Origin: Apilactobacillus apisilvae
GTDB lineage: Bacteria; Bacillota; Bacilli; Lactobacillales; Lactobacillaceae
Length of the DNA stretch: 64,000 nucleotides
Reading direction: 5' to 3'
Assembly (NCBI RefSeq): GCF_023380225.1
Contig: NZ_CP093362.1
Coordinates: 1,054,001 to 1,118,000, forward strand
Shown here piece by piece: positions 1 to 64,000 of the stretch. The notes under the pieces were generated by a model that was not told the DNA's origin, made no database searches, and was given only the letters and a program-made list of their open reading frames with translations. Within the stretch, counting starts at the first letter, position 1. Each line of letters starts with the position of its first letter. The position numbers were made by a program, and so were the translations under genes.

Positions 1-673
1 CCAAATTCAATGCGAAAGCTGTTTTACCAACAGCTGGACGAGCAGCTAAGATAATTAATTCATCTTCATGTAAACCAGTCGTCATCTTATCCAAAGCAGG
101 ATATCCAGTCGATAAACCAGTTACATCTGAAGTACTTTCTGATAAATCTTCAATATTGTTTAAAGCATTTTTTAAAACTTCACCAATTTCTTGAAAACCG
201 GTATTATTCCGATCTTCAGAAACATTCAAAATTGACCGTTCAGCTTCATCCAATAAATCATCGATATTATCATTATTATTGTAACTTTCCGTTACGATGT
301 TAGTGGCGGTTTTAATTAAGCGTCTTGCGACTGATTTTTTACGAACGTTTTTAGCATAGTACATTGCGTTCGCAGCGGTGGGCGTTGAAGAAGCGAGCTC
401 TGCTAAGTAGGCAATTCCACCAGCATCCTCTAACTTCTTTTGACCATCCAATTCAGATCTCAACGTCGATGCATCGACCGGTTGATCTTCGTCTGATAAC
501 TTCACCATTGCTGCATAAATCAATTGATGCGCATGATGATAAAAATCAGCCGGCTCTAAATACTCCTGTGATTCTGCTAATTGATCATTATCTAGTAAAA
601 TCGCACCCAAGACCGCTTTTTCAGCTTGCACGTCTTGCGGAGGAGTTTGGGTATTTAAATAATCATTACTCAT
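1..673 (-). CDS. dnaB: Replicative DNA helicase DnaB (5' part of gene, runs off window)
   Basis: Hexameric 5'-3' helicase that unwinds DNA at the fork. The first ~224 residues are present, from a start at 673 (protein begins MSNDYLNTQTPPQD). The N-terminal domain shows the usual helicase opening PQDVQAEKAVLGAILLDND, and the Walker A region ARPAVGKTAFALNL lies at the window edge. The gene reads in the same direction as rplI and gdpP upstream, a common gdpP-rplI-dnaB arrangement in Firmicutes. The C-terminal RecA-like part is outside the window. Confidence 0.95.
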   Translation of the reverse strand, partial: MSNDYLNTQTPPQDVQAEKAVLGAILLDNDQLAESQEYLEPADFYHHAHQLIYAAMVKLSDEDQPVDASTLRSELDGQKKLEDAGGIAYLAELASSTPTAANAMYYAKNVRKKSVARRLIKTATNIVTESYNNNDNIDDLLDEAERSILNVSEDRNNTGFQEIGEVLKNALNNIEDLSESTSDVTGLSTGYPALDKMTTGLHEDELIILAARPAVGKTAFALNL

Positions 674-703
674 ATTAATCCTCTATATTAGAAATTCAGA
701 GAA

Positions 704-1156
704 CTATTTTTCACTAACATGAACACGCATAGTTGCAGTTACTTGCTTGTGCAATTTAACTGGGATATTTGTGTATCCTAGTGACTTAATAGGTTCTTTT
801 AGTTCGACCTTTCTTTTATCAATCTTAAGGTCGTGTTGCTTTTGCATTTCATTAACAATTTGTTTAGATGATACTGAACCAAATAAACGACCATCAGCAC
901 CAACCTTAGCAGAAACTTCAACCGTATTTTTATCAGTTTCTAATTGTTTTTTTAAATCTTTAGCTTCAGCTAGTTCAGCATCTGCTTCTTTCTTTTCTGC
1001 TTTCTTTTCACCATTTAACTGACTAACAGCTGAGTTAGTAGCGGCTTTTGCTTTACCACGTTTAATCAAGAAGTTTTGTGCATATCCATCAGGTAAGTTT
1101 TTAATTTCTCCACGTTTACCTTTTCCGCGTACATCTTCTAAAAATATAACCTTCAT
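704..1156 (-). CDS. rplI: Large ribosomal subunit protein bL9
   Basis: 150 aa, the usual family length. It starts [20 protein letters not shown], the conserved N-terminal rRNA-binding domain, followed by the Lys/Glu/Ala-rich connecting helix (residues ~45-75) and the C-terminal domain. It binds 23S rRNA at the base of the L1 stalk. It lies 31 bases before dnaB and 62 bases after gdpP, probably one transcript. An SD-like GAGG(A)GTG precedes the ATG. Confidence 0.97.
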
Positions 1157-1218
1157 ACAATATCACTCCTCTTATTATTCTTCATACAATTATAAACTTA
1201 AATTATGATTTTTGAAAA

Positions 1219-3255
1219 TTATGTTTCTTGATTTTCATCAGAAGATTCTTCAGATTTAGCTTTTTTAATTGCTTCATCTAACATTTGATCGACTTCATCA
1301 ATCTTCTTATCAGATATTTGAGTAGCGCCACTAGATAAATGACCACCACCACCTAATTCTTCCATGATTCTTTGAACATTAACTTCACCGTCACTTCTTG
1401 CAGAAATTCCGATTAAGTTATCAGGACGATGGGTAATTACAAATGAAGCATTAACTCCCGACATATCTAATATAGAATCAGCAGCTTGAGCAGCCGTAAC
1501 TGGATCATAAACTCTATCTTGTTCACCAGAAACTACCATCATATTATTTTCATCGCTAATAAAACGAGCTAATGAAATTAAATGCATTCTAGCCATATAA
1601 CTTTCTGGATTTTCTTCCATAAAGTCTTGCATTTCACTAGAATCAGCCCCAGCTGAACGTAAATAACTAGCAGCATCGAAGGTTCTAGTTCCCGTTCTTG
1701 AAGTAAACGATTTCGTATCAATAAAGATTCCCGTTAACATCGCTGTAGCTTCTAATTTACTAATTGGTTCCGCATCTTGAGATTGATATTCGAACATTTC
1801 AGTAATTAATTCACAAGTTGAAGAAGCATATGGTTCAATATAAACCAGCACTGGATTTTCAGGGAATTCCTCTCCACGACGATGGTGATCAATAATCATT
1901 ACTTTATTTTCTAAACGTTTATATAAGTCATTAGAAATACTCATTGATGGTTTAGAATGATCAACCATTACTAATAAACTATTATCAGTGGCTTTTTGCA
2001 AGGCTTCATCTGGAGTAATAACATCGGCTTCAAGTTCTTCATCCGAACGCATCTTATCAACCAAACGTTGAACATCAGAATGAAAAGTGCCCTCTGGGAT
2101 CACAACATAACAATGTTTATTATTCATTTGTGCAAGACGATGAATTCCCAAACAAGCACCAATTGAATCCATATCAGGTTGACTATGCCCTTGCACAAAC
2201 ACTTGATCAGATTCCTTAAAGACTTCTTGTAAGGCTTGCGAAATCATACGAGCACGTACTCTGGTACGTTTTTCCATTGGATTGGTTTTCCCACCATAGA
2301 AACGAGCTTCATGATCTTTAGCCTTAACAACAACTTGGTCACCACCACGACCTAAAGCTAAATCTAAATCACTTTGCGCTTGTTCAGCCAATTCATTTAG
2401 ATTATCTTCGCCATAAGCAATCCCAATACTTAGTGTTAGTGGGAAGTTTTGTTTTGAAGTCGATTCACGAATAGTGTCCAAAATACTAAATTTATCGTCT
2501 TCAATGTCTTTAAGAACTTTAGAATAGGTAAACATAATATAGTGATCTTCATCAACTTGCTTAATGAAGAAACCAAAGTTTTGTGCCCAGATATTTAACT
2601 CATTGGTAACATAATTATTTAAATTGGAAATTTCCTGGTCACTCATAGATTGAGTAATTTCATCATAGTTATCCAAGAAAACTTGTCCAATGGAAATTTT
2701 TTCATCCTTATAATCCTTTTCAATTTGATAATATTTAGTAATATCCATCATATAAACAGTTCGATATTCTTTTTGAATTAACAAATTAAAATAATGATCA
2801 TTCCATTTTACAGTGGCATTATCAGGATTATCCCAATTATTATTTAAAATATCAGCCAATTCAGGATTGGATTCCGATACTTCTTTGCCTAATAAATCTT
2901 GATCGCCAAAATAGGGGGTTAAATATGGATTCACCCATTCAATCGCACCATTTTCACTAATGATGATAACCCCTACTGGCATTTCTAATAATGCCTCTTG
3001 GTCACCACGGTGAATGCGGTATGATAAATCAGAAAGATAATTCTCAGTACTGTCACTTAAATCATTCATTTTCTTAAATATGTAAGTCAACAAACCACAT
3101 ACCACAACTAGGAAAATGATTCCTACAATAAAATTATATAGAAATGAAACTACTAAACTAAAAATTGATAATACCGTTAATGCTAACGTAATCCATCTTA
3201 AAATTTTATTTTTTAAAAAAGGTGGTAAGTTAGTAAATGAGAACAATTTTTTCAT
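1219..3255 (-). CDS. gdpP: Cyclic-di-AMP phosphodiesterase GdpP
   Basis: 678 aa membrane-anchored c-di-AMP hydrolase. Domains in order: two membrane helices (residues ~15-65), a PAS-like domain (~85-170), a degenerate GGDEF domain (GGDQV near 300), then DHH (PDMDSIGA, VDHSKPS, IDHHRRGE) and DHHA1 (GGGGHLSSGA). The DHH metal-binding residues look intact, so it should be active. By family knowledge it lowers c-di-AMP, affecting potassium transport, wall homeostasis and beta-lactam tolerance. It is the first gene of the gdpP-rplI-dnaB group. Confidence 0.96.
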   Translation of the reverse strand: MKKLFSFTNLPPFLKNKILRWITLALTVLSIFSLVVSFLYNFIVGIIFLVVVCGLLTYIFKKMNDLSDSTENYLSDLSYRIHRGDQEALLEMPVGVIIISENGAIEWVNPYLTPYFGDQDLLGKEVSESNPELADILNNNWDNPDNATVKWNDHYFNLLIQKEYRTVYMMDITKYYQIEKDYKDEKISIGQVFLDNYDEITQSMSDQEISNLNNYVTNELNIWAQNFGFFIKQVDEDHYIMFTYSKVLKDIEDDKFSILDTIRESTSKQNFPLTLSIGIAYGEDNLNELAEQAQSDLDLALGRGGDQVVVKAKDHEARFYGGKTNPMEKRTRVRARMISQALQEVFKESDQVFVQGHSQPDMDSIGACLGIHRLAQMNNKHCYVVIPEGTFHSDVQRLVDKMRSDEELEADVITPDEALQKATDNSLLVMVDHSKPSMSISNDLYKRLENKVMIIDHHRRGEEFPENPVLVYIEPYASSTCELITEMFEYQSQDAEPISKLEATAMLTGIFIDTKSFTSRTGTRTFDAASYLRSAGADSSEMQDFMEENPESYMARMHLISLARFISDENNMMVVSGEQDRVYDPVTAAQAADSILDMSGVNASFVITHRPDNLIGISARSDGEVNVQRIMEELGGGGHLSSGATQISDKKIDEVDQMLDEAIKKAKSEESSDENQET

Positions 3256-3312
3256 TGTAACTCCTCTTTTATACTATTTTTTGTAACTATATTTTATCAC
3301 AAAAATTATAGA

Positions 3313-3348
3313 ATAAAAAAACTGAGAAAACGTAGCAGTTTTCTCAGT
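3313..3348 (-). terminator. Rho-independent terminator after rpsR
   Basis: An 11-bp stem (ACTGAGAAAAC paired with GTTTTCTCAGT) is followed on the minus strand by a T run. It ends the rpsF-ssb-rpsR operon before the gdpP promoter region. Confidence 0.85.
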
Positions 3349-3362
3349 TAAAAATATTATTT

Positions 3363-3605
3363 TTATGCGTTTTCTGTAACAAATGGCATTAAGCCCATGA
3401 TACGAGAACGTTTGATAGCAATAGTTACTTTACGTTGGTTTTTAGCGCTAGTTCCAGTAACACGACGTGGTAAAATCTTACCTCTTTCTGAAACAAAACG
3501 GCTTAACAATGCAACATCCTTGTAATCGATGTAATCGATGTGGTTAGCTGCAATAAAATCAACTTTGCGACGACGACGGCCGCCACCTCTTCTTTGTTGT
3601 GGCAT
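3363..3605 (-). CDS. rpsR: Small ribosomal subunit protein bS18
   Basis: 80 aa. The basic N-terminus ([13 protein letters not shown]) and core ([26 protein letters not shown]) are typical of bS18, which pairs with bS6 on the 30S platform. It is the last gene of rpsF-ssb-rpsR, 28 bases after ssb, with an SD GAGGAGGGAA before the ATG. Confidence 0.97.
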
Positions 3606-3633
3606 TAAAATTCCCTCCTCTATTATCTACTCA

Positions 3634-4155
3634 TTAAAATGGTAAATCATCATCGGAAATATCAATTTGATCACCAGAACTAGCAAATGGATCAGCTGAA
3701 TTATTATTCATGTTGTTTCCATTATTACTGTTACCGCCATTATTAGATGGTTGGTTGTTGTTTTGGTTTTCAAAAGGATTGTTATTTCCTGAATTGTTCT
3801 GAGGAGCGCCGTTATTGTTGTTACTATGATTTGCTGAACGAGGTTCTAACAAAGCAAAGTTTTCAACAACTACTTCAGTGACATAGACTCTTTGGCCTTG
3901 TTGATTTTCGTAATTTCTGGTTTGAATACGGCCATCAATTCCAACTAAAGAACCCTTATGTGTGAAGTTAGCAAAATTTTCAGCGGATTTACGCCAGATA
4001 ACACAGTTAATAAAATCTGCATCTCTTTCACCATTTTGGTTAGTAAATCTACGATCAACAGCTAAGGTAAAATTACCTACAGCGGCACCGCTTGGAGTGT
4101 ATCGCAAGTCAACGTCCCGAGTTAATCTACCTGTTAAAGTTGTACGATTAATCAT
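3634..4155 (-). CDS. ssb: Single-stranded DNA-binding protein SSB
   Basis: 173 aa. An OB fold ([20 protein letters not shown] to ~110) is followed by an Asn/Gln/Gly-rich flexible linker (~112-160) and the acidic tip ISDDDLPF that recruits replication and repair partners. It is placed between rpsF and rpsR as in most Firmicutes. It protects ssDNA at forks, consistent with its location in the origin-proximal replication cluster. Confidence 0.97.
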
Positions 4156-4198
4156 GCTGAAAGTACTCCTCTCTTTTTAAAAGCAATTAAAGTCTAAA

Positions 4199-4489
4199 TT
4201 ATCTTCTTACGATCATGTGACGTAAAATATCGTCACTGTATTTTGCTTGACGATCAAATTCGTCTAATGCTGTTTTTTCAGCAGTAGTTAAGTTAGCAAT
4301 GTGGTATACACCTTCATTGTAACCACCAATTTCAAATGCGAAACGGCGTTTTGACCAGTCTTTTGAGTCGATTAACTTAGCACCATTGTCAGTTAAAACC
4401 TTGTCGAATTTAGCAACTAAATCTTTTTTAGCGCCTTCTTCTAGATCAGGACGAACGATGTAAGTAATTTCATATTTATGTTCTTCCAT
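4199..4489 (-). CDS. rpsF: Small ribosomal subunit protein bS6
   Basis: 96 aa, with the conserved start EEHKYEITYIVRPDL and KRRFAFEI core. It forms a heterodimer with bS18. It is the first gene of the operon, with a strong SD AAGGAGGTG. The SD falls inside a foldable leader (see 4499-4542), suggesting autogenous translational control by S6:S18. Confidence 0.97.
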   Translation of the reverse strand: MEEHKYEITYIVRPDLEEGAKKDLVAKFDKVLTDNGAKLIDSKDWSKRRFAFEIGGYNEGVYHIANLTTAEKTALDEFDRQAKYSDDILRHMIVRR

Positions 4490-4498
4490 GAATTACAC

Positions 4499-4542
4499 CT
4501 CCTTGTGGACTTTAGACCTTTCACAAAATGAAAGGTAAGGAG
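4499..4542 (-). promoter_or_regulatory. rpsF leader hairpin that masks the SD (candidate S6:S18 autoregulatory RNA)
   Basis: In the minus-strand transcript an inner hairpin (ACCTTTCA/TGAAAGGT) sits within an outer stem CTCCTT/AAGGAG whose 3' arm is the rpsF SD. Other Firmicutes carry an S6:S18-binding leader here. The placement and SD occlusion support that, but I did not match the full published motif. Confidence 0.6.
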
Positions 4543-4576
4543 TAAAAGTTTTTATAACCAATACTCACGTTTAGTA

Positions 4577-4605
4577 AGTCTACCATTAAAATTTATTTTA
4601 TTCAA
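4577..4605 (-). promoter_or_regulatory. Promoter of the rpsF-ssb-rpsR operon
   Basis: On the minus strand TTGAAT and TAGACT are separated by exactly 17 bases, just upstream of the rpsF leader. Confidence 0.6.
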
Positions 4606-4654
4606 TACAAATCGAGAAATTGTTTGCGATACATTTATAAGATACGTTAAATAA

Positions 4655-5743
4655 CTAAAAATGATTTATTTTAGCTAACTCAGGTCCCCGATTCATCAAA
4701 ATATGGCCAACACCATGTTTATCAAAAGCAATTCCTTCGAATTCACGATTAGTATTAAACCTGGTTGTATGAACATCAAATGGCTTTAAATGGCCCAATT
4801 TATTAACTGGGATTGATGTAATGGCTCCATCAGACACAAAATATAGTCGATTAGCTTTGGGATTATACCCCATCCCTTGAGTATGTCTCCCCGGCGCATG
4901 CAATAGTCCTTGTTTAATCGTATGAAAGTAAACCCGATTATGCACAAATTTACCTTTAAAAATAACAATTCTACCTGAAAGATACTTGATATAGGTATAA
5001 ATATTTCCATGTTTATCAAAAGTTAGCTGATTACTTAATCGATAACGATTACTAAACTTGAATTTAATCTTGATCATCGGTCTTAAAGTTTTAAAGTTTA
5101 CTCTAACAAATGATGCCTTTTTTCCATTAACCCCCATCAATAGATACCACATTGTATTATTGTGAAAATTGTAGGCCAGTGATTGACCATGACCAACATT
5201 AATTTTCGGTCCAAATTTAATTGCTGATCTAACTTTAGCGTTATGTTTAACCCCACGTCTTAAAGCATCCATATTTTTTAAATTAAATCCCATTTGATAT
5301 AGCTTCCACAAATCATATCGAACGATATTACTTGTTCCGATATTTCGACCGCGAACTTTCTTTGAATACATTACAAATGCATAATGGCCATCAGGGCTTT
5401 TCACAAAGCTTTGTGGATTCCCCATATCGGCACTTTTATATCTAGAAACGGGTAAATAAAAATCAGTGAGTGCATTTCTTCTAAAATTACCTGCAGCGGC
5501 AAAAAAGTTATGTGGATGTTTTTGATAGGTACCTTCAGAATAATACCCATCACTGTGACTGTATTTATATTTATGCAAAATAGCATAATTTTTGTTTTTA
5601 ACATAACTCTTAATTCTTCCACTAGTTAATGCCAATCTTTTTTGATGATATTCTTTAACATTTGCTTGCGAATTAATCATAAAAAATGATGCAAACAAAG
5701 TAAAAATGAAAAGACTTAATAAAAGATTCTTGTAATTAAACAT
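4655..5743 (-). CDS. Secreted propeller-like protein, paralog A
   Basis: 362 aa with an N-terminal signal peptide (hydrophobic LLLSLFIFTLFASFFM, then SQANVKEYHQ). The mature part is basic and repetitive, with motifs GHGQSLAYN, LTFDKHGNIYTY, NPKANRLYFVSDG and REFEGIAFD. The spaced (D/N)G and FEGIAF-type blades suggest a beta-propeller such as phytase/SdiA-regulated-like proteins, but I cannot name a family. It is a tandem paralog of the next gene, 17 bases away, with a good SD (GGAGAAATAA) before the ATG. Function unknown; probably wall-associated or extracellular binding. Confidence 0.75.
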   Translation of the reverse strand: MFNYKNLLLSLFIFTLFASFFMINSQANVKEYHQKRLALTSGRIKSYVKNKNYAILHKYKYSHSDGYYSEGTYQKHPHNFFAAAGNFRRNALTDFYLPVSRYKSADMGNPQSFVKSPDGHYAFVMYSKKVRGRNIGTSNIVRYDLWKLYQMGFNLKNMDALRRGVKHNAKVRSAIKFGPKINVGHGQSLAYNFHNNTMWYLLMGVNGKKASFVRVNFKTLRPMIKIKFKFSNRYRLSNQLTFDKHGNIYTYIKYLSGRIVIFKGKFVHNRVYFHTIKQGLLHAPGRHTQGMGYNPKANRLYFVSDGAITSIPVNKLGHLKPFDVHTTRFNTNREFEGIAFDKHGVGHILMNRGPELAKINHF

Positions 5744-5760
5744 TTATTTCTCCAATTAAT

Positions 5761-6810
5761 TTAAAAATGATTAAATGTCATTATTTCTGGTGAACGATTT
5801 AATAATAGATAGCCTTTACCGCTTCTGGTGAAAGCTAGTCCTTCGAATTCACGATGAGTTAAAAATTTAGTGTCTCTGATTTGACTAGGCTTAAGATGTC
5901 CCAATCCACTAACTGGAGCTGAAAGAATGCCCCCATCAGATACAAAATAAAGGCGATTATTTTTAGGATTATAAGACAAAGATTGTGTTCTATAACCCGG
6001 TGCATGTCTAATACCTTGCATAATCATTTTAAATTTAACATTATGGTTATGAATTATTCCTTTACTAATTCTTAAAGTTCCATTTTTGATTGCACCATCA
6101 CCACTAGTTCTCGTATAAGTATAAAGATTACCTTTTTTGTCAAAAGTTAGTTCATTACTCAAAGAATAGTTAGAATCATAATGAAATTTAATAATTTGAA
6201 TCGGTTTCAAAGTCTTAATACTTAACTCTTCAAGTTTGGCATATTTATTTATAGTTCCCATATTCAAAAACCATAAATGATGAGTTTTGTGATTGTAAGT
6301 AAGTGATTGACCATGGCCAGTATCAATGTGGGGACCAAATTTAACAGCTGACTTTATTTGTTTATTATTTAAAACCGGATGCTTATAGCTCACGCCCAGT
6401 TTTTTTAAGGTAAATAAGTTGTATCTAACGACTTCACCAGGATACATAACAAAAGCATACTTACCAGTCGGACTTACTGTAATACTTTGTGGATTCCAAT
6501 GGTTTCTAAGTCTAGTATTCTTAGCCCCTGTAAGAAAAAACAACGTTTTAGCATAAGTACGATAATTGCCACCATAAGATTTTATATGATTATGTCTAAG
6601 CCGATAACCCCTACGATAGTGTTTATGATAGTCCTTACGAGTATAGTTATGATTATGTACATATTTAAATTTAGAAACATCAAACTTTTCAAGTGCCTTG
6701 CCGTGTTGATGGTATGTTTTAACATTAGCCTCAACATGGCTGTAATTAAGACCCATAAAAAATATGATAAAACCACATATTAAGATTGTGGATTTAAAAA
6801 AATTGCGCAT
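5761..6810 (-). CDS. Secreted propeller-like protein, paralog B
   Basis: 349 aa from the ATG at 6810, chosen because AGAGGTG lies ahead of it; an in-frame ATG at 6834 lacks an SD. Signal peptide residues ~5-28. It shares the whole motif series with paralog A (GHGQSLTYN, ELTFDKKGNLYTY, APGYRTQSLSYNPKNNRLYF, REFEGLAF), so the two arose by tandem duplication. It is rich in His/Tyr/Lys near the mature N-terminus. Function unknown, exported. Confidence 0.75.
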   Translation of the reverse strand: MRNFFKSTILICGFIIFFMGLNYSHVEANVKTYHQHGKALEKFDVSKFKYVHNHNYTRKDYHKHYRRGYRLRHNHIKSYGGNYRTYAKTLFFLTGAKNTRLRNHWNPQSITVSPTGKYAFVMYPGEVVRYNLFTLKKLGVSYKHPVLNNKQIKSAVKFGPHIDTGHGQSLTYNHKTHHLWFLNMGTINKYAKLEELSIKTLKPIQIIKFHYDSNYSLSNELTFDKKGNLYTYTRTSGDGAIKNGTLRISKGIIHNHNVKFKMIMQGIRHAPGYRTQSLSYNPKNNRLYFVSDGGILSAPVSGLGHLKPSQIRDTKFLTHREFEGLAFTRSGKGYLLLNRSPEIMTFNHF

Positions 6811-6885
6811 TAAAAACACCTCTTTAAAAATCACCTTTGTTCATTATATTACTTTTGATATTTTAGTCATAATTTTTCAATAAAA

Positions 6886-6919
6886 AATATCAACTATCTT
6901 TTAAAGATAATTGATATTT
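6886..6919 (-). terminator. Terminator after the C39-like peptidase gene
   Basis: The inverted repeat AATATCAA...TTGATATT has an inner TATCTTT/AAAGATA pairing and is followed on the minus strand by TTTTTTATT. Confidence 0.7.
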
Positions 6920-6926
6920 TAATTTA

Positions 6927-8048
6927 TTAATAACTAATAGCTCTTTTCGAATCTCCATTACGATGAATATTAATAGCTTTGATGCTCATACTTGTGCGTT
7001 TGCCCAACCACGGATCATTGTAATAAATACGATCTTTAGTATAACCGGTAACCGTTAAAGCATGATTAGGAAAGCCATCAACTCCTGCAACATAAATCAC
7101 TACTGGATGTGAATGATTTTTCAAATATACTTTGATTGATTCAGTTGATTTACCAGTTAAATTATTACTAGATCCAACATACTTTTTGACTAATTTCATC
7201 AATGCTGGTGGGTAAATATACCACCCACTCTTCGAATAAGGGCTGCCAATAAATCCTTTATTGGGATTAGAACTATGAGGCATCCTGTTAGCCATATAAG
7301 TTTTCGAATATTTTTTACCAGTAGCGTAATTAATCATCATAGTTAAAGCTGTAATTTCACAACCTGTTGGTAGCTCAGGTCTTTGAGCAATTAATGGGAC
7401 ATTATTTAATTTAAATGAAGAATAATCTAAAGCTGAAGTATTAATCCATCCTTCATCCTTACCTTTATTTATTATATGTGCATATTTACCTAACTTAGTT
7501 GATTCTAAGTCGGTAACTTGAATCCATTTCCCAATTAAATGACCGCTATTACCAGAGCTTTTAATATTAGAAGCATTGGTATTGTAAGCACCATTCTTAT
7601 AAATATTTCGATTCTTTTTTATAACAGTTAAGAAATTGGCATTTTTATTACTTAATACTCTAAAATAATTATGCTTTTTAACCTGTTTATTAGGGCTTTC
7701 TTCTTTGTCATGACTTGGTTTATTTGATTCATTACTATCATCATTATGTTCATTATCATTTGGATTTTTTGAATTTTGATTATCAGGATTCTGGTTATTA
7801 GAATTTTTATTATTTGAGTTATCTGATGTTTGACTATTTGCAGTTTCTACCCTACTTTGGTAGTTGCTTTGATTACTGTCAGATTGATTGTTCATATTTT
7901 GATCACTTGAAATATAAGAGCCAGTATTTTTAATTGAACTATCATTTTGACTAACATCATCGGCATGTACATTAGTAGATTGGTAAAACGATAACGTTAG
8001 TAAGGACATCGCCATTAACAATGCTGATGCAATTACTGATTTTTTCAT
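6927..8048 (-). CDS. Secreted C39-like cysteine peptidase with Asn/Ser-rich linker
   Basis: 373 aa. Order: signal peptide (1-29, ending NVHADD), a low-complexity Asn/Gln/Ser/Asp linker (~30-125), an SH3-like wall-binding stretch (~128-210, GKWIQVTDLES, EGWINTSALDY), then a Peptidase_C39_2-type domain. The domain has catalytic Cys in ELPTGCEITALTMM, His in PNHALTVTGY and Asp in YYNDPW. It probably acts on peptides at the cell surface. It is divergent from the NlpC/P60 gene at 8166 across a perfect inverted repeat, suggesting co-regulation. Confidence 0.85.
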   Translation of the reverse strand: MKKSVIASALLMAMSLLTLSFYQSTNVHADDVSQNDSSIKNTGSYISSDQNMNNQSDSNQSNYQSRVETANSQTSDNSNNKNSNNQNPDNQNSKNPNDNEHNDDSNESNKPSHDKEESPNKQVKKHNYFRVLSNKNANFLTVIKKNRNIYKNGAYNTNASNIKSSGNSGHLIGKWIQVTDLESTKLGKYAHIINKGKDEGWINTSALDYSSFKLNNVPLIAQRPELPTGCEITALTMMINYATGKKYSKTYMANRMPHSSNPNKGFIGSPYSKSGWYIYPPALMKLVKKYVGSSNNLTGKSTESIKVYLKNHSHPVVIYVAGVDGFPNHALTVTGYTKDRIYYNDPWLGKRTSMSIKAINIHRNGDSKRAISY

Positions 8049-8087
8049 TAACTATACTTCTTTCTTACACTGTGCATTTTATAATTA

Positions 8088-8140
8088 TTATAATATCACA
8101 ATTATTACAACAGTGTTAGAATATAATTGTGATATTATAA
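8088..8140. promoter_or_regulatory. Shared divergent operator: 18-bp inverted repeat
   Basis: TTATAATATCACAATTAT (8088-8105) is repeated exactly as its reverse complement at 8123-8140, with a 17-base centre. Each arm holds a TATAAT-like -10 for the gene it faces, so both promoters carry the same sequence. See findings. Confidence 0.7.
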
Positions 8141-8165
8141 TGTTTTTATGAAAGAAGGAAATTTA

Positions 8166-9029
8166 GTGTTTAAATTAAAAAGAACATTAATTCCAACAAT
8201 AGCAATGATTTTATTAGTATCATTGGGATTTGTATTAGGTACTTCTACTAATACACATGCTAAGGGAAAAGTTTATCAGAATCCTAAGAGATATTATCAA
8301 ATTTCTGATAAGCAAATTAAGCCAGTGGGAAAAGTTGGATATACCGTTAAAGTTGGATATGAAGGTATTAAAACAGTTAAAATAATGCGTAGATTAGGTA
8401 TCAACATGGGACCTATTGGAACAGGGCATTATGAATATAACTATGCAACTAAAAATGCTGTTATTAATTTTCAGAAACATCATAATTTAAAAGCAACTGG
8501 AGATGTTGACGTAAACACTTGGGTTAAATTAGGTTTCCCAAGATGGCAATTCTATAGCATTGATAAGTATGTTGCACCATTAGGCGCAAAAATTACTCAA
8601 GGTCGCAAAGCTCACATTGAAGCAGCAATTAAGCAAGCTTACAAATATTTGGGTAAACCATACATATACGGTGCTTCATCAAGTCCTAATTATGGTAATG
8701 ACTGTTCAGGATTAGTTGTCCAAGCTTTATATGCTGGTGGTATCAATCCTAAACCAGTCAGTGCAATTCAACATGCACATCCTGGTAACGAATGGAATTC
8801 AAGTAAATTGTGGGCATCCAAAAAGTTTAAGTTTGTTCCATTTGGTCAACGTAAACGTGGAGATTTAATCTTCTATTACGAACCAGGAACTTCTACAATT
8901 TGGCATGTTGCTCTATATCTAGGTAAAGATAGAATTATTGAAAGCTGGCCACCACGTGTTCAAGTATCAAGCATTTATGCTAGATCTACACATACAGGAT
9001 ATGTGGCACGTCCATGGACACAAAAATAA
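8166..9029 (+). CDS. Secreted peptidoglycan hydrolase, PG-binding plus NlpC/P60
   Basis: 287 aa from the GTG at 8166, which has AGAAGG seven bases ahead; an in-frame ATG at 8148 has no SD. Signal peptide ends near THAKGK. A peptidoglycan-binding domain (AVINFQKHHNLKATGDVD) precedes a C-terminal NlpC/P60 domain with catalytic Cys in GNDCSGLVV and His in IWHVALYLG. The predicted activity is a D,L-endopeptidase cutting stem peptides. It is convergent with gyrA, with a shared terminator between. Confidence 0.9.
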   Translation: MFKLKRTLIPTIAMILLVSLGFVLGTSTNTHAKGKVYQNPKRYYQISDKQIKPVGKVGYTVKVGYEGIKTVKIMRRLGINMGPIGTGHYEYNYATKNAVINFQKHHNLKATGDVDVNTWVKLGFPRWQFYSIDKYVAPLGAKITQGRKAHIEAAIKQAYKYLGKPYIYGASSSPNYGNDCSGLVVQALYAGGINPKPVSAIQHAHPGNEWNSSKLWASKKFKFVPFGQRKRGDLIFYYEPGTSTIWHVALYLGKDRIIESWPPRVQVSSIYARSTHTGYVARPWTQK

Positions 9030-9036
9030 TTAATAC

Positions 9037-9072
9037 AAAAATGCTCGTGATTGAAAAATCGCGAGCATTTTT
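9037..9072. terminator. Bidirectional terminator between NlpC/P60 gene and gyrA
   Basis: AAAAATGCTCG pairs with CGAGCATTTTT across a short loop, with T runs on both strands. Confidence 0.85.
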
Positions 9073-9077
9073 ATTAT

Positions 9078-11597
9078 CTATTCATTTGTAGTTTCTTCAT
9101 CTGAATTTGAATCATCTTTTTCATCATCTGATTCTTCAGCTTCATTGGAAACTTTAGCAACGGTTGAAACTCTAGAGTCTTCATCAATTCTAATTAAATG
9201 AACCCCTAAAGTAGCACGACCAGTTTGTGAAACATCGGCAACATTAAATCTGATCATAACACCCTTATCAGTAACTAACATAATATCTTCATCACCAGTA
9301 ACAGTTGTTAAACCAGCTAATGGACCATTCTTTTCAGTAACGTTCATGGTTTTAATACCTTTTCCACCACGACCTTTGATTTGATATTCAGAAGCAGGCG
9401 TTTGTTTACCATAACCTTTTTCAGAAATAACAAATACTTTGTCGTCTGGATTCAAGACATCGGCACCAACTACATAGTCATGATCTCTTAGACGAATTCC
9501 ACGAACCCCGGTTGCTGAACGTCCCATTGAACGTACATCAGCGACTTTAAAGCTGACACAGTAACCTAAATGAGTTCCAATAACCATATTTTGATTTTCT
9601 GTAACAGTTGAAACTCGCATTAATTCATCTTTGTCTTTCAAATGAATTGCTTTTAGACCATTACTACGGATATTCTTGAATTCATCAACTGAAGTACGCT
9701 TTACAGTTCCTTGAACTGTAGTAAAGAATAAGTCTTTATCATCGTAATTTTCATTTTCACTAATAGTAATTACCGCTTGTACTTTTTCAGCATTTTCAAT
9801 TCCTAACAAGTTAATGATAGGAAGTCCTTTAGCAGAACGTCCATACTCAGGAATTTCATACCCTTTCATACGGTAAACCTTACCTTGATTAGTGAAGAAT
9901 AACAATGTGTGATGAGTAGTTGTTGAAACTAGATGTTCAATGAAGTCATCATCATGGACACCCATTCCTTGAACTCCACGGCCACCACGATTTTGACTCT
10001 TGAATTCTGAAGTTGCGGTACGTTTGATGTATCCATTATGAGTTAAAGTAATCATAATATCTTCTTCAGCAATTAAGTCTTCATCTTCAATACTTAGGAC
10101 TTCACCGACACGAAGTTCAGTCTTACGGTCATCACCAAATTTACGTTGAATTTCCATTAATTCATCATAAATAATGTCATTGATTTTTTCACGACTAGCA
10201 AGAATTTCTTTATATTCATTGATGTTCTTTAATAACTCATCATGTTCACTTTCAATCTTGCCACGTTCCAATCCAGTTAAACGAACCAAACGCATATCTA
10301 AGATAGCTTGTGATTGTTTATCTGATAAATCAAATTCATCCATTAATTGCTTTTTAGCAACGGCAGAAGTTTGTGATTCACGAATGATCGTAATCACACG
10401 ATCAATATTATCTAATGCTTTAATTAATCCGGCTAAAATATGGGCACGGTTTTCAGCCTTCTTCAATTCATATTGAGTACGACGTTTGATAACACTAACT
10501 TGATGTTCTAAGTAATATTGAAGAATTTCTTTTAGGCTAAGAATTCTTGGGGTACCATCAACAATTGCTAGCATGTTAAAGCTAAAGCTAGTTTGCATTA
10601 AAGTCATTTTGTATAAATTATTTAATACAACTTGTGCTGAAGCATCGCGTTTAACATCGATAACAATGCGCATACCTTCACGGTCAGATTCATCGTTAAC
10701 ATCAGTGATGCCTTCAATTCTTTTATCACGAACTAAATCAGCGATGCGTTCAATTAACTTAGCTTTATTAGTCATGTAAGGAATTTCAGTCGCAATGATA
10801 CGTTGTTTTCCATTTTTATTTTCTTCAATATCAGTTTTAGCACGTAAAATAATGCTACCCTTACCAGTTTCGTAAGCTTTTCTGATACCAGATTTACCTA
10901 GAACAACCCCTCCAGTTGGAAAGTCTGGTCCAGGAACTGCTTCCATTAAATCGGCAGTTGTCGCATCTGGGTTTTGCATTAAAATATGCAAAGCAGAAAT
11001 AACTTCACTTAGGTTATGTGGTGGAATATTAGTGGCCATCCCAACAGCGATACCTGAAGCACCATTAACTAGTAAATTAGGGAACCTTGAAGGTAAAACT
11101 TCTGGTTCACGTTCACTACCATCAAAGTTATCTTGGAAATCAACAGTATCCTTATTGATATCACGTAGCATTTCCATTCCAATTTTACTTAATTTTGCTT
11201 CGGTATAACGCATAGCGGCTGCACCATCACCATCAACAGAACCAAAGTTACCATGCCCATTAACTAATGGATAACGGTAACTAAAGTCTTGTGCCATACG
11301 AACCATTGAACCATAAACAGCAGTATCACCGTGGGGATGATACTTACCTAAAGTATCCCCAACAACTCTGGCTGATTTACGGAATGGCTTTTCAGGAGTT
11401 AAACCTAATTCACGCATATCATATAAAATTCTTCTATGAACTGGTTTCATTCCATCTCTTACATCAGGTAAGGCACGTGCAACAATAACACTCATTGCAT
11501 AGTCTAAGAATGATGTTTTCATTTTTTCAGATAAGTCAACATTTTCAATACGATGACTTGTTAGATCTTCATTATTGGCCAATATATTTGCCTCCAT
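9078..11597 (-). CDS. gyrA: DNA gyrase subunit A
   Basis: 839 aa. Breakage-reunion domain with catalytic Tyr in [11 protein letters not shown], GyrA-box region ([10 protein letters not shown]), six C-terminal blades and an acidic tail ([15 protein letters not shown]). It forms A2B2 gyrase with the upstream gyrB and introduces negative supercoils. The quinolone-determining stretch reads [15 protein letters not shown], so E. coli Ser83 and Asp87 are Thr and Gly here. gyrB-gyrA spacing is 42 bases and contains a parS-like site. Confidence 0.97.
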
Positions 11598-11617
11598 TCA
11601 TGGTCGTTCTAGCAGAA

Positions 11618-11633
11618 TGTTTCATGTGAAACA
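11618..11633. promoter_or_regulatory. parS-like site 1 (gyrB-gyrA gap)
   Basis: TGTTTCATGTGAAACA, a near-palindrome one base from the canonical TGTTTCACGTGAAACA bound by ParB/Spo0J. Confidence 0.75.
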
Positions 11634-11639
11634 TTTTTA

Positions 11640-13586
11640 TTAAACATCCAAGTTTTCAACGAATGTAGCGTTTTCTTCGATAAATTTACGACGTGGTTCA
11701 ACTTTGTTACCCATTAACATGTTAAATACATCAGCAGCATTTTCAGCTTCTTTTTCTTCAACACGTTGTAAACGACGATTATCTGGATTCATAGTAGTAT
11801 CCCATAATTGTTCAGCATCCATTTCACCAAGACCTTTATAACGAGAAATACTTGGCTTAGGAGATGCTGGTAATTCAGCTTTCCAGCGGTCTAATTCTTC
11901 ATCATTAGCAACATATCTAATCATTTTACCTTGTTGTAAACGATACAAAGGTGGTTGTGCGATATATACATATCCTGCGTCAAGTAATGGACGCATGTAG
12001 TTATAGATTAGAGTTAATAGTAGTGCTTGGATATGCGCACCATCAACATCGGCATCAGTCATAATAATTAACTTGTGATATTTAACTTTATTAATATCAA
12101 AATCATTACCAAAACCAGTTCCCATTGCAGTGAACATTGATCTAATTTCTTCATTAGCTAGAATCTTGTCCATTGTTGCTTTTTGAACATTTAAAATTTT
12201 ACCTCTAATAGGTAGAATAGCTTGGGTTAAACGAGAACGACCTTGCTTAGCAGAACCACCAGCAGAGTCCCCTTCGACAATGAATAATTCAGAAATTTCA
12301 GGATCTTTACTAGTGTTATTAGCCAATTTACCAGGTAAACTACTAATTTCTAGTCCTGATTTCTTTCTAGTAACTTCACGGGCACGTTTAGCAGCAGCAC
12401 GGACTCTAGATGCCAATGAACCTTTATCAACAATTTGTTTACCTAACTTAGGATTTTCCATTAAGAATTTAGAGAAATGTTCCGCAAAAATGTGATCAGT
12501 TGCAGTTCTGGCATCTGAATTACCTAATTTAGTTTTTGTTTGACCTTCAAATTGAGGATCAGGATGCTTAACACTAATAACGGCAGTTAATCCTTCACGA
12601 ACATCAGGACCAGTTAAATTAGCGTCTTTTTCTTTTAGTAAATTATTCTTTCTAGCATAGTCATTAACAGCACGAGTTAATGCACGCTTGAAACCCTCTT
12701 CGTGGGTTCCACCTTCGATGGTATGAATATTATTGGTAAAAGTTCTAAGTTCACTGTGATAGTCATCTGTATATTGCAAAGCAACTTCAACAGAAATACC
12801 ATTTTCCTTACCTTCAACATAAATAGGTTCTGGAAAAATAGGTTCCTTATCACTATCAATAAATTCAACGTAATGCTTAATTCCACCTTCATACAAGAAG
12901 TCTTCTTCGGTAGGTTCGGCTGGTCGATTGTCACGAAGTGAGATTTTTAAACCTTTATTTAAGAAAGCTAATTCACGAATTCGAGCAGTTAAAGTTTTGA
13001 CATTATAAGTGGTTGTTTCAGTAAAAATATCTGGATCTGGTGTGAAATGCACCTTAGTTCCATGATTATCAGGATCATCATTACCAATAAATTTCATTGG
13101 AGTTTTAACATGACCTCTAGAAAAGTCCATGTAGTACTTCTTACCATCACGAGTAACCGTTACATCTAATTCCGTGGATAAAGCATTGACAACTGATGCA
13201 CCAACACCATGTAAACCACCGGAAACTTTGTATCCGCCACCACCGAATTTACCTCCGGCATGTAAAATAGTAAAAACAGTTTCTAAGGCTGGTTTTCCAG
13301 TTTTCTTTTGAATATCAACTGGAATTCCACGACCATCATCAACAACTGTAATACTATTATCTTTTTCAATCGTTACATGAATTGAGTCGGCAAAACCAGC
13401 TAATGCTTCATCGATCCCGTTATCGATAATTTCCCAAACTAAATGGTGCAATCCTTGAACACTAGTTGATCCTATGTACATTCCGGGACGTTTGCGAACG
13501 GCTTCTAGACCTTCTAGAACTTGGATTTGACTGGCATTATATTCGTCAGTTTTTATTCTTTGTTCTTCTTTTTCCTTATCAGTCAA
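11640..13586 (-). CDS. gyrB: DNA gyrase subunit B
   Basis: 648 aa from a TTG start at 13586, which has TAGGAGGA eight bases ahead. An upstream ATG at 13640 would overlap recF and lacks an SD. GHKL ATPase ([21 protein letters not shown]), transducer, and TOPRIM motifs ([19 protein letters not shown]) are intact. It supplies ATP hydrolysis for gyrase. Order recF-gyrB-gyrA is ancestral for Firmicutes. Confidence 0.97.
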
Positions 13587-13608
13587 CTTTATTCCTCCTA
13601 AAAAGAAA

Positions 13609-14727
13609 TCACTTTTCTTCCGAAACAGTTCCATTTTCAATATTAAAAATCTTTGGATCTGAAATTAAATCACGTGCGACTCCACTTAGACTGGTCGTTG
13701 TCAAAAATGTTTGGACTTTATTCTGAATAGATTTTAATAGATGGGTCTGCCGACTATCATCCAATTCAGATAACACATCATCCAATAATAAGATTGGATA
13801 CTCATTTGTTTCTTCCTTCATTAAATCAATTTCGGCTAATTTAACCGAAAGCGCTGAAGTTCTTTGTTGACCCTGTGAGCCAAAAGTTGAAACATCTTTT
13901 TGATTGATGATGAATTGTAAATCATCACGATGTGGTCCATACAAACTATTACCCTGTCTAATTTCTTTTTCGCGATTCTCTTTGTATAAATGAAGTAATC
14001 CTTCATAAATCGTATCAATATCAGTTTGTTGCTTCTTTTTTAAGGCACAAACATATTTAAATTTTAATTTCTCTTTATCTTGGGAAATCTCAGCATGAAT
14101 ATCAGCTGCCCAATTTTCGAGCTTAGCTAATAATTCAAGGCGTTGAAAAATTATCTTAGAACCATAAGCAGCTAGCTGGTCAGATAAAACTTCTAGATAC
14201 AACTGATCACTAGCTTCTTTTAACTGTAATTTTTTTAGATAGTTATTGCGCTGCTTTAAAATTTTGCGATATTGAGCATTATCATAAAGATAATGATTAC
14301 TCATTTGTCCAAATTCCATATCCATAAAACGACGTCTAACACTAGGTGCACCCTTTACGATTGATAAATCTTCTGGGGCAAACAAAATCACATTCAATTC
14401 TCCGACATAAGATGATAATTTTGCTTGTTCCAAATGATTGACCTTAGCGCGCTTGCCCTTTTTCCCTAAATCAATTTCTAATTTAGTATCACCCAAGTTC
14501 TTCGAAACATTACCGTAAATTTGAGCGGCATCTGATTGCCATTCAATTAAATCACGATTATTGCTAGTCCGATGACTACGCGTTAAAGCTAAAACATAGA
14601 TAGCTTCTAACATGTTGGTCTTTCCCTGAGCATTGTTACCAAGTAGCACATTGATTCCTGGTGAAAAATGCATCTCAACGTCGTCATAATTACGAAAATG
14701 ACGTAATTTTATTGCTTTTAATTTCAT
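13609..14727 (-). CDS. recF: DNA replication and repair protein RecF
   Basis: 372 aa SMC-like ATPase. Walker A is [17 protein letters not shown], the signature lies near [13 protein letters not shown], and Walker B is [12 protein letters not shown]. It loads RecA at gaps with RecO/RecR. It starts 9 bases after the S4-domain gene ends, so the two are probably co-transcribed. Length is normal for the family. Confidence 0.96.
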
Positions 14728-14736
14728 AGAACTGGC

Positions 14737-14961
14737 CTACTTTTTGCGGATAAAAAATAATCCTACACCCATTACATCAACATTATCACCGTCATATAGT
14801 TTTTTACCACGACGGTTTTCAGGTTCACCATTAAGCATCACTTGATTGTCTGGATCCTTAAGATACCACTTTGCTTGTCCACCAGAAGAAACAATATCTT
14901 CTTCCTTTAATAATTGACCCAATGTAATGTATTCGGTACTGATGAAAACACTATTCTTCAA
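14737..14961 (-). CDS. yaaA: S4-domain RNA-binding protein YaaA
   Basis: 74 aa from TTG at 14961 (AAGGTGGG eight bases ahead); a GTG at 14973 overlaps that SD and is less likely. S4-like motif: EYITLGQLLKEEDIVSSGGQ, then NGEPENRRGKKLYDGD. It is usually found between dnaN and recF. Here it keeps recF but has lost contact with dnaN, which is 25 kb away. A role in ribosome or RNA binding is inferred from the family only. Confidence 0.9.
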   Translation of the reverse strand: MKNSVFISTEYITLGQLLKEEDIVSSGGQAKWYLKDPDNQVMLNGEPENRRGKKLYDGDNVDVMGVGLFFIRKK

Positions 14962-15124
14962 AACTTCACCCACCTTTTCTTATATCCATATTATACCCTT
15001 TTTAAAGATAAAAGTATAGATAATAAGCCCTTATCAGCCTTTCTAAGCGATTTTATGCATTATTAGAGTAAAGATACTAAATAATATAAAAAATGCCTAA
15101 AATAGCAAAAATTTAATTGACAAA

Positions 15125-15155
15125 TAAAAAAGCTTATCAATAAAATTGATAAGCT
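15125..15155 (-). terminator. Terminator after the CPBP gene
   Basis: AGCTTATCAAT pairs with ATTGATAAGCT, followed by TTTTTTATT on the minus strand. Confidence 0.85.
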
Positions 15156-15206
15156 AATGTAAGAGTTACATAAAAAATTATTTTATAATTCATACAAAAT
15201 ATTTAT

Positions 15207-15956
15207 CTAATTTATATGATTATTGACCAAAACATTAATTTTATTTTTAGATTTAAGAAGTAAAAATGTAAATAATATAAATAAAATATCTAGCATATAT
15301 AGTGCATAATTATTATCCCAAATGGTATTTAAAATACCAACAGAAAAATCTGTAAAAAAATGTATAAACATAACTAAAAATATATTTTTAGTTCTAATAT
15401 ATATTGCAGAGGCTATAAAACCAAAAGCGGTTGCATTTATTACCTGTACAATTGTATTTGGAAGTGATTGTGCCATAAAGATAAAATTAATAAAGTGCAT
15501 AAGGCCAAATAAAAAGCTACTAATTAAAACAGACATTAGTATATATATGTAACCTTTTTCTTTAAACTTGTTAATTAAAGCAGTTAATATTAACCCTCTG
15601 TTAACATATTCTTCAAATATACCCGGTCCTATAGAAAAACATAGAACATCAGTTAAAGGTTGAGCTAAATCATTGGGGCGAAAAGAATAAAAGTATGCAA
15701 CAAAAATCAATAAAGTTAAAAAATATGATGAATATTGATCCTTGATTGAAACATTATGAAAACCAAAATTAACTTCTTGTTTTAACCAAAATTTATTAAT
15801 TAAAAATATTGAAAGTAAAGCAAGAGCATATCTAAATACAACGGATAATATCTCACTATTTCTAAACAATATTTGAGATATAAAAGCAAATAATATTAAT
15901 ATTATTATTTGTAAAAAATAAAAAGATAAAATACTAAAAACAGATTTCTTTTTCAA
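15207..15956 (-). CDS. CPBP-family intramembrane protease
   Basis: 249 aa from a TTG at 15956 (AAAGGAG upstream); an ATG at 15986 lacks an SD. Six to eight hydrophobic segments. All three CPBP/Abi motifs are present: EEYVNRG (EExxxR), FGLMHFINF (FxxxH) and HFFTDF. It belongs to the Rce1/CAAX-like family, which in lactic acid bacteria includes bacteriocin self-immunity proteins; the substrate is unknown. It stands alone, followed by its own terminator. Confidence 0.85.
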   Translation of the reverse strand: MKKKSVFSILSFYFLQIIILILFAFISQILFRNSEILSVVFRYALALLSIFLINKFWLKQEVNFGFHNVSIKDQYSSYFLTLLIFVAYFYSFRPNDLAQPLTDVLCFSIGPGIFEEYVNRGLILTALINKFKEKGYIYILMSVLISSFLFGLMHFINFIFMAQSLPNTIVQVINATAFGFIASAIYIRTKNIFLVMFIHFFTDFSVGILNTIWDNNYALYMLDILFILFTFLLLKSKNKINVLVNNHIN

Positions 15957-16126
15957 ATTATATAAATCTCCTTTCTTTATTATCATATAAATAATATTCT
16001 TAAAAGATATCCTAAAATCTTCATAAACAAGCCTCCAAATATGTATAAAATAAAATTTATATCATGAATGCTGTCGCCATTAACTGTGATGATATTTATC
16101 ATAAATTCAATATAATTACTAAGATA

Positions 16127-16453
16127 CTATCTGAAAATAATAAAAATATAGAAAAGTAATATTATTGTTCTAACTATATGATGAGTAATGTGTAGATTAT
16201 TTTGTCCTAATCCATTGAGAATAGCAGATATAATTAAGGAAAAAGATAGTACTGTGGTTAAAACTTTAAATTGACTACTATTAATAGATAGAAATAATAA
16301 CGAAGATAGACTAAATATGAATACTAAACAATTGATTACAAGCGAACAAATTAATATAAAATTATTATGTTGCCTTATATTAATAATAGAAGCAGATGCA
16401 ATTAGTAAAGAAAAAAGAGTAAATAAGATAGCAAATATATATTTAATAATCAT
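16127..16453 (-). CDS. Small membrane protein, unknown
   Basis: 108 aa from the ATG at 16453, chosen for GAAAGGAG eight bases ahead; a longer frame from 16495 has no SD. Three to four hydrophobic helices (residues ~1-20, 28-52, 60-80, 90-108), little soluble sequence. It is not recognised. It lies between pepQ and the CPBP gene in the AT-rich accessory block. Confidence 0.6.
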   Translation of the reverse strand: MIIKYIFAILFTLFSLLIASASIINIRQHNNFILICSLVINCLVFIFSLSSLLFLSINSSQFKVLTTVLSFSLIISAILNGLGQNNLHITHHIVRTIILLFYIFIIFR

Positions 16454-16501
16454 TTTTAATGCTCCTTTCCAAATAATTTCTAGTTGGTGCATCATACAAA
16501 A

Positions 16502-16547
16502 GTGGCTATCAAAGCTTAAGATTTTATCTTTCTACTTTGATAGCCAT
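16502..16547 (-). terminator. Terminator after pepQ
   Basis: TGGCTATCAAAG pairs with CTTTGATAGCCA (loop ~20 bases), with a short T run (CTTTTG) on the minus strand. Confidence 0.7.
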
Positions 16548-16560
16548 TTTAATCTTTATT

Positions 16561-17655
16561 TTATAAATATTTAAGTTCTTTAGGTGTATGAGTAAATGGT
16601 TTACAGCCATCTTCAGTTACATGCACACAATCTTCAATTCTTACACCAGCAAATCCAGGAACATAAATTCCAGGTTCAATTGAGAAACACATGCCAGGTT
16701 TTAATTCCATCTTGTTTCCTTCCATAATAGATGGAAATTCATGTTCTGACATTCCCATGCCATGACCAAGACGGTGAATAAAGTATTTACCGTAACCTGC
16801 TTTATCAATAATATCACGAGCAACTTTATCAACTGATTCGGCAGTTACACCAGGTTTTACATAGTTCATTGCAGTTAATTGAGCATCTAAACAAACGTTG
16901 TAAATATCTTTTTGTTTATCTGACAATTCACCAACAGCAACGGTTCTGGATGAATCTGAAATATAGCCTTGGTGAACAGTTCCTAAATCAAATAGCACCA
17001 TTTCGTTATTTTTAATTACGTTATCACTAGTAGCACCATGTGGTTCAGCTGCATGGGCACCTGCTTGAACTAAGGTGTCAAAACTCATTTCCATCACACC
17101 CTTTTGTTTCAAGGCATATTCTAATTCAGCCATCACTGCTGATTCTGGTTTGCCAGCTTTAACAGCAGCAAATCCTTTTGCAAAAGCAAAATCAGCTTCA
17201 CGACCAGCAGCATCTAATTTTTCAATTTCATCTGCAGATTTAATTAAACGCATTCCACTCATGAAATCAGTAACATCTTTATCAAAAGATACATCTGACA
17301 ATTGAGAATTTAGAGCATTTAAACGACTGATAGTTAAATTATCCATTTCTAAACCAGCATGTTTAGGGTTGGCTACTCGTTCTTTGATATGTTCAGCAAT
17401 CATTTGCCAAGGATTTTCATGATCTAAGTATCCATATACTTCATATGGAAAACCAGTATCCTTAATTGCTTCTACTTCAAGTGCAGGTGCAAACATGAAT
17501 GGTTCCTTATCAGGAAATACCACCAATGCTAAAACTCTTTCTACCGGGTCACTGAAAAATCCAGTTAAATATTGAATGGTCTTAGGATCACTCAAATATG
17601 TAAAATCTAATTCATTCTTGTAAGTCCAATTTTGAACTGTGTCTAACTTAGTCAT
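16561..17655 (-). CDS. pepQ: Xaa-Pro dipeptidase, M24 family
   Basis: 364 aa cytoplasmic metallopeptidase that splits X-Pro dipeptides. The creatinase-like N-terminal domain (1-125) precedes a pita-bread fold. Metal ligands are visible in FDLGTVHQGYISDSSRTVA (Asp pair), HRLGHGMGMSEHEFP (His), SIEPGIY and RIEDCVHV (Glu). Length and sequence fit lactobacillar PepQ. The usual neighbour ccpA is absent. The ATG has the SD GGAGGG. Confidence 0.93.
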   Translation of the reverse strand: MTKLDTVQNWTYKNELDFTYLSDPKTIQYLTGFFSDPVERVLALVVFPDKEPFMFAPALEVEAIKDTGFPYEVYGYLDHENPWQMIAEHIKERVANPKHAGLEMDNLTISRLNALNSQLSDVSFDKDVTDFMSGMRLIKSADEIEKLDAAGREADFAFAKGFAAVKAGKPESAVMAELEYALKQKGVMEMSFDTLVQAGAHAAEPHGATSDNVIKNNEMVLFDLGTVHQGYISDSSRTVAVGELSDKQKDIYNVCLDAQLTAMNYVKPGVTAESVDKVARDIIDKAGYGKYFIHRLGHGMGMSEHEFPSIMEGNKMELKPGMCFSIEPGIYVPGFAGVRIEDCVHVTEDGCKPFTHTPKELKYL

Positions 17656-17738
17656 TAAAAATCCCTCCTATTGTTATTGAATATTCTAGTCCATTTATTG
17701 GATAATTAAAACACCATTATTAGAAAATGATGAGATTA

Positions 17739-18146
17739 TTAATTCATTTTAGGTCTACGATTGATACAATAAATAATAATTGCGGCAATTCTTAATCCCA
17801 AAGATAGGTATCCTAAAATGATAATTAATGGGCCATTAAATAAACCAACATTTTCACTTTGAATATGATATTCTGAAATATAAAGAACTTTATTAATAAC
17901 TTCTGGTAAAGAAACATAAAAATAAATGACTCCAATAATACTAACTATACTGGATATTAGCATTAAAATAGTCCCCACCTTAGGCATATAAGTTTTTTTA
18001 TTTAAAATAATAATTGATATTACAATAACAGCAATATCTAAACCACCAAATAAATAATCTACCATACTAACAATGGGAATACATAAAATAATTGCTAATA
18101 TAAAATTAGCTTTAATCAATCCTGAACCGTCATTTTGATTTTCCAT
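17739..18146 (-). CDS. Membrane protein, unknown
   Basis: 135 aa with four predicted helices (residues ~10-30, 33-48, 54-78, 105-128) and short polar termini. It has a good SD (AAGGAGTG). I do not recognise a family. It is divergent from a 49-aa membrane protein gene at 18229. Confidence 0.6.
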   Translation of the reverse strand: MENQNDGSGLIKANFILAIILCIPIVSMVDYLFGGLDIAVIVISIIILNKKTYMPKVGTILMLISSIVSIIGVIYFYVSLPEVINKVLYISEYHIQSENVGLFNGPLIIILGYLSLGLRIAAIIIYCINRRPKMN

Positions 18147-18228
18147 ATAAAAACACTCCTTAAAATTATTAATTATAAGTATAACAAAGATTAAAATTAT
18201 ATTATAATTTTGAAAAGAGGCATAAATA

Positions 18229-18378
18229 ATGTATATAGTAATTGGATTCTTTGTGATTTTATTTTTAATACTACTAGGTATTAATTTTATATATTATGAA
18301 AGAAAAAATAAAAACAAACGAGAAAATTTATGGACTGCTTTTTGGCACTCAATTATTGATTTATTTTTTTGGATTTAA
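18229..18378 (+). CDS. 49-aa single-pass membrane protein
   Basis: A short reading frame with GAAAAGAGG eight bases before the ATG. One N-terminal helix (IVIGFFVILFLILLGINFIY) is followed by a Lys/Arg/Asn-rich stretch and an aromatic end (WTAFWHSIIDLFFWI). A -10 (TATAAT) lies upstream and a parS-like site plus terminator follow directly. Function unknown. Confidence 0.55.
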   Translation: MYIVIGFFVILFLILLGINFIYYERKNKNKRENLWTAFWHSIIDLFFWI

Positions 18379-18381
18379 AAA

Positions 18382-18397
18382 TGTTTCATGTGAAACA
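18382..18397. promoter_or_regulatory. parS-like site 2
   Basis: TGTTTCATGTGAAACA, identical to site 1. It lies in the gap before the bidirectional terminator at 18407. Confidence 0.75.
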
Positions 18398-18406
18398 TTT
18401 TGAATT

Positions 18407-18449
18407 AAAAAAAGATATTTTAACATTTTAAAGTTAAAATATCTTTTTT
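18407..18449. terminator. Bidirectional terminator
   Basis: AAAAGATATTTTAAC pairs with GTTAAAATATCTTTT, with A and T runs on both sides. It serves the 49-aa ORF (+) and the NAD(P)-binding protein gene (-). Confidence 0.85.
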
Positions 18450-18450
18450 A

Positions 18451-19038
18451 TTATGGTCGATTAATGCCAACACTTTGTTTGATATAAAGATTTTCATCAT
18501 CAATTAAACTTTTCACTAGATTAATAATTGCTTGTCTTGAAACATTGTGTCCACCAAAAGGCTCACCCTTTTTAGTAATTTCATAATCATCGCTTCCACC
18601 ATCAAACCAAACTGGTCTAATCAATGTATAGTTAAGATTGCTATCTTCTATCACATCAGCTGCATTCCGATACCCTTGTAAAAATGGATTCTTAGATAAA
18701 TTACCATCAGATCTAACCGATGCTGGAATTTCATCATAAATCCCCATTGAAGAAATAAAGATCAATTTTTTAACATGATTTTTTTCAGAAAATTGGACAA
18801 TCTTTTTTGCCATTGATTCAATGTTTCCACTTAAAGCAGCAAAAATCACATCTTGATTTTTAGTAGCCTTATTTAAATCAGCATCATTTAGAACGTCGCC
18901 ATTGATAACATCGGCTTGATCATTAGATTTAATTGATCTTGCAAATAATGTTAAATGATAGTTTGAATTGTTTTTTAAATCATCTGTAATTAGACTACCA
19001 AGTGAACCAGTAGCACCTAAAACTAAAATATTTTTCAT
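18451..19038 (-). CDS. NAD(P)-binding atypical SDR family protein
   Basis: 195 aa from the ATG at 19038 (GAGGTGATT ahead). Rossmann motif NILVLGATGSLGSLI at the N-terminus, then a short sugar-epimerase-like fold (YRNAADVIEDSNLNYTLIRP). This resembles NmrA/YwnB-type NAD(P)H-binding proteins. The promoter has a 19-bp spacer with a dyad matching that of the aldo/keto reductase at 49779, so it is probably under a MerR-type electrophile or thiol-stress regulator. The substrate is unknown. Confidence 0.85.
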   Translation of the reverse strand: MKNILVLGATGSLGSLITDDLKNNSNYHLTLFARSIKSNDQADVINGDVLNDADLNKATKNQDVIFAALSGNIESMAKKIVQFSEKNHVKKLIFISSMGIYDEIPASVRSDGNLSKNPFLQGYRNAADVIEDSNLNYTLIRPVWFDGGSDDYEITKKGEPFGGHNVSRQAIINLVKSLIDDENLYIKQSVGINRP

Positions 19039-19057
19039 ATTAATCACCTCGATGATT

Positions 19058-19088
19058 ATATTACTGTTTAAAGTTAGCTTTAAGTCAA
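19058..19088 (-). promoter_or_regulatory. MerR-type promoter of the SDR gene
   Basis: On the minus strand TTGACT, a 19-base spacer and TAATAT. The spacer carries the dyad CTTAAAGCTAACTTTAA. A long spacer with a central dyad is the hallmark of MerR-family promoters. Confidence 0.65.
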
Positions 19089-19091
19089 CAA

Positions 19092-19349
19092 TTATTCATC
19101 AATAAATTCAGCTGATAAAATATTATTTACTGAAATTAACACGCTCTTATATTGTTTTGCTTTCATCACTTTTTGTTCAGTACAAATAATAAATTTTTGA
19201 TTTTTTAAAAATTGTGCTAAACATTCTTCACGGCTTAAAGTGTTATCAAATTCCAGTCCTTCAATATTATAAACAGTATGTCTTTCACCTGCGTTCATTC
19301 CAGCAGTGACAATTATTCTGAGTTTGAATCTAATATCTACATTTTCCAT
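19092..19349 (-). CDS. Conserved-looking small soluble protein, unknown
   Basis: 85 aa with a mixed alpha/beta composition and no membrane segment or signal peptide. SD AAGGAG sits ahead of the ATG. It is not recognised. Its stop lies 4 bases from the SDR promoter, so read-through transcription into the SDR gene is possible. Confidence 0.6.
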   Translation of the reverse strand: MENVDIRFKLRIIVTAGMNAGERHTVYNIEGLEFDNTLSREECLAQFLKNQKFIICTEQKVMKAKQYKSVLISVNNILSAEFIDE

Positions 19350-19457
19350 AAAAAATCTCCTTTTAATTATTTATAAGAACATCATACAACATGAAAATCT
19401 CTTTATTACATAAAAATATCAAAAATGTTTATAATATGATGTATAGGAGGGATTACT

Positions 19458-19970
19458 ATGAAATTACGTGACTTTATTCAACGAAAAAATAATATGTTTA
19501 AAACTAATTATGACAATTATGAACGTGGTAAGGATCGCCAATTATCACAAAATAAAACTTTAGGTGAACTTATTCAAAAACAAATGGATAAAAGAGGCTT
19601 ATCTGCTATTAATAAAAAAGTCGACATTGACTATAATAAATATTCACTTGATATGAAAGTTTACGAATATATTCGTTGGCAAACGCAAGAAAATGACTAT
19701 GTTCTTGCTGACGATATTTTCCAAAAATTCTTTAATAAAAATGATAAATATGAAAATGCTAAAGATAAAATTGATGAGTATTTAGCAATCGCCCCACTAA
19801 TTAAAGCTTTAGATAACTTATATAATTTAAATGTAATTAAAGTTAATAATAGCTCACACCATGTAATTGTTAACGACATTAAATGTCATGCCTATCAACC
19901 AATGCTACTACAAGTTGGTGCTGGTTTTGATATTAAATATCAAAATGACTGGTCAGAAATTTTTGGATAA
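19458..19970 (+). CDS. Soluble protein of unknown function
   Basis: 170 aa, highly charged and helical, with a strong SD (AGGAGGG) and a TATAAT -10 upstream. No known motif was recognised. The middle and C-terminus (YEYIRWQTQENDYVLADD, VIVNDIKCHAYQPML) look like a compact domain. It transcribes head-on to replication and is followed at once by the CiaR-like promoter at 19980. Confidence 0.6.
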   Translation: MKLRDFIQRKNNMFKTNYDNYERGKDRQLSQNKTLGELIQKQMDKRGLSAINKKVDIDYNKYSLDMKVYEYIRWQTQENDYVLADDIFQKFFNKNDKYENAKDKIDEYLAIAPLIKALDNLYNLNVIKVNNSSHHVIVNDIKCHAYQPMLLQVGAGFDIKYQNDWSEIFG

Positions 19971-19979
19971 TCTTTACGC

Positions 19980-20012
19980 CTTAAGTTTTCTTTAAGCTTT
20001 CACTGTTATATT
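19980..20012 (+). promoter_or_regulatory. CiaR-like promoter A: CTTAAG-N5-TTTAAG-N10-TATATT
   Basis: Direct repeats CTTAAG (19980-19985) and TTTAAG (19991-19996) lie 11 bp apart and exactly 10 bases from the -10 TATATT (20007-20012). That is the geometry of streptococcal CiaR-activated promoters. The element recurs at 34776-34808. Confidence 0.6.
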
Positions 20013-20044
20013 AATAACAATCCAAAAAGGAAGAAGGTAATTCC

Positions 20045-20128
20045 ATGAAGAATAATGAAAATTATAGATACAAAACTGTTTTTAGAATTAATCGAACTTG
20101 GCAAGCCGCTTCCTTAAAGTGGATTTGA
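20045..20128 (+). CDS. 27-aa basic peptide, AASLKW family member 1
   Basis: A short frame (MKNNENYRYK..., ending in the motif WQAASLKWI) with SD AAGAAGG seven bases before ATG. Its promoter and 5' UTR are identical over 35 bp to those of the 33-aa gene at 34642, and both end in TW/DW-x-AASLKWI. Net positive, two Trp, no signal peptide. It could be a secreted signal, a small protein or a dual-function RNA; no known family recognised. A terminator follows at 20194. Confidence 0.55.
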   Translation: MKNNENYRYKTVFRINRTWQAASLKWI

Positions 20129-20193
20129 AAGTAAGAAGACTTTCAACTTAAATTGCATATAAAACTTCCCCTACTATAAATGAGTATAAAATG

Positions 20194-20220
20194 CCCAGCT
20201 GAAAAGCTGGGTATTTTTTT
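20194..20220 (+). terminator. Terminator after the 27-aa peptide gene
   Basis: CCCAGCT pairs with AGCTGGG, followed by a run of T. It ends at the 3' end of the convergent rep gene. Confidence 0.8.
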
Positions 20221-21046
20221 ATTCATCTAATTGCACAATCGGAATATTAAATCCCTTTAATTGATCAATCTGCATTCTTTCATGATAAAGTTCCGCGGTA
20301 TCATCAAAAAACTTATATAGTGCTTTGGCAATATAAGCAGCTTTATTATTAATTTTAGGATTAGTCCTAGTTTGAACAATTAAATTACGCATTGTTTTGA
20401 ATAAATCATTTTGCATATAAAAATTAGTTTCAAAACTTAATGCATTTTTAGCTTTACTATAATCATGCTTAATTGCACGGGTTAGTGAGGCTTTTTTGGT
20501 CTTAAAGATTAATTGAGCGTACTGGTATAGACAGCTAGCATTATCTGAATATTTAACTAAGGTATTAATTAATTCTTGATCAAAATAGGCATTATTTTTC
20601 AGGCCATCGACGATATTTTGCATTAAATCAAACTGGCTAATTTTAACCTCTGGTGTAACAGCTGTTTCAGATATTATTTGTTTAGAGTTAGTTTGATTAG
20701 GAGTTATTTTTTCAACTTTACTATGTTTATTATCTAAACTATCGTCATGAAAGCTTGGTAAAAAGAATCTAGTTGCACCGTTAAAAACTTTCTTTTTAAC
20801 AATATAACCCAATTTAGCTAATTTTTTATAGGCATTAATAACCGTATTACGACCGACACCTAAATCTTTAATCATTTCTTCCACGGTATAAATTACATAG
20901 TAGGAATTTACTTTTTTATCAAAAAATTCACGGCGCTTAATGGAAGATTGCATCCGGTCATATAAGTAGGCATAAGCTAATCTTGCATCGTTGTTTAAAC
21001 GGTCATCTTTGCGGAGTTCTACATCAAATTTTATAAATTGTTTCAT
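20219..21046 (-). CDS. RepA_N-like replication initiator protein
   Basis: 275 aa. The N-terminal ~115 residues look like the winged-helix RepA_N domain: KFDVELRKDDRLNNDARLAY, AYLYDRMQSSIKR, YYVIYTVEEMIKDLGVGRNT, YKKLAKLGYIVKKK. The C-terminal part is helical. Such proteins start theta replication of Gram-positive plasmids. Its upstream region carries an antisense RNA gene and leader terminator as in plasmid copy control. No par genes or integrase were seen, so it may be an integrated plasmid remnant. SD AAAGGATGG precedes the ATG. Confidence 0.75.
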   Translation of the reverse strand: MKQFIKFDVELRKDDRLNNDARLAYAYLYDRMQSSIKRREFFDKKVNSYYVIYTVEEMIKDLGVGRNTVINAYKKLAKLGYIVKKKVFNGATRFFLPSFHDDSLDNKHSKVEKITPNQTNSKQIISETAVTPEVKISQFDLMQNIVDGLKNNAYFDQELINTLVKYSDNASCLYQYAQLIFKTKKASLTRAIKHDYSKAKNALSFETNFYMQNDLFKTMRNLIVQTRTNPKINNKAAYIAKALYKFFDDTAELYHERMQIDQLKGFNIPIVQLDE

Positions 21047-21068
21047 TATTATCCATCCTTTTGGATAG

Positions 21069-21102
21069 AAAAAGAGGGCACAAGTAATAAACTTGCACCC
21101 TC
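21069..21102 (-). terminator. Leader terminator (attenuator) upstream of rep
   Basis: On the minus strand GAGGGTGCAAG pairs (two G-U) with CTTGTGCCCTC, then TTTTT, 22 bases before the rep start codon. A terminator inside the leader implies attenuation control. Confidence 0.75.
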
Positions 21103-21120
21103 ATATATGTATTAGATATA

Positions 21121-21149
21121 TTGAAACGAATCCCTAGCTCTTATATAAT
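21121..21149 (+). promoter_or_regulatory. Promoter of the rep antisense RNA
   Basis: TTGAAA and TATAAT with an exact 17-base spacer on the plus strand, opposite the rep leader. Confidence 0.75.
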
Positions 21150-21155
21150 GACTAA

Positions 21156-21242
21156 GGAGCGTTAAAAGGTTAACAAGTACCATCCTTACTTTGTTAGCTG
21201 GTCGATAATTACTGGTAATAATTTTCGATCAACGCTCTTTTT
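21156..21242 (+). ncRNA. Antisense (countertranscript) RNA to the rep leader
   Basis: About 87 nt. A closing stem GAGCGTT/AACGCTC contains two inner hairpins (around ACAAGTA/TACTTTGT and TCGATAATTAC/GTAATAATTTTCGA) and ends in a T run, which forms its own terminator. It is fully complementary to the rep leader. There is no reading frame. It resembles plasmid copy-number RNAs. Confidence 0.7.
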
Positions 21243-21269
21243 CTATGTTTTATTTTTTGTATGTTTATA

Positions 21270-21297
21270 AGTATAGCGGTTTTGCATTAGGGTGTAA
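21270..21297 (-). promoter_or_regulatory. Promoter of rep
   Basis: On the minus strand TTACAC and TATACT are separated by 16 bases, giving a ~220-nt leader that covers the antisense RNA and the terminator at 21069. Confidence 0.5.
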
Positions 21298-21431
21298 ATA
21301 AGAAGATGGTTTATTAAACTAATCGTCACTTATCTTTTACATTGTATTATTTATAATGTTTTCATGTATAATATTAATTTGTAAAGAAGTTAATGGACGG
21401 TGGCTGTCTTTTTCCTGAAGAGGTGATTTCT

Positions 21432-21494
21432 ATGGAATCATGGAATAGTCTACAGAAAGGTTTCACAGTCAATGAGTGTTTTTCAAGCACTTAG
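21432..21494 (+). CDS. 20-aa leader ORF of the type I toxin transcript
   Basis: It starts MESWNSLQKGF with a strong SD (AGAGGTG) and overlaps the toxin start in another frame, so translation may be coupled. Probably regulatory rather than functional on its own. Confidence 0.45.
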   Translation: MESWNSLQKGFTVNECFSST

Positions 21495-21555
21495 CTTAAT
21501 GTTTGGCATGTTTATTTTAGCATTGCTAACATACATCAATAATAAGCATAAATAA
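21472..21555 (+). CDS. Putative holin-like / type I toxin peptide
   Basis: 27 aa, MSVFQALSLMFGMFILALLT then YINNKHK: one membrane helix with a polar tail, the pattern of the small holin-like toxins of lactobacilli and bacilli (TxpA/BsrG-like type I toxins). The SD AGAAAGG is 11 bases ahead. The 5' UTR GGACGGTGGC can pair with GCCGTCC or CACCGTC near the 3' end. An overlapping convergent RNA is predicted (21552-21683). Confidence 0.65.
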   Translation: MSVFQALSLMFGMFILALLTYINNKHK

Positions 21556-21683
21556 AAAGCCGTCCCATTATATAACTTTGGCGAGTTATGGGATAGCTTA
21601 AACAGTTGTTCGTAACTTATGTCACCGTCTTTTAAACGGCTTTACTAGGAAGTCCTGTTAGAGCAGGACTTCTTTTTATTTAC
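21552..21683 (-). ncRNA. Candidate antisense antitoxin RNA
   Basis: A minus-strand promoter (ATGACA, 17 bases, TATAAT at 21690-21718) would drive an RNA overlapping the toxin mRNA 3' end. It would stop at GGGACGGC plus TTTTTATTT near 21553. Convergent overlap of ~130 nt is typical of TxpA/RatA-type pairs. Confidence 0.55.
21649..21679 (+). terminator. Terminator of the toxin transcript
   Basis: GAAGTCCTG pairs with CAGGACTTC, followed by TTTTTATTT. Confidence 0.8.
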
Positions 21684-21684
21684 A

Positions 21685-21704
21685 GACATATTATATAATA
21701 TGTC
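21685..21704. promoter_or_regulatory. Perfect 20-bp palindrome over the antitoxin promoter
   Basis: GACATATTATATAATATGTC is self-complementary along its full length and contains the antitoxin -10 on the minus strand and a second TATAAT on the plus strand. Confidence 0.6.
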
Positions 21705-21771
21705 CTTCATTTTGTCATTTAATTAACAGCAAAATGAATTCGTTACATAATGTACTATTAATCATATATAA

Positions 21772-23166
21772 TTAATCATTATTTTTGCTCATTTTATAAA
21801 CTTCAATTGCCCATTTTCTAGCTTCTTTATGGCTAACAATTGGCTTTGGATAATTTAATTCATGATCTTCTAAGTAACCATCTTTAGTTGGTTCATGGAT
21901 AAATTTAGTTGGAACATCCGCTAATTCTGGTACATATTTTTTAATGAATAATCCTTTTGAATCAAATCTTTTAGATTGTGTTGTTGGATTAAAAATTCTG
22001 AAGTAAGGAACACTATCTGTTCCGGTCGAAGCGGCCCATTGCCAACCACCAATGTTGCTAGCAGAATCATAGTCAATTAGACGTTCGTGAAAATATTGTT
22101 CCCCCCAACGCCAATCAATCAATAAGTCTTTCGTCAAAAATGAAGCCACTATCATTCGCAATCGGTTGTGCATCCAACCAGTTTGATTTAATTGACGCAT
22201 TGCTGCATCAACAATTGGAAAACCAGTTAAACCATTTTTCCAAGCTTCAAATTGTTCTTTATTATTGGACCATTTTATATTTTGAAAATCCGACTTAATC
22301 GAAACCTTATTTTGGTTAGGATGACTAGCATAAATCATATTGTAAAAATCTCGCCAACATAACTCATTCATGAAAGTAGTTCTTCCATCACTGTCAGGTT
22401 GTTCTAACAAGGCTTGCCAAATCATCCTAATTGAAATTTCACCAGTTCTAAGAAATCTGGATAAGCGACTGGTTCCCTCAACAGAAGGAAAATCACGTTG
22501 CTTATCATAATCAGACAATCCATCATTAATAAAATCACTTAAAACTTTCTTAGCATAAGCAGTTCCAAATGACATGTTTTTAGTAATTGAGTTGCTATCG
22601 ATTAATCCAGTTAATTTTTCTTCATCTTTTGGGAAATAATTTTGATTAATAAATTGGTTACTATCAATATAACATTCAACCGGAGATGGCTTTTTAAGTG
22701 TCATCCATTTTTTAAAATAAGGTGTAAACATCTTATAAAGATTTCCATCAGGCTTTTTAACTTCATTAATTCCATGTAAATTATAGTCTAAATATGAATG
22801 TGCATTAACTTTTAAATTCGTTTCAAAATAGCTAATCATATCTTTATCACGTTTACCACCATAACCACGTTCATCCAAATTAAAATAGATACAATTTAGG
22901 TCTGGTATTTTATTCTTTAGTTCAGCAAAACATTTCTTAACATCACCATAAATGATATTTAGATTAATTCCTTTGCTATCTAAAAATTTTTTAAAATTTA
23001 ACAAACTAGCAAAAAAGGCATCTTGATTTACAGTTGGTATATCAGAAAGTTGCTCAGGATTGATATTAAAAATTGGTAAAATTTTATTGTTATTTTTGAT
23101 TGCGTTATACAAAGCAGTATTATCTTCTAGTCGAAAATCTCGACGAAACCACATTACAGCAGTCAT
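21772..23166 (-). CDS. phr: Deoxyribodipyrimidine photolyase
   Basis: 464 aa from the ATG at 23166 (an upstream GTG is also in frame). The N-terminal alpha/beta domain begins AVMWFRRDFRLEDNTALYNA and would bind the antenna. The C-terminal FAD domain has EGTSRLSRFLRTGEIS, NELCWRDFYNMI, FPIVDAAMRQLNQTGWMHNRLRM and DWRWGEQYF. It repairs cyclobutane dimers using light. This class is common in lactobacilli from plants or insects. It is monocistronic. Confidence 0.95.
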   Translation of the reverse strand: MTAVMWFRRDFRLEDNTALYNAIKNNNKILPIFNINPEQLSDIPTVNQDAFFASLLNFKKFLDSKGINLNIIYGDVKKCFAELKNKIPDLNCIYFNLDERGYGGKRDKDMISYFETNLKVNAHSYLDYNLHGINEVKKPDGNLYKMFTPYFKKWMTLKKPSPVECYIDSNQFINQNYFPKDEEKLTGLIDSNSITKNMSFGTAYAKKVLSDFINDGLSDYDKQRDFPSVEGTSRLSRFLRTGEISIRMIWQALLEQPDSDGRTTFMNELCWRDFYNMIYASHPNQNKVSIKSDFQNIKWSNNKEQFEAWKNGLTGFPIVDAAMRQLNQTGWMHNRLRMIVASFLTKDLLIDWRWGEQYFHERLIDYDSASNIGGWQWAASTGTDSVPYFRIFNPTTQSKRFDSKGLFIKKYVPELADVPTKFIHEPTKDGYLEDHELNYPKPIVSHKEARKWAIEVYKMSKNND

Positions 23167-23348
23167 TAAAATCACGCTTTCTATTGGTCTTACTGATTAG
23201 TATAGTACAACGAAATTTTAATTAGAAATATTTGTATTTAATAAATATTATGCAATCATACTTATTTATGATGTGTACTTTTACAAAGAAACTAATGGGA
23301 ATATAATTGATTAAAGTAAGATTATAAAAATAGTTTGGAGAATTTATA

Positions 23349-23954
23349 ATGAATAAAACAATGAAAAAAATCACAGTTTCATCATTGACTTTATTATTAT
23401 CAACTTCAATTTTAGGAATTAGTGTTAATGCTCAAAATAAGCAAAATAATAAAGATCAATATCCAAAAACCCCTAAAGAAAAAATAACATTTTTAAAATC
23501 ATTGAGCGAAAGATTAGCTAAAGATGGTTACACTTACAAGCCATATAAGGTTAATTACAATGATAAAAATGATTCAGTGGAAGTTTTGCAAAGTAAAAGA
23601 AAAACCGATTACAAGGTTAAAGGCGTCTGGTCATACAGTGGTGCCACTTTTTCAGAAGGTGTTAAATTAGTTTCTAAAAAAGGTAAAGAAATTACTGTAA
23701 GTATGATCGATGGATTTTACAATAAAAATGCCAATATTAAATCTTTAAAGAATATCATTAAATTAGAAACCTCAATTATGAAATCGCAAAATAAAAGACT
23801 AATCAAAAAAGATTTTATTAAATTGGAAAAAATGATTAGTTATATAAACTCAGCTAAAGATAAAAAGATCGCTAAACAATCATATGAACAACTAAAAAGC
23901 TATGTAAAAGACAATAGTAATGGTGTACCATCATTACTAGTTGGACAAATATAA
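23349..23954 (+). CDS. Secreted protein, unknown
   Basis: 201 aa with a signal peptide (KKITVSSLTLLLSTSILGIS, cleavage near VNAQN). The mature part is Lys-rich, with helices near the C-terminus. The SD TTGGAG precedes the ATG. No known domain recognised. A short A/T hairpin (GATTAGATG...ATCTAGTC) follows and may terminate it. Confidence 0.65.
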   Translation: MNKTMKKITVSSLTLLLSTSILGISVNAQNKQNNKDQYPKTPKEKITFLKSLSERLAKDGYTYKPYKVNYNDKNDSVEVLQSKRKTDYKVKGVWSYSGATFSEGVKLVSKKGKEITVSMIDGFYNKNANIKSLKNIIKLETSIMKSQNKRLIKKDFIKLEKMISYINSAKDKKIAKQSYEQLKSYVKDNSNGVPSLLVGQI

Positions 23955-24006
23955 TAAAAAGATTAGATGTTAAATCTAGTCTTTTATTTTTTATAAGAGG
24001 TGTTTT

Positions 24007-24243
24007 ATGAAGAAAATAAAAAATAATAAAAGATTAATGAATGCTTTATCTGACGTACTATTCTTAATGCCAATATTTATTATCTTTATATTCATAGTTA
24101 AAGGTCTGATTGATGTGATTACTATTCATAGTTATAAATTTATCGATTATTGCTTGTTATTTATAAAAGGTACAATTGGTTCCTTTGTATTTTTCTATAT
24201 ATTTCAATTTTTTTCAAAAAAAGATAAAAATAAAAACAATTAA
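24007..24243 (+). CDS. Small two-helix membrane protein, unknown
   Basis: 78 aa with SD AAGAGGTG. Helices at residues ~15-36 and ~47-68 and basic ends (MKKIKNNKR, KKDKNKNN). It may be co-transcribed with the secreted protein 50 bases upstream. No family recognised. Confidence 0.6.
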   Translation: MKKIKNNKRLMNALSDVLFLMPIFIIFIFIVKGLIDVITIHSYKFIDYCLLFIKGTIGSFVFFYIFQFFSKKDKNKNN

Positions 24244-24321
24244 GATTATTTATGGTTCATATGTTTAATTGAAACCATAAAGGCTATATAATCTAGGTAT
24301 AAATAAAAATAATAAATCTAC

Positions 24322-24369
24322 GGAGGTGTTAAATATATAAAATAAAAAGTATTTTATATATTACATATG
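24322..24369 (+). promoter_or_regulatory. Hairpin-bridged ribosome binding site of the GH25 gene
   Basis: SD GGAGG (24322-24326) lies 40 bases before the ATG. A perfect 13-bp A/T stem (24332-24344 with 24350-24362, 5-base loop) fills the gap. With the stem folded, SD-to-ATG spacing becomes 9 bases. Confidence 0.6.
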
Positions 24370-25809
24370 AAAATTAAGAATCTTTTATTAACAATTTTAG
24401 CTATATGCTTATTAACATTTACGTTTGGTGTCGCTAATAATAGTGCCCATGCAATGTCTGCTAGTGATGCTAATGCTAATAATACTGTTTACGATGTTTC
24501 AGAACATCAAGGTGTTTTCACAGACCAACAAGTTCAACAATTAAAGTCAGAAGTTCCTTTCATGATTTTAAGAGTTCAACAAGGTAGTGCTTATTCTGAC
24601 CATACATTTCAACAAAATCGTGATTTGATGAATAAATATAATATTCCATACGGAGTATATTCGTACAGTCAATATGAAAATCCATCAGATGCTGCTGATG
24701 AAGCTCGTACGCTTTATAATCGTGCTCCAAACGCTAGATTTTATGTAAATGATTATGAAGATCAAACAGTAACATCTGGTGGCACTAATGAATCAACTGA
24801 AGCATGGATTAATGCTTTAAGACCATTGGTTGGTCAACGTAAAATCCTGTTTTATTCATATGCCTATTTTATGGAAGCTCATGCAGCTGAAGCAATTAGC
24901 TCATATGATGGCTATTGGCTTCCAAATTATAACGACACCGAACCTGCAAGAGAACATGTCTTATGGCAATTTACTAGTAGCTTTTATTCAAACGCTTTAG
25001 GCCAAAATATCGACGCTAGTTTATTAAATTCTAAAGATGCAAGCTGGTTTGTTGGAAATTCTGCTAGTTCTAATTATGTACAACCAACAAATAATACAAA
25101 TACTGATCAAAGTAGTAATAACCAATCTAATAACACAAATAATAATGATCAGCAAAATAATAACCAGTCAAATAATCAACAAAGTAATCAACAATCAAAT
25201 AACCAAACTACTAATTCACAAAATAATAATAATCAACAAAATCAACAAAATAGTGATCAAAATAACTCTTCAAATAATACAGACAATAATGACAATCAAC
25301 CAGAACAACAACCAAGAAACACTAGTTATGTTCAACAATCAAAGAATATGCTGATTAAAGCTGGTTATGACTATCAAATTTATAATCATGTTCCTGGTGA
25401 TAATAAGTTCACTGATAATACTTACGCAAAAGCTAGTGTTAGTGATTACACTCGTAAGTCCGTGTACGTTAACTCCATTGCTACTGTAAATGGAAAAACT
25501 TACTATCGTTTATACTACAAAGGTAAATCAATCGGCTGGGTTAATACTAAAGCATTGATTCCTAATGTAAAATACTCAACTTACTATCGTACTAAGACTA
25601 TGAAAAGTAATCCTAAGGTAAACTTTAATAATCACATTAGTAATAGTGGTTTTTCCAATGTTAAAGTAACTGCAAATGGTCATAAATATGCTAATAAAAA
25701 ATTACAAGTTACTCGTCGAGCAATTAAAGATGGCTGGAACAGCTACTATTACCAAGCATTTTATCGTGGCAAATTAGTTGGTTGGATTTATCAAAGTGCC
25801 TTTAAATAA
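24367..25809 (+). CDS. Secreted GH25 lysozyme with Asn/Gln linker and SH3-like repeats
   Basis: 480 aa. Signal peptide (1-30, ending NSAHAM). GH25 muramidase domain (~38-235): YDVSEHQG, PFMILRVQQGS, YVNDYEDQT with the catalytic Asp/Glu pair, VLWQFTSS. A low-complexity Asn/Gln linker (~240-315) leads to two C-terminal SH3-like repeats, each ending GW(V/I). It cuts the glycan between MurNAc and GlcNAc. It is a paralog of the gene at 37529, which lacks the linker. No SD sits directly before the ATG (see 24322). Confidence 0.92.
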   Translation: MKIKNLLLTILAICLLTFTFGVANNSAHAMSASDANANNTVYDVSEHQGVFTDQQVQQLKSEVPFMILRVQQGSAYSDHTFQQNRDLMNKYNIPYGVYSYSQYENPSDAADEARTLYNRAPNARFYVNDYEDQTVTSGGTNESTEAWINALRPLVGQRKILFYSYAYFMEAHAAEAISSYDGYWLPNYNDTEPAREHVLWQFTSSFYSNALGQNIDASLLNSKDASWFVGNSASSNYVQPTNNTNTDQSSNNQSNNTNNNDQQNNNQSNNQQSNQQSNNQTTNSQNNNNQQNQQNSDQNNSSNNTDNNDNQPEQQPRNTSYVQQSKNMLIKAGYDYQIYNHVPGDNKFTDNTYAKASVSDYTRKSVYVNSIATVNGKTYYRLYYKGKSIGWVNTKALIPNVKYSTYYRTKTMKSNPKVNFNNHISNSGFSNVKVTANGHKYANKKLQVTRRAIKDGWNSYYYQAFYRGKLVGWIYQSAFK

Positions 25810-25833
25810 TGAAATAAGAAAGATGGTAATACT

Positions 25834-25998
25834 ATGAAAAATCATAAATCAAATTTTGCACCATTCTTGGTAATTTATATCGTATTGTTATCTGAACATC
25901 CTTTTGGAAACAGTATTATCGCAAAATTATTTTATATTGGTTTTACCGTATTCTTCATATTTATTGCTACAAAAAGCATTGTCGACAGAAAAGATTAA
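25834..25998 (+). CDS. 54-aa membrane protein, unknown
   Basis: A short frame 24 bases after the lysozyme gene, preceded by AAGAAAGATGG. Two hydrophobic segments (FLVIYIVLLS and LFYIGFTVFFIFIAT) and a basic tail (DRKD). It probably shares the lysozyme transcript and ends before the bidirectional terminator. Confidence 0.55.
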   Translation: MKNHKSNFAPFLVIYIVLLSEHPFGNSIIAKLFYIGFTVFFIFIATKSIVDRKD

Positions 25999-26036
25999 TC
26001 AACTATGAAATAATTAGCTTTTAACATAAATAAAGT

Positions 26037-26067
26037 AAAACCGCCTAGTTTTAAACTAGGCGGTTTT
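26037..26067. terminator. Bidirectional terminator
   Basis: AAAACCGCCTAGTTT pairs with AAACTAGGCGGTTTT, with T runs on both strands, between convergent genes. Confidence 0.9.
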
Positions 26068-26078
26068 TTAATATAAAA

Positions 26079-26678
26079 TTATTTAGTTATTTTAAGATGA
26101 TCATTAGAAGGAAGCTGGTAAATACTATCATCCTCGACTATTTTGTTATAATGTCTAACTACTTTTTTCATTGTGTATTTGCCAAGTAATATATTATTTT
26201 TAAAAGCTTTAAATGTGAAAATGTGTTTTAAATTTGATAATGGTTTAAATGTAATATTATGATGATTTTTCTTATACACATCTTTCAAAAATATACTGCA
26301 TGCATCTTTGTAAGAACTTAAGTGTCTATACTTTAAATAAGTAGTTTTACTATTATTATAAACAGCTATACTATTTGATTTTTCATAAGAAACCCGATAA
26401 TTTATTGGTGCATTATTTTTATTAAAATAATATATTGAATAACCATTTTTAATTTTGCCATTAGGCTTATAGTGAGATTCATAGATATTAGAATGCTTCA
26501 TTTTCGTAATTACGTGATATGCATCTGAATAACTTTTAATTTTGTGATCATTATAGTTTTTCATAACTGTCAAATATGAATAATTATTACCATTACTTTT
26601 AGCATTTACTTTATTGATATTGATAATCAAAATTAATAAACATAAAGAAAATAATATATAAGATATTTTTTTAATCAC
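26079..26678 (-). CDS. Secreted protein, unknown
   Basis: 199 aa with a signal peptide (ISYILFSLCLLILIININ, cleavage near NAKS). The mature region is rich in Lys, Asn, His and Tyr, typical of the exported proteins in this block. SD AGAGGTGC. Last gene of the apparent XRE-headed cluster (26079-29139). No family recognised. Confidence 0.65.
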   Translation of the reverse strand: MIKKISYILFSLCLLILIININKVNAKSNGNNYSYLTVMKNYNDHKIKSYSDAYHVITKMKHSNIYESHYKPNGKIKNGYSIYYFNKNNAPINYRVSYEKSNSIAVYNNSKTTYLKYRHLSSYKDACSIFLKDVYKKNHHNITFKPLSNLKHIFTFKAFKNNILLGKYTMKKVVRHYNKIVEDDSIYQLPSNDHLKITK

Positions 26679-26729
26679 AATAAAGCACCTCTACTATATT
26701 TTTCTATAAATAAATACTATTAAAATTTA

Positions 26730-27797
26730 CTAACCTGTATAATCACTAGCATTGACTTGCCATTTAAAATTATTATTTACTGAATTAAAACTATATCCTT
26801 CTGATAATGCAGGTATCCATGTATTTATTTGATTCGAAAAAATTGAATTTTTACTAAATATTACTTTATTAGATGCATCATTATCTTGTGGTGTGATTAA
26901 TGAAATCATGACATTATTTTTATTAGTGCTATTTTCACCAACCTTGATAATACTATTATATTTTTCAAAAGCCGTATCTTTTTCATGCCAGCTCCAAGGC
27001 AAACTGACCTTTTTAGGAACATAATAAGTTCTATTATTGTACTTTATGATAAAAATATTTTTATTATACTTTTTAATTTTTATTGGATTTTTACTAAATA
27101 AACCAATCATTTTTCGATTCTTTTTTAAATCAGATCGATTATTTCCAATATATTTATTAGCTTTGGAATAATACTTATCATCATTTTTTAAGCTTGCTAA
27201 TGAATTATATAAAGGAATTGAAGTATTACGTTTTACATCTGGAGTATAGTCAAGTCCTGTGTTATCCCAATTGTTCATTTTATTGGCAAATGTGGGATTT
27301 ATAAAACCATTCTCCCATTTTTTGTAAGAAAAGTTGTCACTATCGACTTTTTTATAAGGTTTGGCAGTATAAAAATTTATTTGTTGTAAAATTTGCTTAT
27401 GATATTCCGATAACAATAAACTAAAACTATTATGTTTTTCTAAATATTTTACAAAATTTTGTTCATTTATCCCGTAACTAACCCCTGCTTGATTAACTAT
27501 ATATTCAATTCTTTTAGGTGAACATTTATATTTGCTTAAATAATTTTGCAAATATGAAATTTTATTATTTATAAATGTTTTAACATCAGGATTATCATAG
27601 TTACTTCTTGCTATAACTTTTAATCCCTGAATATTATAAGCTACACCATAGCCATCAAAATAATTTTTATTACTACTTAGTGTATAAATAAAATCTTCAT
27701 CCTTAAACTGACTTGTTTTTGCTTGTGCTGATACAGATGATTGAATTGACAATACAAGTAACATTGTAACTATTATTAATTTTATAATTTTTTTCAT
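26730..27797 (-). CDS. Large secreted protein, unknown
   Basis: 355 aa with a signal peptide (LIIVTMLLVLSIQSSVSAQA). The mature protein begins KTSQFKDEDFIYTLSSNKN and ends NNFKWQVNASDYTG. It is Tyr/Asn-rich with no recognised domain and no wall-anchor motif. SD AAGGAG precedes the ATG. It follows three membrane-protein genes in the same direction. Confidence 0.65.
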   Translation of the reverse strand: MKKIIKLIIVTMLLVLSIQSSVSAQAKTSQFKDEDFIYTLSSNKNYFDGYGVAYNIQGLKVIARSNYDNPDVKTFINNKISYLQNYLSKYKCSPKRIEYIVNQAGVSYGINEQNFVKYLEKHNSFSLLLSEYHKQILQQINFYTAKPYKKVDSDNFSYKKWENGFINPTFANKMNNWDNTGLDYTPDVKRNTSIPLYNSLASLKNDDKYYSKANKYIGNNRSDLKKNRKMIGLFSKNPIKIKKYNKNIFIIKYNNRTYYVPKKVSLPWSWHEKDTAFEKYNSIIKVGENSTNKNNVMISLITPQDNDASNKVIFSKNSIFSNQINTWIPALSEGYSFNSVNNNFKWQVNASDYTG

Positions 27798-27824
27798 AGA
27801 GTGCTCCTTTTGATTCTATGTAAA

Positions 27825-28091
27825 TCAATATCTAATTATATAAATAATAAAACAAATTTGAAAAATTAGGGAACAAAAATTAAAAATAATGTATTTTTTG
27901 CTGTCATTTAATTTATCTAGATATAAATTTTTAAATGCATATACACATATAATAAAAATAAGAAAAATGATAGACAAAAACAAATTAATATTATTTGGAT
28001 CAAATAATGCAATAAAATTTGCAAATAATAAAAAACAAAAGATATTACCTATGTTTTTTGCACTAAAAGATTTATTGAAACAACTTTTCAT
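27825..28091 (-). CDS. Small membrane protein, unknown
   Basis: 88 aa with SD AGGAGAT seven bases ahead. Three hydrophobic stretches (residues ~15-30, 33-52, 68-86). It follows the 92-aa gene by 9 bases, so the two are probably co-transcribed and possibly act as a pair. Confidence 0.6.
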   Translation of the reverse strand: MKSCFNKSFSAKNIGNIFCFLLFANFIALFDPNNINLFLSIIFLIFIICVYAFKNLYLDKLNDSKKYIIFNFCSLIFQICFIIYIIRY

Positions 28092-28100
28092 AAATATCTC

Positions 28101-28379
28101 CTAACTAGTAATATGATTAATTAACATGAACAAAAATGGCAGTATTAAGCTATAAATAAAGATGTAGTTCATGTTTTTATTGACCTTTACAATATCTTTA
28201 TTCAATTTTATTTTGTTTCTATTTGAAAAATACCTTATAAATAATAATATAATAGCTATAATGCTCATCATATGATATTCTTTTTGTCCAGAAATTACGA
28301 TAAATAAAGATATTATTACAGATATAATTGCTGTTATTATTACTAAATTTAATTTATTTAATAAGTGTTTTTCACTCAT
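28101..28379 (-). CDS. Small membrane protein, unknown
   Basis: 92 aa with SD GAGGTG. Helices at residues ~12-30, 36-48 and 70-90. Third gene of the XRE-headed cluster. It shows no recognised motif, but its size and context resemble immunity or self-protection proteins; that is inference. Confidence 0.6.
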   Translation of the reverse strand: MSEKHLLNKLNLVIITAIISVIISLFIVISGQKEYHMMSIIAIILLFIRYFSNRNKIKLNKDIVKVNKNMNYIFIYSLILPFLFMLINHITS

Positions 28380-28404
28380 AATTTAACACCTCAAATAATA
28401 TAAT

Positions 28405-28944
28405 TTATTTTTTAATCTTTGACTTAAGCCTAAAATAAGAAATAACACCTACAGATAAAGCTCCGATAATCCAGTTTATATTTCGCTTAGGAGAAATGAT
28501 TAACTGAATTAAAGATAAATGATCAGTATTATTAGAAAAATCAATAAAAAGTGTTAATAATCGCTCTAAAACAAAAAAGATAAATGCACCCAAAATACTT
28601 TTTCTTTTGGCTTTTTTTAATTTTAATAAGTAATCTTTTTCATCATAAGCATCTATTTGATCCAATTTTAATCTGTATATACTAAAGTATATGTAAGACA
28701 TTATAATAAATAACATTAATGCATTTGAAAAAAATACTATTAGTAATGTATTCTGTAGATTTAAAGATAAAAATAGCGGTACCATTAATGCCATTATTTC
28801 CAACCAAAAATATACTATTAGAATCATAAAAGCATTATTACCAATTCTGTTTATTTCTGATATCTTATACTCATCAATATCACCATTAATATGATATAAA
28901 TATTTTATAAATTTTATGTAAAAAGATTCTTTTTGATTGTTCAT
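28405..28944 (-). CDS. Membrane protein paired with XRE regulator (DUF3278-like)
   Basis: 179 aa. The N-terminal motif GDIDEYKISEINRIGNNAF precedes two pairs of membrane helices (~35-85 and ~115-175). Lactobacillales proteins of this form usually follow a short XRE repressor. The DUF3278 assignment is from memory of the DEYK...IGNNAF pattern and is tentative. The gene starts 3 bases after the regulator's stop. It may sense a signal or protect the envelope. Confidence 0.6.
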   Translation of the reverse strand: MNNQKESFYIKFIKYLYHINGDIDEYKISEINRIGNNAFMILIVYFWLEIMALMVPLFLSLNLQNTLLIVFFSNALMLFIIMSYIYFSIYRLKLDQIDAYDEKDYLLKLKKAKRKSILGAFIFFVLERLLTLFIDFSNNTDHLSLIQLIISPKRNINWIIGALSVGVISYFRLKSKIKK

Positions 28945-28947
28945 AAA

Positions 28948-29139
28948 TTACACCTTCCAAAATAATGTATTTAAATCAGAGCCTAAGGCTTCAGCAATAC
29001 TTACACATAGCTTTAAAGAAGGATTGTATTGACCCTTCTCAATCAGGCTTAAAGTTTGTCTTGAAATTCCCACTTTTAAAGCTAAGTCCTTTTGTTGAAG
29101 GTCTTTAGAAACTCTGATGAGTTTTACCTTATTATTCAT
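28948..29139 (-). CDS. XRE-family transcriptional regulator
   Basis: 63 aa, little more than the helix-turn-helix: LQQKDLALKVGISRQTLSLIEKGQYNPS. Cro/C1-like. SD AGGAGCG. The upstream 36 bp form nested palindromes at its own promoter (29159-29194), consistent with autoregulation of the downstream membrane and secreted genes. Confidence 0.88.
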   Translation of the reverse strand: MNNKVKLIRVSKDLQQKDLALKVGISRQTLSLIEKGQYNPSLKLCVSIAEALGSDLNTLFWKV

Positions 29140-29158
29140 AATTCACGCTCCTGATCAG

Positions 29159-29194
29159 GTAACATATAAATTACTTAAGTAACTTATATGTTAC
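29159..29194 (-). promoter_or_regulatory. Nested palindromic operator of the XRE operon
   Basis: GTAACATATAA and TTATATGTTAC form perfect outer arms; TTACTTAAGTAA is a perfect 12-bp palindrome inside. Four TTAC/GTAA half-sites are spaced through 36 bp directly upstream of the regulator. Confidence 0.65.
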
Positions 29195-29240
29195 TTATAA
29201 TTTTATAAAAGTCAAATTAATATATTAAATTGACCATAAT

Positions 29241-29274
29241 AAAACAGCTATTTCTTTGATGAAATAGCTGTTTT
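29241..29274 (-). terminator. Terminator after the 64-aa gene
   Basis: AAAACAGCTATTTC pairs with GAAATAGCTGTTTT; the T run on the minus strand follows. Confidence 0.85.
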
Positions 29275-29283
29275 ATTAGATTT

Positions 29284-29478
29284 TTAAAAAATAGAAATTT
29301 TAGTATAACCTTTAATATATTCATCAGAATGGTGAATATTGAATAAACTTCTTAATCTGCGATTATTATTAATTCCTAATTTATAAAAATAACTCATAAT
29401 TTTATGATTTTTCATATACTCATAACTATTATTTTCTCGAAATGCTTTTTGTAAACCTTTGTAGTAATCATTTTTCAT
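29284..29478 (-). CDS. 64-aa soluble basic protein, unknown
   Basis: SD AGGAGTTA before the ATG. Rich in Tyr, Asn, Lys and Arg, with no hydrophobic segment. It lies 13 bases after the secreted-protein gene and ends at a terminator, so it is probably the last gene of that transcript. No family recognised. Confidence 0.55.
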   Translation of the reverse strand: MKNDYYKGLQKAFRENNSYEYMKNHKIMSYFYKLGINNNRRLRSLFNIHHSDEYIKGYTKISIF

Positions 29479-29491
29479 AAATATAACTCCT

Positions 29492-30016
29492 TTAATTATT
29501 CATTATTATACCATTAGGGTATAAAGTATAAGGATAATCAACTCCTGTGTAACCTTCCATTTTTAGCTTGTTATTAGTCGTCATAACAATAAATGCATCG
29601 TCTTGTTTACCAGCTCCCCAAACAATATTTTTATTTGGTTTAGTAAAAACAGTATGTCTTAAATAATTATTTGCTTGTTTATTATTTTTAATATTTACAT
29701 TATTAGTATCATACAATCTAAAATATATATTTTGATGTTGCTTACCTTGAACTAAAGTAAATTTTTGTAGTTTACCATATCTAAAATTTTTATAAGGTTT
29801 GATTGTAAAATATCCATGATTATCAGTTTTTGTAGTTTTACCAACTGAACTATTTATCACAGATAGTTTACTAGAATGACCAGTTATGTAAGTTTTAGAT
29901 ACTTTATTTATTTTCAAAGCTGGCTTATCAGAAGCATTTGCTTGATTAGTATTAACAAAAATCATAGCAAATGAAACAAAGAATGCAGAAAATAAAAACA
30001 ATAATTTTTTATTCAT
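29492..30016 (-). CDS. Secreted protein, possible Ig-like fold
   Basis: 174 aa with a signal peptide (LFLFSAFFVSFAMIFVNTNQANA). The mature part has alternating short strands (LKINKVSKTYITGHSS, TKTDNHGYFTIKPY, KLQKFTLVQGKQHQNIYF) resembling a bacterial Ig-like domain. SD AAGGAG. Function unknown; exported and possibly cell-wall associated. Confidence 0.65.
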   Translation of the reverse strand: MNKKLLFLFSAFFVSFAMIFVNTNQANASDKPALKINKVSKTYITGHSSKLSVINSSVGKTTKTDNHGYFTIKPYKNFRYGKLQKFTLVQGKQHQNIYFRLYDTNNVNIKNNKQANNYLRHTVFTKPNKNIVWGAGKQDDAFIVMTTNNKLKMEGYTGVDYPYTLYPNGIIMNN

Positions 30017-30033
30017 AAAATAACTCCTTAATT

Positions 30034-30219
30034 TTAAAATTTTACATTATTAATAAAACCATTTACTAATCCGTAAATCATTGGAATTATAATTCCCAAG
30101 GCAATCATAATGAATCCAATTTTTTGTAATTTATTTAATTTAGACAATAAATTTTTCCAGTCAGATATAAAAAATCCTAAGCCTACTAAGGTTACACAAT
30201 AACCAATAATATAAACCAT
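30034..30219 (-). CDS. 61-aa two-helix membrane protein
   Basis: The ATG at 30219 is chosen for AAGGAG eight bases ahead. Helices at residues ~3-20 and ~34-55. The start region lies 13 bases from the stop of the 123-aa gene, so they form an operon. Unknown. Confidence 0.55.
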   Translation of the reverse strand: MVYIIGYCVTLVGLGFFISDWKNLLSKLNKLQKIGFIMIALGIIIPMIYGLVNGFINNVKF

Positions 30220-30232
30220 TTTAAACATCTCC

Positions 30233-30604
30233 TTAAATGAACTTATGTTTGAAGTCAATAATTAAATGAGATAGAAGCAATGACAAAGATATTATGCATA
30301 TAAATTTTCCAAAAATATATCCAATGTTAAACTCAAGGCTACTACTAAATTCAATATTGAATACCAACAAGTAGTATAAAATGGCATTTATAAGCATAAT
30401 AAATAATGCTAAATCATTGATATCATTTTTTCTTTTTGGTAAAAATTTATTGATCATTTTTAAATTCAAAATACATACTATAATCATTGATAAAGTAATG
30501 ATTGGTAAATGAATTCCATTAACATTAAATAATTCTATGTAACCGAAAATTATTAAAATTAAACTAATATATTTTAAAATGCTTTTTAATTTTTTAATTT
30601 TCAC
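30233..30604 (-). CDS. Four-helix membrane protein, unknown
   Basis: 123 aa with helices at ~10-25, 32-48, 65-82 and 95-115 and basic ends. SD AGGTGGGGTG. First gene of a small minus-strand operon with 30034, 29492 and 29284. No motif recognised. Confidence 0.55.
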   Translation of the reverse strand: MKIKKLKSILKYISLILIIFGYIELFNVNGIHLPIITLSMIIVCILNLKMINKFLPKRKNDINDLALFIMLINAILYYLLVFNIEFSSSLEFNIGYIFGKFICIISLSLLLSHLIIDFKHKFI

Positions 30605-30674
30605 CCCACCTAACGATACTATACCTTTTTATTAATTGTATCAGACTAATTGAATAAATTGACATATTAATAGA

Positions 30675-30705
30675 AAAAGACGTCTACAATTTGCAGACGT
30701 CTTTT
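30675..30705. terminator. Terminator after copB
   Basis: AAAAGACGTCT pairs with AGACGTCTTTT, symmetric with T runs on both sides. Confidence 0.85.
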
Positions 30706-30715
30706 AATCTTTAAA

Positions 30716-32908
30716 TTATTTAATTTTTAAAGTTAGTGCATTCAAAGCAACAATCACAGTGCTTAGTGACATTACAATAGCTCCAACCATTGGATCTAAC
30801 ATAATACCAGCAAACCCTAAAATACCGGCTGCTAATGGTAGAGCTAAAATATTATAACCAGCTCCCCACCATAGATTTTGAATCATTTTGCGGTGAGAAT
30901 TTTTAGCCAATTTAACTAAGCTAACAATATCATTAGGGTCACTATTAACCAAGACTACATCAGCTGAATCAATGGCAACGTCAGTACCAGAACCAATTGC
31001 GATACCAATATCTGATTGAGTCAAACTAGGTGCATCGTTAATTCCATCACCGATAAAAATTGTTTTACCTTGTTTTTGATAACTTAATACATTTTTTTGC
31101 TTATCTTCTGGTAATAATTGTGCTTTAAATTCACTAATACCCAATAATGAAGCTACTTTTGCAGCAGCATCTTTATTATCACCAGTTAACATCACTGGCG
31201 TAATATTTTGGCTTAGAAGATATTGCACCATTGCTTTGGAACCTTTTTTAATGGAGTCACCTTCAGCAATAAAACCAATTGCTACATTATCTTTAATGAC
31301 ATAACTTACGGAGTTACCATCATTTAAATAATTTTGGGTATCTTGAGCAGTGTATTTAATATTATTAGCATCCAAATATGCTGCTGAAACAACTGCAAAA
31401 TCATTGTTGTTTAAAGTCCCTTTTACTCCGTAACCAGTGATTTGAGTATCATTTATAACTTCATATAAAGATAAACCTTTTTGTTTAGCAATTTCAGCAA
31501 TTCCATTAGCTAGTGGATGATTAGAGTTTTGTTCAACACTTGCTGCAATTTTGACAATTTCATCATCTGAATAATTTTGATCTAAACTAACGTATCCATT
31601 AACTTTGAATTTACCTTCAGTTAAAGTTCCAGTTTTATCCATTAATGCATATTTAATGTCATTGATACCGTCCAATGCATTTTTATTTCTAATCAATAGT
31701 CCATTCGTTGCAGCTAAAGAAGTTGTTCTAGAAGTAATTAGTGGCACTGCTAATCCTAAAGCATGGGGACATGCAATAATCAAAACAGTTACTGTTACTG
31801 GAATTGCAAAGCTAACTCCTCGAACAAATGACCATGCAACAAAAGCAATAATTGCAACTACTAACGCTGCATAGAACAAATAACTAGCAACTTGATTGGC
31901 AGCAGTTTCAGTTTTTGATTTAGAAGATTGTGCTTCTTGAACCATGTTTTTAACTTTTGATAAATAACCACTACTACCGGTTCCAGAAATTTTAACTTTA
32001 ATGGTTCCATCACCATTTATTGAGCCACCGATAACGTCATTATTGGTTTGTTTATTAACACTTCTGGATTCACCAGTAACTAGTGATTCATTTACTGAAG
32101 TACTACCATCATAAATTTTTCCATCAGCGGGAATTTGTTCACCTGATTTAATTAAAATTGAGTTACCAACAGCAAGTTTATTTGTTGATACATCTTTAAT
32201 ATCACCATTTTCAGAGATTAAATGCGCACTATCTGGTAATAATTTAGATAACTTATTAATAGCTGAACCGGCGTTCATAATTGAATTCATTTCAATTCGA
32301 TGACCTAACAACATAATCACAATCAAAGTGGATAATTCCCAGAAAAAGTCATTAACTTTAGGCGTGATGTTCAATATATCATTAGCAACAACTGAATAAA
32401 CACTGTATACATAAGCGACTGAAATTCCTAAAGTAATTAATGACATCATTTCAGGTTTCTTATTCTTAATTTCACCTTTGGCACCACTGAAAAATGGTGT
32501 TGAACAGTAGAAGAATAAAATACTACCTAAAATTAAAACAATAAAATTAGAACCTGGAAAAGTTAATTGAAATGGCAATTGCATGCCCATCATTGGAGAC
32601 ATTAAAATAATTGGAATTGTTAAAATTAATGAAATCCAAAATTTCTTTTTCATATCTCCCATATCCATCATGTGACCACCATGATTCATCATTTGGCTGT
32701 GATCCATTCCATTCATATCATGATCCATATGATGCATGTCATGGTCCATATGATGCATGTCATGGTCCATATTCATATTTCCCATATCATGGTGTTCGTG
32801 GTTCATATTTTTCATATCGTGACCTTCATGGCCCATGTTCATATGATCCATATTATGATCTTGATGTTCATGATTCATACTTTTCATATCATCTTTATTA
32901 TGCTTCAT
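30716..32908 (-). CDS. copB: CopB-type copper-translocating P1B ATPase
   Basis: 730 aa. The N-terminal ~85 residues are a His/Met/Asp-rich metal-binding tail. Eight membrane helices, A-domain TGES, membrane metal site CPHALGLAVP (CPH class), phosphorylation site DKTGTLTEG, HP motif NHPLANGI and hinge GDGINDAPSL. CPH pumps of this kind export copper. It overlaps copY by 11 bases and is controlled by the cop box at 33368. Confidence 0.93.
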   Translation of the reverse strand: MKHNKDDMKSMNHEHQDHNMDHMNMGHEGHDMKNMNHEHHDMGNMNMDHDMHHMDHDMHHMDHDMNGMDHSQMMNHGGHMMDMGDMKKKFWISLILTIPIILMSPMMGMQLPFQLTFPGSNFIVLILGSILFFYCSTPFFSGAKGEIKNKKPEMMSLITLGISVAYVYSVYSVVANDILNITPKVNDFFWELSTLIVIMLLGHRIEMNSIMNAGSAINKLSKLLPDSAHLISENGDIKDVSTNKLAVGNSILIKSGEQIPADGKIYDGSTSVNESLVTGESRSVNKQTNNDVIGGSINGDGTIKVKISGTGSSGYLSKVKNMVQEAQSSKSKTETAANQVASYLFYAALVVAIIAFVAWSFVRGVSFAIPVTVTVLIIACPHALGLAVPLITSRTTSLAATNGLLIRNKNALDGINDIKYALMDKTGTLTEGKFKVNGYVSLDQNYSDDEIVKIAASVEQNSNHPLANGIAEIAKQKGLSLYEVINDTQITGYGVKGTLNNNDFAVVSAAYLDANNIKYTAQDTQNYLNDGNSVSYVIKDNVAIGFIAEGDSIKKGSKAMVQYLLSQNITPVMLTGDNKDAAAKVASLLGISEFKAQLLPEDKQKNVLSYQKQGKTIFIGDGINDAPSLTQSDIGIAIGSGTDVAIDSADVVLVNSDPNDIVSLVKLAKNSHRKMIQNLWWGAGYNILALPLAAGILGFAGIMLDPMVGAIVMSLSTVIVALNALTLKIK
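32724..32765. repeat. Two tandem 21-bp units in the CopB metal-binding tail
   Basis: Two identical 21-bp units (32724-32744 and 32745-32765) encode repeated H/M/D heptads. This is a recent in-frame duplication that lengthens the metal-binding tail. Confidence 0.85.
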
Positions 32909-33338
32909 TAGATTTACCTCCTAAACATTTACATTCAACTTTATCCGGTGCACCAGCTTTTTTTTGTTCTAGTGTTTTGATTAAACCATCAATATCATTC
33001 TTACTTAATTCGATATTATTAATTAAATAATCAAGCGTTGATCCATATTGCATACAACAAATTTCTTTAAATAAATGCATGATACTCATCTTGTAAGCTT
33101 CATCTTCATCAACTAAACAGTAATAAAAATTTTTATTACCTTCTTTTTTAACTCCAATAATTTTTTTATTTTTTAGTCTAGTAATTAAAGTTTTTATCGT
33201 TGACTCACTCCAATTATTTTTTTTAGTAAGTAAATCAATGATTGTTTTACTTTTTGCATTTCCAAGCGTCCATAGAATCCGCATAACTTCCCATTCAGCA
33301 TTGGATATCGATTGCACTTTATTATTCACAAATAACAC
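32898..33338 (-). CDS. copY: CopY/TcrY-family copper repressor
   Basis: 146 aa. BlaI/MecI-type winged helix (SNAEWEVMRILWTLGNAKSKTIIDLL, WSESTIKTLITRLKNKKII). The C-terminus has only one Cys pair (ECKCLGG) in place of the usual CxCxxxxCxC hook; a further CC occurs in FKEICCMQYG. It releases DNA on copper binding. It sits directly upstream of copB, with the operator TACATTTGTA before it. Confidence 0.88.
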   Translation of the reverse strand: MLFVNNKVQSISNAEWEVMRILWTLGNAKSKTIIDLLTKKNNWSESTIKTLITRLKNKKIIGVKKEGNKNFYYCLVDEDEAYKMSIMHLFKEICCMQYGSTLDYLINNIELSKNDIDGLIKTLEQKKAGAPDKVECKCLGGKSNEA

Positions 33339-33367
33339 CTCGAATATTTAAATATTTATACTAAGTT

Positions 33368-33377
33368 TACATTTGTA
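33368..33377. promoter_or_regulatory. cop box (CopY operator)
   Basis: TACATTTGTA matches the CopY consensus TACANNTGTA and lies 30 bases upstream of copY. Confidence 0.85.
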
Positions 33378-33441
33378 GACTTGAAAGTCAAATAAAAAGT
33401 TTTATCATAACAATTAACTACATAGAATGGAAGGCGATACA

Positions 33442-33738
33442 GTGAGCCAACAGTATGTATTAAAAAAATTAAAATGGACTCGATTTATTCAATTCATGTC
33501 TTCAATTATTGTTATTATGTTTTCTTATTTTTATATTCATCACACTTACTTTTTTGCAATTTTTGCATTATTTCTTTTACCAATGCTTTTTATAGATAAT
33601 AAGAAATATAAAAACAAAATTAAAAATAATAAAAGTAATTTAGTTATTAACAAACGTTTTAATTATGTAATTATATACAGTTTGACTGCTATGCTGATAT
33701 ATATCATTGTTAGCTTTGTTATTAATAAATTATATTAA
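33442..33738 (+). CDS. Membrane protein, unknown
   Basis: 98 aa from GTG at 33442 (GGAAGG seven bases ahead); an in-frame ATG at 33427 overlaps that SD. Three helices (~14-30, 33-45, 73-95). Divergent from copY, so it may share its control region. No family recognised. Confidence 0.6.
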   Translation: MSQQYVLKKLKWTRFIQFMSSIIVIMFSYFYIHHTYFFAIFALFLLPMLFIDNKKYKNKIKNNKSNLVINKRFNYVIIYSLTAMLIYIIVSFVINKLY

Positions 33739-33747
33739 GGAGTTTTT

Positions 33748-33945
33748 ATGAACGTTTATATGGATAGAACAATCATAAATTTCATTTTAAAATTAATGCT
33801 ATCCTTATTGATGGTAGCAATTTGTCTATGGAATTTAAAAAGAATTAAAAATGACAATGACAAAATAAAGAAATACTTGTGGATTGCGATATTAGTGATT
33901 AGTTTCGGCTATGTTGTATTTTCCTTTAAGGGAATTTTATATTAA
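33748..33945 (+). CDS. 65-aa two-helix membrane protein
   Basis: SD AAGGAG ahead of the ATG, 9 bases after the previous gene. Helices at residues ~10-30 and ~47-63, with a basic loop KRIKNDNDKIKK. Operon partner of 33442 and 33963. Unknown. Confidence 0.55.
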   Translation: MNVYMDRTIINFILKLMLSLLMVAICLWNLKRIKNDNDKIKKYLWIAILVISFGYVVFSFKGILY

Positions 33946-33962
33946 AAAAGAGATGCAAAGTT

Positions 33963-34529
33963 TTGAAGATATTAGTAATACAAGGACACCCCGACAAAAA
34001 TTCATTTACTCATGCAAATGCTATTAATTATTATAATTACGCAAAAAAATTAGGTAACGAAGTTAATTTTATTGATTTAAGTGAAAACAAATTTGATCCA
34101 TTTTTAAGATATGGATATAGAAAACATATGGAAAATGAAAGTTATATAACTAATGTCCAAAACTTAATAAAAATATCAGATCATATTGCGTTCTTTTTTC
34201 CAATTTGGTGGGCATCAGAGCCATCTATTTTAAAAGGATTAATTGATAGAACATTTACACCTAGATTTGCATATACCTATAACAAGAGTAAAGGTACTCA
34301 TAAAAAGTTATTAAGTGGAAAAACCGCAGATATTTTTACCTCTAGTCATGGACCTAGTTTTTTCTATAAGCTTTATGGAAAAGTATTTTCTAAATGGAAA
34401 CATTTAATTTTGGGATATTGTGGAATAAAAGTGAATAATTGCTATGATTTAGGAAAAATGGAAAACACAAAAGATACTCTAGATCGAAGAAAAAATTATA
34501 TTAAAAAATGTTCTAAGACATTAGAATAA
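33963..34529 (+). CDS. NAD(P)H-dependent flavodoxin-fold oxidoreductase
   Basis: 188 aa from a TTG at 33963 (AAGAGATG ahead). Flavodoxin-like quinone reductase family: ILVIQGHPDKNSFTHANA at the N-terminus, FFFPIWWASEPSILKGLIDR (FMN-binding and Trp loop), FAYTYNKSKG, SSHGPSFF. It transfers hydride from NAD(P)H to quinones or similar. Its position behind two membrane proteins next to the copper operon suggests redox or stress use, which is inference. Confidence 0.87.
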   Translation: MKILVIQGHPDKNSFTHANAINYYNYAKKLGNEVNFIDLSENKFDPFLRYGYRKHMENESYITNVQNLIKISDHIAFFFPIWWASEPSILKGLIDRTFTPRFAYTYNKSKGTHKKLLSGKTADIFTSSHGPSFFYKLYGKVFSKWKHLILGYCGIKVNNCYDLGKMENTKDTLDRRKNYIKKCSKTLE

Positions 34530-34563
34530 ATTTTTATTCGTGATTATTGAATGTTAATCAAAT

Positions 34564-34605
34564 AAAAAGTGCTCAGTTAGAATTATTCTAGCTGAGCACT
34601 TTTTA
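34564..34605. terminator. Bidirectional terminator
   Basis: AAAAGTGCTCAG...CTGAGCACTTTT with an inner TAGAA/TTCTA pairing. It serves the oxidoreductase (+) and the 33-aa peptide gene (-). Confidence 0.9.
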
Positions 34606-34641
34606 TTAATGGGGGTATATATTTTACAATCTATTTTTAAT

Positions 34642-34743
34642 TTATTTATTAGTTATCCACTTTAGGGAAGCGGCTTTCCAATCGCGACTAACTCGCAAGT
34701 TAAATTTATATTTATGATTTTTATTTACTTCATTTTTGATCAT
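34642..34743 (-). CDS. 33-aa basic peptide, AASLKW family member 2
   Basis: Starts MIKNEVNKNHKYKFNLRVSR and continues into DWKAASLKWITNK; SD AAGAAGG seven bases before ATG. It shares the core W-x-AASLKWI with the 27-aa peptide at 20045, and 35 bp of promoter plus 5' UTR are identical. Differences within the shared core are mostly synonymous (CTA/TTA, ATA/ATT), mildly favouring a translated product. Strongly basic, no signal peptide. Function unknown. Confidence 0.55.
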   Translation of the reverse strand: MIKNEVNKNHKYKFNLRVSRDWKAASLKWITNK

Positions 34744-34775
34744 TGTAATGCCTTCTTCCTTTTTGGATTGTTATT

Positions 34776-34808
34776 AATATAACAGGCATTTCTTAAATGA
34801 AACTTAAG
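34776..34808 (-). promoter_or_regulatory. CiaR-like promoter B: CTTAAG-N5-TTTAAG-N10-TATATT
   Basis: On the minus strand CTTAAG (34808-34803), five bases, TTTAAG (34797-34792), ten bases, then TATATT (34781-34776): the same layout as promoter A at 19980. Confidence 0.6.
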
Positions 34809-34814
34809 AGAGTT

Positions 34815-34937
34815 CTAATTAAATATCATTTTCGCAAAAAACGATACAATAATACAAATTAATCTTGGGATTCCATCGAAAGCTATTTCAAATAATCCAT
34901 CTATTATGCAATTAGTAAATTTTTTAGTTTTCTTCAT
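34815..34937 (-). CDS. 40-aa basic hydrophobic peptide (tandem pair, second)
   Basis: Starts MKKTKKFTNCIIDGLFEIAF and ends ICIIVSFFAKMIFN, with SD GGGAGG ahead. Lys-rich head, hydrophobic body with two Cys, tail FFAKMIF. It aligns with the 36-aa product 23 bases upstream (MKKNNKF..., FFSKLIFR), and both share the leader GGGAGGTTTTTC(Y)TATG. No signal-peptide cleavage site. It may be a membrane-active peptide or signal; no family recognised. Confidence 0.5.
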   Translation of the reverse strand: MKKTKKFTNCIIDGLFEIAFDGIPRLICIIVSFFAKMIFN

Positions 34938-34960
34938 AGGAAAAACCTCCCCAGATCATT

Positions 34961-35071
34961 TTATCTAAAAATTAACTTAGAAAAGAACGATATTAATCCC
35001 ATTGTTCCTTGTAAAATCACTTCAAAAAAAGTTCTAGGTGAATTTTCACTAAATTTGTTATTTTTCTTCAT
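34961..35071 (-). CDS. 36-aa basic hydrophobic peptide (tandem pair, first)
   Basis: Starts MKKNNKFSENSPRTFFEVIL and ends MGLISFFSKLIFR, with SD GGGAGG. Net charge about +4, amphipathic C-terminal half. It is the first gene after a good promoter (TTGCTT-16-TATAAT, 35112-35139) and a paralog of the 40-aa product. Size and charge recall PSM-like or leaderless bacteriocin peptides, but that is only a resemblance. Confidence 0.5.
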   Translation of the reverse strand: MKKNNKFSENSPRTFFEVILQGTMGLISFFSKLIFR

Positions 35072-35111
35072 AAGAAAAACCTCCCTAGTTATTCATATAT
35101 AAGTTAAATCG

Positions 35112-35149
35112 ATTATATTACGAATTAATTTATAAGCAATGCCTAAGCA
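35112..35149 (-). promoter_or_regulatory. Promoter with TGCTTA direct repeat for the tandem peptides
   Basis: -35 TTGCTT and -10 TATAAT with a 16-base spacer. TGCTTA occurs twice 11 bp apart (35133-35138, 35144-35149), overlapping and upstream of the -35, as expected for a response-regulator site. Confidence 0.5.
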
Positions 35150-35211
35150 TATTTTTATTACTTGAATTAAAATATTCATTAAATTCAAATAAATAAAAGG
35201 GGTAATTAAAT

Positions 35212-35478
35212 ATGAATTTTAAATTTAAACCTGGAACATTTTATTTAATAAAACATGATAAATTGGCGGCTGAAGTAACTTTTACTGTAAATGAAAAAAT
35301 TATTTCAATTAATCACACCCTTGTGGATAAGTCTTTACGTGGACAGGGAATTGCCAGAAAATTAATGTTACAAATTATTAGTTATGCACAAGAAAATAAT
35401 TATTTGATTAATCCAGTATGTTCATATTCAGTAAAATTCTTTGAACATACAGATAAATATAATGATCTATTAGTATAA
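35212..35478 (+). CDS. Small GNAT-like N-acetyltransferase (YjdJ type)
   Basis: 88 aa. It shows the short acetyltransferase pattern AAEVTFTVNEKIISINHTLVD, LRGQGIARKLMLQIISYA (acetyl-CoA loop R-G-Q-G-I-A) and NYLINPVCSYSVKFF. Proteins of this size are stand-alone GNAT_YjdJ domains of unknown substrate. SD AAGGGG. It forms an operon with the next GNAT gene, 14 bases downstream. Confidence 0.85.
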   Translation: MNFKFKPGTFYLIKHDKLAAEVTFTVNEKIISINHTLVDKSLRGQGIARKLMLQIISYAQENNYLINPVCSYSVKFFEHTDKYNDLLV

Positions 35479-35492
35479 AGGAGGAGTTAATT

Positions 35493-36023
35493 ATGAATCT
35501 AAAAATTAAAAAAATTCAGAAATCAGAACTTGAAAAATTCTGGGAAGTTGCTTACAAAAATAAAAATGCTGAATGGACTAAATTTAATGGTCCTTATTTT
35601 AAAGACAAATTACCAGAAAAAAAGGAATTCATTGACGGTGATGCATCCAAAAAACATTTAAATAATGATATGTATAAGGCAATCTGGGTAAATGATAAAA
35701 TAGTTGGATCCGTATCCGCATATTATGAGGATTGTCCACTAAATCAATGGTTAGACGTCGGTATCTGTATTTATAGTCAGGATAATTGGCATCAAGGGAT
35801 TGGCAAAAAAGCTTTAAAAATGTGGATTGATGAAATGTTCAGATTATTTGATTTACCTCATATTGGTCTAACAACTTGGTCCGGTAATCAAAATATGATG
35901 CATCTAGCTGAATCCATTGGTCTAAAACAAGAAGCAGTAATTCCAAAGGTTAGATACTGGGAAAATCAATATTTTGATTCTGTAAAATATGGAATTTTAA
36001 GAAGTGATTGGCAAAACGTTTAG
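35493..36023 (+). CDS. GNAT-family N-acetyltransferase
   Basis: 176 aa. Acetyl-CoA motif WHQGIGKKALKMWIDEMF, then LPHIGLTTWSGNQNMMHLAESIGLKQEAVI, as in RimJ/RimL-like enzymes. SD AGGAGG. The substrate is unknown; possibilities are ribosomal protein N-termini or small amines. Its stop codon lies within a terminator stem. Confidence 0.88.
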   Translation: MNLKIKKIQKSELEKFWEVAYKNKNAEWTKFNGPYFKDKLPEKKEFIDGDASKKHLNNDMYKAIWVNDKIVGSVSAYYEDCPLNQWLDVGICIYSQDNWHQGIGKKALKMWIDEMFRLFDLPHIGLTTWSGNQNMMHLAESIGLKQEAVIPKVRYWENQYFDSVKYGILRSDWQNV

Positions 36024-36044
36024 ATCTTAATCTAAGCGTTTTTT
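36013..36044 (+). terminator. Terminator after the GNAT genes
   Basis: AACGTTTAGA pairs with TCTAAGCGTT (one G-U), followed by TTTTTATTT. Confidence 0.8.
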
Positions 36045-36089
36045 ATTTAAAATAATTAATAGTATATTATTAATCAAAGAGGTGATAAT

Positions 36090-36845
36090 TTGTTCAAACT
36101 AAAAACATATACATCGGTAATTTTATATTCGGTTATCATGTTTATAATTTTCGTGATGGCAACTGTCGTTTCACAAAACTTACTAATCGAAACTAATCTG
36201 CCCATCACGTTAAGTTCATACTTACAATACATCATTATTATGCTTATTCTTGTAATTTCAAATGTCATGTTAACTAAAGTTCCGATATTTTTTACATCTA
36301 AAATTCCATTTAAGAAGAAAATCATTCCGTATGTATTACTAATTATATTTATTGTTTATTCGATGAGGCCCACAATGACCCATGCTTTATCCTTTGATGA
36401 ATACTTATTTAACAGTATTGCATACGTCTTTGGAACTGCAATAACTCAAGAATATTTATTTAGTGGTGTTATTTTAAATGCCCTAATTCGAAATTTAAAA
36501 AAATTTAGTCGTTCTGGAATAATCATGCAAATTATTTTAACAAGTTTACTTTTTGCTGCATATTATATTGTGCAGGCTGTTAGGGTTGAATCTTATGAAC
36601 AGGTGATTTATGCATTTAGTTTTGGTTTAGTTGTAACATCACTGTACATGGCGACTGGTAGTATCGTTCCAAGCATTATTTTGCACTTCATCTTTGATTT
36701 CGTAAGTTATATTTTCCCAGATAATGCGATTAATCCAACATTAACAGCTTTAGGATGCTTAGTCGCAAGTATTATTTTATTAATACCATTGTTAAAAGAT
36801 AAATATATTGATCCAAGGCTATATAATTATATCGGTAAAAATTAA
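36090..36845 (+). CDS. CPBP-family membrane protein with degenerate active site
   Basis: 251 aa from TTG at 36090 (GAGGTG ahead). Seven to eight helices. Only part of the CPBP motif set remains: QEYLFSG in place of EExxxR, FAAYYI in place of FxxxH, while HFIFDF is kept. It is therefore probably not a protease, unlike the family member at 15207. It may have a binding or immunity-type role, which is inference. Confidence 0.8.
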   Translation: MFKLKTYTSVILYSVIMFIIFVMATVVSQNLLIETNLPITLSSYLQYIIIMLILVISNVMLTKVPIFFTSKIPFKKKIIPYVLLIIFIVYSMRPTMTHALSFDEYLFNSIAYVFGTAITQEYLFSGVILNALIRNLKKFSRSGIIMQIILTSLLFAAYYIVQAVRVESYEQVIYAFSFGLVVTSLYMATGSIVPSIILHFIFDFVSYIFPDNAINPTLTALGCLVASIILLIPLLKDKYIDPRLYNYIGKN

Positions 36846-36931
36846 TTTCAGCTTTGAAAACAAATTTTCTCTATGTATAATAATCTATTGATATATTATA
36901 TAAATATTAATTAATGAACATGGAGAATTAC

Positions 36932-37504
36932 ATGCAGATTAACGGAACAAATAACATTCCAGATTATGTTTTGAGTAACACAATTCTTGGGCTAATTATT
37001 ATGAGAGTAACTTTTTTGATTTTAATTATTTTATTTAAAAAGAAAAAAATTAATTTAAAAAATATTTCAATAACCGCATTATTTTTATCATACTTATTCT
37101 TAATGTTAAAAATAACAATTTTTCCAATTAATATATTTTTTCCATCTAATAAAATTTATGAAAATGGCTTAGGACAAATTTTAGATATTAATTTTAATCT
37201 TTTAGCAATTGGCAATTATAATTTGATTGATTTTATTGGAAATTTATTTATATTATTTCCATTAGCTATCTTCGCAGCAATTGTTTTACCGCAAAAATTT
37301 GGTGAAATGAAACCAAACTTAATTTTGGGATTTAGCGTAGCATTTATGTTTGAGGTAATTGATATAATATTTAATTATTTTTATATGAGTAACAAAATAT
37401 TTGATGTCGACAACTTAATATTGAATTTTATTGGTTATGTTTTTGGATATTTATTTTATAAAACAATAATTTTTCGTAATAATAAAATAAAAAGGTTTAC
37501 TTAG
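36932..37504 (+). CDS. VanZ-family membrane protein
   Basis: 190 aa from the ATG at 36932 (GGAG six bases ahead); an earlier ATG at 36914 overlaps that SD. Five helices with the VanZ pattern YNLIDFIGNLFILFPLAIF and late EVIDIIFNYF, NFIGYVFGYLF. VanZ homologues affect sensitivity to lipoglycopeptides and surface structure, but the biochemical role is unsettled. Confidence 0.82.
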   Translation: MQINGTNNIPDYVLSNTILGLIIMRVTFLILIILFKKKKINLKNISITALFLSYLFLMLKITIFPINIFFPSNKIYENGLGQILDINFNLLAIGNYNLIDFIGNLFILFPLAIFAAIVLPQKFGEMKPNLILGFSVAFMFEVIDIIFNYFYMSNKIFDVDNLILNFIGYVFGYLFYKTIIFRNNKIKRFT

Positions 37505-37528
37505 AAAAAAATTCTAAGTAAACCTTTT
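37488..37528. terminator. Bidirectional terminator
   Basis: AAAAGGTTTACTTAGAA pairs with TTCTAAGTAAACCTTTT between convergent vanZ-like and GH25 genes. Confidence 0.9.
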
Positions 37529-38707
37529 CTATTTGAATGAACCTTGGTAGAACCAACCTAAATACTTACCCTTGTAATAACATTTATAGTAATAACTTTT
37601 CCAGCCATTTTTCTTAGCTTTTTGCGTTACCGTTAATTTTTTATTAGCATATTCAGAACCGCGAGCAGTCATATTAATATTTTTAAAATGACTGTTCATA
37701 ACATGATTATAAAAGTTGTTGGAAGGATTACTTTTGACATTTTTAGTTCCATTCGCTTTTGAATAACTAATGTGTGGACCTAATGCATCACTGCTAATCC
37801 AGCCCAAATATTTACCTTCATAATAGCAACGATAAAATACTTTTCCACCAACTACTGCTTTACAGTCTGTAGTTACCGTTTTAGCACGATTATTACTTCC
37901 GCGACTTGTTATTTTTAAATAGTTCATATACTTGTTATCGCTAACAACGTGGTTATAAAAATCTTCATTAAATGAACTTTTAGTCATTAAAGTTTGATTA
38001 TCACGATAATATTTAGTATGTAAAACTACTGTCGGATTACCAATGAACCAACTACTTTTCTTCGATGTTAATAAACTAGAATCAATATATTTACCAAGTG
38101 CTGGTGAATAATAATGATCAGTGTATTGCCATAAAACATTTTCACGTTCAGGCTCATTTGACTGGTATGCTGCTAACCAATAACCGTCATATGAACTAAT
38201 TGCCTCAGCCGCATAATTTAACATAAAATTTTGGTATGAATAGAACAGAATTTTTTTATTACCCACTAATGATCTTAATTCATTTAACCAAGCTAAAGTA
38301 GCATCGTTAGTATCGCCAGATTTCACCGTTTGGTCCTCATAGTCATTTACATAGAATTTAGCATTAGGAGCTCGATTATAAAGCACTCTTGCTTCGTTTT
38401 TAGCATCACTAACACTTTCATATTGACTAAAAGAATAAACTCCATATGGGACATGATATTGGTCTAATAAATTCTTATTATGTTGAAAAGTTCGATCTGA
38501 ATATTCACTTCCATATTGAACCCTTAGAATCACAAATGGCACTTCATTTTTCAATTGTTGAACTTGTGCACTGGTAAAATTACCTTGCCATTCAGATAAA
38601 TCATAAACATTTTTCTGGTCAGCATTTGCACTTAAATTTATACATAAAAAAGATATAAAAATAACGGCAAGTGACATAATTAAATACTTAAATCTATAAA
38701 ATCTCAA
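37529..38707 (-). CDS. Secreted GH25 lysozyme with SH3-like repeats
   Basis: 392 aa from TTG at 38707 (GGAGG nine bases ahead); longer in-frame starts lack an SD and would bury the signal peptide. Signal peptide ~1-32 (SLAVIFISFLCINLSANA). GH25 domain with YDLSEWQG, YVNDYEDQT (catalytic) and VLWQYTDH; then two SH3-like repeats ending GWIS and GWFYQGSFK. It closely resembles the lysozyme at 24367 without its Asn/Gln linker. Acts on peptidoglycan. Confidence 0.92.
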   Translation of the reverse strand: MRFYRFKYLIMSLAVIFISFLCINLSANADQKNVYDLSEWQGNFTSAQVQQLKNEVPFVILRVQYGSEYSDRTFQHNKNLLDQYHVPYGVYSFSQYESVSDAKNEARVLYNRAPNAKFYVNDYEDQTVKSGDTNDATLAWLNELRSLVGNKKILFYSYQNFMLNYAAEAISSYDGYWLAAYQSNEPERENVLWQYTDHYYSPALGKYIDSSLLTSKKSSWFIGNPTVVLHTKYYRDNQTLMTKSSFNEDFYNHVVSDNKYMNYLKITSRGSNNRAKTVTTDCKAVVGGKVFYRCYYEGKYLGWISSDALGPHISYSKANGTKNVKSNPSNNFYNHVMNSHFKNINMTARGSEYANKKLTVTQKAKKNGWKSYYYKCYYKGKYLGWFYQGSFK

Positions 38708-38973
38708 AATAATTATCCTCCATCTACAATTATTAATTCTACATGGACAATATTTCAGAAATAATATATTTAAATTACAATTATCAATCAAATTATCACA
38801 AAATATTTACAAACTGAATATTTAATATAAAAAAATTTGTGAAAAATATAATTATTAGCTATTAAGTTAAGCATATTTTTTCACAAGCTTAATAAGTGAA
38901 ATTTAACTTAAAGCGTGGTAAATTATATCTTGTAAAATATAAATAATTAAATAATGAATTTGGAGGTACAAGT

Positions 38974-39981
38974 ATGACAGTAAAAATTGGTATTAACGGT
39001 TTTGGTCGTATTGGTCGTTTAGCATTCAAAAGAATTCATGAATTAAAATCTGATGGTATCGAAGTAGCAGCTATTAATGATTTAACTACTCCTTCAATGC
39101 TAGCTTATCTATTAAAATATGATTCAACACATGGTAAGTTCCCAGGTGAAGTTTCATCAACTGACACAGGTATCGTCGTTGATGGTCACGAAATTCCAGT
39201 TTATGCTGAAAAAGATGCCGCTAACCTTCCATGGGTTAAGAATGATGGCGTTGATTTCGTACTAGAATGTACTGGATTCTACACTTCAAAAGAAAAAGCA
39301 CAAGCTCATTTGGATGCCGGTGCAAAACGTGTTCTAATCTCAGCTCCAGCTGGTGATATGAAGACAGTTGTTCCTGGTGTTAACTTGGACACATTGAACT
39401 CAGATGATCAAATCGTTTCAGCTGGTTCATGTACAACAGGTAGTATTGCAGCTACTGCATACTTCTTGAACAAAGACTTTGGTATTAAAGTTGGATCAAT
39501 GACAACTATCCATGCCTTTACTTCTACTCAAGCTATCTTAGATGGTCCTCGTGGTAAGAAGTTTAGAAATAACCGTACTGCTTCAGTAAACACTATTCCT
39601 CACTCAACTGGTGCTGCTAAAGCTATCGGTTTAGTTGTTCCTGAATTACAAGGTAAATTAGATGGTGTTGCACAACGTGTTGGTATTATTGATGGTTCAC
39701 TAACTGAATTGACTGCCATTGTTGATAAAAAGAATGTTACTGCTGACGAAATCAATGAAAAGATGAAGGGTCATGCGGATGAAACATTCGGTTACAATGA
39801 TGAACCAATTGTATCAAGTGATATCATTGGTGATACTCACGGATCTGTATTTGATGCTACTCAAACTAATGTTTCAACTGTTGGTGACAACCAATTAGTT
39901 AAAGTTTGGAACTGGTACGATAACGAATGGGGCTTTACTTGCAACATGGTTCGTACTTTATTGAAGTTCTCACAACTATAA
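38974..39981 (+). CDS. gap: Glyceraldehyde-3-phosphate dehydrogenase
   Basis: 335 aa, phosphorylating type. NAD fold [18 protein letters not shown], catalytic Cys in [25 protein letters not shown], and [15 protein letters not shown] at the C-terminus. It is alone, without cggR, pgk or tpi. It reads towards oriC, head-on to the replication fork, in contrast to dnaA/dnaN. A strong SD (GGAGG) and an extended -10 (TGGTAAATT) lie upstream. Confidence 0.97.
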
Positions 39982-39993
39982 AAACAATCAACA

Positions 39994-40022
39994 AGCCTGG
40001 GAAAATTCCCAAGCTTTTTTTA
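39994..40022 (+). terminator. Terminator of gap
   Basis: AAGCCTGGGAA pairs with TTCCCAAGCTT, followed by TTTTTTT. Confidence 0.85.
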
Positions 40023-40027
40023 TTATA

Positions 40028-40122
40028 TTATCCACAACATCTGTGGATAATTGGAAAATTTTAACCGATTTAAGACATTTTATTTATATCTTAGATAAAT
40101 TATCCACAAATGATGTGAATAA
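40028..40122. promoter_or_regulatory. DnaA-box group between gap and dnaN
   Basis: Perfect TTATCCACA at 40028 and 40100, its complement TGTGGATAA at 40042, and TGTGAATAA at 40114. The first two face each other 5 bases apart. Confidence 0.75.
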
Positions 40123-40145
40123 CTTTAAAACTTAATTTTTTGGAT

Positions 40146-40178
40146 AAAAAAGAGTACTGATTTTAGTATCAGTACTCT
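40146..40178 (-). terminator. Terminator of dnaN
   Basis: AGAGTACTGAT pairs with ATCAGTACTCT; TTTTTT follows on the minus strand. Confidence 0.9.
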
Positions 40179-40186
40179 TTTATTTT

Positions 40187-41323
40187 TTAGAATGTACGAA
40201 CAGGTGTTATTAGTTCAATAAAGTTTTCTTGATCTTCAGAAGGAACCAATGTAAATGGTCTGAGTGGTGAAGTAAATGAAATGTTAATCATAGTTTGTCC
40301 AAATGCACGTAATGCATCTTTCATGTAATCAGGATTAAATGAAATTTCTAAATCTTTTCCATCAATTTCTTTGGTATCAAGTTCTTCTTCAACATTACCA
40401 ACATCAGGAGAATTTCCTGAAACTGTTACTTTCTTATCATATGCATTAATTGTTAATTTAACAACATTATTTCTAGATTCATGTGAAAGTAATGAAGCTC
40501 TTTCAATTGAACCCAGCAATTCACGTGCATCAAATTGGACATTAGTTTCTGATTCTTTAGGGATCAAACGAGAAGTATCTGGGTAAGCTCCTTCAAGTAA
40601 TCTTGAATAGAAATAAGTGTTACCAATTGTAAATAATACTTGGTTTTCTGATATCTTCATTTTTACATTTTCATTATCATCTGAAATCATTTTTGATAAT
40701 TCAGATAAACTGCTTCCCGGAATGATTACATCATATTCACCATTATTATCTGGTAATGCAACTTTTCTTTGACTTAAACGGTGTGAATCTGTAGCAACTG
40801 CAAATAATATTTGATCTTTTAAAACAAAATGCACACCTGTAAGAATAGGGCGGCTTTCTTGTTTTGAAACAGCAATAACAGTTTGGTTAATAATTTCTTT
40901 AAATACATTTCCAGATAAAGAAATTTCATTTTCATTATCAATTTCTGGTAAATGTGGATAATCGTTAGCATCTAAACCGTTAATTGTAAATGATGAAGAA
41001 CCTGAAGTTATTTCGGTTTGAAATCCATTACTAACTGATAAACTCATTTTATCTGTGGGTAATTTTTTTACAATTCCACTAAAGAATCTTGCTGGTAATA
41101 CAATTTCTCCAGTTTCTTCAATGTTTAATTCATTATCTTCATCACTAGCTAGAATTTGGGTTTCAATTGAAACATCTGCATTACTACCAGTTAAGATGAT
41201 TTCATTATCAGTTACTTTTAATTTTAACCCAGTAAGTATAGGAATTGTTGTTTTAGATGATATTGCTCTTGATACAGTATTTAGTTCTTGAATAAATGCT
41301 GATCTTTTTATTGAAAATTTCAT
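40187..41323 (-). CDS. dnaN: DNA polymerase III beta sliding clamp
   Basis: 378 aa from the ATG at 41323 (GGGGG nine bases ahead); upstream in-frame codons belong to the DnaA-box gap. Start MKFSIKRSAFIQELNTVSRA, then SSKTTIPILTGLKL, and end ITPVRTF. Three clamp domains. It tethers polymerase III. It follows dnaA as usual but is not followed by yaaA-recF, which lie 25 kb away. Confidence 0.97.
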   Translation of the reverse strand: MKFSIKRSAFIQELNTVSRAISSKTTIPILTGLKLKVTDNEIILTGSNADVSIETQILASDEDNELNIEETGEIVLPARFFSGIVKKLPTDKMSLSVSNGFQTEITSGSSSFTINGLDANDYPHLPEIDNENEISLSGNVFKEIINQTVIAVSKQESRPILTGVHFVLKDQILFAVATDSHRLSQRKVALPDNNGEYDVIIPGSSLSELSKMISDDNENVKMKISENQVLFTIGNTYFYSRLLEGAYPDTSRLIPKESETNVQFDARELLGSIERASLLSHESRNNVVKLTINAYDKKVTVSGNSPDVGNVEEELDTKEIDGKDLEISFNPDYMKDALRAFGQTMINISFTSPLRPFTLVPSEDQENFIELITPVRTF

Positions 41324-41340
41324 TTTCATTTTCCCCCTGT

Positions 41341-41474
41341 TATTAATATTAATTAATATATAGTAATACAGTAGTAGTAGGGCCTGTGGATATGTGTATA
41401 ACTCATCTAATCCCTTTCTACTATTAGCTTTGTGCCTGTGGATAAAATGTGGATAACTCTTGATATTATCCACA
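41341..41474. promoter_or_regulatory. oriC unwinding region: DnaA-trios and DnaA boxes (dnaA-dnaN gap)
   Basis: An A/T-rich stretch (41341-41371) leads into three TAG trinucleotides (41372-41380), a GGCC cluster, and abutting boxes TGTGGATAT (41385) and TGTGTATAA (41393). Perfect boxes follow at 41437, 41448 and 41466 (reverse). This is the basal unwinding layout known from Bacillus subtilis. Confidence 0.8.
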
Positions 41475-41484
41475 ACTTTCAAAA

Positions 41485-42819
41485 TTACCTTTTTAGTTCT
41501 TCCGTTAATTCATCGATTTTATTTTGTAAATTAACATTACTTTTTATTTCATCTGAAATTTTATCATATGCGTGAATAACAGTTGTATGATCTTTTCCAC
41601 CAAAAGCATTTCCAATTTTAGGTAATGAATTATTAGTCATTGTTCTTGATAAATACATTGCGATTTGTCTAGGAATAACAATTTTTTGGATTCTTTTTTT
41701 ACCCTTTAAATCATCAACTGATAAGTTAAAGTACATAGAAACAGTTTGCAATATTTTATCAATATTTACTTCAAATTTCTTTTCACCTTTATTTAGACCC
41801 TTTAGTGCTTCTGATACAAGATCGGTTGTAATTTTAACATTTTTAAACTTAGCAAATGCTTGAACTCTTGATAAAGCTCCCTCTAATTCACGTACATTAG
41901 AATCAATCTGTCCAGCAATATAATTTAAAGTATCAATTGGTACATCAATATTATCAGCTTCAGCTTTAGTTTTTAAAATAGCGATTCTAGTTTCCAAGTC
42001 TGGTGGAGTTATATCTACAGACAACCCCCATGCAAATCTAGATACCAGTCTATCTTGTAATTTGGAAATCTCATTTGGTAATCGATCAGATGTTAATACA
42101 ATTTGTTTACGGTTTTCATATAAATCATTAAAGGTGTGGAAGAATTCTTCTTGCGTTCCATCTTTATCTGCAAAAAATTGAATATCATCTACTAATAATA
42201 CGTCAACGTTTCTGTATTCTTGACGGAAAGACTCTGTCTTATGTCTTTGAATAGCGTTAATAAAGTCGTTAGTAAATGATTCACTTGTAATGTATTTAAT
42301 GTTAGCAGATGGATTATCTTTAATGATTTTATTACCGATTGCATGCATTAAGTGAGTTTTACCTAATCCTACACCTCCGTAAAGTAGTAGGGGATTATAC
42401 ATTCGACCGGGATCTTCAGATACAACTAATGCTGCTGCATGTGCCATTTGATTACCTTTACCAATAACAAAAGATTCAAATGTATAGTTTGGATTCAAAT
42501 GTGTATTACTAATTGATTCATCATCATTTAAATCTATATTATTGACTTTTGATGAATCTTCCTTGTTTTTTAATTCATCTTCAAGAACAAATTTTGGTGC
42601 AATGTCCTTTTTAGTAATTTTATAAGCATACTCGACTAATTGATCGGCTAATTTATCTTTCCAGTAATCTCTATGAAGAGGGGAGGGGAGTTCTAATGTT
42701 AATTGGTTATGCTCTAAACTAATGGGTTTCACTGTTTCAATCCATGTTGAATAAGTCGTTGTTGATACGTTATTCGCAAAATCTTCACAGATTTGTTCCC
42801 ATAATGAATCTTTATTCAT
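41485..42819 (-). CDS. dnaA: Chromosomal replication initiator DnaA
   Basis: 444 aa from the ATG at 42819 (GGGAGG ahead); an in-frame codon at 42840 is upstream of that SD. Domain I (DSLWEQICEDFANNVSTTTY), short acidic linker (~90-105), AAA+ domain with GGVGLGKTHLMHAIG and VDVLLVDDIQFF, and the DNA-binding domain signature GGKDHTTVIHAYDKI. It binds the boxes on both sides of its gene to open oriC. Confidence 0.98.
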   Translation of the reverse strand: MNKDSLWEQICEDFANNVSTTTYSTWIETVKPISLEHNQLTLELPSPLHRDYWKDKLADQLVEYAYKITKKDIAPKFVLEDELKNKEDSSKVNNIDLNDDESISNTHLNPNYTFESFVIGKGNQMAHAAALVVSEDPGRMYNPLLLYGGVGLGKTHLMHAIGNKIIKDNPSANIKYITSESFTNDFINAIQRHKTESFRQEYRNVDVLLVDDIQFFADKDGTQEEFFHTFNDLYENRKQIVLTSDRLPNEISKLQDRLVSRFAWGLSVDITPPDLETRIAILKTKAEADNIDVPIDTLNYIAGQIDSNVRELEGALSRVQAFAKFKNVKITTDLVSEALKGLNKGEKKFEVNIDKILQTVSMYFNLSVDDLKGKKRIQKIVIPRQIAMYLSRTMTNNSLPKIGNAFGGKDHTTVIHAYDKISDEIKSNVNLQNKIDELTEELKR

Positions 42820-42874
42820 TAATTGATGTCCTCCCAACAAAATTCTTAAATAATTTTACCATTCTTATAAAAAG

Positions 42875-43133
42875 TTTTCCACAGATAATCACAACTAATT
42901 TAAAATGTTCCACAGGGTGTGCATAAAGTTTTCCACAAGGTGTGCATAACCTTAAATAATTTAAAAAAATAAAAGTTATTAACATGTAAATGTGGATAAA
43001 AAATAAAATATATTAACTGATATAATAACGTTTGTAATTATTTATGCACAGTCTGTGGATAAAGTTAATAACACCCTGTGAATTTGTGGATAAAATGTGG
43101 ATAACCCTGTGGATTAATATTTTTTAATCCACA
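42875..43133. promoter_or_regulatory. oriC DnaA-box array between dnaA and rpmH
   Basis: At least twelve 9-mers at or one to two bases from TTATCCACA/TGTGGATAA. Exact copies lie at 42991, 43054, 43085 and 43096. Variants lie at 42875, 42906, 42918, 42929, 42941, 43042, 43108 and 43125. A T/A-rich patch lies at 42950-43030. No other gene fits here; the rpmH promoter must lie near 43180-43280. Confidence 0.9.
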
Positions 43134-43305
43134 AAGAAATTAACAAAATGTGCATGAAACAAATTAAAATGTGGTTAAATTTAAAGCGTAGAGATAGCTA
43201 TAAATTAAAGATAGATGTTTCATGATTTTATATTTTGTGGTATTATGTTTAAGAAATGTATTTAGCATGGAAAAGAAACATTTAAATAAGCAAGGAGGGT
43301 TAGTA

Positions 43306-43440
43306 ATGAAAAGAACTTACCAACCAAAGAGACGTAAGCATGCTCGTGTACACGGTTTCCGTAAACGTATGAGCACAAACAACGGTCGTAAAATTTTAGC
43401 TAATCGCCGTAGAAAAGGCAGAAAGTCATTATCTGCCTAG
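43306..43440 (+). CDS. rpmH: Large ribosomal subunit protein bL34
   Basis: 44 aa, [20 protein letters not shown] then [20 protein letters not shown]. Start set by AAGGAGGG. First gene right of oriC, in the classic rpmH-rnpA-yidC-jag order. A terminator between rpmH and rnpA may set their ratio. Confidence 0.98.
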
Positions 43441-43449
43441 TATACTAAA

Positions 43450-43480
43450 GACCACTGACCAATTAATCAGTGGTCTTTTT
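43450..43480 (+). terminator. Terminator after rpmH
   Basis: GACCACTGA pairs with TCAGTGGTC, followed by TTTTT. Confidence 0.8.
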
Positions 43481-43514
43481 CATTATATTGATAGAAGATT
43501 AACGGAGATGGATT

Positions 43515-43865
43515 ATGCGTAAATCATATCGTGTCAAAAAAGAAGCAGAATTCCAAAAGGTTTTTGAACAACATGATTCAGTAGCCAATCGAACTTTTGT
43601 TGTCTATCAAATGGACAAACCTGATCAAAAACATTTTCGTGTTGGAATTTCTGTGGGAAAGAAAATTGGTAACGCTGTACACAGAAACTGGGTAAAAAGA
43701 AGAATTAGACAAACTTTGCTAGAGTTAAAGCCTGATTTAAAACAAGATGTTGATTTCTTAGTGATTGCTCGTCCACGTGCTGATGGACTTTCAATGGAAG
43801 AAGTTAAGAAGAACCTGGTTCATGTTTTGAAGTTAGCAAATTTACTTGATGAGGGAGAAAATTAA
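43515..43865 (+). CDS. rnpA: Ribonuclease P protein component
   Basis: 116 aa. Signature [26 protein letters not shown] and [14 protein letters not shown]. It binds RNase P RNA and aids tRNA 5' maturation. Its stop codon abuts the yidC start, so the two are translationally coupled. Confidence 0.97.
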
Positions 43866-44699
43866 ATGAAAAAGTTCAAAAAATATTTTTCATTAGCTTC
43901 CATATTAGGTCTAGTATTCTTTTTAAGTGCATGTAGTAATAAACCTATTACTTCCCACAGTACTGGATTATGGGATGGAGTAATTGTTCTTAACTTCTCT
44001 AGAGCAATTATTTGGTTGTCAAAATTCTTTGGTAATAATTATGGAATGGGAATTATCATTTTTACCATTATCGTAAGAATCATTATCCTACCTTTGATGG
44101 TTTATCAAACTAGGAGTATGAAGAAAACTCAAGAAATACAACCTGAGTTAAAGAAATTACAAAAGAAGTATTCATCTAAGGATACTGAAACAATGCAAAA
44201 ATTGCGTACTGAACAACAAAAATTATATTCAGAAGCAGGTGTGAATCCAGTTGCTGGGTGTTTGCCTTTAATTGTTCAATTACCAATTTTATGGGCCTTA
44301 TACCAAGGAATTTGGCGTACTGATATTTTGAAGTCCGGCCATTTCTTATGGTTGCAATTAGGACATAAAGATCCTTACTTTATTATGCCGATTTTAGCGG
44401 CCCTATTTACTTTTATTAGTTCATGGTTAGCAACTAAATCACAACCTGAACAAAATGGAATGACTAAGTCAATGACTTATGGAATGCCATTAATTATTTT
44501 CTTCATGGCATTAAACATTCCAGCCGCTATTTCCATTTATTGGGTAGTAACTAATTTATTCCAAGCCGGACAAACTTTAGTGCTACAAAATCCTTGGAAG
44601 ATGCAAAGAGAACGTGAAGAAAAACAATCTGCTGAAAGACAGCATAAAAATGCGATTAATAAAGCAATTAGAAAAGCTAAACGTTCTCGTCGTAAATAG
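43866..44699 (+). CDS. yidC: Membrane protein insertase YidC/OxaA
   Basis: 277 aa lipoprotein-type insertase. Lipobox LGLVFFLSACS (Cys near 22), then five membrane helices with the YidC core (GMGIIIFTIIVRIIILPLMV, NPVAGCLPLIVQLPILWALY, NIPAAISIYWVVTNLFQ) and a basic C-terminus (KAIRKAKRSRRK) that contacts ribosomes. It inserts membrane proteins with or without SecYEG. Terminator at 44705. Confidence 0.96.
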   Translation: MKKFKKYFSLASILGLVFFLSACSNKPITSHSTGLWDGVIVLNFSRAIIWLSKFFGNNYGMGIIIFTIIVRIIILPLMVYQTRSMKKTQEIQPELKKLQKKYSSKDTETMQKLRTEQQKLYSEAGVNPVAGCLPLIVQLPILWALYQGIWRTDILKSGHFLWLQLGHKDPYFIMPILAALFTFISSWLATKSQPEQNGMTKSMTYGMPLIIFFMALNIPAAISIYWVVTNLFQAGQTLVLQNPWKMQREREEKQSAERQHKNAINKAIRKAKRSRRK

Positions 44700-44704
44700 A
44701 ACTT

Positions 44705-44735
44705 AAAAGGACTGACAAAATTGTCAGTCCTTTTT
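44705..44735 (+). terminator. Terminator after yidC
   Basis: AAAAGGACTGACAA pairs with TTGTCAGTCCTTTT, with a T run. Confidence 0.88.
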
Positions 44736-44835
44736 ATTTATAAATAAATTACATATATATCAAATACAGGTATCTTTACAACTAAAAATTATGATAGTAT
44801 ATAACAATATGATTAAAAATAAAGGGAGCAACATA

Positions 44836-45543
44836 ATGTCAACATTTACTGCGAAAACAGTCGATGATGCGATTGAACAAGGACTATCAAAATTAAACCT
44901 TAAAAAAAATAACGCCCAAATAAATATCGTTCAAAAAAGCCGCAAGGGGTTTTTTGGAATTGGACGTAAAAATGCAATTGTTGAAATTGATGAAATTACC
45001 CAAAATAAACCTGTTGATAATAAAACAGAAGATAAACCAAAAGAAAATAAAATAGTTAAAAGACCTAAAAATAGAAAAGACATTAATGAAGAAGCACTGA
45101 AAGATTTGGTTAGCTACCTAGAACCGATTGTTAAGGAACTAGGAATTCAAGCTGAATTAGAACCTAAGTTAGTTAATCGTAAATTTGCAGAAATAAATTT
45201 TGTAACTAATCAAGAAGGTATCTTAATTGGGAAACACGGTTTAACCATTAATGCTTTACAAGATTTATCACAAATTTACTTAAATCACTTGGGCTTTAGT
45301 CGCCTATCGATTCAGTTAGATACTGCTGATTATCGTCATCGTCGCGTTGAGACTTTGAAAAAATTAGCTGAAAAGACTGCACGTGAAGCGGTTGCTAGTG
45401 GTCAGCCGGTATATTTAGATCCAATGCCATCATTTGAAAGAAAAGTTATTCACAGCGAGTTAGAAAATAGTCCACATGTGGAAACAATTTCCTCTGGACG
45501 TGAGCCATATCGCTCTGTGGTAATTGAACCACAAATTATTTAA
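44836..45543 (+). CDS. jag: RNA-binding protein Jag (KhpB)
   Basis: 235 aa from the ATG at 44836 (AAAGGGAGC ahead). Jag_N domain (TFTAKTVDDAIEQGLSKL, KGFFGIGRKNAIVEI), Lys-rich linker (~60-90), KH domain (ILIGKHGLTINALQDLSQIY) and R3H domain (RRVETLKKLAEKTA, SFERKVIHSEL, SGREPYRSVVI). By homology it binds RNA with KhpA and affects cell elongation. Confidence 0.95.
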   Translation: MSTFTAKTVDDAIEQGLSKLNLKKNNAQINIVQKSRKGFFGIGRKNAIVEIDEITQNKPVDNKTEDKPKENKIVKRPKNRKDINEEALKDLVSYLEPIVKELGIQAELEPKLVNRKFAEINFVTNQEGILIGKHGLTINALQDLSQIYLNHLGFSRLSIQLDTADYRHRRVETLKKLAEKTAREAVASGQPVYLDPMPSFERKVIHSELENSPHVETISSGREPYRSVVIEPQII

Positions 45544-45552
45544 TCCAAAAAA

Positions 45553-45672
45553 TTGACAAATAATACTAAAATTCTTATTATTATAGATAATAGTTACATT
45601 TAGACTTAGATGAAGTAGTCAAAGTGCTTTATCCATGCTTATTTATTATGGCGTGGAGTGGGCACTTTTTTT
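45553..45672 (+). promoter_or_regulatory. Promoter and leader terminator upstream of mnmE
   Basis: TTGACA and TATTAT with a 17-base spacer (45553-45581), then an ~85-nt leader ending in a terminator. AAAGTGC pairs with GCACTTT, with inner CCATGC/GCGTGG, then T7 (45621-45672), 43 bases before the start codon. Attenuator or small RNA. Confidence 0.6.
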
Positions 45673-45714
45673 GTGCTCATAACTACGCTGGATTTAGTAG
45701 AAAGGAAGAATAAC

Positions 45715-47106
45715 ATGGCAACAACAACCGACTTTGATACAATTGCTGCAATTTCAACTCCACCTGGTGAAGGTGGTATTTCAATCATCAGAATTAGTGG
45801 AGAAGAAGCTTTGAAAGTAATTTCTAAACTTTATCGTGGAAAAGATTTGAATAGCGTTGCTTCTCATACTATTAATTATGGACATATTTTTGATCCAGAA
45901 ACCAAAGAAGATATCGATGAGGTAATGGTTTCGGTTATGTTAGCTCCAAAAACTTACACTTGTGAAGATGTTATTGAAATTAATTGTCATGGTGGAATTG
46001 TTGCTACTAATACAATCCTACAATTAGTATTAAGCTATGGTGCCCGAATGGCTGAACCTGGTGAATTTACTAAACGTGCCTTCTTAAATGGACGAATTGA
46101 TTTATCACAATCTGAAGCAGTTATGGATATTATTGATGCAAAAACCAATCGTTCAATGAAAGCAGCTGAAGGTCAATTAGATGGTAATTTATCAAGACTA
46201 ATTAGATCACTAAGACAACAAATTTTGGATGTTTTAGCTAATGTTGAGGTTAACATTGATTATCCAGAATATGATGATGCTGAAGTTGTTACTTCGAATC
46301 TATTAATGAAAAACGCCAAAGATATTAAAGAAAAAGTGAATAAATTACTAGAAACATCCAAACAAGGGCAAGTATTACGCGATGGTTTAGCTACTTCAAT
46401 TGTAGGGCGCCCTAATGTTGGTAAGTCTAGTATTTTAAATCATTTATTACATCAAGATAAAGCGATTGTCACGGACGTACCAGGAACTACTCGTGATGTT
46501 TTGGAAGAATATGTTAATGTTCGTGGCGTTCCTTTGAAATTAGTGGACACTGCCGGAATTAGAAAAACTGAAGATAAAGTAGAAAAAATTGGGGTTGAAC
46601 GTTCTAGAAAAGCGATTCAAAGTTCTGATTTGGTTCTACTAGTTTTAAATTCTTCTGAAGAGTTATCAGATGAAGATAAGCAATTAATTGAATTAACCAA
46701 TGATGCAAAAAGAATTGTTATTTTAAATAAGACTGATTTACCACAAAAAATTGATACAGATGTATTGAATCAATTGATTGGAAAAGAAAATATTATTACA
46801 ACATCAGCAATTAAAGATGACGGGACTGAACCATTGGAAGAAATGATTGCCCATTTATTCTTTAATGAAGGAATTCAAAGCTCACAGGCTGATGTGATGG
46901 TCACAAACGCTCGTCATGTTAGTTTATTGCATAAATCTAAAGAATCATTAAATAATGTTATTAATGGCTTGGATGATGGGATGCCAGTTGATTTAGTTCA
47001 AATGGATATGCGAGATTGTTGGGAATCACTAGGTGAAATTACTGGTGATAGCTATAATGGTGAACTATTAGATCAATTATTCAGCCAATTCTGTTTAGGT
47101 AAATAA
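45715..47106 (+). CDS. mnmE: tRNA modification GTPase MnmE
   Basis: 463 aa from the ATG at 45715 (AAGGAAG ahead). N-terminal tetrahydrofolate domain ([22 protein letters not shown]), helical domain, G domain ([43 protein letters not shown]) and C-terminal FCLGK with the conserved Cys. With MnmG it makes the cmnm5 group at wobble U34 of tRNAs. Confidence 0.97.
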
Positions 47107-47113
47107 AATCGAA

Positions 47114-47129
47114 TGTTTCATGTGAAACA
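47114..47129. promoter_or_regulatory. parS-like site 3 (mnmE-mnmG gap)
   Basis: TGTTTCATGTGAAACA, identical to sites 1 and 2, 24 bases before the mnmG start. Confidence 0.75.
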
Positions 47130-47153
47130 TTTACGTTTATGGAGGAAAAATTA

Positions 47154-49082
47154 ATGAGTGAAATCGTAAGCGAAGAAAACATCCAATACGATGCTGGTAA
47201 CTACGATGTAATTGTTGTTGGTGCTGGTCATGCTGGTAGTGAAGCTGCTTTAGCTGCTGCCAGAATGGGTAATAAAACGATGTTAATCACAATTAATGTT
47301 GATATGGTTGCTTTCATGCCTTGTAATCCATCACTAGGAGGCCCGGCTAAGGGAACGGTTGTCCGTGAAATTGATGCTCTTGGTGGTGAAATGGGGCACA
47401 ACATCGATAAAACATACATTCAAATGAGAATGTTAAATACTGGTAAAGGTCCTGCTGTCCGTGCCTTACGTGCACAAGCTGACAAGCACGCCTACCATCG
47501 TGCAATGAAAAAAACAATTGAAGAAGAACCTAACCTAACTTTACGTCAAGGAATTGTTGATTCTTTAATTGTTGAAGATGGTGTATGTAAGGGTGTTGTT
47601 ACCTATACTGGTGCCAAATATCATGCCAAAACGGTGGTTGTTTGTGCTGGTACCGCTGCCCGCGGCCGTATTATTATTGGTGAATTAAGATATTCATCAG
47701 GTCCTAATAACTCACAACCAGCTTTAAAATTATCTAAAAACTTAGAAGATTTAGGTTTTGATTTAAAACGTTTTAAGACAGGTACTCCCCCACGTGTTAA
47801 TGGTCGTACAATTGATTTTGATGAAACTGAAGAACAACCTGGTGATCCAGAAGTAAATCATTTTAGTTATGAAACGCCTGATGAAGATTACATTCCAGTA
47901 AAAGATCAATTATCTTGTTGGTTAACTTATACTAACGAAACAACTCACCAAATTATTCGCGATAACCTTGATCGTGCACCAATGTTCACTGGTGTAATTG
48001 AAGGAGTTGGCCCTAGATATTGTCCATCAATTGAAGACAAAATTGTTCGTTTTGCTGATAAAAATCGCCATCAAGTTTTCTTGGAACCTGAAGGTCGCGA
48101 TACTAATGAGTACTATTGTGATAGCTTATCCACTTCACTTCCTGAAGAAGTGCAACAAAAGATGCTACATTCAGTTGCTGGTTTAAAACATGCTGAAATG
48201 ATGCGTCCCGGCTATGCAATTGAATATGATGTGGTAGCTCCTTATCAACTAAAACCAACATTTGAAACTAAGATTGTTAAAAACTTGTATACTGCTGGTC
48301 AAACTAATGGGACTTCTGGTTATGAAGAAGCAGCTGGACAGGGCTTATATGCTGGAATCAATGCTGCACTACGAGCTCAAGGTAAAGATCAATTTACTTT
48401 GAAACGTGATGAAGCTTATATTGGAGTATTAGTTGATGACTTAGTAACTAAGGGAACCAATGAACCTTATCGTTTATTAACAAGTCGTGCTGAATATCGT
48501 TTGCTATTGAGAAATGATAATGCTGATTTTCGTCTAACTGAAAAAGGTCATGATTTAGGACTTATCTCAGATGAAAGATACAATAAATTTTTAGACAAGA
48601 AAAAAGCAGTTATGGATGAATTGTCACGCTTAGATAAGATTAGAATTAAACCTAGCGATGAAGTTAACAACTTTGTTGCTGAATATGGTGACAAACCATT
48701 GAAGGATGGGATTTTGGCATCAGTATTCTTACGTCGCCCATATGTTACTTATAATGTTCTATTGAAATTTATTGAACCAGCACCTCAACCATTAGGTCGT
48801 CGTGTAATTGAACAAGTTGAAATTAGAACTAAGTATGCCGGCTACATTAAAAAGGCTGAACAAAACGTTGCTCGAATGAAAAAAATGGAAGCTAAAAAAA
48901 TTCCAGAAAATATTGATTACGAAGCAATTGATAGTTTAGCAACCGAAGCCCGTCAAAAATTAGAAAAGATTAGACCACAAACTGTAGCCCAAGCTTCTAG
49001 AATTTCAGGAGTAAATCCTTCAGATGTTGCCATTTTGGGTGTTTACATTCAACAAGGTCACATTGCTAAAATAAATAAATAA
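47154..49082 (+). CDS. mnmG: tRNA uridine modification enzyme MnmG (GidA)
   Basis: 642 aa from the ATG at 47154 (GGAGG ahead). FAD motif [32 protein letters not shown], and catalytic Cys region near [11 protein letters not shown]-terminal helical domain contacts MnmE. The usual followers rsmG-noc-parA-parB are absent; instead a terminator and accessory genes follow. Confidence 0.97.
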
Positions 49083-49086
49083 TTAT

Positions 49087-49124
49087 AAAAAGAGCTAAGC
49101 ATAATTTAATGCTTAGCTCTTTTT
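49087..49124 (+). terminator. Terminator after mnmG
   Basis: AAAAAGAGCTAAGCAT pairs with ATGCTTAGCTCTTTTT. Confidence 0.92.
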
Positions 49125-49187
49125 AGTAAAAAACTTTTATCAATTTAGTTATAATTGAAAATAAAGTGTCGAAAAGAGGAATTATCA

Positions 49188-49739
49188 ATGAAAGAAATCG
49201 AAAAAGCAGATAACGGTGAATGGTATTGCTATTCTGATAGTGAAATTGTTAGTCGTAAGTTACATGCGGCAAGAGCTTGTGAGGAATTTAATGCTTTAGC
49301 ACCTACCGACGATGAAATTAGAACTGCTAAAATAAAATCTATTATTGGATCTTGTGGCGATGGATTTGGAATTCAAGCACCGATTCATTTTGATTATGGT
49401 AAGAACATTCGCTTGGGGAATGATTTTGCCAGTAATTATAATTTAACAGTTTTAGGTATGGGTAAAGTTACAATTGGAAACCACGTTATGATTGGTTCTA
49501 ACGTTGATATTTATACTGTTAATCATCCAATGGATCCAGAGGGTAGAAGAAAACACTTAGCAAAAGCTTTTCCCGTGACAATTGGTAATGATGTTTGGAT
49601 TGGTGGTCACGTTACCATTACCCCAGGCATTACGATTGGTAACAATGTTGTGATTGCTGCTGGTGCAGTGGTTAGTAAGGATGTTCCAGACAATAGTTTA
49701 ATTGCTGGAGTTCCTGGAAAAGTTATTCGTGAATTATAA
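49188..49739 (+). CDS. Sugar O-acetyltransferase (maltose/galactoside type)
   Basis: 183 aa from the ATG at 49188 (AAGAGG ahead). Left-handed beta-helix hexapeptide repeats: IRLGNDFASNYNLTVLG, VTIGNHVMIGSNVDIYTVNHP, VTIGNDVWIGGHVTITPGIT, VVIAAGAVVSKDVP. The catalytic His is in VNHPMDPEGR. It moves acetyl from acetyl-CoA to sugar hydroxyls. Substrate not determined. Flanked by terminators, so monocistronic. Confidence 0.92.
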   Translation: MKEIEKADNGEWYCYSDSEIVSRKLHAARACEEFNALAPTDDEIRTAKIKSIIGSCGDGFGIQAPIHFDYGKNIRLGNDFASNYNLTVLGMGKVTIGNHVMIGSNVDIYTVNHPMDPEGRRKHLAKAFPVTIGNDVWIGGHVTITPGITIGNNVVIAAGAVVSKDVPDNSLIAGVPGKVIREL

Positions 49740-49745
49740 TGATAA

Positions 49746-49776
49746 AAAAGCATTGATATTTAATATCAATGCTTTT
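49746..49776. terminator. Bidirectional terminator
   Basis: AAAAGCATTGATATT pairs with AATATCAATGCTTTT between convergent genes. Confidence 0.9.
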
Positions 49777-49778
49777 AT

Positions 49779-50633
49779 TTATACATCAAATGAGTTCAAT
49801 GACTTAATAAATTCGGGATCTGAATAATTAACAAATAAACTCGTGTTTAAATCTAATTCTTCAATTGCTTTAATTTCATCATTATTTAATTCGAAATTCC
49901 AAATTTCTAGATTTTGTTTCATTCTTTCGATGTGGACTGATTTTGGAATGATAACCACACCGCTTTGTACTAAGAATCTTAATGCAACTTGAGCAGCTGA
50001 TTTATCATGATTTTCACCAATTTTAGTCAAAGTCTCATTATTGAATAAATTATTCTTACCTTCTGCTAATGGTCCCCAAGATTCAATTTGGGTGCCTTGT
50101 TCTTCCATATATTTTCTTGTCAATTTTTGTTGATTAAAAACATGTGTTTCAATTTGGTTGATTGCAGGTTTTATTTCAACATTCGAAACTAAATCAATAT
50201 ATCTTGATGCATCGAAATTAGATACACCAATAGCTCTAATCTTACCATCTTTGTATAGTTTTTCTAATGCTCGATAAGCTCCATAATAGTCACTTAATGG
50301 TTGGTGTAAAATGACCAAATCTAAATAATCTGTCTTTAATTTTTTCATTGAATCTTTAATTGAATTTAAAGCATTTTGATAGCCAAAATTACTAATCCAA
50401 ACCTTAGTAGTTAAAAAGATATCTTTTCGATCAACGTCGCTTTCTTCGATGGCATCGCCAACTGCTGCTTCATTTTGATAGGCTTGGGCAGTATCTAAAG
50501 CACGATATCCAACGCTTAGTGCATCTTTGACGGCTTGTTTACATTCATTGTAATCAGGAATTTGGAAAACACCAAAACCTTCTTGTGGCATTAAAATATC
50601 GTTATTTAGTTTTACGTTCTTAATATTAGTCAT
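49779..50633 (-). CDS. Aldo/keto reductase
   Basis: 284 aa TIM-barrel NADPH-dependent reductase. Catalytic tetrad visible: Asp and Tyr in ALDTAQAYQNEAAVG, Lys in IFLTTKVWISN, His in LVILHQPLSDYYG; cofactor loop VVIIPKSVHIERMKQN. It is similar to 2,5-diketo-gluconate or glyoxal reductases. The promoter has a 19-bp spacer with a MerR-type dyad shared with the SDR gene at 18451, suggesting response to reactive carbonyls. Confidence 0.93.
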   Translation of the reverse strand: MTNIKNVKLNNDILMPQEGFGVFQIPDYNECKQAVKDALSVGYRALDTAQAYQNEAAVGDAIEESDVDRKDIFLTTKVWISNFGYQNALNSIKDSMKKLKTDYLDLVILHQPLSDYYGAYRALEKLYKDGKIRAIGVSNFDASRYIDLVSNVEIKPAINQIETHVFNQQKLTRKYMEEQGTQIESWGPLAEGKNNLFNNETLTKIGENHDKSAAQVALRFLVQSGVVIIPKSVHIERMKQNLEIWNFELNNDEIKAIEELDLNTSLFVNYSDPEFIKSLNSFDV

Positions 50634-50664
50634 AAATAACTCCTCCTTAATTTAAACAAGGTTT

Positions 50665-50695
50665 ATAATAGACCTTAAAGTTAGGTTTAAGTCAA
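50665..50695 (-). promoter_or_regulatory. MerR-type promoter of the aldo/keto reductase gene
   Basis: TTGACT, exactly 19 bases, TATTAT on the minus strand; the spacer holds CTTAAACCTAACTTTAAGG. It matches the SDR promoter over most of the dyad. Confidence 0.7.
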
Positions 50696-50750
50696 ATAAT
50701 ATTTTAAATAAATGATACAATATTTATATACTAAAAAGGAGACCTAAAAA

Positions 50751-51368
50751 ATGCAAAATAAATATGTAAAAGAGATATTTAGTACTGTAATTTATATCTT
50801 AATTATTGCAGTAATATATTTCGTTATTCAACATTTCTTTGCAATGGTTACCATTGATGGTGATTCAATGGATCCTAATTTGCACAATAAAGAAAGAGTT
50901 TATGTTACTAAGCAATCAAAAATTAGAAAAAATAGCGTTATTGTTTTTGATGCACATGGTGAAGATCCTTCTAGAACCGTTAAAACTGACTATGTTAAGC
51001 GAGTAATAGGGATGCCTGGTGATAAAATTGTGTTTAAGGATCATCAATTATACGTTAATGACAAAGCTATTAAACAAAATTATATTAATAAACAACAGCA
51101 GCAACAAGGTTCTGAATATAAACTAGGTAGTGATGTTTTAAAAGATTGGGATATTCCAACATTATCTAAAACTAGATGGGTTTATAATAAGACGGCCACA
51201 GTTGTTCCTAAAGGCGAATATTTTGTGATGGGTGATAATCGAGCAATTTCTAATGACAGTCGTTATTGGGGCTTTGTTAAACAAGATAAGATATTGGGTG
51301 TAGTTCATACATTCCCATTTACAACTAATTCAACAGCTAGCCATAATATTAATGACTTAGCCGAATAG
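50751..51368 (+). CDS. lepB: Signal peptidase I, paralog 1
   Basis: 205 aa with one N-terminal helix (TVIYILIIAVIYFVIQHFF). Catalytic Ser in TIDGDSMDPNL and Lys in DYVKRVIGMPGDKI; box E GDNRAISNDSRYWGFV. It removes signal peptides of exported proteins, many of which are encoded in this window. Its own terminator (51371) separates it from paralog 2. Confidence 0.95.
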   Translation: MQNKYVKEIFSTVIYILIIAVIYFVIQHFFAMVTIDGDSMDPNLHNKERVYVTKQSKIRKNSVIVFDAHGEDPSRTVKTDYVKRVIGMPGDKIVFKDHQLYVNDKAIKQNYINKQQQQQGSEYKLGSDVLKDWDIPTLSKTRWVYNKTATVVPKGEYFVMGDNRAISNDSRYWGFVKQDKILGVVHTFPFTTNSTASHNINDLAE

Positions 51369-51370
51369 TA

Positions 51371-51402
51371 AAAAACACGTTGAAATAATTCAACGTGTTT
51401 TT
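51371..51402 (+). terminator. Terminator after lep paralog 1
   Basis: AAAACACGTTGAA pairs with TTCAACGTGTTTT. Confidence 0.88.
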
Positions 51403-51489
51403 ATTTATGACTTTTTTTGTAAATATATATAATATTTAAACACTTAAAATAGTGATACAATGTTATTATAATTATGAGGAGTATTAATT

Positions 51490-52104
51490 ATGAATAGATT
51501 TGTAAAAGAAACTTTTAGTATTTTAATCTATGTAGTGATTGGGGTAATATTATTTTTCATTCTGAATCATTTTGTTACTACCGCTAATGTAGATGGTGAT
51601 TCAATGTATCCAAACCTAGAAAATAAAGAAAAAATTATGGTTTTCCGCCAAGCACAAGTTAAACGTAATAGTGTAATTATTTTTAATGCACATGGTGAAG
51701 ATCCAACTGCTACGCAAGACATTAACTATGTTAAAAGAGTTGTTGGAATGCCTGGGGATAAGGTAGCATTTAAAGATGACCAATTGTATATTAATGACAA
51801 ACCTGTTAAACAGGATTACATCAGTAAAGAACAGCAACAACAAGGTTCTGAATATAATTATAATGGGGAAAATCTTAAAAACTGGGATATTTCTAAACTA
51901 GCTAAAACTAAGTGGACTTATAATAAGACTGCTACAGTTGTTCCTAAGGGAAAATATTTTGTGATGGGTGATAATCGAGCAATTTCTAATGATAGTCGTT
52001 ATTGGGGATTTGTTGATCAAGATAAAATTCTTGGAGTTGCCCATACATTTCCATGGTCGACTAACTCAACTTCTCGTCACAACATTAATGATTTATCTAA
52101 GTAA
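51490..52104 (+). CDS. Signal peptidase I, paralog 2
   Basis: 204 aa, a close tandem duplicate of the previous gene (same motifs NVDGDSMYPNL, NYVKRVVGMPGDKV, GDNRAISNDSRYWGFV). The catalytic dyad is intact, so both are probably active. Variation is concentrated in the N-terminal helix and the residues before box E. It has its own SD (GAGGAG) and a separate promoter region. Confidence 0.94.
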   Translation: MNRFVKETFSILIYVVIGVILFFILNHFVTTANVDGDSMYPNLENKEKIMVFRQAQVKRNSVIIFNAHGEDPTATQDINYVKRVVGMPGDKVAFKDDQLYINDKPVKQDYISKEQQQQGSEYNYNGENLKNWDISKLAKTKWTYNKTATVVPKGKYFVMGDNRAISNDSRYWGFVDQDKILGVAHTFPWSTNSTSRHNINDLSK

Positions 52105-52107
52105 TGA

Positions 52108-52143
52108 TAAAAACCACTTTGCAACTAAGCAAAGTGGTTTTTT
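52108..52143. terminator. Bidirectional terminator
   Basis: AAAACCACTTTGC pairs with GCAAAGTGGTTTT. The 3' arm contains the stop codon of the convergent gene at 52125. Confidence 0.85.
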
Positions 52144-52457
52144 ATTATAATATTTTTATTGCGAGCTTCATACACTTTTTTTAGTTGATTAGTAGGAACA
52201 TAGCCATCAACTTTTTGTATATAGCAATAATGATTACCATTAAATCTAATATGACGACCCAATGAAAATTTACCTAGTCGCTTATAATTGTGAAAATGAA
52301 TCATACGATTGCCACGATTGTTAAAAACAAACTTATAGACATTCGTATAGTCATTACGGTTAGTATACATATTATTAGCTGATGCCGATGATTCATTCAT
52401 AATCATTCCAACAGCTACGATAGAAAATAAGGATAAGACAAATAATAGTCTCTTCAT
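52125..52457 (-). CDS. Small secreted protein with SLAP/SH3-like segment
   Basis: 110 aa from the ATG at 52457 (GGGGGA upstream at a slightly long distance); a longer frame starts at 52493. Signal peptide (LLFVLSLFSIVAVGMIM, cleavage near ASANN). The mature part ends HIRFNGNHYCYIQKVDGY then VPTNQLKKV, which resembles the SLAP wall-binding repeat of lactobacilli. Probably attached to the cell surface; no catalytic motif. Confidence 0.6.
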   Translation of the reverse strand: MKRLLFVLSLFSIVAVGMIMNESSASANNMYTNRNDYTNVYKFVFNNRGNRMIHFHNYKRLGKFSLGRHIRFNGNHYCYIQKVDGYVPTNQLKKVYEARNKNIIIKNHFA

Positions 52458-52662
52458 TTTAAAAGTATTCCCCCAAAAAAATCTATAAAACATAACTAAC
52501 TATAATTTACCAGTAATCTTAAAAATATCAATTCCTTTTTATAAATTTAATCTAAACTTAATGAAACAAAGTTTTCCACATGTTGACAACCAATTTAACA
52601 ACTCATATAATTTAAAACAATAAAAATTAGAAAATAATTAGAATTAAATGAGGTGTTATAAT

Positions 52663-54003
52663 TTGTCAGATAATAAAAAAATTCTAAAAGATGAAAGCCA
52701 ATCATTATCAAATGCAGCAAGAATTAAATATTTTGATTTGGTAATTGAATCAGGAAAAGGTGCCATCTTGACTGATGTTGATGGGAAAAAATACATAGAT
52801 TTATTAGCAAGCGCCTCCGCAACTAATACTGGACATTCACATCCACATATTGTTGATGCAATTACTAAGCAAGCTCAAAAATTACTGCAATATACACCGG
52901 CTTATTTTGCTAATGTTCCAGCTGCTAAATTATCAAAAAGATTAACTGATTTATCACCAATTGAAGGACCAGTTAAACTGGCTTGGGGTAATTCTGGTTC
53001 AGATGCTAATGATGCTTTAATTAAATTTGCTCGCGGTTATACAGGTCGTTCGAATGTCGTTAGTTTTACCGGAGCATATCATGGTTCCACTTATGGATCA
53101 ATGAGTGCTTCTGCTGTGAGTTTGAATATGAGTCGTAAAATGGGACCACTAATGGATGGCTTTTACAAAGTACCATTTCCAAGTCCATGGTATCGTCGTA
53201 ATTATGAAAATGAAGATGAATTCATCGATCGGATGTTTGATGAATTTAAATTACCTTTTGAAACCTATGTTCCGGCTGATGAAGTTGCTGTCATTTTGGT
53301 TGAGCCAATTCAAGGTGATGGTGGGATTGTTAAAGCACCCACCAAGTACTTAGAAAAGGTTTATCAATTTGCGCATGAACATGGCATTTTGTTTGCCGTG
53401 GATGAAGTAAATCAAGGGATGGGCCGGACCGGTAAATGGTGGTCAATTCAAAACTTTCCAGGACTTGAACCTGATTTAATGTCAGTTGGGAAATCATTGG
53501 CTTCAGGGTTACCTTTGAGTGCAGTTATTGGTAAAAAAGAAATTATGGATTCACTATCTGCTCCAGCTAATGTTTATACAACAGCTGGGAACCCTGTCAC
53601 AACGGCAGCTTCTTTAGCTACTCTCGATGTGATTGAAGATGAACATTTATTACAACGTAGTCATGATTTAGGGCTAGAAGCTAAGAAATTTTTTGATGAA
53701 ATGCATGCTAAATTTGATTTTGTCGGTGACGTGAGGATGTATGGTTTAGATGGTGGGATTGATATTGTTAATCCCAAAAACCAAAAAGCTGATACAGATA
53801 TCGCAACAAAACTCATTTATAGAATGTTCGAACTAGGTGTTGTTATGATTACCGTCAGGGGAAATATTTTACGCTTTCAACCACCTTTGGTCATTACGAA
53901 AGAAGAACTTCATCAGGCGTTTGATATTATGGAACAGGCTATGCAAGATGAAGAAGCTGGTAAAATTGCATTTGATGCTAAAATTGGTTGGAGTGCAGAT
54001 TAG
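52663..54003 (+). CDS. Isoleucine 2-epimerase-like class III aminotransferase-fold enzyme
   Basis: 446 aa from TTG at 52663 (GAGGTG seven bases ahead; the ATG at 52648 overlaps that SD). PLP fold type I: GNSGSDANDALIKFARGYTGR, EPIQGDGGIVKAP, FAVDEVNQGMGRTGKWW, and PLP Lys in SVGKSLASGLPLSAVIGKK. As I recall it, Lactobacillus buchneri branched-chain amino-acid epimerase is very similar along its length. It would make D-allo-isoleucine or D-leucine. An aminotransferase activity cannot be excluded. Confidence 0.85.
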   Translation: MSDNKKILKDESQSLSNAARIKYFDLVIESGKGAILTDVDGKKYIDLLASASATNTGHSHPHIVDAITKQAQKLLQYTPAYFANVPAAKLSKRLTDLSPIEGPVKLAWGNSGSDANDALIKFARGYTGRSNVVSFTGAYHGSTYGSMSASAVSLNMSRKMGPLMDGFYKVPFPSPWYRRNYENEDEFIDRMFDEFKLPFETYVPADEVAVILVEPIQGDGGIVKAPTKYLEKVYQFAHEHGILFAVDEVNQGMGRTGKWWSIQNFPGLEPDLMSVGKSLASGLPLSAVIGKKEIMDSLSAPANVYTTAGNPVTTAASLATLDVIEDEHLLQRSHDLGLEAKKFFDEMHAKFDFVGDVRMYGLDGGIDIVNPKNQKADTDIATKLIYRMFELGVVMITVRGNILRFQPPLVITKEELHQAFDIMEQAMQDEEAGKIAFDAKIGWSAD

Positions 54004-54063
54004 TTTCAAAAATTTTTTCGTGTGATAACCTATAAATTAAAGAAAATAATTGGAGGTCTATTT

Positions 54064-55374
54064 ATGGCTGATTCAAAACTAACTAAACAAGATTTTGATG
54101 CAATGCGAGAACAATATGCTAAATATCCTCGCGCAAAAGTAATCCAAAGATCAATCATGCAAAATGGAATTAATAATACTGCGAAAGATAATACTGTTAA
54201 AGGAAAGTTAAATCGGACATTCTCAGTTGAAGTGAATACTGGTAAAGTTTCTGATCAAAAACATTCCGGACGTTGCTGGTTATTTGCTTTATTAAATAAT
54301 TTAAAACATGATTTCGCTAAAAGATATGATGTAAAAGATTTTGAATTATCACAAAGTTATTTATTCTTTTGGGATAAAGTTGAACGTGCTAATATCTTTT
54401 TTGATAACATGATTGCGACTGCAAGTAAGCCTGTTGATGACCGTGAAGTTCGCACTTATTTGGATGGACCAGGTAGTGACGGTGGTGAATGGGCCATGGC
54501 AGTTGCTTTGGTTCAAAAGTATGGTGTGATGCCTACTTCTGCTTTTCCAGAAAGCAAAGTTACTAATGATACTTCTAACTTGAATGATGTACTTAATTTA
54601 ACAATGCGTCGTGACGGGAAAATTTTACGTGACATGGTTAATTCAGGTGCTTCTGATGAAGATATCGCTAATAAACGTGATGAAATGTTGAAAGAAATCT
54701 TTAGAATTGCTGGTTATGCATGTGGTGTTCCACATGAAACATTTGACTTTGAATACCGTGATGACAATAAAAAATACCATATTGATAAAGGGATTACACC
54801 TAAAGAATTTTTTGATAAATACTTTGAAGTTAACTTAGATGATTATGTAGTTATTGAAAACGCACCTAACAAGGAATTTAATAAAAATTATATTAATCCA
54901 GCTTCTGACAACGTAGTTGGTGGTAAACATGTTGGATTTTTAAACATGCCAATGGATGTTTTGAAAGAAACTGCAATTTCCCAATTAAAAGATGGCGAAA
55001 CAATTTGGTTTGCTAATGATGTAACTGCTCAATCAGATCGTAAAGCTGGTATTTTAGATGCTAACTTATATCACTATGATCAACTATTTGATATTGATAT
55101 GGATATGACAAAGGGGCAAAAATATGCTCATCTAGATAGTCTTTCAAATCATGCTATGACCTTAACGGGTGTAGATTTAGTCGATGGAAAACCCACTCAA
55201 TGGAAAGTTGAAAATTCATGGGGTGAAAAAGTTGGTGAAAAAGGTTACTTTGTGATGGCAGATAATTGGATGGATGCTTACGTCGACGAAGTAATTGTTA
55301 ATAAGAAGTACTTAACTGATGAACAACGTCAATTACTAGACCAAGAACCAGTTGTACTAAAACCTTGGGAATAA
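54064..55374 (+). CDS. pepC: Aminopeptidase C (bleomycin hydrolase family), copy 1
   Basis: 436 aa from the ATG at 54064 (TTGGAGGTC ahead). C1B papain-like catalytic residues: Cys in KHSGRCWLFALLNN, His in LSNHAMTLTGV, Asn in VENSWGEKVGEKGY. It is a cytoplasmic hexameric aminopeptidase of broad range. It lies directly before a tandem paralog and carries a parS-like sequence in its coding region. Confidence 0.95.
   Translation: MADSKLTKQDFDAMREQYAKYPRAKVIQRSIMQNGINNTAKDNTVKGKLNRTFSVEVNTGKVSDQKHSGRCWLFALLNNLKHDFAKRYDVKDFELSQSYLFFWDKVERANIFFDNMIATASKPVDDREVRTYLDGPGSDGGEWAMAVALVQKYGVMPTSAFPESKVTNDTSNLNDVLNLTMRRDGKILRDMVNSGASDEDIANKRDEMLKEIFRIAGYACGVPHETFDFEYRDDNKKYHIDKGITPKEFFDKYFEVNLDDYVVIENAPNKEFNKNYINPASDNVVGGKHVGFLNMPMDVLKETAISQLKDGETIWFANDVTAQSDRKAGILDANLYHYDQLFDIDMDMTKGQKYAHLDSLSNHAMTLTGVDLVDGKPTQWKVENSWGEKVGEKGYFVMADNWMDAYVDEVIVNKKYLTDEQRQLLDQEPVVLKPWE
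54726..54741. promoter_or_regulatory. parS-like site 4 (inside pepC copy 1)
   Basis: TGTTCCACATGAAACA, one base from the Bacillus consensus TGTTCCACGTGAAACA. It lies at the same codons as site 5 in the paralog. Confidence 0.55.
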
Positions 55375-55393
55375 TGATAGGAGCGTGTAATTA

Positions 55394-56716
55394 ATGAATG
55401 ATTCAAAATTAAGTATGGATTATTTAAACAGTTTAAGAAAAGATTATCAAAGTAATCCAGAAAACGAAATGTTAGAACGAGCTGTTACACAAAATGGGAT
55501 CAATAATGTTGCTCGCGATGCCGACAGCAAAATTAGAATGAATCCCGTTTTTTCAGTTGAAGTTGAAACGGGTAAGGTTTCTAATCAAAAACAATCTGGT
55601 CGTTGCTGGATGTTTGCTTTATTAAATACTTTAAAACATGAATTTGGTAAAAAGTATGGTGTTAAAGATTTTGAAATGTCCCAAAATTATTTATTTTTCT
55701 GGGATAAAATTGAACGTGCCAATATCTTTTATGACAACATTATTGCTACGGCAGGGAAACCAGTAGATGACCGAACGGTTGAATTTTATTTAGCCGGTCC
55801 TGGTACTGATGGTGGTCAATGGGCCATGGCAGTATCACTAGTTCAAAAATATGGTGTGATGCCTAAGAGCGAATTTCCAGAATCTGCAGTTTCAGAAAAT
55901 ACAAATGATTTAAATACTGTTTTAAATTACAAGTTACGCCAAGATGCAATGAAACTAAGAAATATGATTAATGACGGCGTTAGTGATGAAGATATTAAAG
56001 AAGCACGTAACCAAATGTTATCTGAAGTTTATCGAATTACTGCTTATTCATTAGGTGTTCCACGTGAAACATTTGATTTTGAATACCGTGATGATAAGAA
56101 AAAATACCATATTGATCGTGATTTAACACCCAAAGCATTCTTTGATAAATACTTCTCAGATGTTGATCTAGATGATTATGTTGTTTTAAGTAATTCACCT
56201 GATAAAGATTATGAAAAAGTATATAGTATGAGTGCTCAAGATAACGTGGTTGGCGGTCGTAATATTGAATTCTTAAACTTACCAATGGATGACTTGAAAC
56301 AAGCATCAATTTCGCAATTGAAAGATGGCCAAGCTGTTTGGATTTCAAATGATATTGCTCAACAATCCGAACGTAAAGCGGGTTATTTAGATTCTAATTT
56401 ATATCGTTATGCTGATTTATTTAACATTGACTTATCAATGAATAAGAAAGATCGTTTTGAATATCATGATGCCGAAGTTTCACATGCAACTGCTCTAACT
56501 GGTGTGGATTTAGTTGATGATAAGCCACGTCGTTGGAAGATGGAAAACTCATGGGGGGCCAAAAACGGTTTTGATGGTTATTACACCATGGACGATAGCT
56601 GGATGAATGACTATGTATATGAAATTGTTGTAAACAAGAAATATCTATCAGAAAAACAAAAAGCAATGTTGAACCAAGCTCCAATTGAATTGAAACCTTG
56701 GGATTCATTAGAATAA
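55394..56716 (+). CDS. pepC: Aminopeptidase C, copy 2
   Basis: 440 aa, tandem paralog 19 bases downstream. Catalytic Cys in KQSGRCWMFALLN, His in EVSHATALTGV, Asn in MENSWGAKNGFDGYY. Probably co-transcribed with copy 1. The two copies differ in charged surface residues and so may differ in specificity. It ends at a terminator at 56727. Confidence 0.95.
   Translation: MNDSKLSMDYLNSLRKDYQSNPENEMLERAVTQNGINNVARDADSKIRMNPVFSVEVETGKVSNQKQSGRCWMFALLNTLKHEFGKKYGVKDFEMSQNYLFFWDKIERANIFYDNIIATAGKPVDDRTVEFYLAGPGTDGGQWAMAVSLVQKYGVMPKSEFPESAVSENTNDLNTVLNYKLRQDAMKLRNMINDGVSDEDIKEARNQMLSEVYRITAYSLGVPRETFDFEYRDDKKKYHIDRDLTPKAFFDKYFSDVDLDDYVVLSNSPDKDYEKVYSMSAQDNVVGGRNIEFLNLPMDDLKQASISQLKDGQAVWISNDIAQQSERKAGYLDSNLYRYADLFNIDLSMNKKDRFEYHDAEVSHATALTGVDLVDDKPRRWKMENSWGAKNGFDGYYTMDDSWMNDYVYEIVVNKKYLSEKQKAMLNQAPIELKPWDSLE
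56056..56071. promoter_or_regulatory. parS site 5, consensus match (inside pepC copy 2)
   Basis: TGTTCCACGTGAAACA, an exact match to the Bacillus subtilis parS form. Confidence 0.75.
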
Positions 56717-56726
56717 ATTTGTATAA

Positions 56727-56758
56727 AAAATAAGTTGCCATTTGGCAGCTTATTTTTT
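56727..56758 (+). terminator. Terminator after pepC copy 2
   Basis: AAATAAGTTGCCA pairs (one mismatch) with TGGCAGCTTATTT, followed by T. Confidence 0.8.
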
Positions 56759-56759
56759 G

Positions 56760-57359
56760 TTATTTTTTATCTTTTTTTGAATGATGTTTTTTAGCATGAC
56801 TATTTTTGTGAGAATGTTTTTTATTATTGGTAGTCTTATGATTTGAAGTTTTATTATTGTTGTTTTTCACTGGTGCGGCAACTCCATCGTAATTAGCGGC
56901 CCAGTTTTTAATGTCATTACTTAAACTAGAAGCTAAATCAGAAAAATTATTGGGTGTTGCAGCATGGTAATATGATGATAGTTCCATTTTTGTCTTAGTA
57001 TCAAAACGATTATAGAAGTGATGATATAAATCTTTGACGGCGTTAAGTCCACTTAAACTAGCGTTTCCGTATGCACTATTTAGTAATGCTGGAAAACTAT
57101 TATAATAATTAGTGTATGCAAGCATTCCAGAATTTTTCATTGCTTCTACATTGCTATTATCAAAATTATAAGTACTTCCAAGATGAGATGCGGCTTTTGT
57201 TGCAGCATTCATATCAGAGTTAAACTGTTTATTACTTAGTTTCATTGAATATGCATGTGCATTCATTGCTCCATTTTCATTTAGTGAACTAACTAATGAA
57301 AAGCTAGTGCCAATCATTGCAGCACAAGCAGTCATTGTGATGGCTTTTTTAAAATTCAT
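56760..57359 (-). CDS. Secreted protein with Lys/His/Asn tail
   Basis: 199 aa with a signal peptide (ITMTACAAMIGTSFSLVSSL, cleavage near AHAYS). A helical domain (residues ~40-160) is followed by a 35-residue tail of Lys, His, Asn and Ser (HSHKNSHAKKHHSKKDKK at the end). The tail should be strongly cationic at mild acid pH and could bind wall teichoic acids. No family recognised. SD GGAGG. Confidence 0.7.
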   Translation of the reverse strand: MNFKKAITMTACAAMIGTSFSLVSSLNENGAMNAHAYSMKLSNKQFNSDMNAATKAASHLGSTYNFDNSNVEAMKNSGMLAYTNYYNSFPALLNSAYGNASLSGLNAVKDLYHHFYNRFDTKTKMELSSYYHAATPNNFSDLASSLSNDIKNWAANYDGVAAPVKNNNNKTSNHKTTNNKKHSHKNSHAKKHHSKKDKK

Positions 57360-57450
57360 ATAATTATCCTCCGAAATATGTATTACAATTAAATTATATC
57401 ACCAAAAGTCATAACTTAAAGATATAAATTAAAATTAAATTAAAAAATAC

Positions 57451-57479
57451 TTGCATTTCTCAGAATATCATTATATGAT
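57451..57479 (+). promoter_or_regulatory. Promoter of the tandem T-box / ABC transporter operon
   Basis: TTGCAT, 17 bases, TATGAT, starting transcription just before the first T-box. Confidence 0.55.
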
Positions 57480-57499
57480 ATTCAACAATTAAACAAGAC

Positions 57500-57740
57500 G
57501 TTGAACAGGAATTTTAATTAATCGATATTCTACAGAAAGCTTAGGGTAGTGAGACTAAGTAATATCATTATTAAATCGTACCTGAGAGTCATTTTTCGAA
57601 ATGAGTAGAAAAAATCGTTAGCCTGCGTTAACAGCTGAAGTTTTATAACTTCTTGAGCTAGTATTTGTGAAAATACTAGAAATTGAGGTGGCACCACGAT
57701 TTATTCGTCCTCTTGGATTTATTCCAAGAGGACTTTTTTA
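57500..57740 (+). promoter_or_regulatory. T-box riboswitch 1 (likely tRNA-Arg, CGU)
   Basis: Stem I apical hairpin CTTAG...CTAAG; candidate specifier CGU at 57577 followed by the usual A; stem III CTAGTATTT/AAATACTAG; T-box GAGGTGGCACCACG (57685-57698); terminator GTCCTCTTGGA/TCCAAGAGGAC plus T run. The UGGC bulge fits a tRNA ending GCCA. Confidence 0.85.
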
Positions 57741-57784
57741 TCCAATTAAATATATAAAAGCATCGACAGAAATTTTATTTATCC

Positions 57785-58001
57785 AATTATTTACAGAAAA
57801 TTTAGCAGTGATGAGAGCTAAAGATAATGATAATTAAATCGTATCTGTAAGCTGAATTTTGAACTAAGTAAAAATTACGTTAGCTGCGTTAACGCTTGAA
57901 GTTTTTATAACTTCTTAAGTTAGTATTTGTGAAAATACTAAAAATTGAGGTGGCACCGCGTTTAGACGTCCTCTTGGATTATATCCAAGTGGGCGTTTTT
58001 T
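57785..58001 (+). promoter_or_regulatory. T-box riboswitch 2 (likely tRNA-Arg, CGU)
   Basis: Stem I base TTACAGA (57791) pairs with TCTGTAA (57844); inner TTTAGC/GCTAAA; specifier CGU at 57840 followed by A; T-box GAGGTGGCACCGCG (57947-57960); terminator 57967-58001. A tandem copy of T-box 1, so read-through needs two successive tRNA checks. Confidence 0.85.
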
Positions 58002-58019
58002 ATTTTATTAAGAAAGGAT

Positions 58020-58035
58020 TGTTTCACATGAAACA
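58020..58035. promoter_or_regulatory. parS-like site 6, overlapping a start codon
   Basis: TGTTTCACATGAAACA, the reverse complement of sites 1-3. It covers the ATG at 58028 and part of the SD-to-ATG spacer. Confidence 0.65.
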
Positions 58036-59506
58036 TTTTAAATTTATTGCAATTATATTTATTTTTTTTGTTGGAATATTAGGTATTTTAGGTACTGAAA
58101 ATGTGCATGCTGCTAGCACTAATGATAACTATTTAGCAAATATTAAGAAGAAGGGTGCATTGGTCATGGGGACTTCTCCAGATTATCCGCCATATGAATT
58201 TTTGGCTAACCAAAATGGTCAAAATAAAATAGAAGGTGCTGATATCCAATTGGGACAGCAAATTGCTAAAAACATGGGCGTGAAATTACAAGTTAAATCT
58301 ATGGGATTTGATTCGTTATTGGTCGGTTTACAAACTAATAAAGTAGATATGGTAATTGCTGGACTAAATAAAACTCCACAAAGAGCCAAAAGTGTTAGCT
58401 TTTCCAATAGCTACTATAGATCAGGAACCGGACTAATTATTAATAAAAATGATAAAAATAAAATTAAAAGTTATCATGATTTAAAAAATAAATCAGTAGG
58501 TGCACAAGTTGGTTCGGTTCAATATGATTCGATGAAAAAACTACCTGATGTTACAACTAAGGGAATGGAAAATGCTAATGATTTAATCATGGCTTTAAAG
58601 ACAAATAAAATTGCAGCTGTTGCGATGGATCAATCAGTTGCCCAAGCCTATGCTAATCACAATAGTGGAATTATGACTATTTCATCCGGATTACATTCAG
58701 GTGATTCTGATAATAACATTGCTTTTGCTAAAGGTGCGGATTCATTAGTTAATTCGGCCAATAAAACTATTAGTAACTTACAAAAAAATAATCAATATAC
58801 TAAAAATTTTATACCGGCAGCAATTAATAAAATGCCTGATAATAAAAATCAATCAACGGCTAACTCGATGTGGCAATACAAAGATTTCTTTATTGAAGGA
58901 ATTAAAAATACAATTTTAATCTCAGTAATTGCAGTTATCTTTGGTATTATTCTAGGTGTTATTTTTGCACTAATGAGATTAAGCAATAATTGGTTACTAC
59001 ATGCAATTGCTGTTTGTTATATTGAATTTATCAGAGGGACTCCTCAGCTAGTTCAAATCATGTTCGTTTACTTTGGTTTAGGCGCAATTGTGAATGTCCC
59101 AGCTTTGACTGCTGGAATTATTGCAATTTCAATTAACTCTGGAGCCTATGTCGCAGAAATTATTAGAGGTGGAATTACCTCAATTTCAACTGGTCAAAAT
59201 GAAGCAGCGTTATCCTTAGGATTATCTAGTAAACAGTCAATGAGATACATCGTCTTACCACAAGCTTTTAAAAATATTTGGCCAGCACTTGGTAACGAGT
59301 TAGTGACTTTGATTAAAGATAGTTCATTAGCATCAGTAATTGGCGTTGGTGAATTGATGTATCAAATGAGAGCCGTTCAAGCAGATAGTTATAAAGGAGT
59401 CGCTCCCATCGCAATTATTATGGTAATCTACTTTGTTATTACATTTACCATTTCTAGAATTATGAAATACTTTGAAGGGAAGTTTAGCCATGGAACCAAT
59501 GATTAA
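58028..59506 (+). CDS. Polar amino-acid ABC transporter, fused binding protein and permease
   Basis: 492 aa from the ATG at 58028 (AAGAAAGG ahead). Signal peptide to ~28, solute-binding domain (~35-270: [35 protein letters not shown]), then a permease with about four to five helices (~290-485) carrying the HisM-type EAA loop ([22 protein letters not shown]). Fused GlnPH-like architecture is common in lactic acid bacteria. The T-boxes point to arginine, though Gln/Glu cannot be excluded. Operon with 59490. Confidence 0.92.
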
Positions 59507-60224
59507 AATTGAAAATTTAACCAAAAAATTTAAAGATAATGTCATTTTTAGTAATTTAGATGCTGAAGTTCATAAGGGTGATGTAATTTCATTGTTAGGG
59601 CCTTCTGGTGCTGGTAAGAGTACTTTCCTGCGTTGTATTAATATGTTGGGGGAACCAACTTCTGGAAAAATTATTTTGAATGGGGAGGACTTAGTAACGA
59701 GCTCACCTAAAGAATTAACTAAGTTAAGAACTAAAATTGGAATGGTATTTCAAGGATTCAACTTATTCGAAAATAAAACGATTTTGGATAATATTACTTT
59801 AGCACCAATTAAAGTTAAAGGAATGACCAAAGAAGCGGCTGAAAATAAAGCGCATGACCTACTTAAAACAGTCGGTTTAGATAATAAAGCGGCTGCTTAT
59901 CCAGCTAGTTTATCTGGTGGCCAATCTCAACGGGTGGCAATTGTTAGGGCATTGGCTATGGATCCTGAAGTAATTCTTTTCGATGAACCGACTTCAGCAT
60001 TAGATCCTGAAAAAGTTGGAGAAGTTCTGAATGTAATGAAAGAACTTGCGCAACAAGACATGACAATGATTATTGTTACCCACGAAATGGAATTTGCGAA
60101 AAATGTATCAAATCAAATTTGGTTTATGGATGACGGTAAAATTCAAGAACAACAAACACCTGAAGGATTTTTTGAACATCCAAAAACTGATAATGCAAAA
60201 AGATTTTTAAGTAAAATGATATAA
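59490..60224 (+). CDS. Polar amino-acid ABC transporter ATP-binding protein
   Basis: 244 aa from the ATG at 59490, overlapping the permease gene by 17 bases. Walker [12 protein letters not shown]-loop MVFQGFNLF, signature [15 protein letters not shown], Walker [14 protein letters not shown]-loop IIVTHEM. GlnQ/HisP class. It powers the fused transporter and ends at a terminator. Confidence 0.94.
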
Positions 60225-60226
60225 AT

Positions 60227-60260
60227 AAAAAAGACTGGATTATTAGAATCTAGTCTTTTT
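60227..60260. terminator. Terminator after the ABC operon
   Basis: AAAAAAGACTgGAT pairs with AATCtAGTCTTTTTT, convergent with the gene at 60260. Confidence 0.82.
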
Positions 60261-60949
60261 TAGTCATCTTGTCCTCTTTTGGCATAATAATTTTTAAGTT
60301 TCTTACTAATAAATGATAGAACATTTAAAAAAATAACTGCCAATAAAAAGGTCATCGTAACTGATATCAAAATAATGACATCATTTTCACGATATTTATG
60401 AAAGCTTAATTGCGGAAAATATTTTCGATAGCTCATTGTTGCAATTCCAAAAATGATTGGAATAATAAATGTGGTTAGTGTTTTAGAATAACTTAATCGG
60501 TATAAAGTTTTATTAATAATATTATTTAATAAAAAGATTGCAATTGGTAAATTAGATGATATTAAAAAGAATAAAATAACTTTTCGATCTGTAAAATTTT
60601 CATATGTGGCAAAAGATGCTATCCCAAAAATAATTCCAAATAAAACAATTCCAGTGGATAAGATAAACCATAATCGAAGATAGTTATCAATATCTTCACG
60701 ACGCCTTTGTTTATATCCATAATCTTGGATTTTATGTTTGGTTTCTTCATAAAGCTCATGTGGTAAATAATCTTCAGCCACATATAAAGCCTGACTTTCA
60801 TTTAAATTACCATTTTTATACATTTTAAATAAGTAATCTTGAAAATTAATTAACTCTAATTGGCTTACGTTACCTGTGTTTAATCCTTTTAAATATTGGC
60901 GAACATAAGGCCTTACAAGTCTTTTTGCGGTAAATTCATCGTAATTAAT
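60260..60949 (-). CDS. Four-helix membrane protein, candidate AUU start
   Basis: 229 aa if started at ATT (60949; a second ATT at 60952), directly behind GGAAGGTGAT. The first in-frame ATG (60823) has no SD and would cut off 42 coding-like residues (YDEFTAKRLVRPYVRQYLKG, ending FQDYLFK). A stop codon lies upstream, with no ATG/GTG/TTG between. Helices at ~95-115, 122-140, 155-175 and 195-215 of the long form. Unknown function. Either a rare AUU start or a mutated start codon. Confidence 0.65.
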   Translation of the reverse strand: MNYDEFTAKRLVRPYVRQYLKGLNTGNVSQLELINFQDYLFKMYKNGNLNESQALYVAEDYLPHELYEETKHKIQDYGYKQRRREDIDNYLRLWFILSTGIVLFGIIFGIASFATYENFTDRKVILFFLISSNLPIAIFLLNNIINKTLYRLSYSKTLTTFIIPIIFGIATMSYRKYFPQLSFHKYRENDVIILISVTMTFLLAVIFLNVLSFISKKLKNYYAKRGQDD

Positions 60950-61089
60950 AATATCACCTTCCTTCTAAATAATTAATATATCAAAAATAATTCAATAAAG
61001 CAGTTATCGATTACTTTTTGATTTTTAAAATTGATGTACAATATAATTATAGACTTATAATTCTTTATTTAAGAGGAGAAATGTTTAAT

Positions 61090-61437
61090 ATGTATTTATG
61101 GATTCATTTAGTATTTGCAATTATTTTGGTTATATTAATCTCGTTATCTGTATTCAAACAAAATAACTTCAAAATTTACATGATGATTAGTCGAGTAACC
61201 TATCTTGTGTTTTTAATTACGGGGATAGTTTTATTTTTTAAAGCATATAGTCGTGACCCATTATTGGCTATTTTGAAAGTTTTGGCAGCATTATTGTTCA
61301 TTGGAATGCTAGAAATGACTTTTGCTGAAAAAACAAAGGGCCGTTTGACTAAATGGATGGTAATTAGCTTATTCATTGCATTAATTTTATTATTTATAAT
61401 TGGTCTAATTACAGCTGGTGGTCGTCCTTTTATTTAA
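61090..61437 (+). CDS. DUF1516 (YisL-like) membrane protein
   Basis: 115 aa from the ATG at 61090 (AGAGGAG ten bases ahead; ATG at 61081 is too close). Four helices (YLWIHLVFAIILVILISLS, MISRVTYLVFLITGIVLFF, LLAILKVLAALLFIGMLEM, MVISLFIALILLFIIGLI). Matches the YisL-type pattern, with a His in helix 1. Function unknown. Confidence 0.78.
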   Translation: MYLWIHLVFAIILVILISLSVFKQNNFKIYMMISRVTYLVFLITGIVLFFKAYSRDPLLAILKVLAALLFIGMLEMTFAEKTKGRLTKWMVISLFIALILLFIIGLITAGGRPFI

Positions 61438-61443
61438 CAAAAT

Positions 61444-61477
61444 AAAGAGCATCCAAATTAATGGATGCTCTTTTTTA
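61444..61477. terminator. Terminator between convergent genes
   Basis: AAAGAGCATCCA pairs with TGGATGCTCTTT, with a T run. Confidence 0.88.
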
Positions 61478-61478
61478 T

Positions 61479-61868
61479 TTATTCAAAATCTTGTAATGCT
61501 AATTCTGTATATGTTAAACGAGCAAAAGTATCATCAGTTGATACACCAGCACGTGTAAACATGTTAGCAAATAACACAAACTTAGGTGTTTCTTGGTATT
61601 CTCCACATAATTCAATTAATCTTCTTAATTGAGTTGTACGATTTTCTAAATCATCAATGTGATTTAGTTCAAGATCATTCTTAGCAGCATCATAAATAAT
61701 CTTATATGCCTCAGTATTAGTTAATAAATCAAGGCCTTTTACTTGTTTCATGAAGTCATCAAATTGTTCAGTAGATAATTGTTTTCTAACATCATCTAAA
61801 TCTACAATTTCATCACTATAATCTTGTGCCCATTCATTTAAAATAGGTCTTAATTTTATATCTGACAT
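61479..61868 (-). CDS. Soluble acidic protein, unknown
   Basis: 129 aa from the ATG at 61868 (AGGAGAGG about 11 bases ahead); a longer frame begins at 61901. All-helical, acidic, with a regular heptad-like pattern (LDDVRKQLSTEQFDDFMKQV). No recognised domain. Probably a conserved cytoplasmic lactobacillar protein. Confidence 0.65.
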   Translation of the reverse strand: MSDIKLRPILNEWAQDYSDEIVDLDDVRKQLSTEQFDDFMKQVKGLDLLTNTEAYKIIYDAAKNDLELNHIDDLENRTTQLRRLIELCGEYQETPKFVLFANMFTRAGVSTDDTFARLTYTELALQDFE

Positions 61869-62157
61869 CTTTTTAAAATCCTCTCCTAAATCAAATAGCA
61901 ATCATTTTATATATTATATAACATAAATATATTAATGTTATGCTTTTAGTTTTATTCTGAAATGTCATAAAAATTATTATCTATGAAAATAATTTAAATA
62001 GTATTATCTCACATATGTGTAATTAAATGCAAAATTAGTATTTTAATATCTAAACAAATTAAATTTGAAAAAAATTTTAGATACTCTAAATTACTAACAT
62101 TAAAGCTTTTTAAATGAATTACTTATCCAATCATTAATTTAATTTTCTGAAATATGT
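61869..62157. other. Intergenic, no gene seen
   Basis: A/T-rich gap between divergent transcripts. Apart from the upstream region of the 61479 gene I see no ORF, repeat or structured RNA. Confidence 0.5.
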
Positions 62158-62185
62158 TTGACAAAAATGATAAAAGGATTAGAAT
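62158..62185 (+). promoter_or_regulatory. Promoter of the T-box 3 / oppA transcript
   Basis: TTGACA, 16 bases, TAGAAT, immediately upstream of the T-box. Confidence 0.65.
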
Positions 62186-62194
62186 TCTAATTGT

Positions 62195-62497
62195 TGGCAA
62201 ATAAATATATATAAAAGCGTTGAAATAGAAAGAGTAATTTTTACATGAATTTCTAGAGAGATTCCGTTTGGTGCAAGGAATTAAGGAGTGTAAGGATGAA
62301 AATCATCTATTAGCTGCCAGGCAAATTAAGTAGTCTGGGCTGGGAATTCCCATTATTGAATCTGCAAATCAACAGGTTTGTTTGAGTGATATCGTTTTGC
62401 CATATTATAAATGAATTTAAAAACGGTATAACAAAAGGTGGTACCGCGCGCAAGCGCCCTTTATTTCGTGTATGCGAAATATGGGGCGCTTTTTTTA
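62195..62497 (+). promoter_or_regulatory. T-box riboswitch 3 (likely tRNA-Ile, AUC)
   Basis: Classic long form. Stem I base AATAGA (62224) pairs with TCTATT (62306); apical GAGAGATTCC and GGTGCAAGGAAT; specifier AUC at 62302 followed by A; T-box AAGGTGGTACCGCG (62435-62448); terminator AGCGCCCT/GGGGCGCT then T7 (62453-62497). UGGU fits a tRNA ending ACCA, as tRNA-Ile. Confidence 0.88.
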
Positions 62498-62523
62498 TAC
62501 ATAAATTTTAGGGAGATGATTTT

Positions 62524-62568
62524 ATGAAACACAATATTATGATTTTTAAAAATGCGAATCGTAAATAG
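62524..62568 (+). CDS. 14-aa leader peptide between T-box and oppA
   Basis: MKHNIMIFKNANRK with a strong SD (AGGGAGATG). It begins 27 bases after the T-box terminator and ends 94 bases before oppA. Probably a regulatory or cleaved leader ORF; may be fortuitous. Confidence 0.4.
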   Translation: MKHNIMIFKNANRK

Positions 62569-62585
62569 TTATGAAATTTATAAAA

Positions 62586-62643
62586 TTAGGCTTCCGGTGA
62601 AGATTGAACTAAGATAAAAAGCTTCTTCATCGGAAAAGTCCTA
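62586..62643 (+). promoter_or_regulatory. Large hairpin before oppA
   Basis: TTCCGGTGAAGA pairs with TCTTCATCGGAA, extended by outer TAGG/CCTA, with a ~20-base loop. No T run follows, so it is not a terminator; an mRNA-stability or second regulatory element is possible. Confidence 0.6.
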
Positions 62644-62661
62644 ATACTTGGGGGATTTAAA

Positions 62662-64000
62662 ATGAAGAAAGCAAAATTATCAGTATTAGCATTAACTGCA
62701 ATGTCAGCATTAGGTTTAGCTGCTTGTGGTAATCAAAATAATAGTTCGGCACCAAAAAATGAAGTTAATATGTCAGAACCAACGAATTTATTAACTTTGG
62801 ATCAATCAAAATTAGTTGATCAAGTTAGTGATGTTACTTTAAACAATTCTAATCAAGGACTACTAGTAATGACGAAAGATAGTAAGGTAGTTCCTGGGGT
62901 TGCCAAGAGTTATCACGTTTCTAAAGATGGAAAAACATATACTTTTAACTTAAGACATTCAAAATGGAGTAATGGAACTGCAGTTACGGCTAAAGACTTT
63001 GTCTATGGATTCCAAAGAAGTGTTAATCCAAAGACAGCAGCTGCTTACCAATACTTATTTGATAATGTACATAATGCTGGGGCAGTCTCAAAAGGAAAAA
63101 TGCCAGTTTCCAGTTTAGGAGTTAAGGCTGAAGGCGATTATAAATTTGTTGTGAATTTAGACAAACCACAAACTTACTTCAAATATGTAGCTACCATGCC
63201 ACCAACCTATCCACAAAGTCAGGCTGAAGTTAACAAATATGGCCAAGGATATGCAACTAATAGTGATAAGCAATTGTACAATGGAGCATTTCAAGTTAAA
63301 GGCTGGAATGGTACTAACGATAATTGGCAATTAGTTAAAAACCCATATTACTGGGATAAAAATAATACTAAATTGTCAAAGATGAACTTTAGTGTTGCCA
63401 AAGATTCACAAACTGCTTTAGATCAATATCAAAGTGGTAAATTAGATGAAATGCAATTAAGTGGAAAAAGCCAAGTATCCAGTTTCAAAGGTAATTCTGA
63501 ATATCATGCTAGAAAAGAAGCCGGAACATTTTATTTAGAAATGAATCAAAAGAAAGTTCCAGCACTAAAAAATGTGAATGTTAGAAAAGCACTATCATTG
63601 GCAATTAATCGTAACGAATTAACTAATAATGTTTTAGGAAATGGTTCGGTTCCTGCAAAAGGATTTGTCGCATCTGATATGGCCAAATATCAAGGTAAAG
63701 ACTTTACCGACGATGGATATGTTTCATCAGCAGTTCAAAATAATTTGAAAGAAGCTAAACAATTATTTGCTAAAGGAATGAAACAAGTTGGCCAAGATAA
63801 ATTAACACTTTCAATTTTATCTGATGATACTTCTGATTCTAAGACCATGACTGAATTTCTACAAAGTGAATTACAAAAATTACCAGGCTTAACAATTAAC
63901 GATGTCAATGTTCCCGCCAAAGTTGCTACTTCAAGAACTGAAAAGGGTGATTTTGACGTAACTGTGGGTGCATGGATTGCTGATTTTCCAGATCCAGTTA
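62662..64000 (+). CDS. oppA: Oligopeptide ABC transporter substrate-binding lipoprotein (partial)
   Basis: The first ~446 residues are in the window. Lipoprotein signal MKKAKLSVLALTAMSALGLA then AC. SBP family 5 features: NNSNQGLLVMTKDSKVVPGV, SYHVSKDGKTYTFNLRHSKW, NGTAVTAKDFVYGFQRSVNP and NVRKALSLAINRNEL. It captures peptides for import. The T-box ties its expression to an uncharged tRNA, probably Ile, which suits peptide scavenging by an auxotroph. 3' end outside the window. Confidence 0.95.
   Translation, partial: MKKAKLSVLALTAMSALGLAACGNQNNSSAPKNEVNMSEPTNLLTLDQSKLVDQVSDVTLNNSNQGLLVMTKDSKVVPGVAKSYHVSKDGKTYTFNLRHSKWSNGTAVTAKDFVYGFQRSVNPKTAAAYQYLFDNVHNAGAVSKGKMPVSSLGVKAEGDYKFVVNLDKPQTYFKYVATMPPTYPQSQAEVNKYGQGYATNSDKQLYNGAFQVKGWNGTNDNWQLVKNPYYWDKNNTKLSKMNFSVAKDSQTALDQYQSGKLDEMQLSGKSQVSSFKGNSEYHARKEAGTFYLEMNQKKVPALKNVNVRKALSLAINRNELTNNVLGNGSVPAKGFVASDMAKYQGKDFTDDGYVSSAVQNNLKEAKQLFAKGMKQVGQDKLTLSILSDDTSDSKTMTEFLQSELQKLPGLTINDVNVPAKVATSRTEKGDFDVTVGAWIADFPDPV

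Follow-up and report, generated by a model that had tools for sequence, protein, structure and literature searches.

Two loci in the genome of Apilactobacillus apisilvae carry a short open reading frame (ORF) behind the same promoter, raising the question of whether such a unit serves as a gene for a small peptide, for a regulatory RNA, or for both. They lie in a stretch of 64,000 nucleotides (the window; NZ_CP093362.1, positions 1,054,001 to 1,118,000), at 34563-34808 on the minus strand (locus 1) and at 19980-20217 on the plus strand (locus 2). A preliminary description had read them as a duplicated promoter-plus-peptide unit, and the layout common to both loci confirms this. As a whole, its interpretation is partly supported; it overlooked a CiaR-type box, the terminators and a third copy, as well as the resemblance to csRNA genes.

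Layout of the duplicated unit

The order of elements is the same in both copies: a direct repeat CTTAAG-N5-TTTAAG, ten bases, the hexamer TATATT preceded by TGT, a 26-nt leader containing GGAAGAAGG, an ORF, a C-rich stretch and a terminator hairpin. At locus 1 (all on the minus strand) the CiaR-type repeat, recognized from the sequence and the layout described in PMC3091779, occupies 34792-34808, and the -10 element follows ten bases later at 34776-34781. The RNA is predicted to start at 34769, seven bases past the -10 according to the rule in the same source. The leader with GGAAGAAGG (34744-34769) could pair with the AASLKW codons in the predicted fold. The ORF of 33 codons and a stop (34642-34743) encodes MIKNEVNKNHKYKFNLRVSRDWKAASLKWITNK, and its AASLKWI core codons (34654-34674) are the pairing partner of the leader. 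The C-rich stretch ACCCCCAT (34609-34616) is predicted to be unpaired (0.92-0.96), and the terminator hairpin with its T run (34563-34604) folds at -21.4 kcal/mol, although it is absent from the output of a consensus terminator scan.

At locus 2 (plus strand) the repeat lies at 19980-19996, the -10 TATATT at 20007-20012 and the predicted RNA start at 20019. The leader (20019-20044) again pairs in the fold with the core codons (20105-20125) of the ORF, which has 27 codons and a stop (20045-20128) and encodes MKNNENYRYKTVFRINRTWQAASLKWI. The C-rich stretch CTTCCCCTA (20165-20173) is mostly unpaired in the fold (0.74-0.96), and the terminator hairpin with T run (20188-20217) was found by both fold and scan. 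The AASLKWI core lies near or at the ORF end in both copies, and the predicted RNAs are 201 and 207 nt in size.

The 35 identical bases reported earlier for the two loci were recovered as CTGTTATATTAATAACAATCCAAAAAGGAAGAAGG, as were the 33- and 27-residue peptides with a common core at 34642-34743 and 20045-20128, but the shared unit proper begins further upstream, at the repeats. With up to three mismatches allowed, the window has two occurrences of the core DNA, whereas none of 100 shuffled versions has any. The short repeat alone, with one mismatch allowed, was seen twice in the 64 kb against 1.03 expected, which is not above chance.

The initiator gene adjoining locus 2 (20219-21046, minus strand; Pfam RepA_N and Bac_RepA_C) is of the RepA plasmid type and lies on the main contig, possibly marking an integrated plasmid. 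About 1.5 kb from the same locus, an Rfam match to RatA, an antitoxin RNA belonging to a type I toxin system, was found at 21599-21693 on the minus strand (54.4 bits, gathering threshold 49). Two ORFs of 40 and 36 aa lie in tandem just upstream of locus 1 (34815-34937 and 34961-35071, minus strand), with similar, amphipathic products (MKKTKKFTN...FFAKMIFN and MKKNNKFSE...FFSKLIFR) and no Pfam match. Genes for a heavy-metal-type ATPase and a Penicillinase_R (CopY-like) protein are located near locus 1 (30716-33338, minus strand), and two T-box leaders are present at 57492-57715 and 62211-62464 on the plus strand.

The promoter box and a CiaR-like regulator

Streptococcal csRNA genes were found by Marx et al. 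in 2010 through two TTTAAG motifs five bases apart, followed by ten bases, a -10 element and a terminator within 250 bases, and the same study revised the repeat to NTTAAG-N5-TTTAAG (PMC3091779). Both window loci match these spacings (NTTAAG-N5-TTTAAG, ten bases, a TATAAT-like -10), and at both a terminator lies within 250 bases of the -10, that of locus 1 being derived from the fold. They thus resemble csRNA genes in promoter repeat and spacing, in the terminator that soon follows and in the presence of several copies per genome (PMC3091779, PMC4507080). The published csRNA sizes are 51-202 nt (PMC3091779), so that one of our copies, at 207 nt, is slightly longer. The nonamer [A/C]UCCUAAA[A/C], described as present in all but four csRNAs (PMC3091779), is absent from both window RNAs, and its closest counterpart is CCCCUAAAA in the B-type copy of A. 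micheneri. The units further differ from csRNAs in carrying a conserved ORF, some codons of which can pair with the leader, and in their host, Apilactobacillus rather than streptococci. Because csRNAs are defined as non-coding, and the units have an ORF and lack the nonamer, we do not file them as csRNAs. The csRNAs were described as streptococcal, with no CiaH homologue reported in Lactobacillus in the 2010 account (PMC3091779), and our literature search found no report of csRNAs in Lactobacillaceae or of an AASLKWI peptide.

The 1.55 Mb genome has the full pattern (repeat, N10 and TATANT, no mismatch) at 3 sites and a reversed-pattern control at none. A third unit of the same genome lies outside the window (G000:C1:1299657, plus strand) and encodes a diverged relative, MTMLRQQILMDPTSLNENNTIMIGRYELKLKGGHIWKPKTFKWLNP (the own C copy), 20 residues of which align without gaps with both window peptides. 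Across the genus there are 16 sites in 11 of 16 genomes (reversed pattern, 0), and across Lactobacillaceae 63 sites in 41 of 397 genomes and 9 of 40 genera (reversed pattern, 1). As a positive control, 22 of 78 order-level genomes were taken: all 11 genomes of genus g43, probably Streptococcus, had one to four sites, while one of the 11 others had a single site, and the reversed control gave 1. The segment TTAAGTTTTCTTTAAG of locus 2 is letter-identical in five g43 genomes.

Matches to Trans_reg_C above the cut-off were obtained for five genes of this genome. One, at C1:962163-962846, encodes a CiaR-like response regulator and is followed by a gene for a 433-aa histidine kinase; its helix VVEVYMSNLRKKI agrees at 9 of 13 residues with VVEVYVSKVRKKL, printed for streptococcal CiaR in PMC3091779. 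The regulator is present in 15 of the 16 genus genomes (E <= 1e-40, 73-100% identity), with the same helix in 15 of 15, and by eye an exact TTTAAG-N5-TTTAAG precedes its gene in 13 of the 15 genomes, one half being altered in the other two. Four g33 genomes likewise have the box before a response-regulator gene (domains were checked for one, L142). A homologue 58% identical to the regulator bears the name CiaR in its source, and no CiaR model was among the matches listed from NCBIfam (25 of 84). By sequence, the regulator is likely to be an ortholog of streptococcal CiaR.

Six imperfect boxes of this genome, with one or two mismatches, were opened; the regulator promoter was the most conspicuous, three may precede other genes, and the last two fall inside coding sequence. 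Six other genomes of the genus (L078, L079, L080, L082, L084 and L086) have a correctly spaced box upstream of a conserved gene for a 73-aa membrane-like protein, one of which was run against Pfam and gave no match. Two g23 genomes (L131 and L132, from position 1500) have the box before a hydrophobic ORF of 20 codons that reads MIEAISTLLAALYLYHYVNE or a close variant of it and is preceded by a good ribosome-binding site.

The encoded peptide and its relatives

Profile searches recovered homologues of the peptide in three genus genomes (three in G008, one in G009, two in G010), and a scan of named genomes placed them in Apilactobacillus micheneri, A. quenuiae and A. timberlakei. There was none in 12 of the 16 genus genomes, and no credible match among the loci opened from 381 sampled Lactobacillaceae genomes outside the genus. 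The protein database held six homologous sequences, one of which is the third copy of this genome.

Over the 20-codon core, pN/pS was 0.05, 0.12 and 0.23 for the three pairs of A-type orthologues and 0.14 for locus 1 against the A-type copy of A. micheneri; over 42 codons of the C type it was 0.14, and among paralogues it ranged from 0.20 to 1.03. The low orthologue values indicate that selection maintains the reading frame in orthologous copies. Synonymous sites vary, within the seven core codons as well, while the amino acids are retained. The searches did find homologues with conserved reading frames, whose absence would have refuted the preliminary description, and the earlier argument that synonymous changes in the core speak for translation holds. 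There are also signs of loosening, as the A-type copy of A. timberlakei has C in place of W (a relative, P0126, retains W) and that of A. quenuiae lacks the ATG.

The encoded peptides are basic and polar, 27-46 aa long, and contain tryptophan. The preliminary description knew of no family with the AASLKWI core, and indeed Pfam returned only a sub-cut-off GYR match for one peptide alone, while a PDB profile search returned 0. AlphaFold2 gave no confident fold for the C-type peptide of A. micheneri from seven alignment rows (pLDDT 56, pTM 0.26).

Several other candidates were rejected. The core DNA pattern had three exact matches in 199 genomes besides the window copies; by eye, one falls within a regulator-like frame of 202 codons, the second is out of frame with the longer gene that contains it, and the third sits in an unrelated frame. 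The 27 opened loci with weak profile matches (13 further weak rows lie outside this check) all lacked the K-W core, which all 7 true members have, and no box lay up to 600 bases from their centres. One candidate outside Apilactobacillus, a Ruminococcus MAG locus (L098), encodes no such peptide. The gene family is real, and is so far seen only in one Apilactobacillus clade.

By eye, the A-type units of A. micheneri, A. quenuiae and A. timberlakei diverge from a gene resembling the Penicillinase_R (CopY-like) repressor, and the position of locus 1 may therefore be ancestral. Small hydrophobic ORFs similar to the tandem pair at locus 1 were seen by eye just upstream of C-type units at L173 and L175.

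RNA features and competing readings

On balance we lean, cautiously, towards reading the transcripts as csRNA-like RNAs, activated by a CiaR-type regulator, which encode a small basic peptide as well and keep its translation partly locked. Each locus would be an independent gene for a small RNA, some 200 nt in length, that the CiaR-like two-component system of this genome activates, with the TTAAG-N5-TTTAAG repeat as the presumed binding site in place of a -35 element. Through its exposed C-rich stretch the RNA could base-pair with other mRNAs at their Shine-Dalgarno regions and so block translation of these mRNAs, while the same RNA would yield the 27-46 aa peptide that selection has preserved. 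The distal part of the ORF may fold back and pair with the leader and the ribosome-binding region, leaving the C-rich part free; as the ORF end can fold in this way, translation is probably held low. In the dual-function RNAs RNAIII/hld, SgrS/SgrT and SR1/SR1P, one RNA likewise combines base-pairing potential with a small ORF, but their regulators and peptides differ from those of the Apilactobacillus units.

C-rich stretches lie 3' of the stop codon as ACCCCCAU, CUUCCCCUA, AUCCCCCAU (own C), UUCCCCUA (micheneri B) and UCCUCCC (micheneri C), and are mostly unpaired in folds; A-type RNAs have just CUCC or UCCU after the ORF, with no run of three C. As candidates for the anti-Shine-Dalgarno and anti-start sequence that csRNAs expose in an unpaired region, CCCCCAU is unpaired in the predicted fold at locus 1, and locus 2 has CUUCCCC with no adjoining CAU. 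For eight peptide RNAs (those of the recoding test below), C-rich clustering is extreme against mononucleotide shuffles (reached by 0 of 1000) and modest against dinucleotide shuffles (41 of 1000; 12 of 1000 for the six distinct RNAs). C-rich stretches that are predicted to be unpaired and might pair with the start regions of mRNAs would be a further likeness to streptococcal csRNAs (PMC3091779, PMC4507080); those of pneumococcus pair with the comC start region (PMC4507080). In low-GC bacteria, C-rich sRNA motifs are reported to bind Shine-Dalgarno sequences (PMC4132741). Among these, the LhrC sRNAs of Listeria are also multicopy and under envelope-stress two-component control, but they depend on LisRK and have another promoter, and the passages of PMC4132741 that describe them mention no peptide.

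Outside the genus, 43 of 47 box sites were opened (left out were two sites of G235 and single sites of G363 and G387). By eye, 24 of the 43 are short C-rich units lacking a convincing ORF, most of which end in a terminator-like hairpin; two (L124 and L139) had no hairpin by the script rule, and several others had weak ones of about -9 to -10.5 kcal/mol. These 24 units elsewhere in Lactobacillaceae are apparently non-coding. C-richness was counted in 17 of them, the near-duplicates L126, L128, L130, L143, L144, L153 and L155 being left out. In the 17, C-rich runs numbered 42 (29.3 expected) and CCCC runs 24 (12.7 expected), neither count being reached in 1000 dinucleotide shuffles, with 480 C against 270 G; as the units were sorted by eye with the sequence in view, C-richness may have biased the choice. 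The other 19 sites precede proteins, or a 20-codon ORF in two cases; the proteins include four LytR_cpsA_psr, four response regulators and two acyltransferases among others (one of each checked in Pfam). Within the genus, the ORF frame is kept in 3 of 4 species. In A. quenuiae the ORF of the C-type unit is deleted, with the box, TATACT, UAUCCUCCC and terminator retained, and the A-type ORF has lost its start codon while promoter, C-rich part and terminator remain. These losses favour a role of the RNA apart from the peptide, although in this one strain they may simply be decay.

The same observations bear on the possibility, which we find doubtful, that the transcripts are plain small-protein mRNAs of a CiaR-like regulon, with the peptide as sole product and the C-rich stretch and leader pairing either incidental or tuning translation or stability. 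Purifying selection on the frame and the modest C-rich clustering against dinucleotide shuffles would suit such mRNAs, but the persistence of ORF-less or start-less units in A. quenuiae, and the C-rich units without convincing ORF that the same box precedes elsewhere, argue against them.

In all nine ORF-bearing copies the best duplex between the leader and its own ORF falls on core-region codons, in two or three short helices. Eight of the nine were compared with 500 synonymous recodings each (timberlakei C entered only the swap test below). The fraction of recodings pairing at least as strongly was 0.038 at locus 1 and 0.000 at locus 2; 0.052, 0.040 and 0.014 in the A-type copies of A. micheneri, A. 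timberlakei and A. quenuiae; and 0.132 in micheneri B, 0.016 in micheneri C and 0.864 in the own C copy. Leader pairing therefore beats most recodings in seven of eight copies (0.000-0.132), the own C copy not being special, and as the copies are related these fractions are not independent. The Shine-Dalgarno sequence was more paired than the recoding mean in both window RNAs, micheneri B and both C copies tested, and less paired in all three A-type RNAs. When leaders and ORFs were swapped, the window/B group showed a group preference (-16.9 within against -10.3 and -9.1 across), the A group a weak one (-12.3 against -8.5 and -11.2) and the C group none (-8.4 against -8.9 and -7.4). By eye, the C type pairs GGUU with AACC in the own copy and GGCUU with AAGCC in A. 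micheneri and A. timberlakei, so that both sides of the pairing have changed, at a lysine position where the difference is synonymous. The suggestion that the core stretch has an RNA role is thus retained in so far as it is a pairing partner of the leader and Shine-Dalgarno sequence, but not as a seed, for which the C-rich stretch after the stop codon is likelier.

Some toxin mRNAs are kept silent by leader-to-end pairing, and the pairing of the leader with the distal ORF, together with the RatA-like RNA about 1.5 kb from locus 2, recalls a type I toxin mRNA with an antisense RNA as antitoxin. Such a toxin is improbable here: the peptides are basic and polar with no hydrophobic helix, the type I toxins being small hydrophobic proteins, and a consensus scan gave 0 promoter-like sites antisense over either RNA and fewer such sites in both regions than in shuffles (4 against 5.9 and 1 against 1.6). 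The pairing of core and leader, and the loss of both translatable ORFs in A. quenuiae, would also fit a non-coding csRNA with a fortuitous ORF and a core conserved for RNA pairing alone, but this is very improbable given that the amino acids are kept while synonymous sites vary, seven core codons included, and that the frame is kept in 3 of 4 species. A secreted bacteriocin or signalling peptide is scarcely credible, for although the product is short and cationic with tryptophan, no signal peptide or double-glycine leader was seen by eye and the C-type relative had no confident AlphaFold2 fold (pLDDT 56), and as no hydrophobic signal was seen an intracellular role would be likelier than secretion.

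Returning to csRNA-like RNAs that also encode a peptide, we suggest more tentatively that Lactobacillaceae own CiaR-type csRNAs, to which one Apilactobacillus clade may have added a peptide gene whose codons double as a lock on the ribosome-binding site, so that the RNA could switch between a closed form acting on mRNAs through the C-rich stretch and an open, peptide-making form. The close relatives with an intact ORF, a lost start codon or a deleted ORF form a natural series that could serve to tell apart what the RNA does and what the peptide does. If a CiaR-type box does drive C-rich small RNAs in several Lactobacillaceae genera, such control would extend to food bacteria and to insect- and flower-associated bacteria.
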